From Bacteroidaceae bacterium (GTDB lineage: Bacteria; Bacteroidota; Bacteroidia; Bacteroidales; Bacteroidaceae): a stretch of DNA of 64,000 nt. Made by a program: the position numbers and the translations under genes. The stretch lies in contig JAGAQH010000024.1 in assembly GCA_017622815.1 (NCBI GenBank), positions 96,385-160,384 of the forward strand, read 5' to 3'. This document shows, piece by piece, positions 1 to 64,000 of this stretch. Position 1 is the stretch's first letter. Each line of letters starts with the position of its first letter. The notes below the pieces were generated by a model, which had not been told where the DNA came from, did no database searches, and saw nothing but the letters and a program-made list of their open reading frames with translations.

Positions 1-3000
1 TTCTCCGTCGTTGTAATAAGGACTTGCCTCAAAGGCGCTGGATAGCAGGTGGCTCTCGCTCAGCGCACGCCTTATCTCCAGTTCCTTGCCTATCGTCATA
101 GTGTGCTCTGTGCCCACAATCTTTAGTTTGCTTAGATGCCCGCCGGGACCGCGCTCTATGGGCACCAGTTCCAGAACCTGCCCGAAGTCGATGCCGAACC
201 TTTCCTTAAGCAACTCTCCTATCTCCTCCTGCTTGAGGTCCACTTTCCAGTTGTAGAAGTCTGTGGTCTCCTGGTCGTAGGTGTTCAGCACCCGTGCCAG
301 CAGTTCCTTGTCGTTGGTATTGCAGTAGGGGTCTTCTATGCTCTGCAGATAAGGCTTGTGTATGTTTTCCCAGGCATACTGGAACTCTTCTGTCCTGCCA
401 CCGCAACACTTGGAGAAGCGTGCGTCGCATATCTCGCCTTCGTACATCAGCACCTCGCCTCGGGTGGATGCCACAGCCTCCCTGGCCTGAGCGTTGGTGG
501 CACGTGTTATGCCCTGGTATCTCTGGCAATGGTCATCGGCACACACATCGAAGATGGTATGGTCCTCGCGGTCGTGCCAGCGTACAATTTCCTTGTCGGT
601 CTTTGTGAAGGCAAAGAAAGCCTGGTGCTTCTCTCCAAGCGACTTGCGCTTCTGTATCTGTGCCAACAGCCAACTTCTGCTTATTACCGCTGCCGCTTTC
701 AGGAACTCCATCGGGCAGTCGGCGTTCATTTCGCTGGAGATGACGCTGGTCAGATAGTCCTCCACCGACAGGATGTTTATGGCGGCAATCTTGTCCTCGT
801 GTACAACTAAGCGCAGTGTTCCCTGGAACGTCTGCGATTCCTGCCTTTCCCAATGGAACTGTATGCCTATGGTCACGTTGTGCAGGGTGAAACTTGGTTC
901 TGTCCCGTCCTCGTTTGTGGCAGGGCGGAAGGTAAGGTTGCGGTAAAGTTGTCCGTTCCAACGAATGGAACCGTCCTCCAGCACCACTTCCTGTTCTCCG
1001 CTTATGGTCTGTCCCTTGGCGGTATATTCTCCGTTTATGCAGAAACTTATCTTCGTGTCGCTCATCACGCCAACGGAAACTTCCGTTTCCTCGGCCATTT
1101 CGTATCCTGGCAGGGCTTCTTCGCTTGGAGCGTTTACCTCTTCCTGCTTCTTCTCCTCTTCCTTTGGAGCGTCGGTCAGTTCCTCTATGATGGGCAGAAT
1201 CTCCTCCTCGGTCATAGTCACCTCCTTCAGTATCTCGGCAAACCATTCCGGTGTTACCTTGCGGAAGTCTTCCTCGCGCGGAGTTATCAGCAGACCGCCC
1301 ATGTCCAGTGCGCCTGGTGATACCACCAGTTTCCCTTCTCCCTCGGCATAGTAGCAGTCCGGGCGGTGTTTCTTTCTGGGGAATATCAGCGTCACTATCT
1401 CGTCCTCCCTGCCTATGCCGCCTTCCTGACGCCAGGAAATGAGGTTTATTCTAGGTTCGCTTTCCTCGCCTATGATGGGCAGTGCCCGGTACAGTCTCTG
1501 GCACAGGATGCTGTCGGTCTCGGTGGGCATGCTGCGTATCACGAACACCGGGCATACATATCCCTCCAGCAGGAACAGGCCGCATGTGTCGCTGGTGTTG
1601 CCCGCCTCCTGCATGGAAACAGCCTGTGCACCGGTCAGGGGATATATCTTGCGCAGGTAGTTCTCGTATATCTTCCAGTCACGTTCTATGGGCACGATGC
1701 CGCGCTGTCCTGCCTGCAGATGCATGTGGTCGGGACATGATGCTCCGCACATGGGACCATTGTAGAAGACTATCTGCCGCGGCATGGTCCATGCCATGTG
1801 GCGCATGGTACTGAAGTGCGTCCAGATGGACTGCGGGGTATGGCGTCTTGAAGGTATGGTAAAGTGCTGTGGCAGGATGGGGTAGGGGTTTACCAGTATC
1901 TGGTAGTGCTTCTCCATCTTCAGGGCGTGCTGCTCCTTGGGACGGTTGTGGTCGCACAGGAAGCACGGACGCTCCTGTATGTCCTTGGCGGCAATGCTTG
2001 CTCCGGTTGAGACTATGCGTGCTGGGTTCCATTGTACTGCCAGCAGGTTCTCGGCCAGACCTCGCTTGCCCTCCGTCTCCCCCTCCGGATTATGGATGGT
2101 CAGTTCGCGTGTCTGCACCTTCTCCAGGTCTTCGTAACTCTTGCGTGCAAAGTCCCAGTTCTCCAGTTCGCTATGGAAGAATTCCTCCACCTCTTCGGCA
2201 TTCACCTCGTGCTGCCACAGGGCGTTCAGCAGGCAGCGTGCCTGTATCTCCTGGGTGCGCAACTGGTCCTTGTACTGGTTGTTGCGGTTTATCTTCTCCT
2301 GGCTCAGTGCGGCATCGCTGTTGCCCTCCCAACGGCGGCACAGATACACTTCGTCATATATGCGGCCTATGCGGTATCTGCGACTTATCATCAGCCCCAG
2401 GGCATAGTCCTCGCCATAACTGGTGTTCGGTATCTGCAATTCCCGCAGTACTGGGGTGTAAAAAGCCCTTGGCGCGCCCAGTCCGTTTATCCTCAGGGCA
2501 TTGTTCCTGCCGTTCTGCTGTGTCCACTCCCTATGGTCGATGAGTCCGGGCGGCAGGGTCTCCAGTTGGAAGTTGCACATCCTGTAACTGCCTATCACCA
2601 TGGCGGCATTCTCCTCGAAGAACATGTCCACCATCCTTTGCAGGGTGTCCTCGCCGCTATACAGGTCGTCGCTGTCCAACTGCACCACGAAGCGTCCCAC
2701 TCTCTCGTCGTGTACGGCCATGTTCCAGCATCCGCCTATGCCCAGGTCGTCACGCTCCGGCACAATGTGTATCACGCGCGGGTCGTGGGTGTAGCGTTCT
2801 ATTATCTCCGAGGTACCGTCCGTAGAACCGTTGTCCACCACCATCAGGTTGTAGGCAAAGGAGGCCTTCTGCATCAGTACGCTCTCTATGGCGTCAGCAA
2901 TGGTCTTGGCACGGTTGCGCACGGGTATTACCACGGTTGCCTCCACCTGGAACTTGTCGCTGTCCTCAAATTTTATTATATCGAACTCGCCACCGTGCAG

Positions 3001-3639
3001 GTAGGCGTTTATGGCACGCAGATGTCTGGTGCATGCCCTTTCCAGTTCCACCTGACGGGCACGGTTTCTGGGGTCAACATAGTCAAACTGCTTCTGGCCG
3101 GACAGACGGGTGTCTGTCTCTACCTCCGTGTAGAGGAATTCCTGCACGTGCACCGGCAACTTCTCCCTGGACAGGAACAGGCGCAGGTCGTAGAGGGCGG
3201 CAAACTGATAGCGGTGCAGGTTCTCCTGCGCGATATAGCGTTTCAGTCCCTCCGTACTTATCAGCAGTAGGCTGCCCATCTGGAAATCGTCCCTCACGCT
3301 TCCCGTCTGGTAGTCTATCAGCGGCATGGGTTGGCGTTCTCCCGTTGGCAGGACAATGTAGTGGTCGGTATACAGCATCAGGGCGGCATGGTCCTGTGCT
3401 ATGGTCAGCATGCGCTCCAGGGCGTGGTATCCCAGTCGCAGGGTGTCATATTTGGTGTAGAGCAGTACGTATGGTGCTGTTGCCGTTTCGGCAATGAACC
3501 TTATTGTCTTGCTGCTACCTATGCTTTCTGTCAGGTGGTATATGTTTGCAACTTGGCTCTCGGCTCTCAGGGCGTTTTCCGTGGCTTGTCCCTGTTGCTC
3601 GTCGGTCCAGGCAATAAAGCAGTCTATGTATGTCTTCAT
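1..3639 (-). CDS. GT2 glycosyltransferase / DUF4922 (HIT-like) / SpoIID-LytB fusion protein, 3' end cut by window edge
   Basis: An open frame of 1213 codons runs from an ATG at 3639 to base 1 without a stop; the C-terminus lies outside the window. Three modules are visible. Residues about 230-420 are a GT2 glycosyltransferase ([16 protein letters not shown] at about 236, acidic QLDSDD near 320). Residues about 540-760 carry a CFLC cysteine pair (559-562) and a HMHLQ motif (638-642), resembling the HIT/ATP-adenylyltransferase-like DUF4922 family. After a Glu-rich linker, a SpoIID/LytB domain starts near 855, with [13 protein letters not shown] near 959. SpoIID proteins act on peptidoglycan glycan strands. 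I infer an envelope role, but no signal peptide is visible, so the SpoIID part would be cytoplasmic unless exported some other way. Promoter at 3660-3667. Confidence 0.8.
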
Positions 3640-3659
3640 ATTCTGTGTGTAGTTTTGTG

Positions 3660-3667
3660 CAAATATA
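3660..3667 (-). promoter_or_regulatory. Bacteroidetes -7 promoter element (TATATTTG)
   Basis: The minus strand reads TATATTTG, matching the Bacteroidetes -7 consensus TAnnTTTG, 20 nt upstream of the fusion-gene ATG. Confidence 0.55.
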
Positions 3668-3860
3668 ACAATTTTTGCGGAGATTATGAACACCCCTTCG
3701 CATTATTTTGCCAAACCTTTGTTGCGAAGACACTGTCGCATTGGCAAGATGGCGGTCCCCGGTCTGCTAAATCGCTCTTGTCTGTGCCGTCAGTATGCCA
3801 ACCGGATGCTTCTCTGTCAAGCCTCAAGCCGATATTGCCGTCATTTCTCCTCTTTTTTCG

Positions 3861-3868
3861 TATCTTTG
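3861..3868 (+). promoter_or_regulatory. Bacteroidetes -7 promoter element (TATCTTTG)
   Basis: TATCTTTG matches TAnnTTTG and ends only 4 nt before the next gene's ATG, so that transcript would be leaderless or nearly so. Confidence 0.55.
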
Positions 3869-3872
3869 CATC

Positions 3873-4751
3873 ATGAAACTGCATATATTCAATCCCGAGA
3901 ACGATATGGCACTGGCCAGTGGCTCGCCGGGATATACTCCTCCTGCCAATATTCGTGCCTATCGCCGCCGCCATTGGGAACTGCCCAGACAGTGGGCTGC
4001 TCCCGAGGATATTGTTTGGGATGGCGAGAGCAGTCTGGCACATCTTTTCGCCAATGATGCTGCTGCTCCAGAGATATGCCCCTGGGGATGGTCGCCGGCT
4101 TTGGTACATGAACTTGAACTTGCAGGAGTGCCCCGTCATCGCATGCCCGACAGGGAATGGCTCGAGAAATTGCGCCGTCTTTCCGGTCGTGGAAGCACGG
4201 TGGCGGTGCAACGTGTTCTTGGCATCGATGCAACGTGTTGCGAGAGCCTTGACGACGTGTTGTCATGCCTATCGCAATGGGGCGCGATTATCATGAAGTC
4301 TCCATGGAGCAGCAGTGGCAAGGGGTTGATGCTGACGGACAACCCCAACTGGCAGGGATGGGTCAGACGCATCCTGCGCCAGCAGGGCAGTGTTGTGGTG
4401 GAAAGATTGTTGCAGAGACGTCAGGACTTTGCCATGGAGTTCTGGATGAAGGATGGCAGGGCTGAATACATGGGCCTGAACCTTTTTTCCACAGACGCCC
4501 ATGGGCATTTCATCGAAAACATAAAGGGTTCGGAACAGGAAAAGGAAGCCATGCTTCTTTCGCAACTGGGCAATCCCGACTCCCTTGCCGGCATACGCAG
4601 GTGGTATCTGGAGCGCCTTCCCCTGATGGCCCCGTGGTATTCCGGGCCTGTTGGTGTGGACATGCTTGTCACGTCCGGTGGCCGTCTTCATCCCTGCATA
4701 GAAATAAACTGGCGCATGACTATGGGTATGGCCGCGGTGCTTGGGCAATAA
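3873..4751 (+). CDS. ATP-grasp-like conserved protein
   Basis: This 292-residue protein is probably an ATP-grasp enzyme of unknown substrate. KSPWSSSGKGL (about 142-152) resembles the ATP-grasp phosphate-binding loop. VVVERLL (about 174-180) resembles the nucleotide-binding strand. The CIEINWRMTMG segment (275-285) supplies the Glu/Asn pair expected for metal binding. I chose the ATG at 3873 because it starts MKLHIFNPENDMALASG and follows the -7 element; an upstream in-frame start at 3795 would precede the promoter. The gene stands alone, divergent from the fusion gene, and ends at a strong terminator. No signal peptide is seen, so it is probably cytoplasmic. The ATP-grasp call is inferred from motifs only. 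Confidence 0.65.
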   Translation: MKLHIFNPENDMALASGSPGYTPPANIRAYRRRHWELPRQWAAPEDIVWDGESSLAHLFANDAAAPEICPWGWSPALVHELELAGVPRHRMPDREWLEKLRRLSGRGSTVAVQRVLGIDATCCESLDDVLSCLSQWGAIIMKSPWSSSGKGLMLTDNPNWQGWVRRILRQQGSVVVERLLQRRQDFAMEFWMKDGRAEYMGLNLFSTDAHGHFIENIKGSEQEKEAMLLSQLGNPDSLAGIRRWYLERLPLMAPWYSGPVGVDMLVTSGGRLHPCIEINWRMTMGMAAVLGQ

Positions 4752-4754
4752 AAA

Positions 4755-4778
4755 AGGAGGCAGATTACTCTGCCTCCT
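4755..4778 (+). terminator. Rho-independent terminator after the ATP-grasp-like gene
   Basis: A perfect 10-bp stem (AGGAGGCAGA / TCTGCCTCCT) with a 4-nt loop starts 4 nt after the stop codon. It is followed by a pyrimidine-rich rather than pure T tail. Confidence 0.7.
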
Positions 4779-4920
4779 GCAATTCTGTTTTCTCTTTAAT
4801 CCAAACTGGTCATTAGTGCATAACAGTCGAATGACCGTTTTGGGTTAAAATCTTACCTTCAGGTATCTGCATCCATGCAATGGAATTGTACAATATGGCT
4901 TTTACAGCAGCAAAGAAAAA

Positions 4921-4944
4921 AGAGAGGGCGCGTACACCCTCTCT
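4921..4944 (-). terminator. Terminator of the aquaporin gene
   Basis: The inverted repeat AGAGAGGG / CCCTCTCT has an 8-nt loop. On the minus strand it is followed by CTTTTTTCTTT and lies 27 nt beyond the aquaporin stop. Confidence 0.75.
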
Positions 4945-4970
4945 AAAATGTTCTTCAGTTTATATGTAGA

Positions 4971-5630
4971 TTATTCCTTGCCGATAATCTTCCATACAAC
5001 GGCGCTCAGAGCGGCACCGATGAAGGGACCTACGATGAACACCCACAACTGGCTCAGAGCCTTGCCACCCTCAAATACGGCAGGTGCAATGCTGCGTGCG
5101 GGGTTTACTGATGTACCGGTGTAGTGGATACCTACAAGGTGAATCAGAATCAGTGACAGACCAATGGCCAGACCGGCGAAGTTGCCGGCGCCCTTCTTGG
5201 CGTCAGTAGTGCCAAGCACCACCAGGACGAAGATGAAGGTCAGTACGATTTCTGCGATCAGTCCGTTTGTAACATCACCAGAGCATGCGTTGGCACCTGT
5301 GGCTGTACCTTCGGGAGTCAGGCCGGAAACCAGGGCGAACAGCAGTGCAGAACCGATGAATGCACCGATAACCTGGAAAATCATGTACATGGCAGCATCC
5401 TTGCCACTGATGCGTCCTGTCAGCAGGCAGCCCAGGGTGATTGCCGGATTGATGTGGCATCCGCTAACGCCACCGATAGTGTAGGCCATTGCCACAACAG
5501 CAAGGCCAAAGGCAACTGCTGTGCCTACTACAGAAGCAGCGTCCACGCCACAGTTAAGACTAACGGCAGTGCCGCAACCCATCAGTACCAATACCATTGT
5601 ACCGATCATTTCTGCTAAATACTTTTTCAT
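4971..5630 (-). CDS. aqpZ: Aquaporin (AqpZ-type MIP channel)
   Basis: This 219-residue, six-helix inner-membrane channel carries both NPA boxes (61-63 and 176-178). The residues expected at the selectivity filter of a water-selective channel are present: Phe41, His164, Thr173 and Arg179 by alignment from memory to E. coli AqpZ. It should allow passive water flux. I chose the ATG at 5630 (MKKYLAEMIG) because the next upstream in-frame start adds 23 residues unlike the family and would overlap the promoter at 5666-5673. It is monocistronic, with its own promoter and terminator. The water-versus-glycerol assignment rests on the filter residues. Confidence 0.93.
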   Translation of the reverse strand: MKKYLAEMIGTMVLVLMGCGTAVSLNCGVDAASVVGTAVAFGLAVVAMAYTIGGVSGCHINPAITLGCLLTGRISGKDAAMYMIFQVIGAFIGSALLFALVSGLTPEGTATGANACSGDVTNGLIAEIVLTFIFVLVVLGTTDAKKGAGNFAGLAIGLSLILIHLVGIHYTGTSVNPARSIAPAVFEGGKALSQLWVFIVGPFIGAALSAVVWKIIGKE

Positions 5631-5665
5631 ATTCTCTAAATGGTTTGTAAGTTGAAAATGTTGCC

Positions 5666-5673
5666 CAAATGTA
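5666..5673 (-). promoter_or_regulatory. -7 promoter element (TACATTTG) of the aquaporin gene
   Basis: The minus strand reads TACATTTG, 35 nt upstream of the aquaporin ATG. Confidence 0.55.
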
Positions 5674-5835
5674 TGCATTATGATTTGAATGACCAACAAA
5701 AAGAGAAGGAAAATCGGGTTAATTATGCCTTTTTTATAGAATTTTCCTCCATATCCGTGTATGCGGGGCGCATGTGGTCATGATTTAGGTAAAAAGAAAA
5801 AGGACTCTTCTTGTTGAAGAATCCTTTTACTTTTG

Positions 5836-5906
5836 TTGGGCTACCCGGACTCGAACCAGGAAAGGCAGGACCAGAATCTGCAGTGTTACCATTACACCAT
5901 AGCCCA
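5836..5906 (-). tRNA. tRNA-Gln (CUG anticodon)
   Basis: The minus strand folds as a 71-nt tRNA. The acceptor stem is TGGGCTA / TAGCCCA with discriminator A. The D-arm contains GTGTAATGGTAACAC. The anticodon loop TTCTGGT gives CUG (Gln). The T-arm contains GGTTCGAGTCC. One A-C mismatch closes the anticodon stem. CCA is not encoded. A TACCTTTG promoter lies about 60 nt upstream. Confidence 0.9.
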
Positions 5907-5965
5907 ATCAATGGCTTGTCAAGGACGTGGCATGTGTCGTATGCGCTCTTCCTTGTTTGCGAGTG

Positions 5966-5973
5966 CAAAGGTA
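5966..5973 (-). promoter_or_regulatory. -7 promoter element (TACCTTTG) for tRNA-Gln
   Basis: The minus strand reads TACCTTTG, upstream of the tRNA with no other gene between. Confidence 0.45.
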
Positions 5974-6068
5974 AGGCCTTTTTGCGACATGACCAAACAT
6001 TTTCGTGAAAAAAAGCAAAAAAAGATGCCAAATTAACGCTTTTCTTTGCGTGCAACCCCTAAAAGTCG

Positions 6069-6076
6069 TACCTTTG
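6069..6076 (+). promoter_or_regulatory. -7 promoter element (TACCTTTG) of rsfS-ftsH-cdsA
   Basis: TACCTTTG lies 22 nt upstream of the rsfS ATG. A TTTG at about the right distance upstream (TTTCTTTGCGTG) may be the -33 element. Confidence 0.6.
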
Positions 6077-6098
6077 AAGCTCAATAATATAATAAATA

Positions 6099-6464
6099 AT
6101 GTATAAGGCAGGAAAGCACAAGTTACTTGATACCATTATTGATGGCCTTCAGGACAAGAAAGGCCACAATATAGTCATCGTAGACCTCAGCAGCATAGAG
6201 GATACCATCTGTACATACTTTGTCATTGCCCAGGGTGGAAGCCCTACGCAGGTGCATGCTTTGGCCATGAGCGTGGGCGACAAGGCACGTGAGGTTTGCG
6301 GTGCACGCCCCTTGGCGGTGGACGGCTTGCGCAACAGTAATTGGGTGGCAATGGATTATGCCGAGGTGATTGTGCACATCTTCCTGCCAGAGGAACGTGA
6401 GTTCTATGATATAGAGCATCTGTGGGCGGATGCTGAACTTACTGAAATACCCGACTTGGATTAG
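6099..6464 (+). CDS. rsfS: Ribosomal silencing factor RsfS (Iojap/YbeB)
   Basis: This 121-residue protein has the normal family length. It shows the RsfS core: a helical start, VIVDLSSIEDTICTYFVIAQG (about 23-43), then GLRNSNWVAMDYAEVIVHIF and EREFYDIEHLWADAE. RsfS binds ribosomal protein L14 (uL14) and blocks subunit joining under starvation. The ATG follows the promoter. ftsH starts 14 nt after its stop, so the genes are surely cotranscribed. Confidence 0.95.
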   Translation: MYKAGKHKLLDTIIDGLQDKKGHNIVIVDLSSIEDTICTYFVIAQGGSPTQVHALAMSVGDKAREVCGARPLAVDGLRNSNWVAMDYAEVIVHIFLPEEREFYDIEHLWADAELTEIPDLD

Positions 6465-6478
6465 TTTGATACTGTATT

Positions 6479-8458
6479 ATGGCTAATAATAACAACAAGA
6501 AACAAAGGCCCTCGTTCAGTTTCACATGGATATATATGATTATCCTGGCTGTTTTGGGCTATCTGTTCATTACGGGCGATGGAGAGTCGCTCAAACCTTC
6601 CTCCACTAAGGAGGTAAGTTATACGGAATTCCAGAATTGTGTCCGCAAGGGCTACGGCAAGGAACTCGTGGCCAACAAGGATAAGGGTACTGCCGTTCTG
6701 CAGTTGCTCCCCGAACACTATCGCGATGTCTTTCCCGGCTCCAGTGATTTCAAGGGGCAGAAACCTTCCGTAGTAACCCAGTATCCCAGTTCGGACAAAC
6801 TGGACGAGTTCATAGAGGCCGAGCGTGCCAACGGCAACTTCAGCGGCGACGTGCGCTACGAGCACGAGGTGGACTCCCCCTGGTGGGGCTTCCTCATCAA
6901 CATAGGCCCCATGCTTCTGCTGGTATTCTTCTGGATATTCATAATGCGCCGCATGAGCGGTGGCGGTTCTTCCAACAGCGATGGTGGCGGCGGTCCCATG
7001 GGTATCTTCAATGTGGGCAAGAGCCGTGCACGCCTGATAGAGAAGGACGATGCCAAGGTGACGTTCAAGGACGTTGCCGGTCAGGAGGGTGCAAAGCAGG
7101 AGGTTCAGGAGATAGTGGACTTCCTGAAGAATCCGGCCAAGTACACCGAACTGGGCGGCAAGATACCCAAGGGCGCCCTGCTTGTAGGCCCTCCGGGAAC
7201 GGGTAAGACCCTGCTTGCCAAGGCTGTGGCCGGCGAGGCCGATGTGCCCTTCTTCTCCATGAGCGGTTCGGATTTCGTGGAGATGTTCGTTGGCGTTGGC
7301 GCCAGCCGTGTCCGCGACCTCTTCCGCAAGGCCAAGGAGAAGAGCCCTTGCATCATCTTCATTGACGAGATTGATGCCGTGGGACGTGCCCGTAGCCGCA
7401 ACATCAGCACGGGCGGCAACGACGAGCGCGAGAACACGCTGAACCAGTTGCTCACCGAGATGGATGGTTTCGGCACCAACAGCGGTGTCATCATCCTGGC
7501 CGCCACCAACCGTGCCGACATTCTGGACAAGGCCCTGTTGCGTGCAGGACGTTTTGACCGCCAGATACATGTGGACCTTCCCGACGTGAACGAGCGCCGT
7601 GCCATCTTCGAGGTGCATCTGCGCCCCATAAAGAAGGCCGACGACCTCGACCTTGATTTCCTTTCCCGCCAGACACCCGGTTTCTCCGGTGCCGACATTG
7701 CCAATGTCTGCAACGAGGCCGCCTTGATAGCAGCTCGTCACGGACAGAGTTCTGTGGGCAAGGATAACTTCCTTGCCGCCGTGGATCGTATCATCGGCGG
7801 TCTGGAGAAGAAGACCAAGGTGATGACCGTGGAGGAGAAGCGCACCATTGCCCTGCACGAGGCTGGTCATGCCACCGTAAGTTGGCACCTGCAATATGCC
7901 AACCCTCTGGTGAAGGTTACCATAGTGCCCCGTGGACGTGCCCTGGGTGCTGCATGGTATCTGCCTGAAGAACGACAGATTACCACCAAGGAACAGATGC
8001 TGGACGAGATGTGTGCCACCCTGGGCGGACGTGCTGCCGAGGAACTCTTCACCGGCCATATCTCTTCCGGAGCCATGAACGATCTGGAACGCGTCACCAA
8101 GCAGGCATACGGCATGATTGCCTATATGGGTATGAGCGATAAGTTGCCCAATCTCTGCTATTACAACAACGACGAGTACCAGTTCCAGCGCCCCTATAGC
8201 GAGGATACCGCACGCCAGATAGATGCCGAGGTGCAGCGCATGATAGCCGAGCAGTATGCCCGTGCCAAGGCTCTCCTTGCCGAGAAGAGCGAAGGTCATG
8301 CCCAACTGGCGCAGATCCTGCAGGAGCGTGAGGTTATCTTTGCCGAGGACGTGGAGAACATCTTTGGCAAGCGCCCTTGGGCCAGCCGCACCGAGGAACT
8401 CCTGGAGAGTGAACCGCCTGCTGCTGACCAGCCTGCATCCTCTGAGCAGTCTGTTTAA
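6479..8458 (+). CDS. ftsH: ATP-dependent zinc metalloprotease FtsH
   Basis: This 659-residue membrane-anchored AAA+ protease degrades membrane and regulatory proteins. Two N-terminal membrane segments (about 17-33 and 135-158) flank a periplasmic region. Walker A is GPPGTGKT (237-244), Walker B is CIIFIDEID (about 292-300), and the second region of homology ([18 protein letters not shown]) follows. The zinc site HEAGH is at 460-464. A short Ser/Pro/Glu-rich tail ends the protein. It is the second gene of rsfS-ftsH-cdsA, an order I recall as common in Bacteroidetes. All catalytic motifs are intact. Confidence 0.97.
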
Positions 8459-8535
8459 AATAGATGCGATAGAAATAATAGACTCTATAGATTCTATATC
8501 CCCTAATCTCTAACCCAAAACACCCCATCCCAATC

Positions 8536-9402
8536 GTGAAGAATCTTGTCCTACGTACTATTACAGGTGCTGCATTCGTGGCAGTATTGGTGGCTTCCAT
8601 TGTCTACAGCCCCTTCACTTTCGGCGCACTCTTTGCCGCAGTTTCAGCACTGTCCACTCTGGAATTCTGCCGGATTGTCAACAAGCAGGAAGGTGTCCGC
8701 ACCAATCCCTTTATATGCGTGCTCTCCAGCATACTGCTGTACTTTGCATTCTTTGCATACAGTTGCGGCTATGCCAATGCCATGCTCATTATTCCGTCAT
8801 CGGTGTTCCTGCCCTATCTGGTCACCATTGCATACCTGCTGGTCAGCCACCTCTATTCTGAGAGGCAAAGTGCACTTGCATCGTGGGCTTACACCATGAT
8901 GTCCCAGGTGTATGTGGCTCTGCCCTTTGCCCTGCTAAATTGCGTGGCCTTTGTTCCATATCCCATGGGTCCGTTGGGCACGGCCTATGTCTACATGTAT
9001 CCCCTGGCAGTGTTCCTGTTCCTTTGGAGCAGTGACACCGGTGCATATTGCGTTGGTTCTCTTCTGGGCAAGAAGATTCCCTATCGCCTGTTCCCCAGCA
9101 TTTCTCCCAACAAGTCATGGATAGGCAGTATAGGCGGAACCCTGCTTGCCGTGGGAGTGGGCGCAATCATATCGCGTTACGAGCCCTCTCTCACCCTTCT
9201 GCAGTGGATGGGCTTCGGCCTTGTTGTTGCCGTGTTCGGTACATGGGGCGACCTCGTAGAGAGCCAGATTAAGCGTCAACTTGGCATCAAGGACAGTGGC
9301 AATGTGCTTCCCGGTCACGGTGGCTTCCTGGACAGGTTCGACAGCAGCCTGCTTGCCATACCGGCTTCTTTGGTCTACATCTGTACCATTTGGGGCATGT
9401 GA
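8536..9402 (+). CDS. cdsA: Phosphatidate cytidylyltransferase CdsA
   Basis: This 288-residue multi-pass inner-membrane enzyme makes CDP-diacylglycerol from CTP and phosphatidate, the precursor of the major phospholipids. The C-terminal signature is complete (SQIKRQLGIKDSGNVLPGHG, then GFLDRFDS, about 246-273). The start appears to be GTG at 8536 (MKNLVLRTITGAAF). No in-frame ATG suits the family N-terminus. It follows ftsH by 77 nt and ends the operon before a strong terminator. Confidence 0.94.
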   Translation: MKNLVLRTITGAAFVAVLVASIVYSPFTFGALFAAVSALSTLEFCRIVNKQEGVRTNPFICVLSSILLYFAFFAYSCGYANAMLIIPSSVFLPYLVTIAYLLVSHLYSERQSALASWAYTMMSQVYVALPFALLNCVAFVPYPMGPLGTAYVYMYPLAVFLFLWSSDTGAYCVGSLLGKKIPYRLFPSISPNKSWIGSIGGTLLAVGVGAIISRYEPSLTLLQWMGFGLVVAVFGTWGDLVESQIKRQLGIKDSGNVLPGHGGFLDRFDSSLLAIPASLVYICTIWGM

Positions 9403-9435
9403 CTATATATATATAAATAAGGTATATGCAACATA

Positions 9436-9467
9436 TCGGGCTTGGAAGGCGTGACTTCCAAGCCCGA
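9436..9467 (+). terminator. Rho-independent terminator of the rsfS-ftsH-cdsA operon
   Basis: A perfect 13-bp stem (TCGGGCTTGGAAG / CTTCCAAGCCCGA) with a 6-nt loop is followed by TGCTTTT. Confidence 0.8.
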
Positions 9468-9578
9468 TGCTTTTAGGCGTCTTCCGTGGCAACAGACTCC
9501 TCCGTTGCCTCGCGACACCTCACCCTAACTTAGTGCCAGATAGAATTTGCCGGACACCAATAATTCTGTCGTCACGAG

Positions 9579-9670
9579 GCCCCTGTTTTGTTGTCCTGGG
9601 TGACTCGCCCTTGTTGTCCCAGGTGACTCGTTCTTGTTGTCCTGGACGACTCGTCCCTGTCGTCGTGAGG
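9579..9670 (+). repeat. Four tandem 23-bp units between convergent genes
   Basis: Units start at 9579, 9602, 9625 and 9648, each about 23 bp, with a core like GACTCGYYCTTGTTGTCCYRG. There are no spacers. A second array of the same family is at 45806-45898. The rest of the 9403-9764 gap holds only the two terminators and no convincing gene. Confidence 0.75.
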
Positions 9671-9709
9671 CCATTTTTTTGCCTATGCCGGGGTAATGGC
9701 ATAAAGAAA

Positions 9710-9742
9710 GCGGAGTCATCTGCCTCCGACAGATGACTCCGC
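9710..9742 (-). terminator. Terminator of the DUF349 gene
   Basis: A 13-bp perfect stem (GCGGAGTCATCTG / CAGATGACTCCGC) has a 7-nt loop. On the minus strand it is followed by TTTCTTT. Confidence 0.75.
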
Positions 9743-9764
9743 ATGCCTTTCTATAGTAATACCT

Positions 9765-11459
9765 TTATTTTTCCTCTTTCATCTTCTGCGCCATGATGGC
9801 AAGTTCGGCCTTGAGAGCCTCCACCTTCTTCTGCATCTGGTCTACCAGAGAGTTGCCCTTCTTGGATGAGGCGGTGAGGAAACCGATATTGTTCTCGTAG
9901 GTGCGGATTTCAGCCTGCAACTGTTCGTAGATACGCTGCATGCGCTGGCGGTCGCCACCTGCAACCTCCTGTATCTTCTGGAAGCGTCCGGCAGTACGTG
10001 CCTGGATGCGTGCACCGCGTGCACGGTCGTAGAGTTGGTCGCACACCTGGCGGTATTGGGTGTATGCCTGGTCCTTCTCCTTGAAGGGAACGTGGCCCAC
10101 GGCATTCCACTTGGCCTGCAACTCCTTTACTGCATCCAGATTTACTTCGCCTTCGCCCTCGAGCAGAGCCTGCAGTTGTGCGGTAATCTCCTGCTTCTGG
10201 CGGAGGTTCTGCTTCTGCTGGTCGCGCTCGCCGCTATTGGCCTGCTTCTTGGCGTCGAAGAAGGTGTCGCATGCGGTGGTGAATTCCTTCCAGAGCTGGT
10301 CGCTGTACTTGCGGGGTACGGGACCAGTGGCCTTCCATTCCTTCTGCAGGGCCACCAGAGCGTCTGTTGTGGCACGCCAGTCGGTGCTGGTGCTCAGTTC
10401 CTGAGCCTTGGCAACGAGGGCCTTTTTCTTTTCCAGGTTCTCTGCCTGGCCGTCCTTGATGTTCTTGTAGAATTCAGCCTTGCGTGTGAAGAAGTGGTCG
10501 CAGGTCTGGCGGAAGCGCTCGAAGATGGCGGTGTTCTGCTTCTGTGGAGCAAAGCCTATGGTACGCCATTGTGCCTGGAGTTCCAGAACCTGCTTGGTGA
10601 GGGCGTCCCATTCTATCTTCTTGCCCTCGGCCTCGGTCTGGCTCAGCAGTGCTTCTGCCTGCTCGCACAGAGCGGTCTTCTTCTCCAGATTCTCTGCCTC
10701 GCGTGCCTTGATGCCCTCGAAGTGAGCCTGATGGCGCTTGTTTATCTCGGTGGATGCGTTCTTGAAACGTGCCCACAGTTCTTCGCGCAGGTCACGCTCC
10801 ACGGGACCTGTCTCCTTCCACTGCTGGTGCAGGGCCTGCAACTGTCCGAAGGCGCTGATGACGTCCTCCACGGCAAGCAGTGCTTCTGCCTTTTCGCACA
10901 GGTCGGTCTTAATCTCCAGGTTCTTGCGGAAGTCATAGTCGCGCATCTCGTGGCCCAACTTCAGCAGGTCATAGTATTGCTCGGTGTAGAGTTGGTAGTT
11001 CTTCCAAATCTCCGTGCTCTGCTCGGCAGGAACGGCACCGATTTCCTTCCATGCCTGTTGCAACTGCTTGAACTGGTCGAAGTTTGCGCCCACCTCCTCG
11101 GGAGTGGTGGTCAGTTGCTGAATCTGTTCCAGGATGGCGGTCTTGCGCTGGAGGTTTTCTGCACGTTCTTCCTGAAGGCGCAGTTGCTCTGCGGCACGGC
11201 GTTCGCGTATGGCCTGCATGGCCTGGCGGAAGGTCTCTTCCTGAGGATCCATTACGGGAACATAGGTTGCGGGGTCGCCACCCTGTTCGATGTACTCTTG
11301 GCGTGCCTGCTGGAGCGCCTGGTTGTGATAACGGTAGAAGAGTTGCTTGAGTTGTTCCACATCGGCCTTTTCGGGGATGAGTTCTGCCTGTGCCAGTTCC
11401 TGTGCACGAGCCACAACCTCTTCTTTAGTGTTGAGTTGTATGTTTCCTATATTTTCCAT
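9765..11459 (-). CDS. DUF349 repeat protein
   Basis: This 564-residue, highly charged, almost entirely helical protein is built from several DUF349 units of roughly 70-80 residues. Each contains a W..IG.VP-type motif (for example WKEIGAVPAEQSTEIWKNY and WKATGPVPRKYSDQLWKEF) and ends in a basic stretch before the next EN(L)EKK helix. The C-terminal 60 residues look like a coiled coil. No signal peptide or membrane segment is present, so it is probably cytoplasmic. The molecular function of DUF349 in Bacteroidetes is not known to me. The ATG at 11459 (MENIGNIQLN) is the natural start. It is monocistronic with its own terminator. Confidence 0.9.
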   Translation of the reverse strand: MENIGNIQLNTKEEVVARAQELAQAELIPEKADVEQLKQLFYRYHNQALQQARQEYIEQGGDPATYVPVMDPQEETFRQAMQAIRERRAAEQLRLQEERAENLQRKTAILEQIQQLTTTPEEVGANFDQFKQLQQAWKEIGAVPAEQSTEIWKNYQLYTEQYYDLLKLGHEMRDYDFRKNLEIKTDLCEKAEALLAVEDVISAFGQLQALHQQWKETGPVERDLREELWARFKNASTEINKRHQAHFEGIKAREAENLEKKTALCEQAEALLSQTEAEGKKIEWDALTKQVLELQAQWRTIGFAPQKQNTAIFERFRQTCDHFFTRKAEFYKNIKDGQAENLEKKKALVAKAQELSTSTDWRATTDALVALQKEWKATGPVPRKYSDQLWKEFTTACDTFFDAKKQANSGERDQQKQNLRQKQEITAQLQALLEGEGEVNLDAVKELQAKWNAVGHVPFKEKDQAYTQYRQVCDQLYDRARGARIQARTAGRFQKIQEVAGGDRQRMQRIYEQLQAEIRTYENNIGFLTASSKKGNSLVDQMQKKVEALKAELAIMAQKMKEEK

Positions 11460-11551
11460 AATTCTATGTTGGGCGTTAAGAGATGAACGTTGAAGGTTTA
11501 ACGTTTAAAGTTTAACGATGGACTTGATGTTCGTATCTGTTATTATTGTAG

Positions 11552-11609
11552 GGACTCGGCATGCCGGGTCCGTTTCTGCTCTTGTTGTCGGACACGGCAT
11601 GCCGTGTCC
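11552..11609. repeat. Palindromic repeat pair, one perfect 20-bp palindrome
   Basis: 11590-11609 is the perfect palindrome GGACACGGCATGCCGTGTCC. 11552-11571 is a diverged copy. The same 20-mer recurs at 17665-17684 and a half copy lies at 63771-63787, all in non-coding DNA. Confidence 0.8.
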
Positions 11610-11670
11610 CTACCATGCTTCTGCTCCCGCTTACTCGCAGTTTTCCGTTTTCCGTTTCCCGTTTCTATAT

Positions 11671-11708
11671 ACTCCCTCCCATAGAGGGGAGGGTCGGGGA
11701 GGGGTCTT
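11671..11708. repeat. 38-bp G/C-rich repeat, copy 1 (3' of corA)
   Basis: This 38-bp sequence is the reverse complement, with one mismatch, of 14580-14617. Relative to the upstream gene both copies point the same way and touch the stop codon. It can fold into a G/C-rich hairpin and may act as the corA terminator. Confidence 0.8.
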
Positions 11709-12633
11709 AAATCCACTTCTTGTGTCTGAAGAACCACCAGAACAGCACCGTTATGCATGCCGTCAGTACTATTGCCACGGGGAAGCCCCACCAGGCACGT
11801 TCCATGCCGTTGATGAGGTTCATGCCGAACAATGACGCTATGAGTGTGGGGAACATCATTATAATGGAGATGGACGTCAGCATCTTCATGACCTGCGACA
11901 CGTTGTTGTTGATCAGGTTGGCATAGGTGTCCATGGTGGAGTCCAGAATGTTTGTGTATATGCCTGCCGTTTCTCTGGCCTGTGCGAACTCGATGTTCAC
12001 GTCCTCGATGAGGTCGGCATCCAGTTCGTCCACCTTCAGTTTGAACTTCAGTTTGGAGAGCAGTGTCTCGTTGCCTCGGATGGAAGTGACGAAGTATGTG
12101 AGCGAATCCTGCAGGCGCGACAGGGCGATGAGGTCGGCATTGTCCACCTTGCGGTCCAGATTGCGCTTGCTCTGGTCTATGAGCGCCTGTATCTGCTTCA
12201 GGCGTTTCAGATACCACACGGCACTGCTCAGGAACAGGCGGAATACCATGTCCACGGAGTCGGTAAATCCAAGGCCTCGTCTCTGCTGGTAGGTGACGAA
12301 GTCAATCATCATGTTTGTCTCGAAGTTGCACACCGTGATGCAGATGTCGCCCTTCATGATGATACCCAAGGGTATGGTAGTGTATGGCGTGCGGGAACGT
12401 ACTTCCTTGACGTAGGGGATACGCAGGATTATCAGAACCCACCCCTCGTCGCGGTCGTAACGTGGCCGCTCGTCGGTATCGGCAATGTCGCCAAGGAAAT
12501 ATTCCGGTATGCCCAGTGTCTGCTCCAGAAACTGGGTGTCGTCTTCGTCGGGACAGGTAATCTGAACCCAGCAGTTGGGTTTCCATTCTTCGATGGCCCG
12601 GAGTCCGTTTTGTGTATTCCAGAAGGTTCTCAC
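11707..12633 (-). CDS. corA: CorA-family divalent cation transporter
   Basis: This 308-residue protein has a long cytoplasmic N-terminal domain and two C-terminal membrane helices. The GMN selectivity motif is at about 270-272, within LFGMNLINGMERAWWG. The second helix ends in a basic tail (FRHKKWI). It should mediate Mg2+ (possibly Co2+ or Ni2+) uptake across the inner membrane. The loop after GMN lacks the classical acidic MPEL sequence and reads INGMER, a variation known among CorA relatives. It is monocistronic, with a TATATTTG element at 12674-12681. Confidence 0.93.
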   Translation of the reverse strand: MRTFWNTQNGLRAIEEWKPNCWVQITCPDEDDTQFLEQTLGIPEYFLGDIADTDERPRYDRDEGWVLIILRIPYVKEVRSRTPYTTIPLGIIMKGDICITVCNFETNMMIDFVTYQQRRGLGFTDSVDMVFRLFLSSAVWYLKRLKQIQALIDQSKRNLDRKVDNADLIALSRLQDSLTYFVTSIRGNETLLSKLKFKLKVDELDADLIEDVNIEFAQARETAGIYTNILDSTMDTYANLINNNVSQVMKMLTSISIIMMFPTLIASLFGMNLINGMERAWWGFPVAIVLTACITVLFWWFFRHKKWI

Positions 12634-12673
12634 TTCAGTACTTTATTTGATGCCGTTGAGACAAAAATGCCTA

Positions 12674-12681
12674 CAAATATA
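12674..12681 (-). promoter_or_regulatory. -7 promoter element (TATATTTG) of corA
   Basis: The minus strand reads TATATTTG, 40 nt upstream of the corA ATG. Confidence 0.5.
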
Positions 12682-12750
12682 TAAAAAAGTAGTTAAAGGA
12701 GCGGGCAAACTTGTCTTTTTTTGTTAAAACGCGGGTTCTTTTGCCCGTTT

Positions 12751-13518
12751 TCACTGTTGTCGGGCCTCAATGTCGTTGGTCAGTTGCACAAATTGCTCCA
12801 CGGAAAGTTGTTCTGGGCGCAGGGCGCCGAATGGATGCTCTGCAGGAATCAGTCCTTTCAGCGAACCGCGCAGCATCTTGCGCCTCTGCTGGAAACTCTG
12901 CTTCACTATGCGGGTGAGCAGGGACACGTCGCATCCTGGGTCGGTTACCCCGTTGCGTGTCATGCGTATGACGGCAGAGTGAACCTTGGGAGGCGGGTTG
13001 AACACGCCGGGAGGTACGGTGAAGAGGTATTCCACGTCGTACCACAACTGTATGAGCACCGTGATGATGCCGAAGGCCTTTGTGCCGGGCTTGGCGGCAA
13101 GGCGCTCGGCCACCTCCTTCTGTATCATGCCCGTGCAACAGGGGATATAGTCCTTGTAGTCGAGCATCTTGAAGAATATCTGCGAGGAGATGTTGTAGGG
13201 GTAGTTGCCCGTCAGCACGAACTGTCCTCCCTGGAAGGTGCGGTCGAGGTGCATCTTCAGGAAGTCGTCGGCAATGATGTTGTCCTCAAAGTCGGGATAG
13301 GTGCGCCTGAGGTAATCCACGCTCTCCGAGTCCAGTTCCACCACCTTCAGGGGTCGTGGCTTCTGCATCAGGTATTGCGTCATCACGCCCATGCCGGGCC
13401 CTACTTCCAGCACGGGAAGGTCGGGGCAGGCGTCCACGGTGTCAGCAATGCGGCGTGCTATGCTCAGGTCTGTCAAAAAGTGTTGCCCGAGAAACTTTTT
13501 CGGCTTAACGAGGGACAT
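12751..13518 (-). CDS. rsmA: 16S rRNA dimethyladenosine transferase RsmA (KsgA)
   Basis: This 255-residue SAM-dependent enzyme dimethylates the two adjacent adenosines in the 3'-terminal 16S rRNA hairpin. Motif I is VLEVGPGMG (36-44), the acidic SAM-ribose residue is in VVELDSE (59-65), and the catalytic NYPYNIS is at 105-111 (NLPYNIS in many orthologues). I chose the ATG at 13518 (MSLVKPKKFLGQHFL), which matches the family N-terminus. A start at 13545 would add nine residues overlapping the divergent promoter region. Confidence 0.95.
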   Translation of the reverse strand: MSLVKPKKFLGQHFLTDLSIARRIADTVDACPDLPVLEVGPGMGVMTQYLMQKPRPLKVVELDSESVDYLRRTYPDFEDNIIADDFLKMHLDRTFQGGQFVLTGNYPYNISSQIFFKMLDYKDYIPCCTGMIQKEVAERLAAKPGTKAFGIITVLIQLWYDVEYLFTVPPGVFNPPPKVHSAVIRMTRNGVTDPGCDVSLLTRIVKQSFQQRRKMLRGSLKGLIPAEHPFGALRPEQLSVEQFVQLTNDIEARQQ

Positions 13519-13534
13519 ATACGGGAAATTTTTG

Positions 13535-13542
13535 TATTTTTG
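13535..13542 (+). promoter_or_regulatory. -7 promoter element (TATTTTTG) for the LPG-synthase-like gene
   Basis: TATTTTTG sits in the short gap between the divergent rsmA and membrane-protein genes, 55 nt before the GTG start. Confidence 0.5.
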
Positions 13543-13597
13543 CATACGAAGATACGGAGATTTAAGTAATGTACCAAAGAAATCGCCTTTTTATTTC

Positions 13598-14578
13598 GTG
13601 AAGCAAGCCCTAAAATACATACTGAGAATAGGTTTCCCGCTGGTCCTGGCTGCCGTGATATTGCACTGGATGTACCGTGGTGTGGATTGGGGCGCCGTGT
13701 GGGCGGCCCTGGAGGGAGGCATGAACTGGTGGTGGATGCTGCTGAGCATGCCCTTCGGCGTGTCCGCACAGATGTTCAGGGCCCTGCGATGGAGGGTGGT
13801 GCTGAAGCCCATGGGCGAGAAAGCACGCCTGTCCACCTGTTGCAACAGCATCTTCCTGAGTTATGCCTCTTCCCTGGCCATCCCCCGTGTGGGCGAGGTG
13901 CTCAGGTGCGGTGTGCTCTCGAAGTACGAGAATATCAGTTTCACCCGTCTTGTTGGCTCCGTGGTGAGCGAGCGCGTGGTGGACATGGGCATGGTGTTCC
14001 TCTTCTCTGTGGTGACCATGCTCACGCAGATACCCGTCTTCCTGGACTTCTTCGACAAGACGGGCATCAATCTTCCAGGTTTCCTCGGCAGCCTCACTTC
14101 CACAGGTTACTGGGTTACCGCCATCTGTGCCCTGTCGGCCATGGGACTTGTGTGGCTGCTGGTAAAGAAACTGAAACTGTTCTCACGCACCAAGGAGAAG
14201 TTGTCCAAACTGATGGAGGGCATGATGAGCGTGGCACGCCTCAAGAACCCGTGGCTCTTCCTCCTGTATAGCGTGGGCATCTGGGTAAGTTACTACCTGC
14301 ACTTCTACATAGCCTTCTATTGCTTCGACTACACCGCCGGCCTCGGTCCCGTGGCTGCCCTTGTGGCCTTTGTGGTAGGATGCTTTGCCGTGCTGGTTCC
14401 CACCCCCAACGGAGCAGGCCCCTGGCACTTCGTGGTGAAGACCGTACTGGTGCTCTATGGCGTGCAGGACAACGATGCCGCCGTATTCGCCCTCATAGTG
14501 CACACCCTGCAGACAATGCTCACCGTGCTGCTCGGCCTATATGCCCTGGCCGCTCTGGCAATGACGAGAATGAAGTAA
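13598..14578 (+). CDS. Lysylphosphatidylglycerol-synthase-type transmembrane protein (YbhN/AglD-like)
   Basis: This 326-residue multi-pass membrane protein resembles the transmembrane half of MprF/LPG synthases (UPF0104). Typical segments are visible: SAQMFRALRWRVVL, SYASSLAIPRVGEVLRCGVL, VVSERVVDMGMVF, and the late VLVPTPNGAGPWHF. The synthetic domain is absent, so a lipid-handling or flippase-like role is inferred. I selected GTG at 13598 (MKQALKYILRIGFPL), since no in-frame ATG fits and the promoter excludes longer starts. The stop is followed immediately by the 38-bp repeat. Confidence 0.8.
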   Translation: MKQALKYILRIGFPLVLAAVILHWMYRGVDWGAVWAALEGGMNWWWMLLSMPFGVSAQMFRALRWRVVLKPMGEKARLSTCCNSIFLSYASSLAIPRVGEVLRCGVLSKYENISFTRLVGSVVSERVVDMGMVFLFSVVTMLTQIPVFLDFFDKTGINLPGFLGSLTSTGYWVTAICALSAMGLVWLLVKKLKLFSRTKEKLSKLMEGMMSVARLKNPWLFLLYSVGIWVSYYLHFYIAFYCFDYTAGLGPVAALVAFVVGCFAVLVPTPNGAGPWHFVVKTVLVLYGVQDNDAAVFALIVHTLQTMLTVLLGLYALAALAMTRMK

Positions 14579-14579
14579 A

Positions 14580-14617
14580 AAGACCCCTCCCCGGCCCTCC
14601 CCTCTATGGGAGGGAGT
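14580..14617. repeat. 38-bp G/C-rich repeat, copy 2
   Basis: This is the inverted copy of 11671-11708 with one mismatch. It begins 2 nt after the stop of the membrane-protein gene and can form a hairpin (CCCTCCC / GGGAGGG). Confidence 0.8.
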
Positions 14618-14739
14618 GTGTAGAAAAGGGGTATGGGGAACGCCTCGTGAAGCAACGGTCCTCGCATCGTGTTGCGAAGGTCCTCGCAACGTGAAGCGAT
14701 AGGCTTCGCCTCGAGAGACAGGAAACACTAGCCCCACCA

Positions 14740-14808
14740 TAGGTCTCCCTAGGCCCTCCTAGGCCTTCCTAGGTTCTCCTAGATCTTCCTAGGCCTTCCT
14801 AGCCCCCT
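14740..14808. repeat. Period-10 tandem array (TAGGYYYYCC)
   Basis: Seven nearly exact 10-bp units run through here (TAGGTCTCCC, TAGGCCCTCC, TAGGCCTTCC, TAGGTTCTCC, TAGATCTTCC, TAGGCCTTCC, TAGCCCCCT). The array ends about 30 nt before pepD. Confidence 0.8.
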
Positions 14809-14837
14809 ATTCAAAACCAAACCTAAAACCAAATATT

Positions 14838-16283
14838 ATGAATATCAACGACCTTAACCCAAGAGAGATTTGGCAGAACTTCCATCTGCTTACACAAGTG
14901 CCCCGTCCGAGCGGACATTTGCAGAAGGTACAGGAATTCCTCCTTCAGTGGGCTGCCGAGCGTGGCATAGAGGCATTCAAGGACAATGCCGAGAACATCG
15001 TCATGCGCAAGCCCGCCACTCCCGGCAAGGAGGGTTGCCGCACTGCCGTGATGCAGGCACACATGGACATGGTGCCCCAGAAGACAGACGAGAGCACCCA
15101 CAACTTCGAGACCGACCCCATCCAGACATGGGTAGACGGTGAATGGCTCAAGGCAAAGGGTACCACCCTGGGTGCCGACGACGGTATCGGTGTGGCTGCC
15201 ATCATGGCCGTTTTCGAGTCAAAGGACATAGAGCATGGACCTCTGGAGGCTCTGATCACCGCCGACGAGGAAACCTGCATGTACGGTGTTAACCATCTGA
15301 GTGCCGACACCCTGAAGGGCGACATCCTGCTGAACATCGACAACGAGAACATGGGAGAGTTCGTCATCGGCAGTGCCGGTGGCGTGAACATCACCGCCAC
15401 AATGAAATACCAGGAGGTGGACACCGATGCCGAGGACGTTGCCGTCAAGGTAAGCGTGGCAGGTCTGCGCGGTGGTCACTCCGGTTTGGAAATTAACGAA
15501 GGCCGCGGCAATGCCAACAAGTTGCTGGCACGCATCGTTCGTCAGGCCATCCTGGACGATGAGGCCCGTCTGGCCACATGGCACGGAGGTAACATGCGCA
15601 ATGCCATCCCCCGTACTGCCGAGGCAGTGCTCACTCTGCCCAAGGAGAATGTGGAGGACCTGAAGGAACTCTGCGAGTTCTGCCAGAAGCAGTTTGTAGA
15701 CGAGTACCGTGGTGTGGAGCACAGCATAGAGGTAAGCATGGAGCAGGTGGAACTGCCCGCAAAGCAAGTTCCCGTGGAGATTCAGGACAATCTGGTCAGC
15801 GCCATCATGGCATGCCACAACGGCGTCCTGCGCTTCATTCCCAGCATCCCCACCGTGGTGGAGACCAGCAGCAACCTTGCCATCATCAACATCGGTGGCG
15901 GTGATGCCGAGATACTCATCCTGGCACGAAGCAGTTGCGACACCCAGCTGGAGTTCCTGCAGGAGATGATGGTATGCACCTTCGGCATGGTTGGCATGAA
16001 GGTGGAGTTCGGTGGCCAGTATGGCAGTTGGCAACCCAACTTCGACTCTCCCATCGTGGCAAAGATGGTGGACGTGTACAAGCAGTGCTTCAACGAGGAT
16101 GCCAAGGTGGAGGTATGCCACGCCGGCTTGGAGTGCAGCATCATCGGTGCCCTGTATCCCAATATGGATCTCGTGAGCTTCGGCCCCACAATGCGCTCTC
16201 CCCACACTCCCGACGAGCGTTGCAACATCCCCAGCGTAGAGAAGTTCTGGACATTCCTCAAGGCTCTGCTGGCAAGCATTTAA
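14838..16283 (+). CDS. pepD: Aminoacyl-histidine dipeptidase PepD (M20 family)
   Basis: This 481-residue cytosolic di-zinc peptidase hydrolyses Xaa-His and other dipeptides. M20 metal and catalytic residues are visible: HMDMVPQ (His75, catalytic Asp77), LGADDGIG (Asp114) and TADEET (catalytic Glu144, metal Glu145). The lid-domain motif GGHSGLEINEGRGN follows. The C-terminal HAGLECSIIG supplies the last metal His. Length is normal for PepD. It starts with ATG after a pyrimidine-rich repeat tract and stands apart from ilvA by an inverted heptamer array. Confidence 0.94.
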   Translation: MNINDLNPREIWQNFHLLTQVPRPSGHLQKVQEFLLQWAAERGIEAFKDNAENIVMRKPATPGKEGCRTAVMQAHMDMVPQKTDESTHNFETDPIQTWVDGEWLKAKGTTLGADDGIGVAAIMAVFESKDIEHGPLEALITADEETCMYGVNHLSADTLKGDILLNIDNENMGEFVIGSAGGVNITATMKYQEVDTDAEDVAVKVSVAGLRGGHSGLEINEGRGNANKLLARIVRQAILDDEARLATWHGGNMRNAIPRTAEAVLTLPKENVEDLKELCEFCQKQFVDEYRGVEHSIEVSMEQVELPAKQVPVEIQDNLVSAIMACHNGVLRFIPSIPTVVETSSNLAIINIGGGDAEILILARSSCDTQLEFLQEMMVCTFGMVGMKVEFGGQYGSWQPNFDSPIVAKMVDVYKQCFNEDAKVEVCHAGLECSIIGALYPNMDLVSFGPTMRSPHTPDERCNIPSVEKFWTFLKALLASI

Positions 16284-16400
16284 GGAAACGGAAAACGGAA
16301 AGGTGAAAACGGAAAACTACTTCGCTTATTACTCATCCTTCGGTTTTCACCTTCCCGTTTGAAAAAGTTTTCCGTTTTCCGTTTTCCGTTTTCCGTTTGA
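16284..16400. repeat. Inverted AAACGGA-type heptamer array
   Basis: The left arm (16284-16317) is made of AAACGGA-like heptamers. The right arm (16338-16400) is the inverted TTTTCCG form, with at least four direct units. Only about 20 nt separate the arms, so the pepD-ilvA spacer could fold into one long hairpin. Confidence 0.75.
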
Positions 16401-16404
16401 ATCG

Positions 16405-17607
16405 ATGAACTTAGACGAACTATACAAGGCACGTTATGTGCTCAACGGCATTATCCGTCGCACGGACCTGGTTCAGGCACCGCGCCTGAATCCGGATGCC
16501 GACATCTACCTGAAGCCCGAGAACCTGCAGGTGACGGGTTCCTTCAAGGTGCGTGGCGCATGCTACAAGATATCCCAACTCTCCGACGAGGAGAAGGCCC
16601 GTGGCGTAATAGCCTGTTCGGCAGGCAACCATGCCCAGGGTGTTGCCCTTGGTGCCACGCATGCCGGGGTGAAGTCCCTCATCTGTCTGCCCGAAGGTGC
16701 TCCCATCAGCAAGGTGGAGGCTACACGCCGCTATGGCGCGGAGATATGCCTGGTGCCCGGAGTTTACGACGATGCCTATCAGCATGCTCTGAAGTTGCGC
16801 GACGAGCACGGCTACACTTTCGTGCATCCCTTTGACGATGAAAAGGTGATAGCAGGGCAGGGCACTATAGGTCTGGAACTTCTGGAGCAGTTGCCCGATG
16901 TCCAGTGCGTAATAGTACCAATCGGCGGAGGCGGTCTTGCCAGCGGTGTTGCCTATGCCATAAAGAGCCTAAACCCCTCTGTGGAGGTCTGGGGCGTGCA
17001 GGCGGCAGGAGCGCCAAGCATGTACCATAGCGTTGCCGATGGCCATATCATGCGCCTGCCCAATGTCAGCACCGTTGCCGACGGCATTGCCGTGAAGCAG
17101 CCGGGCGAACTGACCTACGACCTGTGCCACAAGCATCTGGACGGCATAGTCACCGTAACGGAGGACGAGATATGCGCCGCCATCCTTGCCATCATCGAGC
17201 AGCAGAAGATGGTTGTCGAGGGCGCCGGTGCCGTGGCGGTTGCCGCCGCCATGTTCAACAAGGTTCCCATTGCCGGCAAGAAGACAATCTGCATCCTCAG
17301 TGGCGGTAATGTGGATGTTACCATCCTGAACCGTGTCATCCACCGAGGTCTGGTGAAGAGCGGACGCATCTGCAAACTGACCCTCACCCTCGAGGACAAA
17401 CCCGGCCAGCTCGTTGGCGTCAGCCAGATAATATCCTCCATGGGAGGCAACGTGGTGAAGGTGAACCACGAGCGCAGCGACGACTCCAACCGCGTAACCG
17501 ACTGCATCCTGCAACTCCAGGTGGAAACCCGCAACCACGAGCACGTCGATTCCATCCGCAAGGCCCTGATAGAAGCCGGCTTCAACACTCAGTGCCAAGT
17601 GTATTGA
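16405..17607 (+). CDS. ilvA: Threonine ammonia-lyase (threonine dehydratase) with ACT domain
   Basis: This 400-residue PLP enzyme converts threonine to 2-oxobutanoate via 2-aminocrotonate/2-iminobutanoate, the first step of isoleucine synthesis. Lys48 in TGSFKVRGA should bind PLP, and GGGGLASG (about 174-181) is the phosphate-binding loop. Residues about 325-400 form a single ACT-like domain (LTLEDKPGQLVGVSQIISSM), so it resembles the shorter TdcB/IlvA type rather than the 514-residue E. coli IlvA. The next gene downstream, ridA, removes the reactive enamine/imine product. Confidence 0.93.
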   Translation: MNLDELYKARYVLNGIIRRTDLVQAPRLNPDADIYLKPENLQVTGSFKVRGACYKISQLSDEEKARGVIACSAGNHAQGVALGATHAGVKSLICLPEGAPISKVEATRRYGAEICLVPGVYDDAYQHALKLRDEHGYTFVHPFDDEKVIAGQGTIGLELLEQLPDVQCVIVPIGGGGLASGVAYAIKSLNPSVEVWGVQAAGAPSMYHSVADGHIMRLPNVSTVADGIAVKQPGELTYDLCHKHLDGIVTVTEDEICAAILAIIEQQKMVVEGAGAVAVAAAMFNKVPIAGKKTICILSGGNVDVTILNRVIHRGLVKSGRICKLTLTLEDKPGQLVGVSQIISSMGGNVVKVNHERSDDSNRVTDCILQLQVETRNHEHVDSIRKALIEAGFNTQCQVY

Positions 17608-17611
17608 GGAA

Positions 17612-17790
17612 CGGAAAACGGAAAACGGAAAGGGGAAAACTGTTAGTAAGCGAGAGCGTGGTAGGGACACGGCATGCCGTGTCCGCCAATTCCGAATACT
17701 CCGAGCCATCCGCCCTCTCCGAACCCTCTGGTTCCTCTGAGTCCTCTTGCCTCCTCTTGCCTCCTCTAAATCCCCCTCCCCCTAGCCCCC
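17612..17790. repeat. ilvA-ridA spacer: heptamers, palindrome and pyrimidine-rich tract
   Basis: The spacer holds direct AAACGGA-type heptamers (17612-17636), the perfect palindrome GGACACGGCATGCCGTGTCC (17665-17684) and a pyrimidine-rich stretch (about 17695-17790) built of CCTCT-like words. No gene is visible. Confidence 0.7.
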
Positions 17791-17826
17791 GACACAACAT
17801 TATACATTATTTATAAAGCAACAACT

Positions 17827-18201
17827 ATGAAAGTAATCAGCACAGACAAGGCACCTGCCGCTATCGGCCCTTACAGCCAGGCGATAGAGGCAAATGGTAT
17901 GGTATTCTGCAGTGGCCAGATCCCCATTGACCCAGCCACAGGAGTATTCGTAGAAGGCGGCATCCAGGAACAGACACGTCAGGTGCTCACCAATGCCTCT
18001 CAGGTATTGGCTGCAGCAGGAACCGACCTGTCCCATGTTGTCAAGACAACAGTTTTCCTCAGCGACATGGCCAACTTCGTTGCCATGAACGAGGTATATG
18101 CTCAGTTCTTCTCCCAACCCTTCCCTGCCCGCTCTGCCGTAGCAGTGAAGGACCTGCCCAAAGGTGCACTGGTTGAGATAGAGGTCCTGGCAGTTAAGTA
18201 G
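17827..18201 (+). CDS. ridA: RidA family 2-iminobutanoate/2-iminopropanoate deaminase
   Basis: This 124-residue protein has the normal length. Its motifs are APAAIGPYSQAI at the start, VFCSGQIPIDPATG, the conserved VVKTTVFLSDMANFVAMN, and the C-terminal PARSAVAVKDLPKGALVEIE containing the active-site Arg. RidA hydrolyses enamine/imine intermediates released by PLP enzymes such as threonine dehydratase, preventing damage by 2-aminoacrylate. Its place after ilvA fits that role. The ATG at 17827 is unambiguous. Confidence 0.95.
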   Translation: MKVISTDKAPAAIGPYSQAIEANGMVFCSGQIPIDPATGVFVEGGIQEQTRQVLTNASQVLAAAGTDLSHVVKTTVFLSDMANFVAMNEVYAQFFSQPFPARSAVAVKDLPKGALVEIEVLAVK

Positions 18202-18520
18202 TAGGATTTCCAGGAGGGCTAGGGCTTCCTATGCTCTCCTGGCTCCCGCTCTCCTTTTTTCTGGCTCTCGCCCTTCTCGCCCTTCTCGCCCTTCTAACTC
18301 TCCTCGCTCTTCTGGCTTCTCCTGCATCTCCTGCTTTTCTTAGTTTTTTTCTTGGTGCCTCTTAGCCTCTCATAGCCTCTCTTAGTACTTCCTGGGGCCT
18401 CCTATGACTTCCTAGAATATCCTGGCCTTCTCAGTCTTCTCCTATCCCTATCTCCTCCTACTCCCTCCCTCCAACTCCCCTATGCCCCCCCCTGAAAACC
18501 TCAAAAATCCCCCGTTTCAT
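18202..18520. repeat. Pyrimidine-rich low-complexity spacer
   Basis: About 300 nt of C/T-biased sequence contain short iterations such as GCCCTTCTC (three copies near 18270-18295) and CCTCTTAGCCTCTCATAG-like words. I see no coding frame. It ends with a C8 run. It marks the left border of the glycan locus. Confidence 0.6.
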
Positions 18521-18665
18521 CGCATTTATCGTGCTTTTCTCTCCTTCTGGTTTCAGCGTGAAAGCGTAACTCCCCATTGCCCGACCTCTTTTATGTCTTC
18601 TGTAAGAGCGAAAGAATTTATTTGTTAATTCTTTGAATTATTTGTACTTTTTAGTTTATTTTTTA

Positions 18666-18673
18666 TAACTTTG
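18666..18673 (+). promoter_or_regulatory. Promoter of the polysaccharide locus (TAACTTTG, -33 TTTG at 18641)
   Basis: TAACTTTG matches the -7 consensus. TTTG at 18641-18644 lies 21 nt upstream, a proper -33 spacing. Transcription would start about 190 nt before the upxY-like gene. Confidence 0.65.
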
Positions 18674-18679
18674 TCGCGG

Positions 18680-18869
18680 ATTAATATCTTTTAACGCAGG
18701 CCTGTGCCAGCAGGTCGTGATAGGTTTTCTGTTGATAAACCTTAGAAAAAAAAGCGATGACGAGAGTTAATCTTCTTGAGAAAACACGGATAACTGTTTG
18801 TGGCGCAATGTTTTATACGCCATAGACAGGATTAGAGATTTTGCCTTAATTTAATACCGAGAAACGACA
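18680..18869 (+). promoter_or_regulatory. Long 5' leader of the upxY-like gene
   Basis: About 190 nt of non-coding leader includes a small hairpin (CCTG-TGCCAG-CAGG near 18701-18714). In Bacteroides, UpxY antiterminators act on the untranslated leader of their own operon. By analogy this leader is the likely recognition site. Confidence 0.45.
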
Positions 18870-19454
18870 GTGTCCACTCCGGACGTCCTGTCTCGTGGTG
18901 CTATTGAGCATGATAACCATGAGGCGGATTACTGGTTTGTCATGCGTGACCTCAAACGCGCCAATGCCAAATTACCGGCATATATGATGCTGGGTGATAT
19001 GGGGTTTGAGGTCTTCGTGCCTATGAAATGGCAACTGGCCATAAGGCGAGGCAAGCGCATCCGCGAGCAGGTTCCCTTCCTACGGGATTTGCTTTTCGTC
19101 CACGCTACGCGCGATAAATTGGACCCAATAGTTGATAAGACCGATACCCTTCAGTACCGCTATATCCGCGGAGGCAAGTACCGCGACCCCATGAAGGTCG
19201 GCAACAAGGAGATGGAACGCTTCATCCAGGCCGTCCGTTGGTCAGAAAATCCCGTTTACTATCTCCCTGACGAAATCCCCGCCTCCATGTATGGCCGCAA
19301 GGTGTGCATCATTGGAGGTGACCTCGACGGCCATGAAGGCACCCTTCTCAAAGTTCGCGGACTCCACAAGAAACGCATCCTTGTGGAACTTCCACACCTT
19401 CTCTCTGCCAGTGTGGACCTTGAACCCGAATTTGTCAGATTCGTTGAAGAATAA
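18870..19454 (+). CDS. UpxY-like transcription antiterminator (NusG paralogue)
   Basis: This 194-residue protein has a NusG N-terminal-like domain (about 20-115: YWFVMRDLKRANAKLP, FEVFVPMKW, PFLRDLLFVHATRDKL) and a C-terminal KOW segment (DLDGHEGTLLKVRGLHKKRILVEL, about 154-177). UpxY proteins prevent premature termination in the leader of their own capsule operon. As first gene of the locus, behind a long leader, it very likely does the same here. The start must be GTG at 18870, since the next in-frame ATG would cut into the NusG domain. Confidence 0.9.
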   Translation: MSTPDVLSRGAIEHDNHEADYWFVMRDLKRANAKLPAYMMLGDMGFEVFVPMKWQLAIRRGKRIREQVPFLRDLLFVHATRDKLDPIVDKTDTLQYRYIRGGKYRDPMKVGNKEMERFIQAVRWSENPVYYLPDEIPASMYGRKVCIIGGDLDGHEGTLLKVRGLHKKRILVELPHLLSASVDLEPEFVRFVEE

Positions 19455-19478
19455 CACCAGAAAAGTGGCTCCCAAAAG

Positions 19479-19544
19479 TAAAGGCCATTACTTTGCCAAC
19501 TAAAGGCCTTTACTTTGCAATGTTAAGGCCTTAACTTTACCAAG
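19479..19544. repeat. Three 22-bp units with palindromic core
   Basis: Units begin at 19479, 19501 and 19523, exactly 22 bp apart, with a core like TAAAGGCCTTTACTTTGC. GTAAAGGCCTTTAC is palindromic. They follow the upxY-like stop by about 25 nt and could fold as a hairpin or bind a dimeric protein. The rest of the 19455-19781 gap has no convincing gene. Confidence 0.7.
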
Positions 19545-19781
19545 TAAGTACTACTGAGTTAAACGCCCGCAGTATTTCTTCAAGCCTCTAGTCCATACCC
19601 CACCCACCATTACCCCATAATCCCCCAACGTTTGTTCCATCGTTTTCGTGTACGCTCCGCATATCTTCGTATAGTAGCTTAAGTTACTTTCGTTGGAGCG
19701 AACAGTACTTCGTACAGCAACACAGTCCTTCTGACCTTCGTCGCAGACACACTGCGCTCCACTCACCTTTAACCTCCAATC

Positions 19782-21326
19782 ATGGATAATCAAACAGCAA
19801 ATACCAAGCGCATAGCGAAGAATACCATGATGCTATATATCCGCATGCTTTTCGGCATGCTGGTATCGCTGTATACCTCACGCGTTGTGCTTAGCACTTT
19901 GGGAGTTGAGGACTTTGGTATCCAAGGAGCAGTAGGAGGTTTTGTGGCGATGTTCTCGCTTATATCAGGCTCCCTTTCTTCGTCAGTTAGCCGTTTCTTG
20001 ACTTTTGAGCTTGGAAAAGGGGACAAGGAAAGCCTGAAACAAGTTTTTTCCACCTCGTTGCTTATCCATATTGGTTTGGCAATAATTGTGTTTCTATGTA
20101 TTGAGACGTTTGGCGTATGGTTCCTCAACAACAGGATGGACAACATTCCTGTAGATAGGCTATATGCAGCAAATTGTTTGCTGCAGTTCTCCGTTGTTTC
20201 GTTCATGCTTGGTTTGGTAAGCGTTCCATATAATGCATCTTTGATTTCGCATGAAAAGATGGATGTCTTTGCCATGGTAGGCATAGTTGATATTGTAATG
20301 AGACTATTTATAGTTCTGTCGTTGAGACTATTACCTGCAAACGTAGACAAGCTGATTATATATGCATTGATGGGAATGTGTTGGAGTTTAACTTTGCAGG
20401 CTTTCTATATCTATTACTGTAGCAGGCACTTTGAGGAATGCAAGGCAAAGCCGGTCTTATATAAGTCAAAACTAAAGTCAATGACAGGTTTCGCTACATG
20501 GAATTTCATTGGTTGTACAGCTGGTTTATTGAAGACATCTGGTGTAGATTTATTGCTTTTCCAGTTTTTCGGTCCAGTTTTAACCGCTGCAAAAAGCATA
20601 TCCGGTACGGTAAATGGTACAATAACGGCATTTGCCGGAAATTTCATGACTGCCCTTGTGCCCCAGATAACCAAGTCATATGCAGCGGGAGACTTGAAGT
20701 ACACTCTTTCTTTGGTGGAGAGGGGGAGTCGATTCTCTTTTTACGTGATGATGTTTTTTGCCATCCCGATGATGTTTGAAACGGAATTCGTGCTGAAAAT
20801 ATGGCTGAAGGAGTACCCGCAATTCAGTGTGATCTTTGTTAGACTGATTCTTGCGTTGTCATTGTTGGAAATTCTCTCCAATACTCTCGTTAATTTGCAA
20901 AACGCAACGGGAAAGATTCGTAACTATCAGTTGGCAGTAGGGACGACCTTGTTAATGAACTTTCCGTTGTCTTATATAGCATTGGAATTAGGATGCCCCC
21001 CTGAATCAACGATTATTGTTGCTCTATTTGTGGGAGTGTGTTGTCTTCTTTTGCGTTTGTCGTTCTTGCGGAAATCGGTTGGGCTTTCAATAAGAAGATA
21101 TTTACGGAATGTATGTCTAAATGTTTTGGCGGTGACTATTTTAACAATCATCCCAACGTATGTAATATATAAACTTATACCAGACATGGGTTGGTTCCAG
21201 TTCATAGCAGTAGGCACGACAAGTGTAGTTTCCAGTATTTTGTCAATATTATATGTAGGATGTACGTCTAATGAAAGGCAATTTTTTATAGCCAAGGCGT
21301 GTGCATTGAAAGATAGAATAGTGTGA
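19782..21326 (+). CDS. wzx: Wzx-type polysaccharide flippase
   Basis: This 514-residue protein of the PST/MOP flippase superfamily has about 12-14 membrane helices. It begins with a short charged N-terminus (RIAKNTMMLYIRMLFGMLVS), then SRVVLSTLGVEDFGIQGAVGG, typical of O-antigen flippases. It should move the lipid-linked repeat unit across the inner membrane. It is the first biosynthetic gene after the antiterminator. Its stop overlaps the next start (TGATG), indicating translational coupling. Confidence 0.9.
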   Translation: MDNQTANTKRIAKNTMMLYIRMLFGMLVSLYTSRVVLSTLGVEDFGIQGAVGGFVAMFSLISGSLSSSVSRFLTFELGKGDKESLKQVFSTSLLIHIGLAIIVFLCIETFGVWFLNNRMDNIPVDRLYAANCLLQFSVVSFMLGLVSVPYNASLISHEKMDVFAMVGIVDIVMRLFIVLSLRLLPANVDKLIIYALMGMCWSLTLQAFYIYYCSRHFEECKAKPVLYKSKLKSMTGFATWNFIGCTAGLLKTSGVDLLLFQFFGPVLTAAKSISGTVNGTITAFAGNFMTALVPQITKSYAAGDLKYTLSLVERGSRFSFYVMMFFAIPMMFETEFVLKIWLKEYPQFSVIFVRLILALSLLEILSNTLVNLQNATGKIRNYQLAVGTTLLMNFPLSYIALELGCPPESTIIVALFVGVCCLLLRLSFLRKSVGLSIRRYLRNVCLNVLAVTILTIIPTYVIYKLIPDMGWFQFIAVGTTSVVSSILSILYVGCTSNERQFFIAKACALKDRIV

Positions 21327-22582
21327 TGCTTCAGCTTACCAACAAACAAGATTGTTGCGGATGTCATGCCTGTGCCTCCGTATGTGCCAGACGTAGCATA
21401 ACTATGCAGGAAGACAATGAGGGTTTTCTGTATCCTGTCGTGGACGTGAACACCTGTACTGATTGCGGTCTTTGCGAAAAGGTCTGCCCAGTCATTAATC
21501 AGGACGAACCACGTAAACCATTGAAGGTATATGCCGCCAAGAATAGAAACGAGGAGATACGCAGACAGAGTTCCTCTGGTGGTATCTTCACTCCCTTGGC
21601 AGAGTCTGTCATCCGTGAGGGCGGTGTTGTCTTCGGTGCCAAGTTCGACAAGGATTGGAATGTCGTGCATGCATGGACGGATACAATAGAAGGCATTGCC
21701 GACTTCCGTGGAAGTAAATACGTGCAGAGCATAATAGGTTGTACTTATCGTGAAGCGCGTGAGTTCTTGAAGCAGGGCCGTAAAGTTCTCTTTTCCGGTA
21801 CCCCATGCCAGATAGCAGGGCTCAGAAAGTTCATGCGCAAAGAGTACGACAATCTGCTTACCGTGGATGTCGTATGCCATGGTGTCCCCAGTCCCTTGGT
21901 ATGGCGGAAATATTTGGAAGAAACAAGGGAAAAACTTCGCGCGGAGAGCGACGCTGGAAAAAATACGGTTTCTTCATCTCTAATGGATTTGCCCGTCATA
22001 ACGGGTATATCTTTTAGAGATAAAACACATGGCTGGAAAAAATACGGTTTCCGCCTCCGCTATGCCGCCTCTAAGGCGGCCGGAAATACGGTTTCCGCCT
22101 CCGCTAATGATACAGAGTGTACTCTGTTGCAGCCATTCCCTGAGAATGTGTTTATGAAAGGTTTCTTGTCCAACTTCTATCTCCGCCCCTCTTGTTATGA
22201 TTGTTCTTCCCGTACAGGTAAGAGTGGTAGCGACATCTCCATTGCCGACTTCTGGGGAGTGCAAAACTATTACCCTGAATTTGATGACGACAGGGGGGTT
22301 GGACTTGTTCTTGTAAATTCGGACAAGGGCAGAAAGGCGTATGAACAGACAAATTCCGATAGCATTGAATCTACATACGAACAAGGACTGAACCAGAACC
22401 CATGCCTTGAACACAGCGTGGCAAGGACAAAACATGTCAAAACTTTCTGGGATAACTTCTCCCTTAAGGGGATAGATGCAGTGGAGGACATCATTTGTAA
22501 GATGAAACCAGGTGTGATTATTCGCCTTTATAGGAAGGGAAGACGTGTGGCAAAAAGAATGGTGCATGCTTTATTTAGGTAA
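21326..22582 (+). CDS. FrhB-like iron-sulfur protein (coenzyme F420 hydrogenase beta-subunit family)
   Basis: This 418-residue protein has an N-terminal ferredoxin-like domain with two cysteine clusters (CCGCHACASVC and CTDCGLCEKVCP, residues about 9-54). An FrhB_FdhB domain follows, with YVQSIIGCTYREAREFL, VLFSGTPCQIAGLR and VDVVCHGVPSPLVW. Such proteins are frequent in Bacteroidetes capsule loci beside pyruvyltransferases; their reaction there is unresolved, and reductive sugar modification is a guess. ATG 21326 overlaps the wzx stop. A 20-nt direct repeat at 21953 and 22032, with a shorter copy near 22081, falls in different reading frames, suggesting a recent internal duplication. Confidence 0.85.
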   Translation: MLQLTNKQDCCGCHACASVCARRSITMQEDNEGFLYPVVDVNTCTDCGLCEKVCPVINQDEPRKPLKVYAAKNRNEEIRRQSSSGGIFTPLAESVIREGGVVFGAKFDKDWNVVHAWTDTIEGIADFRGSKYVQSIIGCTYREAREFLKQGRKVLFSGTPCQIAGLRKFMRKEYDNLLTVDVVCHGVPSPLVWRKYLEETREKLRAESDAGKNTVSSSLMDLPVITGISFRDKTHGWKKYGFRLRYAASKAAGNTVSASANDTECTLLQPFPENVFMKGFLSNFYLRPSCYDCSSRTGKSGSDISIADFWGVQNYYPEFDDDRGVGLVLVNSDKGRKAYEQTNSDSIESTYEQGLNQNPCLEHSVARTKHVKTFWDNFSLKGIDAVEDIICKMKPGVIIRLYRKGRRVAKRMVHALFR

Positions 22583-22602
22583 AGGATAAAAGTTCTTTTT
22601 TT

Positions 22603-23721
22603 ATGAGAATAGGAATAGTTACATTACCATTGCATACAAACTATGGGGGGCTGCTGCAGGCCTATGCATTGCAGACAGCATTGAGACGTATGGGGCATGA
22701 GGTGGAACATCTGCAGTTGCCGGTAGAATTCCATACTTTGCATCCTAATTGGAAAATGCCGATGGTATATTGTAAACGTGCAGCAAGAAAGTTTTTTTGT
22801 GGTGAACGCAATATACCAATTTTTATGCATCCTCATAAGTGGATTCGTATAAACACTGATGCTTTTATTGCTTCTCACATCTGTCCAAGATATTTGAATG
22901 AAGAAGAGTGGACAGAAGATCTTTCCAATGAATATGATGCTATTATTTTTGGAAGTGATCAGATATGGCGTCCGATTTATGCCTATCCAATAGAAAAGTA
23001 TTTTGGCTCATTCCTAGGTAATTCCAAGATAAAAAGGATTTCTTATGCACCATCATTTGGAACGGAGGATAATGAGTATTCAAAAGAACAACTTTCACTT
23101 TGTCGTAACCTGCTGAGTAAATTCAATGCAGTCTCAGTACGTGAGAACTCTGCTGTTACAATATGCAAGGAACGTTTTGGAGTAGAGGCAAAACATGTAC
23201 TTGATCCGACAATGCTTCTTACTCATAAGGACTATGAATGCATCTTCAAGCAAGCAAATACACCAAAGAGTGCGGGTACGCTTGCAGTATATGTCTTAGA
23301 TGATAATCAGCAAATAGATTCCTTTATAGAAAAACAATCGTTACAGCAAGAACTGACACCATTTAGAATTAACTCTAAAGTGGAGAACTATAATGCAAAG
23401 CTATCAGAACGTCAACAACCACCTGTAGAGCTATGGTTGAGAGCCTTTCATGATGCCCAATTTGTTATTACCGACTCTTTCCATGCTTGCGTGTTCTCTA
23501 TCCTATTCCATAAACCTTTTATATGCATAGGAAACAAGAACAGAGGAATGTCAAGGTTTCACTCATTGCTATCAGACTTTTATCTATGTGACAGATTAGT
23601 GGATATTAACGATATAGGGAAATATGAAGAGAAGGAAATTGATTGGAGTGGAGTAGACCGCGTTCTGGCACAAAAACGTGAAGAAGCATTTAGTTTCTTA
23701 AATCAGGCGTTGCAAAGTTAG
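22603..23721 (+). CDS. Polysaccharide pyruvyltransferase family protein 1
   Basis: This 372-residue protein matches the WcaK/CsaB-like pyruvyltransferase family. Its motifs are TLPLHTNYGGLLQAYALQ at the N-terminus, IIFGSDQIWRP (about 109-119), ISYAPSFG, VSVRENSAV, and the C-terminal FVITDSFHACVFSILF. These proteins transfer pyruvate from phosphoenolpyruvate to sugars as ketals. Adjacency to the FrhB-like gene is a recurring capsule-locus pairing. It lies 20 nt after that gene, and codon use is visibly AT-richer than at the locus edges. Confidence 0.87.
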   Translation: MRIGIVTLPLHTNYGGLLQAYALQTALRRMGHEVEHLQLPVEFHTLHPNWKMPMVYCKRAARKFFCGERNIPIFMHPHKWIRINTDAFIASHICPRYLNEEEWTEDLSNEYDAIIFGSDQIWRPIYAYPIEKYFGSFLGNSKIKRISYAPSFGTEDNEYSKEQLSLCRNLLSKFNAVSVRENSAVTICKERFGVEAKHVLDPTMLLTHKDYECIFKQANTPKSAGTLAVYVLDDNQQIDSFIEKQSLQQELTPFRINSKVENYNAKLSERQQPPVELWLRAFHDAQFVITDSFHACVFSILFHKPFICIGNKNRGMSRFHSLLSDFYLCDRLVDINDIGKYEEKEIDWSGVDRVLAQKREEAFSFLNQALQS

Positions 23722-23804
23722 ACACGATAACTAAGAACAAAACAATTGACAAGGATTTAAACGAAGGCAGAAACTGATAAAATACCACTGCCAAGACGAA
23801 AACA

Positions 23805-24170
23805 ATGACCAAGAAGCCTCGCAATTTTAGGGAATATCAAGTGTGGCAGGACGCAGTGGCATTCTCCACTCTCGTATATAAGCAAACGAGTGAAATGCCT
23901 TGGTTTGAGAAGAAAGGTATTTGTGACCAAATACAACGCGCAGTCGTATCTATCGCCTCAAATATTGCCGAAGGATCAGCAAGACCATCTGATGCAGAAT
24001 TCGCCCATTTCCTGGATATAGCGTTAGGCTCTGCCTATGAAGTAGAAACACAGCTCCTCATGTCCCATAAAATAGGATATATAGATGCAGAAAACTATGA
24101 ATCCTTAAATCAGAAAACAATCTCAATAGAGCGCCAAATAACAGGCTTAATAAAAACGATAAGAAAGTAG
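23805..24170 (+). CDS. Four-helix-bundle protein 1 (S23/IVS family)
   Basis: This 121-residue all-helical protein has the family hallmarks: REYQVWQDAVAF, ICDQIQRAVVSIASNIAEGS (about 45-64) and a C-terminal LNQKTISIERQITGLIK. The family was first seen in 23S rRNA intervening sequences and resembles the Avd accessory protein of diversity-generating retroelements, but no reverse transcriptase is here. It is out of place functionally in a glycan locus. AT-rich words precede it and CGTCAT/CGTTAT hexamers follow. CGAAAACAAT overlaps its ATG and recurs inverted at 24228-24237. Cellular function unknown. Confidence 0.85.
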   Translation: MTKKPRNFREYQVWQDAVAFSTLVYKQTSEMPWFEKKGICDQIQRAVVSIASNIAEGSARPSDAEFAHFLDIALGSAYEVETQLLMSHKIGYIDAENYESLNQKTISIERQITGLIKTIRK

Positions 24171-24171
24171 C

Positions 24172-24239
24172 AACAATCATCGTCATCGTCTTCGTTAGGA
24201 CACTTCGTCATCGTCATCGTTATCGTTATTGTTTTCGCC
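24172..24239. repeat. Hexameric CGTCAT/CGTTAT array 3' of four-helix-bundle gene 1
   Basis: Degenerate hexamers (CGTCAT, CGTCTT, CGTTAT, CGTTAT) run for about 65 nt. They end in ATTGTTTTCG, the reverse complement of CGAAAACAAT at the gene's ATG. Confidence 0.65.
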
Positions 24240-24317
24240 AATCATCTTCGTTGATAAAAATTATCCGCGCCAGCGACTTCGCTCACCACTAACCTTTAAC
24301 CACTCATAGTTATAACC

Positions 24318-25304
24318 ATGCCTAAAATATCAGTCATAGTCCCTGTATATAATACAGAAAAATATCTGCATCGCTGTGTTGACAGCATCCTTGCTCAGAC
24401 GTTTAGCGATTTTGAACTGCTATTAATTAATGATGGCTCAAAAGATAAATCGGCTACAATTTGTGATGAATACGCAGCTAAAGATTCACGTGTGAGTGTG
24501 TTCCACAAGGAGAATGGTGGTGTAAGTTCCGCACGCAACTTGGGCTTGGACTGTGCAAAAGGAGAATGGATTACTTTTGTGGATAGTGATGATTGGCTTG
24601 GTAATAAATACTTAGAGAATTTAATTATAAATGTCAAAAGGAACATAGAGCTCGTAATATCTTTTTCTTATTCTGTTTTTAAAGATAAAATAGGTGAATC
24701 AAAATATGAAAGTAAAGTTCTCAATAGTGATGAATTCAGTTTATTGTTTACAGAATATGATTTGTCCTGGAGAACCTCTCCTTGGAGCAAATTATATAAT
24801 AATAAGATAATTAAAGAAAACAAGTTGATTTTCAACGTAAATATGCCAATAGGTGAGGACTTGGTTTTTTTATACGAATATATTACATGCGTAAACAAAA
24901 TATACATAAGTGGTCAGTCGTATTATTATTATTTTGCTGATAATGAGAATACTTTGACAAAAAAAATAAATAGTACTTTAGTTGAGCAAGAATGCTTGTA
25001 TATGGTCAACAAAACCGTTAATGCTCTTTTACAAAAAAAGAACATATGTAATAAGGAGGCACTTGATAGAGTACATTGTTTAATGTATAGTTACATTAAT
25101 AGAGTTTTAAACTCTTTATATTACAATAATCTTTCAAGAAAAGAACGCTTGAATGTCCTTAATGGAATAAACTATACATCCTATTTGTATTTTTGGAGCA
25201 TACGAAAAAACAACATAAAGGAAAAACTGTTTGTCTTCTTGATTAGCAATAGGTTGTTTTGTGTATATGACATTTTACGTCAAATGAAAAAACTCATAAA
25301 GTAA
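24318..25304 (+). CDS. GT2 glycosyltransferase
   Basis: This 328-residue GT-A glycosyltransferase begins ISVIVPVYNTEKYLHRCVDS, with INDGSKDKSATICDEY, NGGVSSARNLGL and the DxD-type VDSDDW (about 91-96). It should add a sugar from a nucleotide donor to the lipid-linked repeat unit at the cytoplasmic face. Donor and linkage cannot be read from sequence. The second half is strongly AT-rich and poorly conserved in appearance. It is followed after 1 nt by the MurB-like gene, so the two are coupled. Confidence 0.9.
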   Translation: MPKISVIVPVYNTEKYLHRCVDSILAQTFSDFELLLINDGSKDKSATICDEYAAKDSRVSVFHKENGGVSSARNLGLDCAKGEWITFVDSDDWLGNKYLENLIINVKRNIELVISFSYSVFKDKIGESKYESKVLNSDEFSLLFTEYDLSWRTSPWSKLYNNKIIKENKLIFNVNMPIGEDLVFLYEYITCVNKIYISGQSYYYYFADNENTLTKKINSTLVEQECLYMVNKTVNALLQKKNICNKEALDRVHCLMYSYINRVLNSLYYNNLSRKERLNVLNGINYTSYLYFWSIRKNNIKEKLFVFLISNRLFCVYDILRQMKKLIK

Positions 25305-25305
25305 A

Positions 25306-26277
25306 ATGTATAGCAATTTGCTTCAATATCTACATGCTAATAACATCTGCTATGAAACCAATGTTTCTTTAAAAAAGAAAACGTGGATTCATAGGGGGGG
25401 GATGTGTGATGTCTATATTTCTCCTGTCAACAGAAAAGAATTGATAGGTGTCGTTAGGCAATTATATCATCAGAAATATGATTTTTTGGTTATCGGACAT
25501 TCTTCAAACATCTACATCTTGAATTCATGTAATGTTTCGGTAATCGTTTCTACAAAAAAATGCAGTAATTATGAAATAAAAGATGGTCATATTTATTGCG
25601 ATGCAGGTGTCGGTGTCATAAGACTGGCAAAGGATATGACCAAGCATGGGATAGCAGGTTTCGAGTACCTGACAGACTTACCGGGAACGGTGGCTGCTGC
25701 AATCTACAACAATGCTTCATGTAAGAAAAATAGTATTTCCCAATTGCTTGTCTGTGCGGACGTCATTCTGCCAGATGGTCGGCAAATAACCCTTTTGCCC
25801 GATGATTTTGGATTCGTTTATAGAGGGTCTTGTATGAAACGAAAAGAATTGCTTGGTGTTATTGTTGGTCTTATCCTTAAAGCAGAACCTGGTAATGCTT
25901 TGCAATTGCAGAATATTTCATCTTCCAATATTGCAGAACGTCGTTTGCTGTTGGAGTCGTATGCAAAGACATTAGGAAGCACCATGAATAATTGCTTCAG
26001 TAAAGGGAGAATGCCTTTGCATTATTATCTGGCATATAGATTTTACAATTTGTGGTTGAAATTGAATAAGAACAATGAAACTCAGAGACGAATAAAATGC
26101 AAAGACTTCATTTGTAAGATATCAGGTTATGCCGATATTGCAAGATATGTCTCCAATGAAGATATAATTATATTTATTTGGAAAGATGAGAAGGCCGATG
26201 CTGCATTCCCGCGTTATTTGGAATTTATGGATAAAGTATATAGAACACAGGATTTAGAAATAGAAGTAGTAAAGTAA
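25306..26277 (+). CDS. MurB-like FAD-binding oxidoreductase in the glycan locus
   Basis: This 323-residue protein resembles UDP-N-acetylenolpyruvoylglucosamine reductase. It shows a WIHRGGMCDVYISP start of the FAD domain, FLVIGHSSNIYI, GIAGFEYLTDLPGTVAAAIYNNA (about 113-135), FGFVYRGS (about 168-175), a TLGSTMNNCF segment where MurB has GSVFKNP, and a terminal LEIEVVK resembling the catalytic-Glu region. Canonical MurB makes UDP-MurNAc for peptidoglycan. A copy among glycosyltransferases, with a shortened and altered C-terminal half, suggests a specialised role, perhaps reducing an enolpyruvyl sugar. A G8 homopolymer (25394-25401) lies in the coding frame. Confidence 0.75.
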   Translation: MYSNLLQYLHANNICYETNVSLKKKTWIHRGGMCDVYISPVNRKELIGVVRQLYHQKYDFLVIGHSSNIYILNSCNVSVIVSTKKCSNYEIKDGHIYCDAGVGVIRLAKDMTKHGIAGFEYLTDLPGTVAAAIYNNASCKKNSISQLLVCADVILPDGRQITLLPDDFGFVYRGSCMKRKELLGVIVGLILKAEPGNALQLQNISSSNIAERRLLLESYAKTLGSTMNNCFSKGRMPLHYYLAYRFYNLWLKLNKNNETQRRIKCKDFICKISGYADIARYVSNEDIIIFIWKDEKADAAFPRYLEFMDKVYRTQDLEIEVVK

Positions 26278-26281
26278 TACT

Positions 26282-27298
26282 ATGGCAAGAATCAAGTTGT
26301 TGACAATACATTGGGGACAATCTTATGGCGCTGTTATGCAGACATATGCTACAAGTAAGTTGCTGGAAAAATATGGGCATAATGTAACTGTAATAAATAT
26401 AATTAATCCTCGATTAAAATGGCTATATACAAAATTGCGTGCATTTTTATGTATCATTATTGGTTATCAGTTCCTGAGGTTCAAGAAACGATATTTCCCA
26501 AATTTGACTTCTAGACGGTATAGTCTGAAATCAACCAATCTTAATGATGTAGATTATGTTGTAGTAGGCAGTGATCAGGTTTGGAATAGAGATATAACTA
26601 CTCCAATGGATTTGCAATTTTTTCTTAAGGATTGCTGTGTCAAGAAAGTTTCTCTTTCATCAAGTTTTGGAAAAAATGTTTGGACAGAAGATTCAGAATA
26701 TACATTACAGGTTAAAGAACTCCTGAATTCATTTGATGCATTGTCGGTTCGTGAATATAGTGGAAAAGAGATACTAGAAAAGACTTTTGGTATAGAATCA
26801 ACAGTGCTGGTTGATCCAACATTGGCGTACGGCAATTTCGAAGACCTTGTATTGGATAATAATCCTAAAAAACACATTTATACTTTTTTTGTAAATCAAA
26901 TTTCTAATTATGAAAAGATCGTAAATGAAATATCTGCTCAAACTGGGCTTGATGTTTTCAGACATACCAAATTTTCATATTATTTAAAGAATGGCCCACG
27001 GCATTGGCTTACATATATAAAAAATTCATCATGTGTCATAACCGACTCATTCCATGGGGTGGCTTTTAGTATAATCTTTAAAAAGGATTTTTATGTACTC
27101 TGTGGTGAGGCTAACAAGTTTGACCGAGTTTTGAATTTGTTGTCTTTGTTAGGTTTGGAAGATAGATATATAAGTTCAATAGAGGAGTACGAAAAGAAAA
27201 AGAATTCTATCTGCGAAATTAATTATGAAGCGGTTTTCCATAAGTTATCTGTGGAGCAGAAACGATATGGTGACTTTATTCAAAGGTATATTAAATAA
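26282..27298 (+). CDS. Polysaccharide pyruvyltransferase family protein 2
   Basis: This 338-residue protein has the same architecture as the first: LTIHWGQSYGAVMQTYATSK, YVVVGSDQVWNR (about 93-104), VSLSSSFGKN, LSVREYSGKEIL and a C-terminal SCVITDSFHGVAFSIIF. Identity to protein 1 looks low, so it is not a recent duplicate. Two pyruvyltransferase-like genes in one locus suggest two modified sugars, or one copy with another role. It starts 4 nt after the MurB-like stop. Confidence 0.85.
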   Translation: MARIKLLTIHWGQSYGAVMQTYATSKLLEKYGHNVTVINIINPRLKWLYTKLRAFLCIIIGYQFLRFKKRYFPNLTSRRYSLKSTNLNDVDYVVVGSDQVWNRDITTPMDLQFFLKDCCVKKVSLSSSFGKNVWTEDSEYTLQVKELLNSFDALSVREYSGKEILEKTFGIESTVLVDPTLAYGNFEDLVLDNNPKKHIYTFFVNQISNYEKIVNEISAQTGLDVFRHTKFSYYLKNGPRHWLTYIKNSSCVITDSFHGVAFSIIFKKDFYVLCGEANKFDRVLNLLSLLGLEDRYISSIEEYEKKKNSICEINYEAVFHKLSVEQKRYGDFIQRYIK

Positions 27299-27357
27299 TC
27301 ATTGTCGGAGATGCTTAATGATGAGAATGATTATTTGCATCAAAATAGATTCTTTAT

Positions 27358-28314
27358 ATGGAATATACAGTTGTTATAAGAACTTTGGGTAAGGCTGGGG
27401 AAAAGTATCAGACGATGCTTGATTCTTTGAAGGTGCAGACAATACCCCCCCAAAAAATTTTTGTATACATAGCCGAAGGGTATCCCATCCCAAAGGAAAC
27501 AATCGATGAAGAACGCTATATCTATGTTAAAAAAGGGATGGTGGCACAACGCGCGTTGCCATATTCTGAGGTTGAAACCGAATATATGCTCTTCCTTGAC
27601 GATGACCTTGCATTTCCTCCCGATACTGTAGAACGCATGTTCCAGCTCTTGAAGGAGCATAATGCTGATGTCATTTCTCCCGATATCTTTCCTAATGCAC
27701 AGCGTCCTCTCAAATCTGAATTGATGATGACCATATCGGGAAGGATGAGAGCACGTAGGTTTGACAAGATATGGGGGTATAAAGTAATGCGTACTGGAGG
27801 GTATTCTTACAATAAATATCCCTGTAAAGAAGTGTATTTTTCTCAAACCAATGCAGGTGCATGCTTCCTTTGTCGCAAAAAAGACTTTCTAAGCATTCAT
27901 CTTGAAGATGAGTTGTGGTTAGATAGTACATCATATCCTTTAGGAGAAGATCAAGTCATGTATTATAAAATGTACCTAAAAGGGATGAAAATCCTTACAT
28001 GGTACAAGAATGGCTTTGTACATTTAGATGCAGGAGGAAATACGTCTCCGGGAAAAAAACAGAAACTAATATATGCTGATTTTCGTTTTAAAACCATCTT
28101 TTGGTACCGCTTTATTTGGCAGTGTGAAAAGAGTCTGTTGATCAAATTGTGGAGCATTGTTTGCATAATTTATACTTTCGGATTTGCTTTAGGTATCTCC
28201 CTACTTAAGGGAGAATGGAACATATTTCAGTTGAAACGAGACGCCATAAAAGAAGGCATCGCTTTCATACATAGCGAATCCTATAAAAAGTTACCAAAAG
28301 TTTGTGTTTCATGA
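27358..28314 (+). CDS. GT2 glycosyltransferase
   Basis: This 318-residue protein begins YTVVIRTLGKAGEKYQTML, with VKKGMVAQRALPYSEVETEY and LFLDDDLAFPPDT (DxD-type, about 76-88). A C-terminal hydrophobic segment (SIVCIIYTFGFALGISLL, about 263-280) may anchor it to the membrane. It likely extends the repeat unit. A C7 run (27445-27451) lies near codon 30, where slippage would abolish the protein. It overlaps the next start (ATGA). Confidence 0.85.
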   Translation: MEYTVVIRTLGKAGEKYQTMLDSLKVQTIPPQKIFVYIAEGYPIPKETIDEERYIYVKKGMVAQRALPYSEVETEYMLFLDDDLAFPPDTVERMFQLLKEHNADVISPDIFPNAQRPLKSELMMTISGRMRARRFDKIWGYKVMRTGGYSYNKYPCKEVYFSQTNAGACFLCRKKDFLSIHLEDELWLDSTSYPLGEDQVMYYKMYLKGMKILTWYKNGFVHLDAGGNTSPGKKQKLIYADFRFKTIFWYRFIWQCEKSLLIKLWSIVCIIYTFGFALGISLLKGEWNIFQLKRDAIKEGIAFIHSESYKKLPKVCVS

Positions 28315-29243
28315 ATATCATTCCCATAGCCTTTGCTTTTGATAATAATTTGACATTTCCTGCTTGCGTATGCTTGTCATCGCTGATGATGCATGCAAAG
28401 GCCGATACGTTTTATGATATCTTCATCCTTCATTCTGAGAAGGAAATGTTGAGGACGGAGGACTTGGATAAACTACCCACTTTCTATCCCAACTGCCGGA
28501 TAACATATCGTACAGTAGACAACACCTTCGATCAGGCATTCGAGATACGCGGTATCACCATGGCAGCATACTACCGTTTGCTTATACCAGAACTCATTCC
28601 CGAATGCGATAAAATAATATATTCGGATGTGGATGTTATCTTTAGGGATGATTTGTCTGAAATATACCAAACTGATATTGAAGATTACTACATTGCAGGT
28701 GTTGACTCCATTGCTCACCTCATTCCTGACCTTAAGAATTATTACGAGCAGGTAAGGCATTGTGATTCCAAAGGACAAATTTATTCAGGTAATCTGATTA
28801 TTAATTCAAAGAAGATTCTTGAGGATAAACTCATAGCCTTGTTTAAAGAGCATATCGGTGAGAAATACAAGTTTCAGGATATGGATATTCTTAATATCGT
28901 GTGTAATGGAAAAATAAAATATCTCTCACCCTCATTCTGTCTCACGACATACATAAATGATTTTGCAGTGAACAACATAGATGCACTAAAAGAAAATTGG
29001 GCAGAGGTTGATGTTCGCTATGCATTGGAAAAGGGTATTGTTCACTTTAATGGCCAGAAACCTTGGAAAGGCTTCTGTGTGAACTTTGATATTTGGTGGG
29101 AATACTATCGTAAGTCGCCATTTTTTGATCCAAAATACTATTTTGATTTCTTCTATGGGAAGTTGGATGAACAGGACCAACTTCCTTTAATGAAACGCAT
29201 CAAAATACTTGTTCGTTACTTTGTGTATGGAAAGTCTAAGTGA
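28311..29243 (+). CDS. GT8 glycosyltransferase
   Basis: This 310-residue protein of the LgtC/galactosyl-glucosyl transferase family shows IPIAFAFDNNLTFPACVCLS, YYRLLIPELIPECDKIIYSD, the metal-binding DVD in YSDVDVIF (about 102-109), YSGNLIINSKKI, KFQDMDILNI and a C-terminal VHFNGQKPWKG with the conserved His. It should be a retaining sugar transferase. I take ATG 28311, which overlaps the previous stop, over an upstream TTG. A partial paralogue follows directly. Confidence 0.9.
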   Translation: MNIIPIAFAFDNNLTFPACVCLSSLMMHAKADTFYDIFILHSEKEMLRTEDLDKLPTFYPNCRITYRTVDNTFDQAFEIRGITMAAYYRLLIPELIPECDKIIYSDVDVIFRDDLSEIYQTDIEDYYIAGVDSIAHLIPDLKNYYEQVRHCDSKGQIYSGNLIINSKKILEDKLIALFKEHIGEKYKFQDMDILNIVCNGKIKYLSPSFCLTTYINDFAVNNIDALKENWAEVDVRYALEKGIVHFNGQKPWKGFCVNFDIWWEYYRKSPFFDPKYYFDFFYGKLDEQDQLPLMKRIKILVRYFVYGKSK

Positions 29244-29353
29244 TGAACGAGGAATCGTACGAAAACAATAGCGAGAAGCAGTAAACTGCAACGAAAACAT
29301 CTTGCGGTTGGACTTTCACAGCTTAAACATTTGTGAATAGAAAAAAGTAAAAA

Positions 29354-29845
29354 CTTGGGATAGACCATAAGTTCGGCCATTTCTATTCGGGTAATTTGGT
29401 GATTAATTCAAAGAAAATACGTGAGGATAATTTAATTCCTAAATTCAGAGAATTGGCAAAAAAGAATTTCCATCAACAGGATATGGATATAATAAACATT
29501 GCCTGTTATGGTAAGATAAAAACATTATCACCAGCATTCTGCCTGACTAATTATTTGACAGAGATCTTGGTAAAAAGACGAGCTGAAATGTTGGATTATT
29601 TCACAAAAGAGGAAATAGAACATGCATTGCAATATGGAATTTTTCATTATAATGGTCCCAAACCTTGGAAGCAGTATTGTGTAAACTTTGATATTTGGTG
29701 GGAATATTATCGGAACAGCCCGTTTTATGATAAGGAGTATTACTTTGACTTTTATAATACCAAACAAGACGAAATTGAGAGGTTGACATTAGTAAGGCGT
29801 CTAAAATTATTGCTTAGGTATTTTGTTTATGGAAGGAAATTATAA
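29354..29845 (+). pseudogene. GT8 fragment (C-terminal half, truncated duplicate)
   Basis: The frame is open from 29354 and its product is clearly homologous to the second half of the preceding GT8: FYSGNLVINSKKIREDNLIP, HQQDMDIINIACYGKIKTLS, IFHYNGPKPWKQYCVNFDIW. The N-terminal nucleotide-sugar and DVD region is missing and a stop lies just upstream, so it cannot be an active enzyme by itself. The 110 nt between the two copies contain ACGAAAACAAT (29259-29269), the motif also found at four-helix-bundle gene 1. This points to a rearrangement scar. Confidence 0.8.
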
Positions 29846-30829
29846 TGCAATAGATGTTGTAAAGGTTTTAATGGCATGTGTTGTGGTGGCAATTCATACT
29901 CATCCAGAATCAGATTTAGATAATTTATTCGTATCAAAAATTGTAGAATGCCTATATTCTATTGCAGTGCCGTTCTTTTTTGTTGTATCAGGCTTTTTCT
30001 TGTCAAATAAGATTAAAGGACATGATTACGAAACGAAAATATCATATATACAAAGATGGTTATCTAGAATAGTTCGGTTGTATTTGATATGGACATTGAT
30101 TTATCTCCCCTATGCAGTTTATGGATTTATAAGGGATGATTTGAGCTGGGGAAAAACTCTGTTGGTATATTTTAGAAATGTAATATTAGTAGGTGAGAAT
30201 TTTTTGTCATGGCCTTTGTGGTATCTGCTGGCAATGATTGTTTCTGGCTGTATTTTTTATATAATGATAAAATTTAGAATAAAAGAAGGTTATATGCTTG
30301 GCATTGCTCTTTGTTTGGCCGTCATTTGTCCTTTTATAGAAACATTGAGATCTACCGAATTGGGGGACCTGTATTTTTCATTATTTAAGACCACCAGAAA
30401 TGGTTTTTTTGTAGGATTCCCTTATATGATGATAGGTTATTTAATGATAAAACCTAGATATCGAGAGTATAATGTATGTTGGACATTTTTGTTGCTATTG
30501 ATAAGTTTTGTACTTATGATGAATGATGTCCCAATGGCTAATTTCGTGGCAGTTTATGCTTTGGTTGCTGTCGTCTCCCTCATGGACCAGTTCGCGTTTT
30601 TTCTCATTTGCAAGATTATTTAAGTGCAGGAGGCATGTTTAGGAATTTTCGCTTAGCAAGTTCCGTTATTTATTTTGTACACATGCTGTATGTTGGCCTA
30701 TTTCTGTTAATTACGCCAAATATGGAAGGGGCGTATTTGTTTGCAAGTGTACTGATTTGTTGCATTTTTACAAGTATTTTGGTTGTCAACAATAGGAGTA
30801 ATGGGTATATGAAATTATTGTTTGAATAA
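29829..30829 (+). pseudogene. Acyltransferase-3 family membrane protein, frameshifted at a T6 run
   Basis: From ATG 29829 the frame encodes an acyltransferase-3-like membrane protein (NAIDVVKVLMACVVVAIHTH with the catalytic-type His, then VPFFFVVSGFFLS). It stops at 30621-30623. The remaining C-terminus continues in another frame to 30829 (FSHLQDYLSAGGMFRNFRLA, SSVIYFVHMLYVGLFLLI). The frames join if the T6 run at 30597-30602 had one more T, giving about 333 residues. Either the gene is broken, phase-variable, or a base was miscalled. Intact, it would O-acetylate or otherwise acylate the glycan. It overlaps the GT8 fragment by 17 nt. Confidence 0.8.
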
Positions 30830-30837
30830 AGGATACT

Positions 30838-31815
30838 ATGCTGATTTCTATTGTAATTCCTGTATATAAGGTAGAGGCTTTCATAGAACGATGTGCTACT
30901 ACCCTCATGGAGCAGACACTATCTGAGGTGGAGTATATTTTTGTAGATGATGCTACACCAGACAATAGTATTGTCGTTTTAGAAGAGGTTATAGCTCGTT
31001 ATCCGCACAGGAAGGAGCAGGTGCGTATAGTGCATCACATAGAGAACAAGGGATTGCCTGCAGCACGTAACACAGGATTGGCATTGGCAACAGGAGAGTA
31101 TATTTGTCATTGTGATAGCGATGACTATGTGGAGCCAACAATGCTGGAGGAGATGTACAATGCCGTCAAGGAGCATGATGCAGATGTTGTGTGGTGCGAC
31201 TGGTATTTGACTTTTGCCCAAAATGAGCGCTATATGAAGCAGCCCTCTTATGATGCGCCTTTGGATGCGCTGAAGGCTATGTTGAGTGGTGCGATGAAAT
31301 ATAATGTGTGGAATAAGTTGGTGAAACGTAGTTTGTACGTTGATAACCAAATCCAGTTTCCTGCAGGATATGGTATGGGGGAGGATATGACAATGATGAT
31401 GCTCTTTGCCAATGCTAAGAAGGTGGCATACTTGCCAAAGGCATTTTACCATTATTTGAAATTAAATACAGGTGCTTTTAGCCAGACATATTCAGAGCGT
31501 CATCTGCAGGAGTTGAAACATAATGTGTCACGTATCTGCGACTATATGCATGTGGAATATGGGAAAGAATTGGAAAAGGAGCTTGCTTTCTTCAAGTTAG
31601 AAGCAAAGTTCCCTTTCCTCATAACCAACGATTCCCGAAAATACAAACTTTGGAAAGAGTGGTATCCAGAGGCTAATGATTATATCTTACAGAACAGGAA
31701 TGTGTCATCAAGAAGCCGTTGGTTACAATGGTGTGCATGGAAGGGACAATGGTGGATGGTAAGGTTACATTACCTGTTGGTGATAAGGATTGTTTATGGT
31801 ATAATATATAAGTAG
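30838..31815 (+). CDS. GT2 glycosyltransferase
   Basis: This 325-residue GT-A enzyme begins LISIVIPVYKVEAFIERCAT, with YIFVDDATPDNSI, KGLPAARNTGL and the DxD-type HCDSDDYVEP (about 96-105). NVWNKLVKRSLY and YGMGEDMTM, typical of capsule GT2 enzymes, follow. It starts 8 nt after the acyltransferase reading frame. Predicted cytoplasmic, membrane-associated, acting on the lipid-linked intermediate. Confidence 0.9.
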   Translation: MLISIVIPVYKVEAFIERCATTLMEQTLSEVEYIFVDDATPDNSIVVLEEVIARYPHRKEQVRIVHHIENKGLPAARNTGLALATGEYICHCDSDDYVEPTMLEEMYNAVKEHDADVVWCDWYLTFAQNERYMKQPSYDAPLDALKAMLSGAMKYNVWNKLVKRSLYVDNQIQFPAGYGMGEDMTMMMLFANAKKVAYLPKAFYHYLKLNTGAFSQTYSERHLQELKHNVSRICDYMHVEYGKELEKELAFFKLEAKFPFLITNDSRKYKLWKEWYPEANDYILQNRNVSSRSRWLQWCAWKGQWWMVRLHYLLVIRIVYGIIYK

Positions 31816-31882
31816 GTTATAGAGTAAACGAAAACGAACGACAAAAACGACGAAAGATGAGACGGTGGCACACCTACAAACA

Positions 31883-32026
31883 ATGATGGTGCTGATTGAT
31901 TTTCTTCAACGTGATGATACGGATTATACAGAAGGATTAGAACCATGTGGATGTGCTTATATAGAAAATGCTCAAATTCATTTGGATTGTCTATACAATG
32001 ACACCCTGAGACCAATGTCTCTGTAA
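31883..32026 (+). other. Possible 47-codon ORF or gene remnant in a 314-nt spacer
   Basis: A short frame (MMVLIDFLQRDDTDYTEGLE and so on) is open further upstream, from about 31856, as if it were the tail of a lost gene. I recognise no family. The spacer starts with an AACGA-rich tract (31826-31856) and ends with a G9 run (32092-32100) before wzy. It may be a small gene or a decay product. Confidence 0.3.
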
Positions 32027-32091
32027 CGGTGTTGCTGGATTCTAATCAAGAGTAAAGAGTTCTGTTTAAAGTCTGTTTGAGATATTGTTGA

Positions 32092-32100
32092 GGGGGGGGG
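32092..32100. repeat. G9 homopolymer upstream of wzy
   Basis: Nine consecutive G lie 29 nt before the wzy ATG in an AT-rich context. Such tracts slip readily and could alter the 5' region of wzy. Confidence 0.7.
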
Positions 32101-32129
32101 AAGGTTGTAGGTTAATTTAAGAAAGAAGC

Positions 32130-33440
32130 ATGTTGAAATATATAGGTATATTGATTGTCGGGATATTGACAAGTTTTTATTTTTTCCCGTTTGAATTCGC
32201 AATTCTGCCAGGGGCGAATACAAAGATGATTCTTGCGGGTATAAGTCTTGTGGTGCTGGCATTTCAACTGGCAAGGGGTGGCCGTGCAGTCATTAACAGA
32301 GAGCTCTTTACTTTGTCCATATTGGCAGGTTTGGTTTCTTTGGCTGGTTTAGTATCAGTGACTTTCAATGAGACAAATGACTATACCTATGCGACATATA
32401 TAATTTCAATGTGGGTATGGCTGGGAGGAGCATATATGGCAGTATCTGCCATGCGAGGACTTCATGGCAGAATTACAGTAGCTCTAATAGCCAATTATTT
32501 GATAGGTGTATGTGTGGCTCAGTGTATACTTGCTTTGCTGATAGATGCGAGTCCTGTTTTCAAGGATATTGTAAATACTTATATAGCGAACTTTGATTTT
32601 GTTGAATTTGACCAGTTGAATAAGGGCGGTCGATTATATGGTATAGGCGCGAGTTTGGATGTGGCTGGACTACGTTTTTCTTCCGTATTGGCAATGATAG
32701 CGTATTTCTGCATGCAACCCAAGATTCGTGCCAATAATGTGTTGCTCCTATGTTATTTGGTCTCTTTCTGCATAATTTCCATTGTCGGTAATATGATGGC
32801 ACGTACAACAACAATGGGTGTTGGTTTGGCAGTGTTGTTTTGGTTGTATATGCTGTTTCAGGATAGGAACAACAGAACGATTCTTTGGTGGATTGCAGGA
32901 GCTGTGGTTATAGCAGTGACCATTTCCACTTATATGTATCGTGTCAGTCCAGAATTTAGAGAGAATATCCGATTTGCTTTTGAGGGTTTCTTCTCTCTTG
33001 TAGAGAAAGGAGAATGGGACGTAAATTCAAATAATATATTGAAGGATATGTTTATCTTGCCAGATAATGTGAAGACATGGTGTATCGGAGATGGTTATTT
33101 TGACAATCCGTATTATGGGGATCCGTACTATACCGGTCCAGGGTTCGGCGGATATTATATGGGAACCGATGTAGGCTATCTGCGTTTTATCTTCTATTTT
33201 GGACTAATAGGCTTGAGTTTGTTCATTTATTTCTTTTGGAGGGTTGCGCAGGTATGTGTACAACGATTTAGAGGATACGCTTTGCTGTTTTTGATGATAC
33301 TTGCAGTCAATATGATTGGATGGTTCAAAGTATCAACTGATATATTTCTGGTCTTTGCACTATTCCTGTGTGTTCCTGGGGAGGAGGAAGATGATGAAGG
33401 AGTGAGAAGAACTATATGTGCTAAAGGAATTGGCGGATAG
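32130..33440 (+). CDS. wzy: Wzy-type O-antigen/capsule polymerase
   Basis: This 436-residue protein has about 11 hydrophobic segments and a large loop (about 290-355) rich in Tyr, Gly and Asp (DNPYYGDPYYTGPGFGGYY), typical of the periplasmic loop of O-antigen polymerases. It should join repeat units at the periplasmic face of the inner membrane. Sequence identity within this family is always low, so the call rests on topology, length and context (single copy, flippase present). Confidence 0.82.
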   Translation: MLKYIGILIVGILTSFYFFPFEFAILPGANTKMILAGISLVVLAFQLARGGRAVINRELFTLSILAGLVSLAGLVSVTFNETNDYTYATYIISMWVWLGGAYMAVSAMRGLHGRITVALIANYLIGVCVAQCILALLIDASPVFKDIVNTYIANFDFVEFDQLNKGGRLYGIGASLDVAGLRFSSVLAMIAYFCMQPKIRANNVLLLCYLVSFCIISIVGNMMARTTTMGVGLAVLFWLYMLFQDRNNRTILWWIAGAVVIAVTISTYMYRVSPEFRENIRFAFEGFFSLVEKGEWDVNSNNILKDMFILPDNVKTWCIGDGYFDNPYYGDPYYTGPGFGGYYMGTDVGYLRFIFYFGLIGLSLFIYFFWRVAQVCVQRFRGYALLFLMILAVNMIGWFKVSTDIFLVFALFLCVPGEEEDDEGVRRTICAKGIGG

Positions 33441-33461
33441 GTTAGAGGTTACGGGTTAGAG
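33441..33461. repeat. Three GTTAGAG-type heptamers
   Basis: GTTAGAG, GTTACGG and GTTAGAG directly follow the wzy stop. They belong to the same heptamer family as 34591-34646. Confidence 0.7.
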
Positions 33462-33465
33462 GGGA

Positions 33466-34608
33466 ATGAAACTAATATATTGCATTTGTGAGACGTATAA
33501 TCCTGGCGGGATGGAGCGGGTGTTGCTAAACAAGGTGCGCTACCTGGTGGAGCAGTATGGATATGACATTACCGTTGTGACGACAGACCAGAATGGGCGT
33601 GCTCCATTCTATCCTTTTCCAGAAAAGGTAAAGATGGTAGACTTGGGGATCAATTATTCAGATGATAATACCAAGGGTGTCTTCACAAAGATTTCAAATT
33701 ATCTGCGCAAAAGGAGGGCTCATAGACGGAGGCTGACAGAAATGCTGATGGCAGAAAAGGCGGATATCGTCGTTTCACTCTATCCCTCAGAGTCATCTTT
33801 CATTCCATCCATAAAGGATGGCAGCAAGAAGATTTTGGAGATACATTACTGCAAATATTTCCGTCTGCAATACGGAAGGAAGGGACTGCTGGGAGCGATA
33901 GACCGTTTCCGTACATGGCAGGACGAACAGATTGTACGCCGTTTTGATAAATTCGTGGTGCTGAGCCAGGAGGATAAGGGGTACTGGGGCAAAATGCGCA
34001 ATCTGGAGGTTATCCCCAATGCAGCGTTGTTTATGGGTGAGAACTATTCTGATGTTTCCCGACATCGTGTTATAGCAGTAGGGCGCTTGGATTATCAAAA
34101 AGGCTTTGACCGTTTGATAGAGGCATGGAGAATAATCCATCAGCATGAGGATTGTAAGGATTGGACTTTGGATATCTTCGGGCAGGGAGAGTGGAAGGAG
34201 AAACTGCAGGACATGATAGAAGCATGCGGACTGCAGGACTGTGTGAAACTAAACGCTCCAACAAAGCAGATAGGCAGAGAGTATGCCAACAGTTCGATGC
34301 TGGTGATGAGCTCGAACTATGAGGGCTTCCCCATGGTGATGATAGAGGCTATGGCCTGCGGTTTGCCTGCTGTGTCTTTTGACTTCAAGTGCGGTCCCAA
34401 GGATATTATCCGGCATGGGGTGAATGGCTTGCTTGTAAAGAATGGTGATATCCAAGGATTGGCAGATGCCATGATGCACCTTATGGCGGATGAACAACTG
34501 CGCCAGAGAATGTCTGCTGAAGCCCGAAAGGTGGTGGAAACATATTCGGAGGAGGTGGTGATGAGGAAGTGGCTGGAATTGTTTGATGAGGTTAGCGGTG
34601 AACGGTGA
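33466..34608 (+). CDS. GT4 glycosyltransferase
   Basis: This 380-residue GT-B enzyme has an N-terminal ETYNPGGMERVLLNKVRYLV (acceptor side, GGME loop). The C-terminal nucleotide-sugar site comprises VIAVGRLDYQKGFDRLIEAW (about 202-221), DIFGQGEWKEKLQ, and the EX7E region NYEGFPMVMIEAMACGLP (about 285-302). It should be a retaining sugar transferase. Its last codons (VSGER and the stop) lie inside the heptamer array starting at 34591, so the array forms part of the coding sequence. Confidence 0.92.
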   Translation: MKLIYCICETYNPGGMERVLLNKVRYLVEQYGYDITVVTTDQNGRAPFYPFPEKVKMVDLGINYSDDNTKGVFTKISNYLRKRRAHRRRLTEMLMAEKADIVVSLYPSESSFIPSIKDGSKKILEIHYCKYFRLQYGRKGLLGAIDRFRTWQDEQIVRRFDKFVVLSQEDKGYWGKMRNLEVIPNAALFMGENYSDVSRHRVIAVGRLDYQKGFDRLIEAWRIIHQHEDCKDWTLDIFGQGEWKEKLQDMIEACGLQDCVKLNAPTKQIGREYANSSMLVMSSNYEGFPMVMIEAMACGLPAVSFDFKCGPKDIIRHGVNGLLVKNGDIQGLADAMMHLMADEQLRQRMSAEARKVVETYSEEVVMRKWLELFDEVSGER

Positions 34609-34646
34609 ACGGTTAGCGGTTAGCGGTGAAGGGTTAGCGGTTAGCG
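34591..34646 (+). repeat. Eight GTKARCG heptamers upstream of four-helix-bundle gene 2
   Basis: Eight consecutive 7-bp units (GTTAGCG, GTGAACG, GTGAACG, GTTAGCG, GTTAGCG, GTGAAGG, GTTAGCG, GTTAGCG) overlap the 3' end of the GT4 gene. The opposite orientation occurs at 35041-35179. Confidence 0.85.
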
Positions 34647-34673
34647 GATACAAATTATAAAAACATAAGAAAA

Positions 34674-35051
34674 ATGAGTGGGCAGTATTTTACATATCGT
34701 GATTTACGAGTATATCAACATGCGAAGGATTATGTGGTATTTGTATACTCATTGATTAAGCAATTCCCTAAGGAGGAGAATTATGCATTATGTGACCAAC
34801 TGAGAAGAGCCAGTGTATCAATATCGTCCAACATAGTGGAAGGTATGTCGCGAACTTCAACTAAAGAACAAATGCATTTTATTGAAATATCATATGGTTC
34901 ATTATGTGAAACCATGTGCCAATTAGAAATTGCGTATGAACTGCACTTCATTAATGATGAACAATTACACGAAGCAGAGGATCGTACAACCGCTATTGCT
35001 CAAATGTTGTCTGGCTTAAAGAATAAACGTACTCAAACCTCTCACCTCTAA
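34674..35051 (+). CDS. Four-helix-bundle protein 2 (S23/IVS family)
   Basis: This 125-residue paralogue of the 23805 gene has the same hallmarks: RDLRVYQHAKDYVVFVYSLI, LCDQLRRASVSISSNIVEGM (about 41-60) and AEDRTTAIAQMLSGLK. Its last codons (TSHL and the stop) run into a repeat array. The gene is bracketed by heptamer arrays in opposite orientation and sits between two GT4 genes. Function unknown. No reverse transcriptase or rRNA is nearby, so neither retroelement Avd nor rRNA-intron roles apply directly. Confidence 0.85.
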   Translation: MSGQYFTYRDLRVYQHAKDYVVFVYSLIKQFPKEENYALCDQLRRASVSISSNIVEGMSRTSTKEQMHFIEISYGSLCETMCQLEIAYELHFINDEQLHEAEDRTTAIAQMLSGLKNKRTQTSHL

Positions 35052-35179
35052 CTCGCTCACCTCTAACTCGCTCACATCTAACTCGCTCACATCTAACTCG
35101 CTCACCGCTCACCGTTCACCGTTAACCGTTCACCGTTAACCGTTCACCGTTCACCGTTCACCGCTCACCGCTCACCGTT
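35041..35179 (-). repeat. Inverted heptamer/15-mer array downstream of four-helix-bundle gene 2
   Basis: Four CTCACMTCTAACTCG 15-mers are followed by about ten CGTTCAC, CGTTAAC or CGCTCAC heptamers. On the minus strand these read GTGAACG, GTTAACG and GTGAGCG, the same GTKARCG family as 34591-34646, so the two arrays are inverted repeats of each other. Confidence 0.85.
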
Positions 35180-35185
35180 AAACAT

Positions 35186-36427
35186 ATGAAACTACTACAG
35201 ATAAATCCGGTAATTCGTGCTAATACGTCGACAGGGCGTATTATGCAGGAGATTGGAGAGTTGGCGATGGCTAATGGCTGGGAGAGCTATATCGCTTATA
35301 GCTATGGCCGGGATGGCATAAAGCCTTGCTCTTCCAAACTGGTGCCTGTAGGGAACAGGCTTGATGTGGCCTGGCATGGCCTGGTAACGCGAATGACGGA
35401 TAGGCATGGTCTGGCATCCTGTATGGTAACACGTTCTTTTATTCGCGAAATAGAGAGAATAAAGCCCGACATTATACATATACATAATATACATGGGTAT
35501 TTCCTGAACTACCGCATCCTGTTTGACTATCTGGCTAAAAGTAATGTCCCTGTAATTTGGACGGTACATGATTGTTGGTTGTATACTGGTCATTGTTATT
35601 ATTATTCCTATGCAGGATGTGATAGGTGGAAAGCGCATTGTAACAATTGCCCTCAACGCAAGGACTTTCCTACAAGTTGGTTTATGGACCGTTCCAAGCA
35701 GAACTTCTCGGACAAGAAGGCGGCTTTTACATCTATACCAAAGGAGAGAATGACTATTGTTCCTGTATCGGAATGGATAAAAGGCGAGATGTTGCAGTCT
35801 TTTCTGAAGGATGCCAACTTCCAAGTGATACATAATGGTATAAATCTGGATAATTTCCAAATATGTGATACGGAATCTATTCGTGCAAAGTATGGTCTGG
35901 GGAATAGGCATGTTATTCTTGGAGTTGCCAGCATTTGGATGGAGGAAAAGGGATGGGATGACTTTATGCAGATGGTCCCTTTGTTGAGAGATGATGAGGT
36001 TATAGTTTTAGTAGGCGTGACAGAGGAACAGAAGAAAATGCTGCCAGCCAACGTAATCGGCATATCCAGAACAGAGAACGTGCATCAATTGGCAGAACTT
36101 TATTCAGCAGCTGTGGCTTTTGTCAACCCAACATGGCAGGATAATTATCCGACCGTAAATCTTGAGGCCATTGCATGTGGTACACCAGTGGTGACATATC
36201 GTACTGGAGGAAGCATTGAGGCCGTGACCGATAAAACGGGTATAGTAGTTGAACAGGGCGATGTGCAGGGGCTGTTGGATGCCGTAAGACTAATAGAGGG
36301 ACGAGGTAAAGCCTTTTATCAGGAGGCTTGTCGCCAATATGCTTTACAGAATTTTGACAAGAACGACCGTTATGCAGATTATATAAGACTGTATGAGCGG
36401 TTGCGGGGGAGGGAGAATAACAAATAG
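35186..36427 (+). CDS. GT4 glycosyltransferase
   Basis: This 413-residue GT-B enzyme has IIHIHNIHGYFLNYRILFDY and WTVHDCWLYTGHCYYYSYAG (about 127-146) with a Cys-rich insert (CDRWKAHCNNCPQR), typical of WcaC-like transferases. ILGVASIWMEEKGWDDF (about 248-264) and NPTWQDNYPTVNLEAIACGT follow at the donor site. Predicted to be a retaining sugar transferase of the repeat-unit pathway. It starts 6 nt after the repeat array. Confidence 0.92.
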   Translation: MKLLQINPVIRANTSTGRIMQEIGELAMANGWESYIAYSYGRDGIKPCSSKLVPVGNRLDVAWHGLVTRMTDRHGLASCMVTRSFIREIERIKPDIIHIHNIHGYFLNYRILFDYLAKSNVPVIWTVHDCWLYTGHCYYYSYAGCDRWKAHCNNCPQRKDFPTSWFMDRSKQNFSDKKAAFTSIPKERMTIVPVSEWIKGEMLQSFLKDANFQVIHNGINLDNFQICDTESIRAKYGLGNRHVILGVASIWMEEKGWDDFMQMVPLLRDDEVIVLVGVTEEQKKMLPANVIGISRTENVHQLAELYSAAVAFVNPTWQDNYPTVNLEAIACGTPVVTYRTGGSIEAVTDKTGIVVEQGDVQGLLDAVRLIEGRGKAFYQEACRQYALQNFDKNDRYADYIRLYERLRGRENNK

Positions 36428-36599
36428 GAGGATAAGGAGAATAAGGAATTTAAGGAGCGAGTAGAAGATTAAGGAAATTAAGGAGATTAAGGAGATTAAG
36501 GAGCTATAGGGGGAGGGGCGTATGGTTCCCAGTGCTCATAAAACTCATAGTGCTCCTAAAACTTCCTCATCATAAACCCGTAAAAATGCATTGCAAGAC
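36428..36599. repeat. Purine-rich GAGATTAAG-type array between GT4 genes
   Basis: GATTAAGGA-like words of about 9 nt recur from 36430 to 36505 (for example ATTAAGGAG three times near 36477-36503). No gene is seen. Confidence 0.6.
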
Positions 36600-37709
36600 A
36601 TGAAGATACTTCAAGTGGGTAAATTCTATCCCATCAGGGGAGGTGTGGAGAAGGTCATGTATGACCTGACCTTGGGGCTTTCTGCTCGTGGGGTGGAGTG
36701 CGACATGCTTTGTGCTGCCTTCAATAAGAAGGGTTTTACACGGCAGTTGAATGAGAAGGGCAGACTGATCGTTGCAGATGCCATGATGAAACTGGCGGCA
36801 ACGATGATATCGCCTGCCATGATATGGAAGATGCGCAGGATTGCTGCGGAATACGATATAGTACATATACACCATCCGGACCCAATGGCAGCATTGGCTT
36901 TGTTCTGCTCCGGCTTTAAGGGGAAGGTGGTTCTGCACTGGCACAGTGATATACTGAAGCAGAAGACTCTATTGAAGTTCTATAAGCCTCTGCAGAAGTG
37001 GTTGCTGAAGAGAGCAGATGTCATTGTGGGCACAACTCCTGTGTACGTGAAGGAGTCACCCTTCCTGCAGGATTGTCAGCACAAGATAACACATTTGCCA
37101 ATAGGTATACATCCAATGCCGGAGGCACAGGAGGAGGCACAGGAATTGCGTAGACAATATCCAGGCAAGAAGATAGTCTTCTCCCTGGGCAGACTGGTGC
37201 CATACAAGGGATTCTGCTATTTAGTGGAGGCGGCAAAGCATTTGAGCGATGACTATGTACTGCTTATAGGCGGTACCGGACCATTAAAGGAGGAACTGCA
37301 GAGCCAGATAGAGGCTCTGGGATTGGAGAAGAAAGTCTGGCTGCTTGGCTATGTTCCGGATGAGGCTTTGCCCGCGTATTTCTGTGCATGCGACCTGTTC
37401 TGCCTGTCTTCGGTGATGAAGACAGAGGCTTTTGGAATTGTACAGATAGAGGCGATGTCGCTGGGCAAGCCTGTTGTCGCTACGCGTATTCCGCAAAGCG
37501 GAGTATCGTGGGTGAATGCCCACGGGGAGTCGGGGCGGAATGTCACTCCTTGCTGTGCCGAGGAATTGGCAGATGCTATTGTCGACATCACACATGACGA
37601 GAAAACCTATCGTGCTTATTGCGACGGAGCAAGACTGCGCTGGCAGAACTACTTTACTCTGGACAAGATGATAGACGATGTAATGAGTATATATAATAGA
37701 GTATTATGA
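36600..37709 (+). CDS. GT4 glycosyltransferase
   Basis: This 369-residue GT-B enzyme has MKILQVGKFYPIRGGVEKVM (acceptor-side GGVE loop), IVHIHHPDPMAALAL, VLHWHSDILKQ, the donor-site VFSLGRLVPYKGFCYLVEAA (about 190-209), and SVMKTEAFGIVQIEAMSLGK (about 275-294). I prefer ATG 36600 over an upstream TTG. Its stop overlaps the next ATG (ATGA), so the phosphoglycosyl transferase is coupled to it. Confidence 0.92.
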   Translation: MKILQVGKFYPIRGGVEKVMYDLTLGLSARGVECDMLCAAFNKKGFTRQLNEKGRLIVADAMMKLAATMISPAMIWKMRRIAAEYDIVHIHHPDPMAALALFCSGFKGKVVLHWHSDILKQKTLLKFYKPLQKWLLKRADVIVGTTPVYVKESPFLQDCQHKITHLPIGIHPMPEAQEEAQELRRQYPGKKIVFSLGRLVPYKGFCYLVEAAKHLSDDYVLLIGGTGPLKEELQSQIEALGLEKKVWLLGYVPDEALPAYFCACDLFCLSSVMKTEAFGIVQIEAMSLGKPVVATRIPQSGVSWVNAHGESGRNVTPCCAEELADAIVDITHDEKTYRAYCDGARLRWQNYFTLDKMIDDVMSIYNRVL

Positions 37710-38380
37710 TACAAGAAGTCAAACAAAATGGGGGGGGTAAAATGTTGAATATCAACAAGAAGGATGAGGCGTGCGCACGGCCGATGTCTCCCTTGGCCCT
37801 CTTCGTGAAGAGAGGAATGGACATAACGGTTGCCTTGATAGCAATGACCGTGTTTGCTCCAGTGTGCCTGATTATCTACATCGCCATAAAGATGGAGGAT
37901 GGAGGTGCGGCAATCTTTAAGCAGGAGAGGATTGGAAAGGGTGGGAAACCGTTCACCCTGTACAAGTTCCGTTCTATGGTAGTTAATTCTGAAAAGGAGT
38001 CTGGTCCGCAATTGTGCGCAGGAATGAAAGACAAGAGACTGACACGAGTGGGCAAGTTCCTGAGAGAGCACCATCTGGACGAGTTCCCGCAACTGTGGAA
38101 CCTGCTGAAGGGCGATATGAGCACCGTGGGATACAGACCAGAAAGGCAGTTCTACATTGACCAGATCATGGAGAAGAATCCGGACTATGTGAAGCTGTAT
38201 GCCATACGTCCGGGCATGTTTTCCGAGGCAACACTCTACAATGGGTATACTGCTACACTGGATGACATGCTCCGCCGATTGGAACTGGACCTGAAGTATC
38301 TGTATAACCGTTCGCTCTGGCTGGATCTGAAGATAGTCTTCTGGACAGCAATCTACATATTGAGTGGCAAGAAATTCTAA
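37706..38380 (+). CDS. Initiating phosphoglycosyl transferase (bacterial sugar transferase, PglC/WcaJ C-domain type)
   Basis: This 224-residue protein has one N-terminal membrane-associated helix (KRGMDITVALIAMTVFAPVC, about 35-54). IFKQERIGKGGKPFTLYKFR, the catalytic-type DEFPQLWNLLKGDMSTVGYR (about 133-152) and IRPGMFSEA follow. It should start repeat-unit synthesis by moving a sugar-1-phosphate to undecaprenyl phosphate. A G8 run (37730-37737) lies between the first ATG and a second in-frame ATG at 37742, so slippage could switch the N-terminus without destroying the enzyme. Confidence 0.9.
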   Translation: MIQEVKQNGGGKMLNINKKDEACARPMSPLALFVKRGMDITVALIAMTVFAPVCLIIYIAIKMEDGGAAIFKQERIGKGGKPFTLYKFRSMVVNSEKESGPQLCAGMKDKRLTRVGKFLREHHLDEFPQLWNLLKGDMSTVGYRPERQFYIDQIMEKNPDYVKLYAIRPGMFSEATLYNGYTATLDDMLRRLELDLKYLYNRSLWLDLKIVFWTAIYILSGKKF

Positions 38381-38392
38381 ACAGGACAGTAA

Positions 38393-38659
38393 ATGAGGCT
38401 GAAGGAAGGTTTGCGACTTCGCAAGATGGGACGCAAGTACATGATAGTAAATGCCGGCAACAGTTTGCACAACAGGGCTGAGGTTTTTACCCTGAACGAA
38501 GTGGCAGCGCAGATGTGGCAATTCCTGGATGGAAAGGACTTCACGGCAGAGGTTCTGGTGGAATGGTTATGCCAGGAATATGACGTGGAAGAAGATGTTG
38601 CCCGCATGGATGTGGAGAAACAGTTGGAAGAGTGGAAACGGTTCGGACTGATTCAATAG
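38393..38659 (+). CDS. PqqD-family protein
   Basis: This 88-residue protein has the PqqD winged-helix-like pattern: VFTLNEVAAQMWQFLDG (about 31-47), then EVLVEWLCQEYDV and DVEKQLEEWKRFGLIQ. PqqD proteins act as peptide chaperones (RiPP recognition elements). A PqqD relative next to a nucleotidyltransferase and an HprK-like kinase in an exopolysaccharide locus recalls the proteobacterial HPr-rel-A gene set. No precursor peptide is visible nearby. It starts 12 nt after the phosphoglycosyl transferase and overlaps the next gene. Confidence 0.85.
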   Translation: MRLKEGLRLRKMGRKYMIVNAGNSLHNRAEVFTLNEVAAQMWQFLDGKDFTAEVLVEWLCQEYDVEEDVARMDVEKQLEEWKRFGLIQ

Positions 38660-39747
38660 AAGAGACATTTAGAATACAGGCTTTCTTTGCCTTGTTGCGT
38701 GCCGGTCTGTGGGAAGCAGAGAAGGAGGTCGCAGACTTCCGTGAACTGGATGTCACAGAGTGGGATGACATCTATGCCATGGCACGCCAGCAGACAGTAC
38801 GTGGGCTGGTGTATGCTGGAATATGCATGTTGCCTGACGAACTTATGCCCGCCGACTCCCAACTGATGCGTTGGGCCGCTGCTGTGGAGGGAGTGGAACA
38901 GCGCAACCGCCACATGAACAGAGTTCTGGGCAAGGTTTGCCTTTGGTTTGAGTCCCAAGGCTTGAGTCCGGTAGTGATGAAGGGGCAGGGAGTGGCGCAG
39001 TGCTATGAACAACCTTTACAGAGGGAATGTGGCGACATAGACCTGTATTTTGCCAGTGCAGAGGAGAATGCCGAGGCATGCAGGCTCCTTAAAGAAAAGG
39101 GAGTTTCTGTCAGTATGCATGCAGATGGCAGTTACTCGTATGTGGTGGACGGCGTGTCGGTGGAGCACCATCGGCAACTTGTCGACCTTACTGCGTCTTC
39201 CGCATGTGCCGCCATACGACAGTTGGAGGGGAAATGCGGCTTTCCAAAGGTGGAGGCTGCTGCCAGTGGAGAGAAGTCGATTCGTATACCATCGCCTACG
39301 GAAGATGTTATTTTGCAGAATGCACATATCCTGAAGCATGCTCTTGGATGGGGTGTGGGATTGCGCCAACTTTGTGATGTGGCCCGTCTCTGCCACAGGA
39401 GAAAAGAAGAAGTAAACGGCAAGGAAGTGGAGGAGGTGTGCCGCTTGGCCGGCATAACAGACTGGACCAGCCTGTTGCACTCTTTCCTGATTGACTATAT
39501 GGGAATGCCGGAAGCATCGCTGCCGTTTGCTACCAGGCACATATCGTCAGAACCATTGCTTCATCGTATATTGAGGGGAGGGAACTTCGGCCAGCACAGA
39601 AAGGATATGGACAAGGCGGCCTCGGGACCTTTGAAGCGAAAGATACATACGGCATGCTCGTTTGCACAGAATGCGGCATTTGCTCTCAGATATGCTCCAG
39701 GAGAAGGGGCACGGACTTTCTGGACTCTGTTGAGGGGACAGTTCTGA
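38632..39747 (+). CDS. Nucleotidyltransferase family protein (PF14907-like)
   Basis: This 371-residue protein contains VVMKGQGVAQCY (about 114-125) and GDIDLYF (134-140), the Lys-Gly and paired Asp features of the uncharacterised nucleotidyltransferase family common beside PqqD/HprK-like genes. Asp135 and Asp137 should bind metal. A helical C-terminal part follows. The start is probably GTG 38632, overlapping the PqqD stop by 28 nt, but is uncertain. The substrate (protein, glycan or lipid) is unknown. Confidence 0.75.
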   Translation: METVRTDSIEETFRIQAFFALLRAGLWEAEKEVADFRELDVTEWDDIYAMARQQTVRGLVYAGICMLPDELMPADSQLMRWAAAVEGVEQRNRHMNRVLGKVCLWFESQGLSPVVMKGQGVAQCYEQPLQRECGDIDLYFASAEENAEACRLLKEKGVSVSMHADGSYSYVVDGVSVEHHRQLVDLTASSACAAIRQLEGKCGFPKVEAAASGEKSIRIPSPTEDVILQNAHILKHALGWGVGLRQLCDVARLCHRRKEEVNGKEVEEVCRLAGITDWTSLLHSFLIDYMGMPEASLPFATRHISSEPLLHRILRGGNFGQHRKDMDKAASGPLKRKIHTACSFAQNAAFALRYAPGEGARTFWTLLRGQF

Positions 39748-39748
39748 A

Positions 39749-40669
39749 ATGTTTGGTTCCAAGTGGTGTTGTAATGTGATGATGAGAGAACATTTATTCA
39801 AGGTTGCCGGCTTCGTCTTCGGTATTACCTTACCAATGGACAAGGAGGTGGAACAACTGTTGCCTTCCTTTTTGCCTTTCCGCTATAAACAGGACGGGAG
39901 CACAAAATTGCTGTTCTCGTTGAACGTCACATCGGATATCCTGGCCGACGAGGATTCATCGTGTGTGGTGGAACAAACTGAGAACGACATGGGACAGACC
40001 ATACTGAAGCGTACTTCTTTCGGCTATCGTCTGGAACTTAGGTACAAGGACAATGCCCCGATGCATGCAATTCATGCTGACCCTAATTTTACTGAGGTCA
40101 AGGCCAATGTTTGCTGGGATGATGTGTATGCCGGTTCGGCTTTGTGTTCATTGATCCGTATCGCATACTCTCAGGCAATACTTAGCCATAAGGCTGTATC
40201 TGTGCATGCTTCAGCAGTGGTGTGGCAGGGCAAGGCCTTTCTGTTCATGGGCAAGAGTGGTACTGGCAAGAGCACCCATTCTGCCTTGTGGCGGGAATGT
40301 TTCCAGGGATGTGAACTCTTGAACGATGACAATCCCACGTTGCGTATAGAGGATGACATTGTTGTGGCGTACGGTACTCCATGGAGCGGCAAGACCCCCT
40401 GCTATCGTAATGCCGCGTTTCCTGTAGCCGGCATAGTGCGCCTGAGACAAGCCAAGGAAAACCGTTACTATCCTCAGGAAGATGTGGCTGCTTTCACGGC
40501 ATTGGTGCCAGGATGCTTTGCCATACATTCCGATACCATATTATATAATACACTTTGCGACAATCTGGTGGATATTGCCGAGCGCGTCCATGTTGGATTG
40601 TTGGCATGTCTGCCAGACCATGATGCGGCACGCCTTTGTGCCTGTAGCGTGGCGGGATTTAATGAATAA
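39749..40669 (+). CDS. HprK-like serine kinase-related protein
   Basis: This 306-residue protein has a C-terminal half resembling the HPr kinase/phosphorylase catalytic domain: VSVHASAV (His153), the P-loop GKSGTGKS (168-175) and ELLNDDNPTL (about 189-198, the acidic pair seen in HprK). The long N-terminal part is unrelated to HprK. No HPr gene is present, and this type of kinase in RiPP or exopolysaccharide clusters probably phosphorylates a different target. It directly follows the nucleotidyltransferase (1-nt gap). Confidence 0.8.
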   Translation: MFGSKWCCNVMMREHLFKVAGFVFGITLPMDKEVEQLLPSFLPFRYKQDGSTKLLFSLNVTSDILADEDSSCVVEQTENDMGQTILKRTSFGYRLELRYKDNAPMHAIHADPNFTEVKANVCWDDVYAGSALCSLIRIAYSQAILSHKAVSVHASAVVWQGKAFLFMGKSGTGKSTHSALWRECFQGCELLNDDNPTLRIEDDIVVAYGTPWSGKTPCYRNAAFPVAGIVRLRQAKENRYYPQEDVAAFTALVPGCFAIHSDTILYNTLCDNLVDIAERVHVGLLACLPDHDAARLCACSVAGFNE

Positions 40670-40697
40670 AGATAACAAACAAATAAAACAAACGACA

Positions 40698-41495
40698 ATG
40701 AAAAAGAAACTGATTTTTATGAGTGGCCTTCTCTTGCTGCTCCTGGCTTCCTGCTCGTCAAGAAAGGACTTTGCCTACTTGCAGGACATGGAAATTGGCA
40801 AAGCCTATGATTACGATGCCCGCTATGAGGCAACCGTGCATGCCAATGACCGTCTTAAGATTACGGTTACATGTAAGAGGCCTGAATTGGCTATTCCTTT
40901 CAACATGTATGGCAGAAGCGTGAGTGTGGATCCCTCGGGAAATGTATCTACCAGTTCTTCCAATGACGAGAGCACACAGGGCTACCGTGTAGACGTGGAC
41001 GGAAACATAGATTTCCCCATCCTGGGCAAATTGCATGTGCAGGGACTGAAGGTAAGTGAGGTAACAAACGGCATCAGGGATCTCATTATCAAGGGCAACT
41101 ACATCAAGGACCCGCAGGTATCTTTGGAGTTCCTGAATTTCAAGTATACGGTATTGGGAGCCGTGGGAAGTGCCGGAACATACAGCGTGGAGGATGACCG
41201 TATCACTCTGCTTGATGCTATTGCCAAGGCTGGTGATTTGAGATCAAATGCCAAGGTGGATCACATAGCAGTAATACGCGAGGTGGACGGCAAGCGTCAG
41301 GTATATGTGCATGATATTCGTAGCAAGGACATCTTCACATCTCCCTGCTATTATCTGCAGCAGAACGATATCGTTTATGTAGAGCCTAAGTACCAGAGCA
41401 AGGATAGGGAAAGCCGTTTCTTCCAGATTGGTGCTTGGATAATAAGCCTTGCCAGCGTAGCAGCAACCATTGTAGCTGTAGTAACGAGAAAGTAG
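40698..41495 (+). CDS. Wza-like polysaccharide export lipoprotein
   Basis: This 265-residue protein has a lipoprotein signal peptide (MSGLLLLLLASC, lipidated Cys19). It continues with a polysaccharide export domain (ATVHANDRLKITV; GYRVDVDGNIDFPILGKLHV) and a SLBB-type segment (YTVLGAVGSAGTYSVEDDRI). A C-terminal membrane helix (IGAWIISLASVAATIVAVV) may form the outer-membrane part. It should form the outer-membrane export channel with the following Wzc-like kinase. ATG 40698 is chosen because it begins the signal peptide; upstream in-frame codons overlap the previous gene. Confidence 0.92.
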   Translation: MKKKLIFMSGLLLLLLASCSSRKDFAYLQDMEIGKAYDYDARYEATVHANDRLKITVTCKRPELAIPFNMYGRSVSVDPSGNVSTSSSNDESTQGYRVDVDGNIDFPILGKLHVQGLKVSEVTNGIRDLIIKGNYIKDPQVSLEFLNFKYTVLGAVGSAGTYSVEDDRITLLDAIAKAGDLRSNAKVDHIAVIREVDGKRQVYVHDIRSKDIFTSPCYYLQQNDIVYVEPKYQSKDRESRFFQIGAWIISLASVAATIVAVVTRK

Positions 41496-41547
41496 TAATA
41501 ATATGTGCGTTATCAATGCGCGTTATTCATAAATATGATATTATAAG

Positions 41548-43923
41548 ATGAGCGAACCAAACAAGAACAATCAGGAGATTAACGTAAAAGACCTGTTCTT
41601 CTATCTCCTGTCCAAATGGCACTGGTTCCTGCTGTCCGTAATAGTATTCGGCAGTTTGGCTTGGTACAAGTATGCCAGCACGCCATTTGTGTATTTCCGT
41701 CAGGCCACGGTTATCATCAAGGACCCCTCCAACAAGACTTCTACGGCAGGTTTCGACCGCTACGAGAACCTTGTAAACAAGGTGAATGTGGCAAACGAGA
41801 TCCTGCAGTTCCGTTCCAAGAAACTGATGCAGGAAGTGGTGAAGCGTGTGCATGCCGATGTTAATTATAAGCATCAGGACGGACTGCGTGAAAACGAACT
41901 TTATGTGAAGTCTCCCGTGATGGTATCTTTCCCCGACATTACCCCCGAGGCTTATGTTTCTTTCAAGTTGCGTGTGGACAGTAAGGAAAAGGTTACCATA
42001 TCAGACTACGTTGGACGTGAGGGAGCCAAACCTCAGGCTATAGGCATGAATGATACGGTAACAGTGGACGGACATCGTATGGTGTTCTCGCCAACGGCCT
42101 ATTGCAATGATGAATGGATAGGCCAGGAGATAACTGTCACACGTCTGCCGCTGACCCATGTGGCAGCCTATTACCTCGCCAATCTGGGTATACGCCAGGA
42201 GGCAGACGAGGCATCTATCCTTACCATGTCGCTGAAGGACAGTTCGCCCGCCCGTGCCGAGGATGTGCTGAATATGCTCATCACGGTTTATAACGAGGCC
42301 GCTATCCGTGACAAGAACCAGGTGGCAGTAAACACGGCCAAGTTCATCAACGAGCGTCTGATAATCATCAGTCAGGAACTTGGCGGTGTTGAGAGTGAAT
42401 TGGAGACCTTTAAACGTGATAACCGTATTATGGATATTAGTTCTGCTGCCGGTTCGTATATGTCGGACGCCCAACAGTCTAATAGCCAGGTGTTGGAATT
42501 GGAAACTCAGATGCGTATGGCCCGTTATATCAAGGATTATCTGGAAGATCGGACCAAGAGCAATGACCTTATCCCCTCTAATACAGGTATCGGTAATGCC
42601 AGTGTTGAGGCACAAATCAGCCAGTATAACTCTATTAAACTGCGTCGTGATAAACTTATAGAAGACAGTAGCGACAGCAATCCTGTGGTGGAGGAACTTA
42701 ACGGTTCTTTACATGCAATGAGACAGAGTATTATCCGGGCTATCGATAACATGATAGTAAGCCTGAAGGTACGCCGTGACGATGCACTTAGTCGTGAGGT
42801 ACGTGCTCAGTCGCGTGTTTCAGCCATTCCCACCAAGGAACGTGAGATGCTTTCTATAGAGCGTCAGCAGAAGATCAAGGAATCCCTGTATCTGTTCCTG
42901 TTGAACCGTCGTGAAGAGAACGCCCTCACCCAGGCTATGGCCGACAACAATGCCCGTGTCATAGACGGTGCTTCCGGCAGCAACAGTCCTATCGCTCCAG
43001 ACAAGATGCGCATCCTGCTGCTTGGTATACTTGTGGGTCTGGTGGTTCCCGGAGTTATCTTCCTGTTCCGTCTCTTCACAGATACTTTCGTTCATAGCCG
43101 TCGCGACTTGAAGGGTGTCGTAAACGCTCCTTTCTTGGGCGAGATTCCTTATGACAAGGAGATTGCCAAGAAGAAGACGGGTATTGTCAGCAAGGATGGC
43201 AATGATATGGTTTCCGAGGCACTGCGTATCCTTCGTACCAACATGACATTCATGGGCAAGAAGGGACAGGTTCCCCAGGTAGTTACCTTCACCTCGTTCA
43301 ATGTTGGTGCCGGTAAGACATTCGTCTCACGCAATTTGGCCATGAGTTTTGCCTATGTGAAGAAGCGCGTACTCCTTGTTGATATGGATATCCGTAAGGG
43401 AACTCTGAGCCGCAACTTCGCTAAGCACGAGACGGGTCTGACCAACTACCTTTCTGATTCCACCATCGGCATAGATGATATTATCTATCCGTCCGGAGAC
43501 CATGAGAATCTGGACATCCTGCCTGCAGGTCCTATTGCTCCCAATCCTGCCGAATTGCTCATGGACGAGCGCCTGGACGATCTGATAAAGGAATTGCGTA
43601 GCCGTTACGACTACATTATCATAGACAATGTGCCTGTGGGTATCATTGCCGATGCTGCCATTGTCAATCGCATTGCCGACCTGACAATCTTTGTTGCACG
43701 TGCAGGCAAACTGGATCGTCGTCAGTTGCCAGAGATTGAGGCACTGTACCAGGAAAAGAGCCTCTCCAATATGGCAGTGGTATTGAACGGTGTGGATCCT
43801 AAACATCATGGATATGGCTACGGTTACGGTTACGGCTATGGCTACGGTTATGGCTATGGTTACGGTTATGGCTACGGCCACAAGAAGAAAAAGAAAAGCT
43901 TTTTTTCATTCCTGAAGAAGTGA
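41548..43923 (+). CDS. Wzc-like polysaccharide co-polymerase / tyrosine autokinase with Gly-Tyr tail
   Basis: This 791-residue protein has two membrane helices (about 25-43 and 490-512) flanking a long periplasmic coiled-coil Wzz domain. A cytoplasmic BY-kinase domain follows: Walker A SFNVGAGKT (583-591), Walker A' VLLVDMDIRKG, and a Walker B-type YDYIIIDNVP. The tail holds 11 consecutive Gly-Tyr pairs (755-776) and a Lys-rich end. It should control chain length and export with the Wza-like protein through tyrosine phosphorylation cycles. The tail is encoded by a degenerate 6-bp repeat. Confidence 0.94.
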   Translation: MSEPNKNNQEINVKDLFFYLLSKWHWFLLSVIVFGSLAWYKYASTPFVYFRQATVIIKDPSNKTSTAGFDRYENLVNKVNVANEILQFRSKKLMQEVVKRVHADVNYKHQDGLRENELYVKSPVMVSFPDITPEAYVSFKLRVDSKEKVTISDYVGREGAKPQAIGMNDTVTVDGHRMVFSPTAYCNDEWIGQEITVTRLPLTHVAAYYLANLGIRQEADEASILTMSLKDSSPARAEDVLNMLITVYNEAAIRDKNQVAVNTAKFINERLIIISQELGGVESELETFKRDNRIMDISSAAGSYMSDAQQSNSQVLELETQMRMARYIKDYLEDRTKSNDLIPSNTGIGNASVEAQISQYNSIKLRRDKLIEDSSDSNPVVEELNGSLHAMRQSIIRAIDNMIVSLKVRRDDALSREVRAQSRVSAIPTKEREMLSIERQQKIKESLYLFLLNRREENALTQAMADNNARVIDGASGSNSPIAPDKMRILLLGILVGLVVPGVIFLFRLFTDTFVHSRRDLKGVVNAPFLGEIPYDKEIAKKKTGIVSKDGNDMVSEALRILRTNMTFMGKKGQVPQVVTFTSFNVGAGKTFVSRNLAMSFAYVKKRVLLVDMDIRKGTLSRNFAKHETGLTNYLSDSTIGIDDIIYPSGDHENLDILPAGPIAPNPAELLMDERLDDLIKELRSRYDYIIIDNVPVGIIADAAIVNRIADLTIFVARAGKLDRRQLPEIEALYQEKSLSNMAVVLNGVDPKHHGYGYGYGYGYGYGYGYGYGYGYGHKKKKKSFFSFLKK
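43810..43878 (+). repeat. Coding 6-bp repeat (GGY-TAY)11 in the kinase tail
   Basis: Eleven GGN-TAY hexamers with mixed synonymous codons encode the Gly-Tyr tail. The mixture slows but does not prevent slippage. Confidence 0.85.
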
Positions 43924-44014
43924 TGAGAGGCCGGAAAGGCCAAGTATAAGGCATTTATAGGTGTGGAAATTGTAAAAAAGGCCTCATGATGTGTCGGGAT
44001 AAGAAAAAAGTTCC

Positions 44015-44022
44015 TATCTTTG
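44015..44022 (+). promoter_or_regulatory. -7 promoter element (TATCTTTG) of the OmpA-family gene
   Basis: TATCTTTG lies 110 nt upstream of the ATG, implying a leader of about 100 nt and separate expression from the glycan operon. Confidence 0.55.
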
Positions 44023-44131
44023 CACAATCAATGTAGGCAACCATTTCAAACGCTTTGCCTTAGTCAACTCCAACAGGGATATTTGACAAAACGACTAAAA
44101 AGGACAATAATAGAAATTCAATTAAATTATT

Positions 44132-45304
44132 ATGAAGACAAGAATGCTTTTGTTGGCTCTCCTCATGGGTACAGCCACAACAATCTTCGCCCAGACCTCT
44201 ACCGTAGAGGAAAGAGTGGAGTACAGCAGCGACAAGTACAAGGTGGAAACCAATGGTTTCTGGGATAACTGGTTCATCTCTCTGGGTGCCGGTCCTCAGG
44301 TGTTCTTCGGTGACCACGACAATCGTGCTCCTTTCGGTGACCGTATTGCACCTGCCGTGGATCTGGCAGTAGGTAAGTGGTTTACTCCCGTTGTCGGCTT
44401 CCGTGCCATGTACAGCGGTTTGCAGGTTAAGGGTGCTACCAAGTGGGAGAACAGCGGTTGGAGCAACTCTTATGGCACTGGTGAGGCTATTGGCGATCCC
44501 GCACATGGCTTGCAGGGCCAGAAGTTCTATATGGGCAACGTGCATGTAGATGCTTTGTTCAACCTCAACAACCTCTTTGCAGGTTACAACCCCAAGCGTG
44601 TATGGCACTGCAGTGTGTATGCCGGTCTGGGTTGGGCATGGGTTTATGACAAGAAGGCAGATGCCGGTGAGTTCGCCGCAAATCTGGGTGTCCTGAACAC
44701 CTTCCGTCTGTGTGATGCCCTTGACCTGAATGTTGACGTACGCGGTATGCTTGCCAAGGATGGTTTCGATGACGAAATCGGTGGTTGCACAGCCGAGGGT
44801 AATCTCTCTCTTACCGTAGGTCTGACCTACAAGTTCAAGCAGCGTGGCTGGAACCGTGCCAAGACTGTTTACCGCACCGACTACGGTCAGCTGGATGCTC
44901 TGCGCGAGCAGGTTAGCAAGCTGAGCGACGAGAACGAGCAGTTGAGAAAGCACAGATGTCCCGAGCCCGAGACCATCAAGGAGTTCGCTGCAGGCAATGT
45001 TTCTGTATTCTTCAACATCAACAGCAGCGTTATCGCATCCAAGAAGGATCTTGTTAACGTGAAGGAGATGGCAGAATATGCCAAGGCTAACGACAAGGTT
45101 ATGGTGGTTACCGGTTATGCTGACTCTAACACCGGTAGCGCAGAGTACAACCAGAAGCTTTCTGAAAAGCGTGCCAACGCCGTTGCCGAGCAGCTGGTTA
45201 AGATGGGTGTAGACCGCAACAAGATCGAGGTTGTTGCCAAGGGTGGTGTTGACGCTCTGTCTCCCATATCTTACAACCGTCGTGTTGTCGTAACAATGAA
45301 GTAA
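44132..45304 (+). CDS. OmpA-family outer-membrane protein
   Basis: This 390-residue protein has a signal peptide (MKTRMLLLALLMGTATTIFA), a beta-barrel-like region (about 40-245), and a short coiled coil (ALREQVSKLSDENEQLRKH, about 253-271). A C-terminal OmpA peptidoglycan-binding domain follows (VSVFFNINSSVIASKKDLVN; VTGYADSNTGSAEYNQKLSE; KRANAVAEQLVKMGV). It anchors the outer membrane to peptidoglycan. Codon use and strong promoter/terminator signals suggest high expression. It follows the capsule operon but is a separate unit. Confidence 0.93.
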   Translation: MKTRMLLLALLMGTATTIFAQTSTVEERVEYSSDKYKVETNGFWDNWFISLGAGPQVFFGDHDNRAPFGDRIAPAVDLAVGKWFTPVVGFRAMYSGLQVKGATKWENSGWSNSYGTGEAIGDPAHGLQGQKFYMGNVHVDALFNLNNLFAGYNPKRVWHCSVYAGLGWAWVYDKKADAGEFAANLGVLNTFRLCDALDLNVDVRGMLAKDGFDDEIGGCTAEGNLSLTVGLTYKFKQRGWNRAKTVYRTDYGQLDALREQVSKLSDENEQLRKHRCPEPETIKEFAAGNVSVFFNINSSVIASKKDLVNVKEMAEYAKANDKVMVVTGYADSNTGSAEYNQKLSEKRANAVAEQLVKMGVDRNKIEVVAKGGVDALSPISYNRRVVVTMK

Positions 45305-45328
45305 GATTTAGGTTACATAATAAATGCG

Positions 45329-45368
45329 GACAGGGGCATGTCATTGTACATGCCCCTGTCTTTTTTTT
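45329..45368 (+). terminator. Strong terminator of the OmpA-family gene
   Basis: A perfect 13-bp stem (GACAGGGGCATGT / ACATGCCCCTGTC) with a 6-nt loop is followed by eight T. Confidence 0.9.
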
Positions 45369-45458
45369 ATTGATGTCCGGTAACTTTGTACATCAGCAAA
45401 TGAAAGTTTTTAGAAACGAACACCTCTGCCCTTCAGAGGGCTTCGAAGCCTATGTTTT

Positions 45459-45687
45459 CTCACACAGAATTCACGGAATACACAGATATTCATTTCTGGT
45501 GTAAGAACGAGAGAGCATCTTGAATCCACAGATTTTGTCGCTTGGAGGCTGATGCCCTGCGACAGGCTGCGCGAGGTAAGGGAGCGCCAGTCGTTGTGAT
45601 GAGGTCTGCGACAGATTCTGTGGATTACAGTTCATGCTTTTCATTTGTTAGGGCTGTTTTCCGTGAATTCTGCGGATTCTGTGTGAG
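45459..45687. repeat. About 230-bp element with nested inverted repeats
   Basis: Outer arms (CTCACACAGAATTCACGGAA at 45459 and its inverse, with a 9-nt insert, at 45658-45687) and inner 19-nt arms (45523-45541 and 45608-45626, two mismatches) allow a long hairpin. There is no transposase frame. It lies in the 45305-45947 gap between convergent genes, which otherwise contains only the ompA terminator and the 23-bp array. Confidence 0.7.
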
Positions 45688-45805
45688 ACAAGAAGGTCGG
45701 TGGCAGTGGTATGACCGGAATGAAGTTCTCCTTGATAACAGGCACCGCTCCTCGGTGGGGATGGTATTCTGTTGTCAAGGAGAACTCTTTTTTATCGTCG
45801 GTGAT

Positions 45806-45898
45806 GACTCAGTCTTTGTTGTCCTGGGTGATTCGTCTTTGTCGTCCCGGGTGACTCGCTCTTGTCACCCTCGATGACTCGCCCTTGTTGTCCGGGAG
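45806..45898 (+). repeat. Second array of the 23-bp repeat family
   Basis: Four units (24, 23, 23 and 23 bp; starts 45806, 45830, 45853, 45876) match the family at 9579-9670, with the core GACTCGCCCTTGTTGTCC. It also sits between convergent genes. Confidence 0.75.
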
Positions 45899-45947
45899 AA
45901 CAAATATCTGCTGTTCTGGAGGGCGTGAATGTGTCCTCCGGGGCACG

Positions 45948-46772
45948 TCAGAAAATTCTCTCTGCTGCCTCACGCCCCATCCTGTGGACGAGTTGCATGC
46001 GCTTGCCGCTCTGCTGGGTGCGACCGATTGGTAGGGTGTCGTCTGGTGCTATGAGAGTGATGCGCCCTGCACGGTTTTCCTGGGCAAGGTATTCCAGTTG
46101 GGCATTGTACATGATGTGGCGGCGGTTCATCACTTCTATGACGGCTGGATATTTCTTCATGAAGGCACGGAACAGAGGCATTAGTTTGGTACGCTTCTTG
46201 GTAAAGCCCAAGGGCTGGGTCAGTATGACTATATTGTGCTCAAAGCCCTGCTTCTGGAAATACTTCAGAGGAATGCTGTCCGACATGCCGCCGTCCAATA
46301 GCAGCCGCCCTTCCAGTTCCACGGGGTGGGAGACAAGGGGCAGGGCAGAGGTGGCGCGAATCCACTCCATGAACTCATAGTCGACAGGAGCGGTGAGGCG
46401 CTTGTAGACAGGGTCGCCAGTGATGACGTCCGTACACACTACATGAAATTCCGTAGTGCTCTGGGCAAAGGTCTTTTTGTCGAAGGGGTCTATCTCGTCG
46501 GGCAGGGTATGGTAGGCAAATTCAGCATCCATGAGGTTGCCGCTACGGATGAGACTGCGGATGCCCATGTAGCGAGGGTCGTCCTTCATATTCATGTTGT
46601 AGCGCAAGGCACGGCCTATCTGTCCGGATACATAGTTGCACCCGAAGCATGCTCCTGCCGACACGCCTACAATGCCGTCCACCTTGATGCCGCGCTCCAT
46701 CATCACGTCAAGAACGCCGGCTGTGAACAGGCCTCGCATGCCACCGCCTTCAAGAACAAGTCCTGTTTTCAT
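45948..46772 (-). CDS. Patatin-like phospholipase
   Basis: This 274-residue protein has the patatin catalytic features: oxyanion loop GLVLEGGGMRG (4-14), nucleophile elbow GVSAG (Ser38) and the DGG motif (Asp160) in LLLDGGMSDSIP. It should hydrolyse acyl esters of lipids. No signal peptide is visible, so it is probably cytoplasmic, as in the RssA-like subfamily. I chose ATG 46772 (MKTGLVLEGGG); a longer frame to 46808 would be translated from repeat DNA. It is convergent with the OmpA gene. Confidence 0.9.
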   Translation of the reverse strand: MKTGLVLEGGGMRGLFTAGVLDVMMERGIKVDGIVGVSAGACFGCNYVSGQIGRALRYNMNMKDDPRYMGIRSLIRSGNLMDAEFAYHTLPDEIDPFDKKTFAQSTTEFHVVCTDVITGDPVYKRLTAPVDYEFMEWIRATSALPLVSHPVELEGRLLLDGGMSDSIPLKYFQKQGFEHNIVILTQPLGFTKKRTKLMPLFRAFMKKYPAVIEVMNRRHIMYNAQLEYLAQENRAGRITLIAPDDTLPIGRTQQSGKRMQLVHRMGREAAERIF

Positions 46773-47079
46773 ATTGTAAAAAAAGACTCTCCCCCAACCC
46801 CTCTGCAAGAGAGGGGAGTGGTATCAACAGGAAGGTCCTGTTATTATGAGTGAATGTTATAGGTTTAGAACAGTGGTATCTACTCCCTCCCTTGTGGGCG
46901 AACGAGGCCCTTTAGAGGATTGACTAAATGTCAATCTGTGTCTCGTGAGGGGCGAAAAGGGCCTTTAGAGAAAGTCTTGAATATACTTTCGTGCCCTTTG
47001 AGGGGAGCACTCTCCAGTGCGACGCGAGGACAAATCCCCATTGCGACGCGAGGACTGGTATGGGGAGGGGGCTTCTCCC
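46773..47079. repeat. Repeat-rich spacer between patatin and the 81-codon gene
   Basis: 46783-46820 is a diverged copy of the 38-bp G/C element. TGCGACGCGAGGAC or close variants occur twice near 47020 and 47047, 25 nt apart. No gene is supported. Confidence 0.5.
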
Positions 47080-47325
47080 TTACATCATTGCGCCCAGTAT
47101 GCGCTGGAAGAACCCTGGGTGCTCCTCCTTCCAGTGCTGTACGGCATCGTTCAGGGCCTTGAGGTCTACCTGCTCGGGCAGGAGGATGCGGCCGTCCTGC
47201 ATCTTTATGGTAATGTTCAGGTTTTCGTCCGAGGTGGCACTCTCTATGCCGGAATGGTTAAGCACCAGATGACCCTCGCATGCATCTGTCAGGGCGGTGA
47301 GCATGTTCAGTGTGATTTCGTCCAT
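47080..47325 (-). CDS. Small conserved-looking protein, unknown function
   Basis: This 81-residue acidic protein (MDEITLNMLTALTDACEGHL at the start; LNITIKMQDGRILLPEQVDL in the middle; WKEEHPGFFQRILGAM at the end) fits no family I recognise. It is supported by a TATCTTTG promoter 28 nt upstream on the same strand, ordinary codon use and a compact mixed helix-strand pattern. It has no signal peptide or membrane segment. It stands alone between patatin and the divergent macroglobulin-like gene. Confidence 0.65.
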   Translation of the reverse strand: MDEITLNMLTALTDACEGHLVLNHSGIESATSDENLNITIKMQDGRILLPEQVDLKALNDAVQHWKEEHPGFFQRILGAMM

Positions 47326-47353
47326 ATCTAATGTCTGCTTGTATGTTCAGAGG

Positions 47354-47361
47354 TCAAAGAT
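47354..47361 (-). promoter_or_regulatory. -7 promoter element (TATCTTTG) of the 81-codon gene
   Basis: The minus strand reads TATCTTTG, 28 nt upstream of the ATG at 47325. Confidence 0.55.
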
Positions 47362-47477
47362 ATACAAATAAATCCAAAAAGCGGACGTGAATGTTTAAAT
47401 TAAGGTAAATAAGGACACGATTAGTTGCTTCTTAAATACTAAATGCGTTACTTTGTGGTGCTAAAGTCTTAAAATGC

Positions 47478-50400
47478 ATGTATATGTCAACGATTATCGG
47501 TATGTTCAGGAAACTGCTTGTGGTCCTCCTGCTTATGCTCCCCATAATGGGGTATGCCCGTGAGGACGAGTTGGCCGGGATATTGGAGAAATGTCTGCAG
47601 AGGGAGATGGTGTCTCCCGACAGCATAGAGTATAACCTGCAACTTCTGGAAAAGGAACGTGCCGGAAAGACCGGTGTGCGCCGTGCCGTTTACACTACGG
47701 CATTGGCACAACTGTATGCCATGCGTGCCTATTCCGATGCTACCGGCGAGTGGAGTAAGAGAAGTCTGGAACTATTCCGCGAAGCACTTGCAGAACCCGA
47801 ACTGCTCTATAATGCCAGCACCAAGGACTGGTTGCCCATTGTGGAGAGAGGCAAGGACGAGAAGGTGTACGGCAGCAATATGCTCTATGTGGTATGGCGT
47901 GCCGCAAACGATTGGTGCCCTCAGGACTCGGTGATGAGCGAGCAGGAACTGATAGACTTCTATGCCTCCCACGGCAACAGGAAACCGGCCGAGGTGAAGG
48001 CTGAGTTCGACAGGCTGCAAAAGGCCAATGACTCCATTTGGAGAGCCGCGCCAAGGTTGAGCATTCGTATGGCTGAGGTTTATTATCCTGGCGACTCACT
48101 GCGCATGAAGATTGACTCCGCCAACATAAGCAGAATGGAGTGGAGGATATTGGACCGTCGTGGGAAGGTGCTTGGCAAGAACCAATATACTGCCCCCATG
48201 CAACCTGGAAGGTACACCATGGAGGTAACTTGCAGAACGGAAGCCCGTCTGAGGAAGAAACCCAAGAAACTGACGGTCCCCTTCGTCGTTTCCAGATTGC
48301 AGGCCTTTGTAGTTGACATGCCAGGCAAGCAGGTCAGGGTTACGGTGGTGGATGCACGCACCGGCAAGCCATGCCCTGAGGCCGATGTGCTGAAGAACAA
48401 GGAAAAGCAGACTCTGCGCGTCTGCCTTGGTGCCGACAGTTGCTTGCCCGAAATCAGGTATTACGAGCGCTACAATTACAATCCCCCCTCTGCAAAGGAG
48501 CAGCACAGGGTGGCAATATATACCGACAGGAGCATATACCGTCCTGGCCAGAAGATAATGCTTTCTGCCATTCTGTATGGCATCCGACACTGGGATGCTC
48601 AGGTCAAGGCTCCAAAGGAGTGCAGGGTGCAACTTTTGGACAAGACCGGCAAGGTTGTGGCAGATACTACGGTGCATAGTGATGACTTCGGCACGCTGGC
48701 GGCGGAATTGGAAATACCGCAGGATACAGAACTGGGATGGCATACCGTCAGGGTGGACGGTGTTACTCATGGCGTCAGAGTGGAAGAATACAAGCGTCCT
48801 GTTTTCTATGTGGAAATGGATGACAGGGAGCAGGAAGTGGGTATCGAACCTCTGGCTGAAGGTGCCGGAGAGCAGAAGGACAGCCTGCTTACAGTTACCG
48901 GCCGTGCCATGAACTACGACGGTACTCCATTGCGTGGAGGCCGTGTTACTGCTACAGCACGCAGGATATGCTGCTGGTGGTGGCGTGGAGGTGCTACGGA
49001 AGACGTACGTCGTTTGGATACCGTTTACACCGACATGGAAGGCCGTTTTGTCATAAAGGTGCCGGTTAGTCGTAGTTACTCTTTCCGTTACGCCCCGATG
49101 CTCAGGGTGGAGGTGGCGGTGCTCTCTGCCCAGGGCGAGACACAGACGGGCTATACCGCCCTGCGCCTGTTTGCCGATCCGCCTATGGTAGTGGAGGCTC
49201 CAAAGGCAAAGGACTGGTTGGAATGCCCTGTTGACAGTTTTGATGCCTCGCGCCCAGTCGTACTGGAGTTCCGTGCCAGGGAGGGAGAGACACGCCATGT
49301 CTTCCTTACCGCCTTTGCCGGAAACAGTGTGGTGATGGACACCGTGATGCAGATGACAGACACACTTTACTGCATGGACATCCCCTATGAGGAACGCTAT
49401 GCCGATGGCCTGCGTCTGATTGCCGTATATGTGCAGAACGGAGAAGTTCATTACAAGAACCTTAGTCTTCGTAAGCGTCTGCCTGATACAACTCTCTCGT
49501 TGCATTGGGACACGTTCCGCGACTTCACTCAACCCGGTGCTACCGAACAGTGGACTTTGAGAGTGTGCGACAGCAAGGGACACCCTGTCAGTGCCAATGT
49601 GATGCTGGCCATGTACGATGCTTCGCTGGATGCCTTCGGTGCCAACAAATGGATGCTCTCCTTGTCACGGAACCACAGTATACCATACAGCCAGGTAAGA
49701 TACGGCAGCGGTTATACACCCCATGCAAGTTACTGGCAGAACTTTGACGTGTGGGTAAATAATATCAAGAACTATGATTACAGCCGTCTGAATATGGACT
49801 ATTTCCGCCAGCGCGGCAACTTCAGGGTGGCAGGCGCTGGTCCGATATTGTATTCCAAGCCTACCGCACTGAGAGAAGTTAGGGTGGGGAACGGTATCAG
49901 TTTGCGCAACAAGGCAATGGATGCGGTGGTGGAAGAATCGACACAAATTCAGGAGGTCGCCGCCGCTGAGGAGGAGTTCAACCAGGTGGAAATTCGTTCC
50001 GATTTCAGCGAGACCGCCATGTTTATGCCCAGGTTGCGTACTGATGCAGAGGGTAGGGTAGCAATCTCGTTTACAATGCCACAGAGCCTGACCACATGGA
50101 ACTTGAATGGTTTGGCGCACACCCGCGATATGCGTGTGGGCACACTGGGTGAAAAGATAGTTGCCCGCAAGGCCCTCGCCGCCAAACTGCATCTGCCCCG
50201 ATTTGTCCGTGAACAGGACGTGCTTTCGTTCACCGTGCAGGTGAACAATACTGGCACGGCCATGCAGAAGGGCAAGGTGCAGGTACAGGTAATGGATGCA
50301 CAGACCGACAAGGTGCTGATGAAGAAGACCGTGAAGTTCACCGTGGCACAGGAACGCGATACGGTTTATACGTTCACATATCCTGTGGCGCAGGGGCTGG

Positions 50401-51926
50401 AAGGACTGAAGTTCAAGGCCGTGGCCCTTGCCGACAAGGATAGCGATGGCGAGCAACGGGAGATACCTGTACTCTCGTCGGTTGTCGCTTTGACGGAAGG
50501 CAAGGCCCTGACTCTGGAGCCAGGAGAGAGCGAGAAGGTAATCCTTGCAGACCTCTTCCCTGCCGAAGCACAGGACAGGCGCGTTATAGTGGAGAAGGTT
50601 GCCGATCCCGTGCAGACGGCCTTGGAGGCTTTGCCAAAGGTGGCACAACCCTCTGGCGATGACGTCCTGTCCTATGCCTCCGCCTATTATGCTGCCCATA
50701 AACTGGAATTGCCAGACACCACTATATATATAAATAAGGTATATACCATGCAGAAGGAGGACGGCAGCATGCCCTGGTATCCAGGTCTGGCCGGCAATGC
50801 CTACCTGACACGCGAGGTGGGTTACCTCCTGGCACGCCTTGGTTCCGGCAATGCTAATGCCAGAAAGGTGATGGCCGGCATAAAGCGTTATCTGAAGGCA
50901 ACCCTTGAAGAAAGCATAGAGAAGCGCAAGGAGTACAACAAGGACTGGACACCCTGGCTTGGCGACCTCCGCACTTTGTATGTTCTTGTCAAGGATGGAG
51001 AGGCTGACAAGGAAACCCTGCAACTTGTAAAGAAGGTGCTGAAGCGCCTGCCCGACAATCTGGAAGAAATGGACAGCGAATATATTGCCATAGCCATGAT
51101 AGTGAAGCATGCCCTGAAAGAGGCCGTTCTGAAGGACGGTGTGGCTGTGCTCAGGACACGCCTGAACCATAAGGACGGCACCTATCTGGCATATCGCGGA
51201 GGCAGTTGGCCAAGCATAGACCGCCGTCTGCACATACACACTCAGGTTATGGAGGCATGGCACACGGTATGTCCCGAGGACACCGCCACCATCCGTGGCA
51301 TGCAGTACTGGCTCCTGAATCAGAAACGCACACAAGGATGGAAGTCGCCCATAGACTGTATAGATGCCGTGTATGCCCTGACGGGTGGCAGGATGCAGAA
51401 GGCGGACAAGGCCGCTTCTCTGGTGCAGAGGGACACCCTTGACGTATCACGGAGAAAGTCCGTAACCATAAGCAACGACGGCAAGCAGACAATGTGGGCA
51501 GCCGTGTATGCAGAGTACACTCTGCCGGTGGATAAGGTGGAGAGTGCAGGTATGGACATCAGCCTGGAGCGTACTTTCAGTACACCGCAACCCAAGGTGG
51601 GCGACAGGGTGATGGAAAGGATATTGATAGATGCAAATCGCGATTACGAATACATCGTGCTGAGCGTGCCCCGTGCCGGATGTGCGGAACCTGTCAGGAA
51701 GTTGTCGGGCTGTGTTTGGCAGAATGGACTGTCATACTATATGCAGGTGCGCGATGACCGCACGGACTACTTCATTCCTGCTCTTCCACATGGCAAGTAT
51801 GTGATAGATACTGAATTGACTGTAGAGCGCGAAGGCGGATACTCTGCCGGCGTGCCCACGATAAAGTGCTGCTATGCCGAGGAATTCAGGGCGCATGGCG
51901 AGAATGGCAGGTTGACAGTGGAATAA
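47478..51926 (+). CDS. Alpha-2-macroglobulin-family protein (MG2 / A2M domains)
   Basis: This 1482-residue exported protein has a signal peptide that reads best from the third candidate Met at 47502 (MFRKLLVVLLLMLPIMGYA). The MG2-like domain contains IYTDRSIYRPGQKIMLSAIL (about 349-368). The A2M domain contains SDFSETAMFMPRLRTDAEGR and WNLNGLAHTRDMRVG (about 841-885). An alpha-alpha toroid follows (about 1060-1330). The thioester CxEQ motif is not seen, as in some bacterial homologues, so bait trapping by covalent linkage is unlikely. Role in Bacteroidetes uncertain, possibly protease inhibition or envelope defence. DUF4837 follows after 26 nt. Confidence 0.88.
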   Translation: MYMSTIIGMFRKLLVVLLLMLPIMGYAREDELAGILEKCLQREMVSPDSIEYNLQLLEKERAGKTGVRRAVYTTALAQLYAMRAYSDATGEWSKRSLELFREALAEPELLYNASTKDWLPIVERGKDEKVYGSNMLYVVWRAANDWCPQDSVMSEQELIDFYASHGNRKPAEVKAEFDRLQKANDSIWRAAPRLSIRMAEVYYPGDSLRMKIDSANISRMEWRILDRRGKVLGKNQYTAPMQPGRYTMEVTCRTEARLRKKPKKLTVPFVVSRLQAFVVDMPGKQVRVTVVDARTGKPCPEADVLKNKEKQTLRVCLGADSCLPEIRYYERYNYNPPSAKEQHRVAIYTDRSIYRPGQKIMLSAILYGIRHWDAQVKAPKECRVQLLDKTGKVVADTTVHSDDFGTLAAELEIPQDTELGWHTVRVDGVTHGVRVEEYKRPVFYVEMDDREQEVGIEPLAEGAGEQKDSLLTVTGRAMNYDGTPLRGGRVTATARRICCWWWRGGATEDVRRLDTVYTDMEGRFVIKVPVSRSYSFRYAPMLRVEVAVLSAQGETQTGYTALRLFADPPMVVEAPKAKDWLECPVDSFDASRPVVLEFRAREGETRHVFLTAFAGNSVVMDTVMQMTDTLYCMDIPYEERYADGLRLIAVYVQNGEVHYKNLSLRKRLPDTTLSLHWDTFRDFTQPGATEQWTLRVCDSKGHPVSANVMLAMYDASLDAFGANKWMLSLSRNHSIPYSQVRYGSGYTPHASYWQNFDVWVNNIKNYDYSRLNMDYFRQRGNFRVAGAGPILYSKPTALREVRVGNGISLRNKAMDAVVEESTQIQEVAAAEEEFNQVEIRSDFSETAMFMPRLRTDAEGRVAISFTMPQSLTTWNLNGLAHTRDMRVGTLGEKIVARKALAAKLHLPRFVREQDVLSFTVQVNNTGTAMQKGKVQVQVMDAQTDKVLMKKTVKFTVAQERDTVYTFTYPVAQGLEGLKFKAVALADKDSDGEQREIPVLSSVVALTEGKALTLEPGESEKVILADLFPAEAQDRRVIVEKVADPVQTALEALPKVAQPSGDDVLSYASAYYAAHKLELPDTTIYINKVYTMQKEDGSMPWYPGLAGNAYLTREVGYLLARLGSGNANARKVMAGIKRYLKATLEESIEKRKEYNKDWTPWLGDLRTLYVLVKDGEADKETLQLVKKVLKRLPDNLEEMDSEYIAIAMIVKHALKEAVLKDGVAVLRTRLNHKDGTYLAYRGGSWPSIDRRLHIHTQVMEAWHTVCPEDTATIRGMQYWLLNQKRTQGWKSPIDCIDAVYALTGGRMQKADKAASLVQRDTLDVSRRKSVTISNDGKQTMWAAVYAEYTLPVDKVESAGMDISLERTFSTPQPKVGDRVMERILIDANRDYEYIVLSVPRAGCAEPVRKLSGCVWQNGLSYYMQVRDDRTDYFIPALPHGKYVIDTELTVEREGGYSAGVPTIKCCYAEEFRAHGENGRLTVE

Positions 51927-51952
51927 TAAAACGGAGATAAAATAGAAACGAC

Positions 51953-52945
51953 ATGAGACGTATTGTGTGGCTGTTGCTGGCAATAGTGCTGTTGGCGGCA
52001 TGTTCCGGCGAAGGAGAGAAAAAGAAGGTGTTGGTTAGTTCCAAGGGATTGCCCAGTGAACTGCTTTTGGTGGTAGACAAGGAAGTGTGGCTCAGCGACC
52101 TGCAGGACTCCATAAACGGCATAGTGAAGGCGCAGGTGCCGGGACTGATGCAGGTGGAGGATCTTTTCCGTGTAACGAGAATACTCAGCAAGGATTATGC
52201 CCCCACCCATACCACATTCCACACCAAACTGTTCATTAAGTTGGACGACAGTCTTGACAAGCCCCTGATGGGCACACGGCGCAACGAGTGTGCCAAACCT
52301 CAGTTGGACCTGGTGGTAGCGGCTCCGTCGCTGGATGAGTTGCGTGAGTTTCTCAGGCTCAATTCCGCACGGATACAGGAAATACTTTTGGATGCACAGA
52401 TAGAGAAGCGCGTGGAACTGCTAAGAAAGAAATACAGCAAGAAGGTGGATGACGACCTGAAGGAAGTCTTGGGCATGTCAGTCCGTGCTCCGGAGAACAT
52501 GAAGGCAACCAAGAAGGGTGAACGTTTCCTGTGGGGCGGCACCAACCTGCTGGAGAAGGATATGAACCTCGTGGTGTATACCTACGACTGGCATGGTGAG
52601 GCTCTGGTGGATACCTGTCTCTATGTGGAGAAGCGCGACTCGGTAATGAAGCACAATATCCCCGGTTCGAATGAAGGACAGTGGATGCAGACAGTACGCG
52701 AGCGGGAGAACAACCGTCCTCTGGTGGAATGCACCGAGCGTGAGATGAACGGGCGCATGGTGATGGAGGCACGTGGTCTGTGGGAAATGAGGAACGGTGC
52801 CTTGGGCGGCCCCTTTGTAAGCATATCCCGTGTGGATACTGCCGCACGCAAGGTGATAGTGGGAGAGGGCTTCGTTTACTCCCCCTCTACCGACAAGCGC
52901 GACCTTGTCCGACAGATGGAGGCCGTACTTAGAACGCTGAAATAG
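51953..52945 (+). CDS. DUF4837 lipoprotein
   Basis: This 330-residue protein has a lipoprotein signal (LLLAIVLLAACSGE, lipidated Cys at about 17). The body is an alternating helix-strand domain including SKGLPSELLLVVDKEVW, VTRILSKDYAPTHTTFHTKL, WGGTNLLEKDMNLVVYTYDW and ENNRPLVECTEREMNGRMVM. It matches the Bacteroidetes-specific DUF4837 family. Function unknown. It is probably cotranscribed with the macroglobulin-like gene. Confidence 0.88.
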   Translation: MRRIVWLLLAIVLLAACSGEGEKKKVLVSSKGLPSELLLVVDKEVWLSDLQDSINGIVKAQVPGLMQVEDLFRVTRILSKDYAPTHTTFHTKLFIKLDDSLDKPLMGTRRNECAKPQLDLVVAAPSLDELREFLRLNSARIQEILLDAQIEKRVELLRKKYSKKVDDDLKEVLGMSVRAPENMKATKKGERFLWGGTNLLEKDMNLVVYTYDWHGEALVDTCLYVEKRDSVMKHNIPGSNEGQWMQTVRERENNRPLVECTEREMNGRMVMEARGLWEMRNGALGGPFVSISRVDTAARKVIVGEGFVYSPSTDKRDLVRQMEAVLRTLK

Positions 52946-53048
52946 CCGATACGACGGGACTGGCGGCAATACTGCTGTAGGCTTGATTGTCAATAGGAAA
53001 CAAGGAGTACATTTTGGGAATAAATTTGGAAAATAACCCACTTCTTCG

Positions 53049-53056
53049 TATCTTTG
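53049..53056 (+). promoter_or_regulatory. -7 promoter element (TATCTTTG) of the DUF1573 gene
   Basis: TATCTTTG ends 8 nt before the ATG at 53065, again implying a nearly leaderless message. Confidence 0.5.
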
Positions 53057-53064
53057 CCAATGTT

Positions 53065-54126
53065 ATGATAAGAAAACTGATATTATTTTGCTCTATATTG
53101 CTTGCCGTGCCGGCATATTCACAACCTCGTTTTGTACCGGATACGGAGATAAACAAGACCGGTGAGGTGCTTTTCCAGAAACCTCATACTGTGGTCTTCG
53201 GCTTTACCAACAAAGGCACCAAACCTCTGCATATAAAGAAGGTAGTGCCCTCTTGCGGTTGTACCAAGGCAACCTATACCCGTGGCAATATAGCCCCTGG
53301 GGAGAGGGGAGAGATAACGGTGGAGTATGATGCCGGTATATTGGGCACGTTCAGCAAATACGTTGAGGTGTACACAAACGCCGGCAGAGAACCTGAGTTC
53401 CTGACTTTTCAGGGACGGGTGGTTACAGAACTGTCGGACTATGCTACCGGCTTTCCTATAGACTTGGGGAATGTCAGGATGAGCACCAACTACATTGAAT
53501 TTGACAATGTCAGGAAGGGCGAGGTCGTGTACACTGATCTGAAGGTGGTAAACACTGAACGTACGGCATACAGCCCCGAGTTGATGCACCTGCCGCCCTA
53601 TATCCGTGCGGAATATCTGCCGGCAAACATCCCCGGAGGCAAAACCGGAGTGGTACGCCTTATACTGGACAGCAACCAGTTGCCTTCATTGGGCCTGAGC
53701 CAGACGAGCGTGTATCTGGCGAGATATTCGGGGGACAAGATAGGGGACTCCAACGAGATAGTACTGTCCGCCGTATTGCTCCCCGCGGAAGGCTCCGTGA
53801 CTTCTGCAGGCCGCAAACCCAGGTTGAAACTCAGTTCTGACGAAGTTATCTTGCAGAAGTCTTCCAAAAAGATGAAGGCGGAGGTGATGGTAACCAACGA
53901 AGGCGATGCCCCTTTGACGATACATAATCTTCAGTTGTTCAACCATGCCGTAGGCGTGTCCTTGTCGGACAGAGTGCTCCAGCCGGGCAAGACTGCCAAG
54001 ATGAAGATTACGGTGAAGAAGGACCTGCTGGCCCGTTTCAAGTCGCGTCCCCGCATACTTCTGGTAAGCGATGATGCCGAAAATCCGGTGAAGATAATAA
54101 ATATAACAATAAAGGAAATGGACTGA
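53065..54126 (+). CDS. DUF1573 domain protein
   Basis: This 353-residue exported protein has a signal peptide (MIRKLILFCSILLAVPAYSQ). It contains at least two immunoglobulin-like DUF1573 modules: FGFTNKGTKPLHIKKVVPSC with GCTKATYTRG, about 49-80, and a second near 285-350 (VTNEGDAPLTIHNLQLFNHA). DUF1573 proteins are frequent in Bacteroidetes; their function is not established. I chose ATG 53065 over 52987 because the promoter lies between them and the signal peptide begins here. Confidence 0.88.
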   Translation: MIRKLILFCSILLAVPAYSQPRFVPDTEINKTGEVLFQKPHTVVFGFTNKGTKPLHIKKVVPSCGCTKATYTRGNIAPGERGEITVEYDAGILGTFSKYVEVYTNAGREPEFLTFQGRVVTELSDYATGFPIDLGNVRMSTNYIEFDNVRKGEVVYTDLKVVNTERTAYSPELMHLPPYIRAEYLPANIPGGKTGVVRLILDSNQLPSLGLSQTSVYLARYSGDKIGDSNEIVLSAVLLPAEGSVTSAGRKPRLKLSSDEVILQKSSKKMKAEVMVTNEGDAPLTIHNLQLFNHAVGVSLSDRVLQPGKTAKMKITVKKDLLARFKSRPRILLVSDDAENPVKIINITIKEMD

Positions 54127-54168
54127 TACGTCCCGTTGTGGAGGTGTCGGGCATAAAGACATTACGAT

Positions 54169-55266
54169 ATGGAACATCCCGAGAACAGTTCTGAGTATGC
54201 TGGATTGGTGGTGAACAAGGGTGTCGAACAGCCTTCAAGCATCAATCCTTATCTGAAGCGTGGCAGGTTTGTCAGGCGCAGTCTGACGTCAGGGGACTAT
54301 GTGGAGGGTATCCTGAAAGGCGATCCTTCCATCCTTGGCCAGGCGGTCACTTTGGTCGAGAGTACCCTGCCGGAGCATATTGCCGTTGCCCAGGAAGTGA
54401 TAGAGAAGTGTCTGCCGCACAGTGGCAACAGTGTGCGCATTGGCATCAGCGGTGTTCCGGGTGCAGGCAAGAGTACCAGCATAGATGAATTCGGCATCCA
54501 CGTACTGAAGGAGTATGGAGGCAAGTTGGCCGTATTGGCCATAGACCCCAGCAGCGAACGCACAAAGGGCAGTATCCTTGGCGACAAGACCAGAATGGAG
54601 AAACTGTCAGTGCATCCCAAATCCTTTATCCGTCCCAGTCCCTCGGCAGGTTCTTTGGGCGGTGTGGCACGCAAGACGCGTGAAAGCATAATACTGTGCG
54701 AGGCTGCCGGTTACGACAAGATTTTCGTGGAAACGGTGGGCGTGGGACAAAGCGAGACGGCATGTCACTCCATGGTAGACTTCTTCCTGTTGATTCAGTT
54801 GGCCGGTACCGGTGACGAACTGCAGGGCATAAAGCGTGGCATCATGGAGATGGCCGATGGCATCATTATAAACAAGTGTGATGGCAACAACGTGGAAAAG
54901 AGCCAGTTGGCAGCAAGCCACTTCCGCAATGCCCTGCACCTGTTCCCCACACCGGAGAGCGGTTGGGAGCCGGAGGTGCTGTGCTATAGCGGTTTCTACG
55001 GCATAGGCATCAGGGAGATATGGGATATGGTATATCGCTATGTTGACTTTGTGAAGGCCAACGGATATTTTGAGCACCGCAGGGCGGAGCAGGCCAAATA
55101 CTGGATGTATGAAAGCATCAATGAGAGCCTGCGCAACAGTTTCTTCCAGAATCCTACCATCGAGACGATGCTGCATCTGGAAGAGCAGGCCGTGCTGAAT
55201 GGGGAGAAAACATCATTCGTCGCCGCCAAGCAACTCCTGGATACGTACTTTGCACTCCTCCATTAG
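54169..55266 (+). CDS. meaB: Methylmalonyl-CoA mutase-associated GTPase MeaB
   Basis: This 365-residue G3E GTPase has Walker A GVPGAGKST (about 95-103), AIDPSSERTKGSILGDKTRM, VETVGVGQSE (switch/Walker B region) and IINKCDGNN (base-specific NKxD). MeaB protects and reloads adenosylcobalamin-dependent methylmalonyl-CoA mutase, used for propionate/succinate metabolism in Bacteroidales. The mutase genes are not in this window. Its 3' end overlaps the convergent ispH gene by 54 nt. Confidence 0.95.
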   Translation: MEHPENSSEYAGLVVNKGVEQPSSINPYLKRGRFVRRSLTSGDYVEGILKGDPSILGQAVTLVESTLPEHIAVAQEVIEKCLPHSGNSVRIGISGVPGAGKSTSIDEFGIHVLKEYGGKLAVLAIDPSSERTKGSILGDKTRMEKLSVHPKSFIRPSPSAGSLGGVARKTRESIILCEAAGYDKIFVETVGVGQSETACHSMVDFFLLIQLAGTGDELQGIKRGIMEMADGIIINKCDGNNVEKSQLAASHFRNALHLFPTPESGWEPEVLCYSGFYGIGIREIWDMVYRYVDFVKANGYFEHRRAEQAKYWMYESINESLRNSFFQNPTIETMLHLEEQAVLNGEKTSFVAAKQLLDTYFALLH

Positions 55267-56085
55267 CCATTTGGGGGTGCTTGTGGCACCGCATATACCA
55301 ACGGAAGAACAGTTTTGCAGCCAGTCGGGGGTCACCTCGCTGGCTGTATCTATCATATAACTGCGTGGGTTGACCTCCTTGCACTGGGAGAACAGGACAC
55401 GCCCGTTGCTGCTTTTCTTGCCGCAGACAAAGAGGATTACATCGTGGCGTGAGGCGAATTCTCGTATGTGCGGCATGCGGTTGGCTACCTGACGGCAGAT
55501 GGTATCTGAATATTTGAATGTGGCGTCGGGTGAGATGTGATTCTGTATATATTCCACAATGGTGCGGAAACCGTCCAGCGACTTCGTTGTCTGGCTGTAC
55601 AGGCAGATGTCGCGGTTCATGTCCAGTCTCTCTACTTCCTCGGGACTCTCTATCACTATGGCTGTGCCCTCCGTCTGGCCTACAAGTCCCAGAACCTCGG
55701 CATGGCCGTTCTTGCCGAAGATGACAATCTGCTTCCTGTGCCCCGTGTCTGCCGTGTATTCCTTGCGTATGCGTTCCTGCAGGTGCAGCACTACGGGACA
55801 TGTGGCATCCACGATGTGGATATTGTTCTCCTTGGCTTTTTTGTATGTTGATGGCGGTTCGCCATGGGCACGTAGCAGTACGTTGGCATCATGCAGGGTG
55901 TTGTATGTGTCGTGGTCTATTGTCTCCAACCCCAATTGTTGCAGGCGGTTGCATTCCTTGCCGTTGTGCACGATGTCTCCCAGGCAATAGAGTTTCTTTC
56001 CGTTGCCCAGTTCCTCTTCAGCCTTTCCTATGGCTCTCGTCACTCCGAAGCAGAAACCGCTTCCCTCGTCAATTTCAATAACCAT
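55213..56085 (-). CDS. ispH: 4-hydroxy-3-methylbut-2-enyl diphosphate reductase IspH
   Basis: This 290-residue [4Fe-4S] enzyme makes IPP and DMAPP in the last step of the MEP pathway. The three cluster cysteines are at positions 12 (GFCFG), 96 (DATCPVV) and 197 ([10 protein letters not shown]), the same numbering as E. coli IspH. The active-site Glu is within GHAEVLG or TEGTA, and a C-terminal [12 protein letters not shown] is present. Its start overlaps the cmk stop by 46 nt, and its end overlaps meaB by 54 nt on the opposite strand. Confidence 0.96.
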
Positions 56086-56732
56086 TCCTGTTGTTCTGCT
56101 ATAGTCATGTTGCTGTTGTCCAGGACGATAGCGTCCTCGGCCTTGGTCAGGGGCGATATTTCGCGATGCGAGTCGATATAGTCGCGTTCCTGAACGTTCT
56201 TCAGTATTTCGTCGTAGTTGCAGGTTTCGCCCTTGGCGGTAAGTTCGTCATATCGGCGCTGTGCACGTATTTCCGCACTGGCTGTGACGAAAACCTTCAG
56301 TTCGGCATCGGGGAATACTACAGTGCCGATGTCGCGGCCGTCCAGGATGACGCCTTTTGCCTTGCCCATCTCGCGCTGCTGTGCCACCATGGCCTCGCGC
56401 ACGAAACCGAGTGTGGCAATGGGGCTGACATGGTTGCTGACCTCCAGGGTGCGTATCTTGTCTTCCACACGGATGCCGTTCAGGTATGTGTCGGGACGGC
56501 CTGTTTCTGGATTGAACTTGAAGGAGATATGTATGTCGGGCATGGCTGCCTGCAGGCGGTCGGTGTCGATGTTGCCTTCTGCGTCTATCATGCCGTTCTG
56601 CATGGCATAGTAGGTGACGCTGCGGTACATGGCTCCTGTGTCAATGTAGACATATCCCAGTTCTTTGGCAAGGTTCTTGGCCATTGTGCTTTTTCCGCAT
56701 GATGAATGGCCGTCGATGGCTATGGTAATCAT
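56040..56732 (-). CDS. cmk: Cytidylate kinase
   Basis: This 230-residue NMP kinase phosphorylates CMP and dCMP. The P-loop GHSSCGKST is at 7-15, and [14 protein letters not shown] (about 31-44) matches Cmk. [20 protein letters not shown] (about 133-152) is the signature region, and the Arg-rich lid follows ([13 protein letters not shown]). It lies between porQ and ispH with overlaps on both sides, so the three form one operon. Confidence 0.96.
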
Positions 56733-57790
56733 TGTGTAACTTGTTTAGTGGTTTGTTTGGTGTTTGCCTCTGTGTTGCCGCCTTTCTTCTCCTTGCTCTC
56801 CTTGGCAAAGGAATAGGCTATTGTGAATGACAGGGTGGGGGCTCCGGTATGGTAGTTGCCATAGGCCATGCCCACCTTTATCTTCTTGATGTTGATGCCT
56901 GCACCCAAGGTGAGACCTGAGGCATGCGAACTGCCTGCAGCCTTCATCTCCTGGCCCCTGCGGAAATTGTATCCCAGTCCCAGCCAGAACCTGCCTTGGT
57001 ACAGTGTCAGGTCTGCTCCTATGTTCAGATGGTTGAGGAAGACCTGGAAACCGTTTATGTCCCCTCCGGCAGAGTAGTAATACTTCTTGCTCCAGTGAAA
57101 CGTGTCATAGAACATCAGGTGCACCCTTACCGGCAGGCGTCCGAGCCCTTTGCTTATGCCGAATTGGAGGTCCATGGGCAGGTGTTCGGCAATGTCTCCG
57201 AATGCACTGACCTGTCCGCCAAGGTTGGCGGCCACGACGGAAAAAGAGAAGTCCTTTTCGCTGTTAAGGTAGTTGAGACCCAAGTCTACCGCTAAGCCTA
57301 TGCTTGAATATCCGGCGTATGTGGAATACAGGAATTTGCCGCTGACACCGCCTACCCAGCGGTCGCTGAGCAGATAACTGTAACCGCCGGAAAGGTTCAT
57401 GTCCAGATTCTTTGTCATGCCCATGTAGTTTCCCCATTCGTCGGTCTCCGCTATGTCGCCGTATCCTACGAATTGGGCCATGGCCGCCCATGTGCCCCTT
57501 TCGCCTTGGGCCTGGACGTAACTGATGCTGCCGGCCTTGCTCCCCTGCATGTATGTCAGGAAGTTGAGCCCCAGGGTCTTGTCGCTCACGGAACTCATCA
57601 AGGCAGGATTCTGGAAAATCAGGGAGGCATCATCTTCTATCAGCGATATGTTTCTGCCACCCAGAGCCATGGCATGGGATGAAGTTGGCAGGTTCAGGAA
57701 GTTGAAAATGCTGGTGCTCTCCTGTGCTTTTGTAACAGCAGAGAATAAAGCAAACGTGATAATGTATGTCAGGAGGCGTCTTAGGCTCAT
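56729..57790 (-). CDS. porQ: Type IX secretion system protein PorQ
   Basis: This 353-residue outer-membrane beta-barrel has a signal peptide ([18 protein letters not shown]) and the PorQ N-terminal motif [20 protein letters not shown], then [16 protein letters not shown]. PorQ belongs to the outer-membrane attachment complex of the Bacteroidetes type IX secretion system. A Lys/Glu/Thr-rich tail follows the barrel. As I recall, the porQ-cmk-ispH order also occurs in Porphyromonas. It is the first gene of that operon, with a TATCTTTG promoter upstream. No other T9SS gene is in the window. Confidence 0.9.
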
Positions 57791-57809
57791 GATGCTTTGT
57801 TTTGGGTTT

Positions 57810-57817
57810 CAAAGATA
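57810..57817 (-). promoter_or_regulatory. -7 promoter element (TATCTTTG) of porQ-cmk-ispH
   Basis: The minus strand reads TATCTTTG, 19 nt upstream of the porQ ATG. Confidence 0.6.
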
Positions 57818-57913
57818 GTGTATTTTACACCAATATGACCTGTATGCGCTCTAAAAAGTAAGTTTTGTATAAAAAAAACGCAGGGCATACGTCAGTATAT
57901 GGAAAAAAAGTCC

Positions 57914-57921
57914 TACATTTG
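57914..57921 (+). promoter_or_regulatory. -7 promoter element (TACATTTG) of the TonB-like gene
   Basis: TACATTTG lies 38 nt before the ATG at 57960, divergent from the porQ promoter. Confidence 0.55.
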
Positions 57922-57959
57922 CCGTTGCAGTTGTGTCAAAAACGATAAACAATATAATT

Positions 57960-58676
57960 ATGGAAGCAATCAAGACAGTTAACGATGAACTCCGTGGCCA
58001 GAAATCCACAAGCTTGCTTATCGGCTATGTTGTGGTCTTGGCGGCCATGTTCGCCGCATTCGAGTACACTTCTCGTGATGTCGTGGTGAAGGAAGAGGGT
58101 AAGATTTATGAGAGTGTTGTTCTGGAAGAGGACATGATTCCCATCACCCAGCAGCAGGAAATCGTTGCGCCTCCCCCACAGGCAGCTCCCAAGGTTGCAG
58201 AAATTATCAATATCGTGGATAATGAGACTGAACTCCCCGAGGAAGAGATTGAAACATCTGAGGAGGTCAACCAGGCCATTACCACTGTTGTAGGTACAGG
58301 TGCACCCGGCGCAGTTGCCACAGGTCCCGTTGGTCCTATTGTGGAAGAGGTTGACGACGATCGCGTATATGACGTGGTTGAGGAGAACGCTTCTTTCCCC
58401 GGTGGCGATGCAGAATGTATGAAGTGGCTGCAGAAGAACATCAAGTACCCCTCTATTTGTCAGGAGCAGGGTGTTCAGGGTCGTGTAATTGTGGCATTCG
58501 TTGTTAACCGCGACGGTTCTATCGTGGACGTTAAGGTTGTCCGTTCTCCGGACGAGCACTTGTCTGAGGAGGCCGTGCGTGTTGTTAAGCTGATGCCTAA
58601 GTGGAAGCCCGCGCGTCAGGGTAACAAGACCGTGCGTTCTCGCTTTAACCTGCCTGTAATGTTCCGTCTGGGATAA
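57960..58676 (+). CDS. TonB-family energy transducer
   Basis: This 238-residue protein has one N-terminal membrane helix (LLIGYVVVLAAMFAAFEY, about 19-36) and a short acidic/proline linker (IVAPPPQAAPKV). A C-terminal TonB domain follows (KYPSICQEQGVQGRVIVAFV; NRDGSIVDVKVVRSP; LMPKWKPARQGNK). It should transmit proton-motive energy from an ExbB/ExbD motor to outer-membrane receptors. The ExbB/ExbD cluster lies 2 kb downstream. ATG 57960 (MEAIKTVNDELRG) is preferred to upstream non-ATG codons close to the promoter. Confidence 0.9.
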   Translation: MEAIKTVNDELRGQKSTSLLIGYVVVLAAMFAAFEYTSRDVVVKEEGKIYESVVLEEDMIPITQQQEIVAPPPQAAPKVAEIINIVDNETELPEEEIETSEEVNQAITTVVGTGAPGAVATGPVGPIVEEVDDDRVYDVVEENASFPGGDAECMKWLQKNIKYPSICQEQGVQGRVIVAFVVNRDGSIVDVKVVRSPDEHLSEEAVRVVKLMPKWKPARQGNKTVRSRFNLPVMFRLG

Positions 58677-58711
58677 TATATCCTTCTCGGGTACTACTTA
58701 ATATTATTATT

Positions 58712-59686
58712 ATGTACAGTTCAGAAGAAATTCTGGCTATGGTAAACCAAGGGCTGGCCGCTCTCCATCTGGAGCGCCAGCCCTTCGGACTTTACAAGCC
58801 GATACGTTATGTGTTGAGTATGGGCGGCAAGCGCATACGTCCCGTGTTGATGCTGTTGGCATACAATATGTATAGAGATGATGTGCAACGTGCCTTGCCT
58901 GCGGCAGTTGGCGTGGAAACGTATCATAACTATACCCTGCTTCACGACGATGTCATGGATAGGGCCGAAGTAAGAAGAGGCAAACCATGCGTTCATAAGG
59001 TGTGGAACGAGAATACTGCCATTCTGAGTGGCGACAGTATGCTGGTTATGGCATACCAACTCGTGGCTCAGTGTCCTGATGAAAACCTGAAGGAGGTGCT
59101 GGACTTGTTTACCGCTACGGCGCTTGAGATTGGCGAAGGACAGCAGTACGATGTCGATTTCGAGAACCGTATGGACGTCAAGCCCGAAGAGTATATAGAG
59201 ATGATCCGTCTGAAGACAAGCGTTCTCCTTGCCTGTGCCATGAAGATGGGTGCTGTGCAGGCTGGCGCTCCTGTCGAAGACTGTGAACTTCTGTATCGCT
59301 TTGGCGAAAGCGTGGGTCTTGCTTTCCAGTTGCAGGATGACATGCTTGATGTGTACGGCGATTTCGAGACCTTCGGCAAACGTATAGGCGGAGACATTCT
59401 CTGCAACAAGAAGACCTATATGCTCATCAAGGCCTTGGAAGGTGCAGATGAAGCACAGCGCGACAGATTGGTGCAGTGGATTGAGGCTAAGGAATACGAT
59501 CCCGAGGAGAAGATAGCTGCTGTTACTTCGCTATATAACGAAATAGGTGTCCGCCATATATGTGAGGACTTGATAAACAGGTATTTCGATGAGGCCCGCC
59601 TGCTTCTTGACAAGGTTGCCTTGCCTGCCGAAAGCAAGGAGGTCCTGTGGCAGTATGCCCTTGGTTTGTTAGGCCGAAACAGCTGA
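58712..59686 (+). CDS. Polyprenyl synthetase (trans-isoprenyl diphosphate synthase)
   Basis: This 324-residue enzyme has both aspartate-rich motifs: DDVMD within YTLLHDDVMDRAEVRRGKPC (about 75-94) and DDMLD within AFQLQDDMLDVYGD (about 204-217). GGKRIRPVL near the N-terminus (33-41) also fits. It condenses IPP with allylic diphosphates. The residues before the first motif (Tyr-Thr-Leu-Leu-His) do not reveal the chain length, so farnesyl, geranylgeranyl or longer is open. It precedes tatD with overlapping stop and start (TGATG). Confidence 0.92.
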   Translation: MYSSEEILAMVNQGLAALHLERQPFGLYKPIRYVLSMGGKRIRPVLMLLAYNMYRDDVQRALPAAVGVETYHNYTLLHDDVMDRAEVRRGKPCVHKVWNENTAILSGDSMLVMAYQLVAQCPDENLKEVLDLFTATALEIGEGQQYDVDFENRMDVKPEEYIEMIRLKTSVLLACAMKMGAVQAGAPVEDCELLYRFGESVGLAFQLQDDMLDVYGDFETFGKRIGGDILCNKKTYMLIKALEGADEAQRDRLVQWIEAKEYDPEEKIAAVTSLYNEIGVRHICEDLINRYFDEARLLLDKVALPAESKEVLWQYALGLLGRNS

Positions 59687-60447
59687 TGATAGATACTCAT
59701 AGTCATATCTACTGCTCCGAGTTTGATGATGACAGGGCCGAGGTCTTGCGGCGGGCGCTGCAGGCAGGGGTGGATAAGGTGCTCATGCCCAATATCAACG
59801 AGGAGAGCATTGGCCGTATGATGCAGGTAGCGAAAGAGTATCCTGGTGTGTGTTATCCTATGATGGGCCTTCATCCGGAGGATGTCAGAGAGGATTGGGC
59901 GCAGGTGCTTGACCGCATGGAGACACAGTTGGACGGCATGATTGCTGTGGGCGAGGTAGGACTGGACTTCTATTGGGATGCGACATACCGTAAGGAACAG
60001 ATTGAGGCTTTCGAACGCCAGATATCATGGGCTGCGGAATGTGATCTGCCTCTTGTCATACACATGAGGAAGGCAGAGCAGGAACTGTTGGATGTCATGG
60101 AACGCCACCGTTCCGAGGGACTGCGTGGAGTCTTCCACTGCTTCGGAGGCAGTAAGGAAACGGCTGCGCGGATGCTTAGACATGAAGGTTTTGTCCTTGG
60201 CATTGGCGGTGTGGTGACATTCAAGAACAGTCGTCTGGCCGAAACTCTCAGGCATGTCCCGCTCGACAGGATTGTCCTTGAGACAGACGCCCCATATCTG
60301 GCTCCTGTGCCCCATCGTGGCAAGAGAAATGAGCCGTCCTATGTGGCACATGTGGCCCGTTTTCTCAGTAATATATATAATGTGTCAGAAGCGGAACTCT
60401 GCGATATGACCAATTTGAATGTTAAGCGGGTGTTCGGAAGCCTGTAA
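59686..60447 (+). CDS. TatD-family metal-dependent hydrolase
   Basis: This 253-residue amidohydrolase-fold protein has the metal ligands DTHSH (3-7), GEVGLDFYW (Glu about 89), VIHMRKAEQE (His about 125), FHCFGG and ETDAPYL (Asp about 201). TatD proteins act as DNases (3'-5' exonuclease) and may have other hydrolase activity. The start at 59686 overlaps the polyprenyl synthetase stop. Length is normal. Confidence 0.94.
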   Translation: MIDTHSHIYCSEFDDDRAEVLRRALQAGVDKVLMPNINEESIGRMMQVAKEYPGVCYPMMGLHPEDVREDWAQVLDRMETQLDGMIAVGEVGLDFYWDATYRKEQIEAFERQISWAAECDLPLVIHMRKAEQELLDVMERHRSEGLRGVFHCFGGSKETAARMLRHEGFVLGIGGVVTFKNSRLAETLRHVPLDRIVLETDAPYLAPVPHRGKRNEPSYVAHVARFLSNIYNVSEAELCDMTNLNVKRVFGSL

Positions 60448-60534
60448 TCAGGTTTTTTCAAGAGAAAAACGCAAAAAACCGTAAGAGAAGGTAACTTTTT
60501 TCTTAAATAGTTATGCCAAGTCCGTTAAAAATTA

Positions 60535-60542
60535 TATTTTTG
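60535..60542 (+). promoter_or_regulatory. -7 promoter element (TATTTTTG) of tRNA-Ser
   Basis: TATTTTTG lies 28 nt before the tRNA 5' end. No separate promoter is obvious for exbB, which may share it. Confidence 0.45.
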
Positions 60543-60570
60543 TAACCGCAAAGCCTATAATGTAAGCCTT

Positions 60571-60658
60571 GGAGAGGTGCTCGAGTGGCTGAAGAGGCAC
60601 GCCTGGAAAGCGTGTATACGTCAAAAGCGTATCACGGGTTCGAATCCCGTTCTCTCCG
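60571..60658 (+). tRNA. tRNA-Ser (GGA anticodon)
   Basis: This 88-nt class II tRNA has acceptor GGAGAGG / TCTCTCC with discriminator G and a D-arm with GTGGCTGAAGAGGCAC. The anticodon loop CTGGAAA lies between CACGC and GCGTG. A long variable arm (TATACGTCAAAAGCGTATC) and the T-arm GGTTCGAATCC follow. CCA is not encoded. The gene ends 50 nt before exbB. Confidence 0.95.
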
Positions 60659-60708
60659 CGATAATAATAATAGTATTCATTTAAATAAACCTAAAAATTA
60701 CCAAAACA

Positions 60709-61554
60709 ATGAAAAAGTTATTTGCTATTGTTGCGATGGTAGCTGCATGCTCTTTCGCTTCAACTTCATCTGTAATGGCTCAGGAAGATGTTGCTGCAGT
60801 GGACAGCGCTGTTGTTGATTCTGCTGCTGTTGATAGCGTTGCTGAGGCAGAGGCCGTAGAGGCTGCTCCCGTAGAGGACGTTGCTCCCGTTGAGGAGGAG
60901 GAAGAGAATCTTCACAAGACTCTGAAGACTAAGTTCATCGAAGGTGACGCTGGCTTCATGTCATTGGTTGCTATCGCATTGGTTCTCGGTTTGGCTTTCT
61001 GTATTGAGCGCGTAGTTTATTTGAGCCTGGCTCAGGTTAACACCCGCAAGTTCTGCGCTGATCTGGCTGCTTTGGTTGCTGCTGGCAAGATTGATCAGGC
61101 TATCGCTAAGGCAAAGGCTACCCGTGGTCCCGTTGCACAGCTCGGTCGCAAGGCTATGGAGTGCTTGAATAGCAATGACCAGAACGATATGGCTACCATC
61201 GAGCGTACCATCAACATGGAGGCTGAGGTTCAGGGCGCTTACCTCGAGGAGAACTGCTCTTGGATTACCCTGTTCATCGCCATGGCTCCCTCTCTCGGTT
61301 TCTTGGGTACTGTGATCGGTATGGTGCTCGCGTTCGATAACATCCAGAAGGCTGGTGATATCAGCCCCACCGTTGTTGCCGGCGGTATGAAGGTGGCTTT
61401 GATTACTACCATTTTCGGTATCGTTGTTGCTCTGATTCTGCAGGTGTTCTACAACTTCATCCTTTCTCGTATCGAGGCTCTTACCGGTAACATGGAGGAG
61501 GCTGCACAGGAACTTCTGGTTATGTGCGTGAGAAGTGAGAAGAGCAAGAAGTAA
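60709..61554 (+). CDS. exbB: ExbB-like proton channel subunit with signal peptide and acidic N-terminus
   Basis: This 281-residue MotA/TolQ/ExbB protein has an unusual N-terminus: a cleavable-looking signal (AIVAMVAACSFASTSSVMAQ), then about 45 Ala/Val/Glu/Asp-rich residues. Three membrane helices follow (about 82-103, 187-209, 225-250), including FIAMAPSLGFLGTVIGMVLA typical of the family. With ExbD it forms the proton-driven motor for TonB. It is first in a four-gene cluster. Confidence 0.93.
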   Translation: MKKLFAIVAMVAACSFASTSSVMAQEDVAAVDSAVVDSAAVDSVAEAEAVEAAPVEDVAPVEEEEENLHKTLKTKFIEGDAGFMSLVAIALVLGLAFCIERVVYLSLAQVNTRKFCADLAALVAAGKIDQAIAKAKATRGPVAQLGRKAMECLNSNDQNDMATIERTINMEAEVQGAYLEENCSWITLFIAMAPSLGFLGTVIGMVLAFDNIQKAGDISPTVVAGGMKVALITTIFGIVVALILQVFYNFILSRIEALTGNMEEAAQELLVMCVRSEKSKK

Positions 61555-61609
61555 TTCTTCCTTATCTCTAATTAAAGTAACATCTACTTATTATTAAGGA
61601 GAGATAGAA

Positions 61610-62095
61610 ATGAAAATTCAGCAAATTTCCAAATACGTGATGTTGGCAGTCCTCGCTGTCAGTTTCGTAGTCTTTGCCATGTTCTTTGGCTTCTGGGGCG
61701 ACGAGATGATGGGTGAGTTTGCTGCTCCGACATTCACATCCCTTTTGCTCTTCCTGATGTATGGAATAGTAGCATTAACTACTGTTTTGACAGTTTGGGC
61801 TGTAGTGAAGGGTATTGCCAGCAACAAGGGTAACGACTCTGCTGCTACTACCGGTGTTCCCGGTTCAAAGATTACCATTTGCACATGGGCACTCTTCGTT
61901 GTGTCTTTGGTTGTCGGTTATGTTCTTGGCATTGGCGAAGCAGACTTCACTGCTGCTGATGGCACTGTAACACCCGGTCACATGGTTACTGTTGTGGATA
62001 TGTTCATTTGGAGCATCTATATCTTGTCTGCTGTCGCTTTTGTTGCAATTGCAATTGGCATGAGCGGTATCCTGACAAAGACCGCTTCTAAGTAA
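61610..62095 (+). CDS. Four-helix membrane protein between exbB and exbD, unknown function
   Basis: This 161-residue protein is almost wholly hydrophobic, with four membrane segments (about 9-28, 43-66, 86-105, 127-150) and a short loop rich in Gly, Ser, Asn and Thr (ASNKGNDSAATTGVPGSK). I recognise no named family. Its position between exbB and two exbD genes on the same strand with short gaps suggests an accessory subunit of the motor. No catalytic or metal-binding motif is seen. Confidence 0.85.
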   Translation: MKIQQISKYVMLAVLAVSFVVFAMFFGFWGDEMMGEFAAPTFTSLLLFLMYGIVALTTVLTVWAVVKGIASNKGNDSAATTGVPGSKITICTWALFVVSLVVGYVLGIGEADFTAADGTVTPGHMVTVVDMFIWSIYILSAVAFVAIAIGMSGILTKTASK

Positions 62096-62118
62096 TTAAC
62101 CATTAAATAGCGAAAGAT

Positions 62119-62721
62119 ATGGCTAAGAAAAAGAAGAAGATGCCGGGTTTGAACACAAGTTCTACCGCAGATATATCTTTCATGCTGCTTATCTTCTTCC
62201 TGGTTACCACATCAATGGATACTGATACTGGTTTGGCTCGTCGTTTGCCACAGCCACCAGACAAGGAACAGGAAGATGCTCAAATTGACGTTAAGGAACG
62301 TAATGTCCTCAATGTTAAGATCAATTCAAACGGCAGAATGTGGTGCTCTGATGGTACCGGAAGCGGAGAGCTGGATATAAAGCTGCTGAGAAATCGTGCT
62401 AAGGACTTCATCCAGAATCCCAATGATTTGAGCAGTTTGCCTGAGAAGGCTGCAGTAGAAATTGATTTGTTGGGTCAATGCTACATTACCAAGAATCATG
62501 TAATCTCTGTGCAGACCGACCGCGGTACACCATACGATGTGTATTTCCAGGTGCAGAATGAATTGGTCGCAGCATACAATGAATTGCGAAACGACCTGTC
62601 CAAGGCTAAGTTCGGCCGTCCTTACGACGCTTTGAACAACGAGCAGCAGGTTGCAGTTCGTGCTTACTATCCCCAGAAGATTTCTGAGGCTGAACCTAAA
62701 AACTATGGAGGAACCAACTAA
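62119..62721 (+). CDS. exbD: ExbD/TolR-family protein 1
   Basis: This 200-residue protein has a basic N-terminus (MAKKKKKMPGLN) and one membrane helix with the conserved proton-path Asp18 (TADISFMLLIFFLVTTSM). A periplasmic domain of normal type is extended by about 50 residues compared with small ExbD proteins. It pairs with ExbB as the plug/stator subunit. Its stop is directly fused to the next start (TAATGG), so the two exbD genes are translationally coupled. Confidence 0.93.
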   Translation: MAKKKKKMPGLNTSSTADISFMLLIFFLVTTSMDTDTGLARRLPQPPDKEQEDAQIDVKERNVLNVKINSNGRMWCSDGTGSGELDIKLLRNRAKDFIQNPNDLSSLPEKAAVEIDLLGQCYITKNHVISVQTDRGTPYDVYFQVQNELVAAYNELRNDLSKAKFGRPYDALNNEQQVAVRAYYPQKISEAEPKNYGGTN

Positions 62722-63179
62722 TGGCAGGATTTAAGAAAAAGGAAAGTCGCGAGATGCCTGAGATGAATACTTCATCTCTCCCTGACTTGATCTTCACCAT
62801 CTTGTTCTTCTTCATGATTGTTACTACCATGCGTGAGGTAACATTGCAGGTGAAGCTGACAGTTCCTCAGGGTACGGAACTCGAGAAGTTGGAAAAGAAG
62901 AGTGCAGTAAGTTACATCTATGTAGGTCCTCCTACCGATGCTCTTCGTGCTCAGATGGGTAGCAGTACCCGTATACAGTTGAACGACCGTTATGCAGAGC
63001 CTCGCGAGGTCATGGACTTCGTTGCTCAGGAGCGCCAGGGCATGGCCAATCAGGCCGAGCAGGTTATCTCCATCAAGGCCGACTCTAAGACACAGATGGG
63101 TATCATCACTGATATCAAGGAAGTGCTGAGAAAGTCTTGGGCATTGCGTATCAACTACTCTGCAACTCGTAGACAGTAA
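62721..63179 (+). CDS. exbD: ExbD/TolR-family protein 2
   Basis: This 152-residue protein has N-terminal FKKKESREMPEMNTSS and a membrane helix with Asp22 (LPDLIFTILFFFMIVTTM), then a short periplasmic domain (VISIKADSKTQMGIITDIKE). Two different ExbD proteins with one ExbB suggest a heterodimeric ExbD core. The cluster ends at the terminator at 63201. Confidence 0.93.
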   Translation: MAGFKKKESREMPEMNTSSLPDLIFTILFFFMIVTTMREVTLQVKLTVPQGTELEKLEKKSAVSYIYVGPPTDALRAQMGSSTRIQLNDRYAEPREVMDFVAQERQGMANQAEQVISIKADSKTQMGIITDIKEVLRKSWALRINYSATRRQ

Positions 63180-63200
63180 TCTGTTTAGATACGATGATAT

Positions 63201-63241
63201 AATGAACGGGAGTCTTGTGTGGCTTCCGTTCATTTGTTTTT
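63201..63241 (+). terminator. Terminator of the exbB/exbD cluster
   Basis: A 12-bp stem with one G-U pair (AATGAACGGGAG / CTTCCGTTCATT) has a 10-nt loop and a T-rich tail. Confidence 0.75.
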
Positions 63242-63278
63242 CGTTGGCATCATCTTAATATTTATTTCTTTTTATAGC

Positions 63279-63764
63279 ATGTATATAAGTATCATTGCCG
63301 CAGTGGCCAAGAACATGGCAATAGGCCATGAGAACAAATTGCTTTACTGGTTGCCCAACGACCTTAAGCGTTTCAAGTCTCTTACCACGGGCCACACTAT
63401 CATCATGGGCCGCAAGACTTTTGACAGTCTTCCCAAGGGGGCTTTGCCTAACCGCAGGAATGTTGTCTTGTCGCGTTCCTTGACAGAATTGCCGGGTGCA
63501 GAGGTGTTCCCGGACTTGCAGACAGCATTGGCGTCTTGCTCCGAGACCGAGGATATATATATAATAGGTGGTGAGAGTGTGTATCGTCAGGCCATGCCTC
63601 TTGCCAATCGTCTATGCCTTACTGAGATTGACGCCATTCCCGAGCAGGCCGACGCATTCTTCCCGACGGTGTCCCCAGAAGAGTGGAAGGAAGTGTCGCG
63701 CGAATCTCATGAAAAGGATGAGAAGCACGATTACAACTATTCCTTCGTAGACTATGTGAAGTAA
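63279..63764 (+). CDS. folA: Dihydrofolate reductase
   Basis: This 161-residue enzyme reduces dihydrofolate to tetrahydrofolate with NADPH. Motifs are ISIIAAVAKNMAIGHENKLL, YWLPNDLKRFK (catalytic acidic residue Asp27 or so), HTIIMGRKTFDSLP (NADPH), RNVVLSRS and IYIIGGESVYRQA. ATG 63279 (MYISIIAAV) gives the normal length. The longer frame from 63219 would include the terminator. It is separated from the exb cluster by that terminator, so it must have its own promoter, which I cannot place. Confidence 0.95.
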   Translation: MYISIIAAVAKNMAIGHENKLLYWLPNDLKRFKSLTTGHTIIMGRKTFDSLPKGALPNRRNVVLSRSLTELPGAEVFPDLQTALASCSETEDIYIIGGESVYRQAMPLANRLCLTEIDAIPEQADAFFPTVSPEEWKEVSRESHEKDEKHDYNYSFVDYVK

Positions 63765-64000
63765 GTACCTCGCATGCCGTGTCCCTACATCCCCGAACGT
63801 GAGCAACTAAGACGATAGTCAAGACAGCGAAGTCTGATTAAAACGGAAAACTAATCGCTCTCGCCTCTGCGCTCTCTCGTCGTAACGAAGTTTGCGACCC
63901 CTCCAGCGCCAGCGTAATACGCTAAAGAAAATAAAAAACTCGGCGCTCTCGGCGTAATCTGCGTGCAAAAAAACTCATAACCGCTCTCAAACAAACCTCA
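63765..64000. repeat. Repeat-derived spacer at right edge
   Basis: It holds a half copy of the GGCATGCCGTGTCC palindrome (63771-63787), an AAACGGA-type word near 63840 and a GCGTAATCTGCGTG-like word near 63952. No gene is visible. Confidence 0.5.

Follow-up and report, generated by a model that had tools for sequence, protein, structure and literature searches.

Three adjacent genes in a Bacteroidaceae genome, encoding a PqqD-like protein, a PF14907 nucleotidyltransferase and an HprK-like kinase, probably (we put this at about 0.8) supply the B, N and K functions of a RiPP pathway that resembles the one for linear polyphosphorylated peptides (LPP) and is built into a capsule or exopolysaccharide export operon. 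We regard the trio as the Bacteroidota version of a kind of RiPP system that was described recently.

Organization and conservation of the gene block

The window, meaning the whole 64,000-nt stretch of DNA that was analysed, carries the trio at 38393-40669, between a phosphoglycosyl transferase gene and a Wza/Wzc pair. Both the trio and its location had been recognized by the first-pass annotation. The block reads as follows:

36591..37709, + strand: GT4-type glycosyltransferase (PF00534, 125.1 bits), the upstream gene of the conserved block
37706..38380, + strand: phosphoglycosyl transferase (PGT), the predicted glycan starter (PF02397, 195.6 bits)
38393..38659, + strand: PqqD-like discrete RRE, 'B' (PF05402, 58.5 bits)
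38632..39747, + strand: PF14907 nucleotidyltransferase-fold enzyme, NT or 'N' (131.1 bits)
39749..40669, + strand: PEPCK/HprK-fold kinase of the capsule-type clade, K (predicted fold, conserved residues)
40698..41495, + strand: Wza-like outer membrane polysaccharide export lipoprotein (PF02563, 69.2 bits; MKKKL start at 40698)
41548..43923, + strand: Wzc-like protein with a (YG)n tail (PF13614, 52.3 bits; PF13807, 47.8 bits; 17.1 bits against PF02706, below cut-off)
44132..45304, + strand: OmpA-family outer membrane protein (PF00691, 60.3 bits)

Neither an S26 signal peptidase gene nor an ABC exporter gene was found in the 64,000 nt.

To describe conservation, we used the best 80 of 132 NT relatives, ranked by likeness to the window NT; the set therefore favours close relatives, and it overlaps our other genome samples (for example, L179 and G004 are the same genome). 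PqqD adjoins NT in 65 of these 80 loci. Where K directly follows NT and enough DNA is available, Wza lies within 3.5 kb in all 31 loci, so the association with glycan export genes expected from the window holds elsewhere. For 73 loci, 1.5 kb of DNA upstream of NT is available, and in 40 of these PGT lies within it. In many syntenic loci a GT4-like gene lies 5' of PGT.

Four genomes contain a complete operon in the order PqqD-NT-K-Wza-Wzc-peptide-lipoprotein(s)-OmpA-S26-ABC:

B. mediterraneensis (L151/L268)
P. coprophilus (L150/L269)
Bacteroides sp. Marseille-P3684 (L198/L270)
Bacteroidales SW299 (L271)

Full-length ABC exporters were checked in L269 and L271. The OmpA family of the window also occurs directly 5' of S26 in these operons, and the profile of the window OmpA protein scores 330-346 bits adjoining S26 in L257, L259, L262 and L265. 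In six loci (L184, L188, L189, L191, L192 and L194), PqqD-NT precedes Wza with neither K nor precursor, which suggests that the pair may have a role without either.

Precursor peptides accompany the kinase

Of 27 K-bearing blocks, 23 have a small peptide with a YxxP leader after wzc and four have no detected precursor; among nine scored K-less blocks, one has such a peptide (Fisher 1.3e-4). These nine include L180, where K is frame-broken, L193, where K comes after wzc, and L210, with a weak K upstream; in the six strictly K-less blocks the count is 0/6. The precursor profile was trained on nine loci, and with the training loci removed the difference persists (14/18 K-bearing versus 1/9 K-less blocks, p 0.0016). 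Scanned against 5160 small ORFs of 71 other loci, the profile gave 20 matches, of which 16 are located downstream of wzc in a capsule block and four at other places. The first-pass annotation had found no recognisable precursor peptide; these blocks and seven precursors in the window's own genome overturn that statement, even though the window itself has none. Its guess that a small protein might be the modified target was right.

The peptides have a median length of 59 aa, and 69 of 85 carry Trp within the last 15 residues. At the second residue after the Pro of YxxP, 45 of 84 motif peptides have one of the published set (L/V/I/A/F/Y) and 30 have Thr, so the leader fits the published RRE motif in part. 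In 77 of the 84 a Ser falls between Y+17 and Y+20, a count that is partly circular because some peptides were picked by a pattern requiring Ser there. A pattern with Ser exactly 18 residues after Tyr is too narrow, since the Tyr-Ser spacing varies.

Over 295 genomes of the order, using tests that ignore kinship of the genomes, K is present in 42, and 16 of 17 precursor-bearing genomes have it (p 2.5e-14). When the four sequence-donor genomes are removed, the figure is 12 of 13 (p 5.3e-11). S26 is found together with K in 35/36, and the two are at most 3 kb apart in 31. Against TIGR02228 (archaeal-type signal peptidase I), S26 scores 34.4 (L053) and 17.3 (L004), below the cut-off of 51.85; S47, H86 and D101 are invariant in the eight sequences compared.

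Predicted folds of the kinase and the nucleotidyltransferase

Structure comparison gives the K model a PEPCK/HprK-type fold, with the P-loop GKSGTGKST. The nucleotide-binding fold on which the first-pass reading of this protein depended is thus predicted. H153, K174, D193 and D194 are invariant in 13 sequences and form the His-Lys-Asp-Asp set described for lasso-peptide kinases in the account of PMC9266682. K resembles PEPCK and HPr kinase/phosphorylase in fold superfamily and P-loop, yet by sequence it lies outside both families, and an HPr target is not implied: it scores 17.3 bits against PF01293 (ATP-dependent PEPCK; cut-off 26.5) and 11.2 bits against TIGR00679 (HPr kinase/phosphorylase; cut-off 240), and its profile match to HPr kinase 1ko7 is weak (E 0.038). 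HPr kinase is absent among the 50 structure matches listed for K, which excludes nothing.

NT has invariant KG, GDxD, ExH and KHx6GLRQxCDxA motifs in seven sequences. A profile search of PDB sequences returned nothing useful (best E 0.71). The NT structure model (pLDDT 84.0) matches nucleotidyltransferases and FKRP; the match to FKRP besides plain nucleotidyltransferases makes peptide-glycan transfer possible but does not demonstrate it. The predicted substrate of NT is the phosphorylated peptide.

Proposed pathway and the place of the glycan

In the pathway we propose, PqqD, as an RRE, would recognise a small precursor by binding its N-terminal YxxP leader, and K would phosphorylate a conserved serine about 19 residues past the leader tyrosine. 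NT, like PsmN/LppN, would then put a sugar or a nucleotide-derived group on the phosphoserine, with a donor that would probably come from the pool of the neighbouring glycan pathway. The archaeal-type signal peptidase (S26) would cut off the leader and the ABC exporter would carry the product out. Relatives have the precursor, S26 and ABC genes downstream of wzc in this operon; in the window's genome the precursor would come from elsewhere. The sequences themselves establish which genes are present and in what order, which residues are conserved, what folds are predicted for K and NT, the precursor family and co-occurrence; the pairing of PqqD and K with the peptide, the phosphorylation, the NT reaction, cleavage and export, as well as a physical link between peptide and glycan, we infer.

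It is tempting to speculate that the pathway yields a surface glycoconjugate in which the peptide is the protein moiety, its phosphoserine being linked by NT to a product of the operon (a sugar, a phospho-alcohol or a glycan), though we consider this rather unlikely. If it were true, capsule chains tagged with the peptide would be presented close to the lipoprotein or T9SS-like cargo whose gene adjoins that of each precursor, and paired peptide/surface-protein genes would anchor, cap or recognise the cell's own polysaccharide in Bacteroidales.

The NT fold result also slightly raises, at the expense of the RiPP pathway, the weight of a reading in which PqqD-NT serves glycan synthesis, for example phospho-alcohol or glycosyl transfer, with K recruited alongside and no peptide product here in this species. 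However, the K-less genomes G040 and G043 still carry a K elsewhere, and they also have precursors, which would allow PqqD-NT to work in trans in those genomes as well, and the complete operons speak for a peptide role. We therefore find this reading unlikely as well and retain the RiPP pathway.

Precursors and peptidase elsewhere in the same genome

Patterns, and four profiles run against 1272 small frames, revealed no convincing precursor in the window. The best candidate, a 12.6-bit frame at 8938 on the minus strand (E 0.0099 with one of the four profiles), was rejected as isolated and unsupported by the other profiles. The seven precursors of the genome each lie behind a secreted-protein gene. 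Two K genes, and two PqqD genes over cut-off, are present, the second of each at C20, where K2 and PqqD stand beside the only S26 gene and form a second K-S26-PqqD locus. We dropped 'pre2', a secreted protein of about 150 aa upstream of K2, as a precursor because by eye it lacks a YxxP leader. An NT paralogue at C23 adjoins an ABC exporter. Since precursors and S26 are at other loci, it is most likely that the window trio acts on unlinked precursors in trans.

The lack of a local precursor could also mean that the target of the trio is a component of the export machine (Wza, Wzc, PGT or the OmpA protein), as the first-pass annotation had allowed, and that the peptides belong to another pathway. 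The many loci in which the trio is flanked by PGT and Wza, and the retention of PqqD-NT there in the six loci lacking K and precursor, would fit such a target. This is nevertheless improbable, given the YxxP precursor after wzc in most K-bearing blocks, the four operons complete with S26 and ABC, and the way precursors track K over the 295 genomes. Discrete PqqD-like proteins are, moreover, a hallmark of leader-binding RREs as characterized in PMC7470986, and the window PqqD is predicted from sequence to bind the YxxP leader.

Among the tails of six cargo proteins, one weak match to TIGR04183 was found (15.0 bits versus a cut-off of 23), so the T9SS assignment of the cargo rests on resemblance and on SprA_N, which scores 652.6 bits in this genome. 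The gene arrangement hints that the modified peptides are on the bacterial surface. Peptide genes are recurrently paired with surface-protein genes.

Relation to known systems

The first-pass annotation had proposed an undescribed system. The match to the LPP/paeninodin set means that the kind of system is already described; LPP were reported from Paenibacillus alginolyticus (Bacillota), with the genes lppA, K, B, S, D and N (PMC13381572). As outlined there, the shared parts are a discrete RRE, an HprK-like kinase, an NTP transferase, an archaeal-type signal peptidase I and an MsbA-like ABC exporter, together with a YxxP leader and a Ser about 18 residues on, here within capsule loci; all six gene kinds share one operon in the four Bacteroidales genomes. 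The window trio supplies the first three, LppN being compared by its description. The signal peptidase and the exporter are outside the window's cluster (S26 is at C20; in the four relatives both are in the operon). Compared to the leader YxxPxVLxHQxIxFETxxS given for LPP, these Bacteroidota peptides have YxxP and the Ser, but the HQxIxFET part was not seen in them, and we therefore call the system LPP-like rather than LPP. The Bacteroidota form further differs in host phylum, in having precursors beside surface-protein genes and in the position of the modification genes, which are flanked by PGT and Wza; the window's genome also has its precursors and peptidase at unlinked loci.

Paeninodin/pseudomycoidin-type lasso peptides (PadeK, PsmK, PsmN) likewise share an HprK-like kinase with the His-Lys-Asp-Asp set and a nucleotidyltransferase. 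According to the account of pseudomycoidin, the nucleotidyltransferase gene PsmN is needed for a hexose on phosphoserine, a host enzyme being left possible (PMC9266682). The phosphosite described for that type is a C-terminal Ser; here the candidate site is inside the peptide. The operons have S26 peptidase instead of B2, and no macrolactam cyclase (Asn synthetase-like) was found among the operon proteins scanned. PF13471, which we take to be the lasso B2 leader peptidase family, has no matches in the window's genome (88% complete).

In a search of open-licence papers, neither the gene set in Bacteroidota nor its capsule operon form and surface-protein pairing was found. The RiPP logic of RRE, HprK-like kinase, nucleotidyltransferase and archaeal-type signal peptidase is now placed in Bacteroidota, a main gut phylum, with precursors named and linked to genes for capsule export and surface proteins. 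What LPP and paeninodin do is stated as unknown in the LPP report, where LppN deletion changed nothing detectable in a heterologous host (PMC13381572). Full-set operons in named Bacteroides and Phocaeicola, with the peptide/surface-protein pairing, make that question testable.

The HPr-rel-A system, to which the first-pass annotation had likened the trio, has proteobacterial exopolysaccharide genes as its neighbourhood and draws on the same broad kinase and PqqD families. Membership of the trio is very improbable, however, because the matches are weak and under the curated cut-offs (K to TIGR04352, 21.0 bits versus 200; PqqD to TIGR04353, 27.3 bits versus 35), the relatives' operon holds precursor, S26 and ABC exporter, and the combination of RRE, HprK-like kinase, NTP transferase and signal peptidase described for LPP/paeninodin RiPPs is the better match (PMC13381572, PMC9266682). 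HPr-rel-A and the trio's kind of system may be distantly related.

The trio in the window

The three genes between the phosphoglycosyl transferase and Wza/Wzc lie where the first-pass annotation had placed them:

Upstream of the trio: phosphoglycosyl transferase (PF02397, Pfam)
38393–38659: PqqD-like protein, a discrete RRE (PF05402, 58.5 bits, cut-off 23.4)
38632–39747: nucleotidyltransferase, NT (PF14907, 131.1 bits, cut-off 31.2)
39749 (start): PEPCK/HprK-fold kinase, K
Downstream of the trio: Wza (PF02563), Wzc and an OmpA-family protein (Pfam)

PqqD and NT overlap by 28 nt, and a single base lies between the stop codon of NT and the start of K. No Pfam or NCBIfam model passed for K, the best NCBIfam model being TIGR04352 (21.0 vs 200 bits). 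The 3' end of wzc (43800–43923) encodes a long (YG)n run followed by lysines, like the Wzc tails of syntenic loci. Two short ORFs within the glycan cluster (23805–24170 and 34674–35051) are, judging by resemblance, presumably S23/four-helix-bundle-like.

Relation to linear polyphosphorylated peptides

The trio is best explained as the B-N-K module of a RiPP pathway like that of the linear polyphosphorylated peptides (LPP), already published for Bacillota. In the available text of PMC13381572, LPP clusters are predominantly from Bacillota, are located in capsule loci and comprise a discrete RRE, an HprK-like kinase, an NTP transferase, an archaeal-type signal peptidase I and an MsbA-like transporter. 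The precursor carries YxxPxVLxHQxIxFETxxS, the kinase targets core Ser3, the peptidase takes off the leader, and deleting the NTP transferase caused no detectable change in a heterologous host. As far as that text goes, our trio comprises the same three protein kinds (RRE, kinase, transferase); however, the window shows neither the LPP leader consensus nor local S (peptidase) and D (transporter) genes, and because of this we class the pathway, from sequence, as LPP-like rather than LPP.

The kind of pathway is known, and what appears to be new is its form here. The main text of PMC13381572, as available, lacks 'bacteroid'; the accessible part of a Bacteroidales RiPP survey (PMC10352776) lacks 'nucleotidyl', 'HprK' and 'signal peptidase'; and that of PMC12806405, which counts gut-metagenome RRE-containing clusters, lacks 'kinase' and 'capsul'. 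No published description of a capsule-operon form in Bacteroidota was found in the open-licence literature searched.

A precursor in capsule operons

An NT-alignment profile was searched against genome contigs, and the best 80 of 132 loci were taken: 77 titled Bacteroidales or Bacteroidia, the remainder coming from Sphingobacterium sp. CZ-2 and from MAGs with Rickettsiales and Roseburia in their titles. In these best 80, custom profiles placed PqqD beside NT in 65, and K directly followed NT in 31 of the 62 with 3.6 kb downstream. Wza lay within 3.5 kb in all 31 of these, vs 10 of the 31 others.

Many of the loci with K and Wza encode, 3' of wzc, a peptide of the form MK..YExPxTxxxxVELExGFMxASV.D...W. 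A profile trained on nine loci matched 20 of 5160 small ORFs in the other 71; 16 matches lay 3' of wzc in capsule blocks (one, L178, without YxxP) and four elsewhere (L202, L206, L212, L214). Among blocks of the best 80 loci with 3.5 kb after wzc, the precursor was present in 23 of 27 with K vs 1 of 9 scored K-less (Fisher 1.3e-4), and without the training loci in 14 of 18 vs 1 of 9 (p 0.0016). In L180, the sole locus scored K-less that has a precursor, K is present but frame-broken; a precursor is absent from all six loci that strictly lack K (0/6).

PqqD-NT precedes Wza without K or precursor in L067–L071, L184, L188, L189, L191, L192 and L194, which is a reduced form. Outside Bacteroidales, Sphingobacterium sp. 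CZ-2 (L206, 6823–6981 and 8699–9924) has PqqD-NT and a YxxP peptide, and L155 has a second YxxP peptide (8687–8812) beside the usual one, 3' of wzc.

We sought the archaeal-type signal peptidase (S26) in 12 block-bearing genomes chosen from the 80 loci. It is single-copy in 11 and was not found in the twelfth (L187). In four it stands at the operon end, with an ABC exporter gene next: Bacteroides mediterraneensis (L268), Phocaeicola coprophilus DSM 18228 (L269), Bacteroides sp. Marseille-P3684 (L270) and Bacteroidales bacterium SW299 (L271). The complete order is PqqD-NT-K-Wza-Wzc-peptide-lipoprotein(-lipoprotein)-OmpA-S26-ABC, with PqqD of the first three read from paired loci (L151, L150, L198) and ABC domains confirmed in L269 and L271. 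Elsewhere S26 lies apart from the block, e.g. 1.2 Mb off in B. xylanisolvens XB1A. The window retains PqqD, NT, K, Wza, Wzc and the OmpA protein; no peptide, S26 or ABC gene was found in it.

A second kinase locus and dispersed precursors

The window's own genome has a second kinase, K2 (contig C20; L004 10141–11872), 34% identical to K and followed by S26 and a second PqqD. K, S26 and PqqD were recognised together in 12 of 17 same-genus loci fetched around other kinases (L036–L052), and S26 in 15, counts in which ORF picking hid K in some loci. Counting the own genome, 58 of 61 from the genus have a K match, as do 66 of 101 relatives. S26 proteins scored 34.4 and 17.3 bits against TIGR02228 (archaeal-type signal peptidase I), both under the 51.85 cut-off, and S47, H86 and D101 are common to eight sequences. 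In many same-genus genomes this locus of second kinase, S26 and PqqD lies between two genes that we take to be a DegP-like protease gene and a DUF5103-like gene. In a tree of 62 kinases, which carries no support values, the window's K falls among capsule-type kinases and K2 with S26-linked ones, as does the L215 kinase, yet that one lies near Wza. The own genome has two further NT genes (L080, contig C34; L081, contig C23), one beside a WecG/TagA/CpsF glycosyltransferase, the other with an ABC exporter and a LuxR-type regulator as neighbours.

Immediately 5' of K-S26-PqqD-NT-ABC in G079, a genome of a different family, is a short ORF (40 aa from MKKLYTSPEIEVVEVIEYGFAAS...). The DNA pattern MKK..Y..P gave 22 matches in the own genome vs 3 in a reversed control. 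Seven, in which a single residue stands between MKK and Y, form one family of 57–64 aa (contigs C9, C11 (two), C12, C18, C20 and C28; L107–L113), with M1, K2, K3, Y5, P8, S24, W55 and W59 invariant and a C-terminal (I/V)WxxxW; none of the four compared with NCBIfam matched a family. The profile trained on these seven recovers all seven, has at least one match in 59 of the 61 genomes from the genus, the own one counted, and, among 40 genomes of other families, matches G079 only. Maturation of the dispersed peptides in general is probably the task of the C20 locus.

We sampled 295 genomes evenly across the order: K occurs in 42, S26 in 36 and the precursor in 17 (12 families). K is present in 16 of the 17 precursor genomes, all except G243 (p 2.5e-14, a statistic that ignores kinship). 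Leaving out the sequence donors (G000, G068, G079, G319), the figures are 12 of 13 vs 38 of 291 overall (p 5.3e-11, likewise ignoring kinship). K accompanies S26 in 35 of 36 genomes, within 3 kb in 31.

Proposed mechanism

Most likely, the RRE would present the precursor leader, K would phosphorylate the conserved Ser, NT would attach a group to the phosphate, S26 would cleave and ABC would export. Of this scheme, what has been observed is the gene content, the residues, the predicted folds and the association. The NT donor may come from the glycan pathway, as its position suggests, because NT sits beside the phosphoglycosyl transferase and an own-genome paralogue adjoins the WecG/TagA/CpsF glycosyltransferase. 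A covalent peptide-glycan product, the boldest reading of the NT role, seems unlikely. In the available text of PMC9266682, PsmN, annotated as a nucleotidyltransferase, is required for a hexose on pseudomycoidin phosphoserine, with a host enzyme possibly involved.

Neighbours of the precursors

In capsule blocks the peptide is often 5' of a lipoprotein of ~700–890 aa (no Pfam match in four tested); in other families it is often 11–47 nt 5' of a lipoprotein-like gene, or 3' of a cargo-like one. Each own-genome precursor lies directly 3' of, and on the same strand as, a gene for a 277–1701 aa protein that looks secreted, from a signal-like start judged by eye. The domains identified in or beside these proteins are BspA-type LRR, dockerin, InlB-type repeats, F5/8 type C and NAGLU; some of the proteins show no domain. 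Among 30 precursor loci of the genus (4 not assessable), the protein encoded upstream has a C-terminal tail like ...IYNLAGQRLxKxQKGINIVNGKKVLxK in 25 of 26; this pattern, composed post hoc, was matched by 3 of 565 background ORFs. Such a tail is similar to a T9SS type A sorting domain; TIGR04183 matches one of six tail-bearing proteins, weakly, and SprA_N is present in the own genome.
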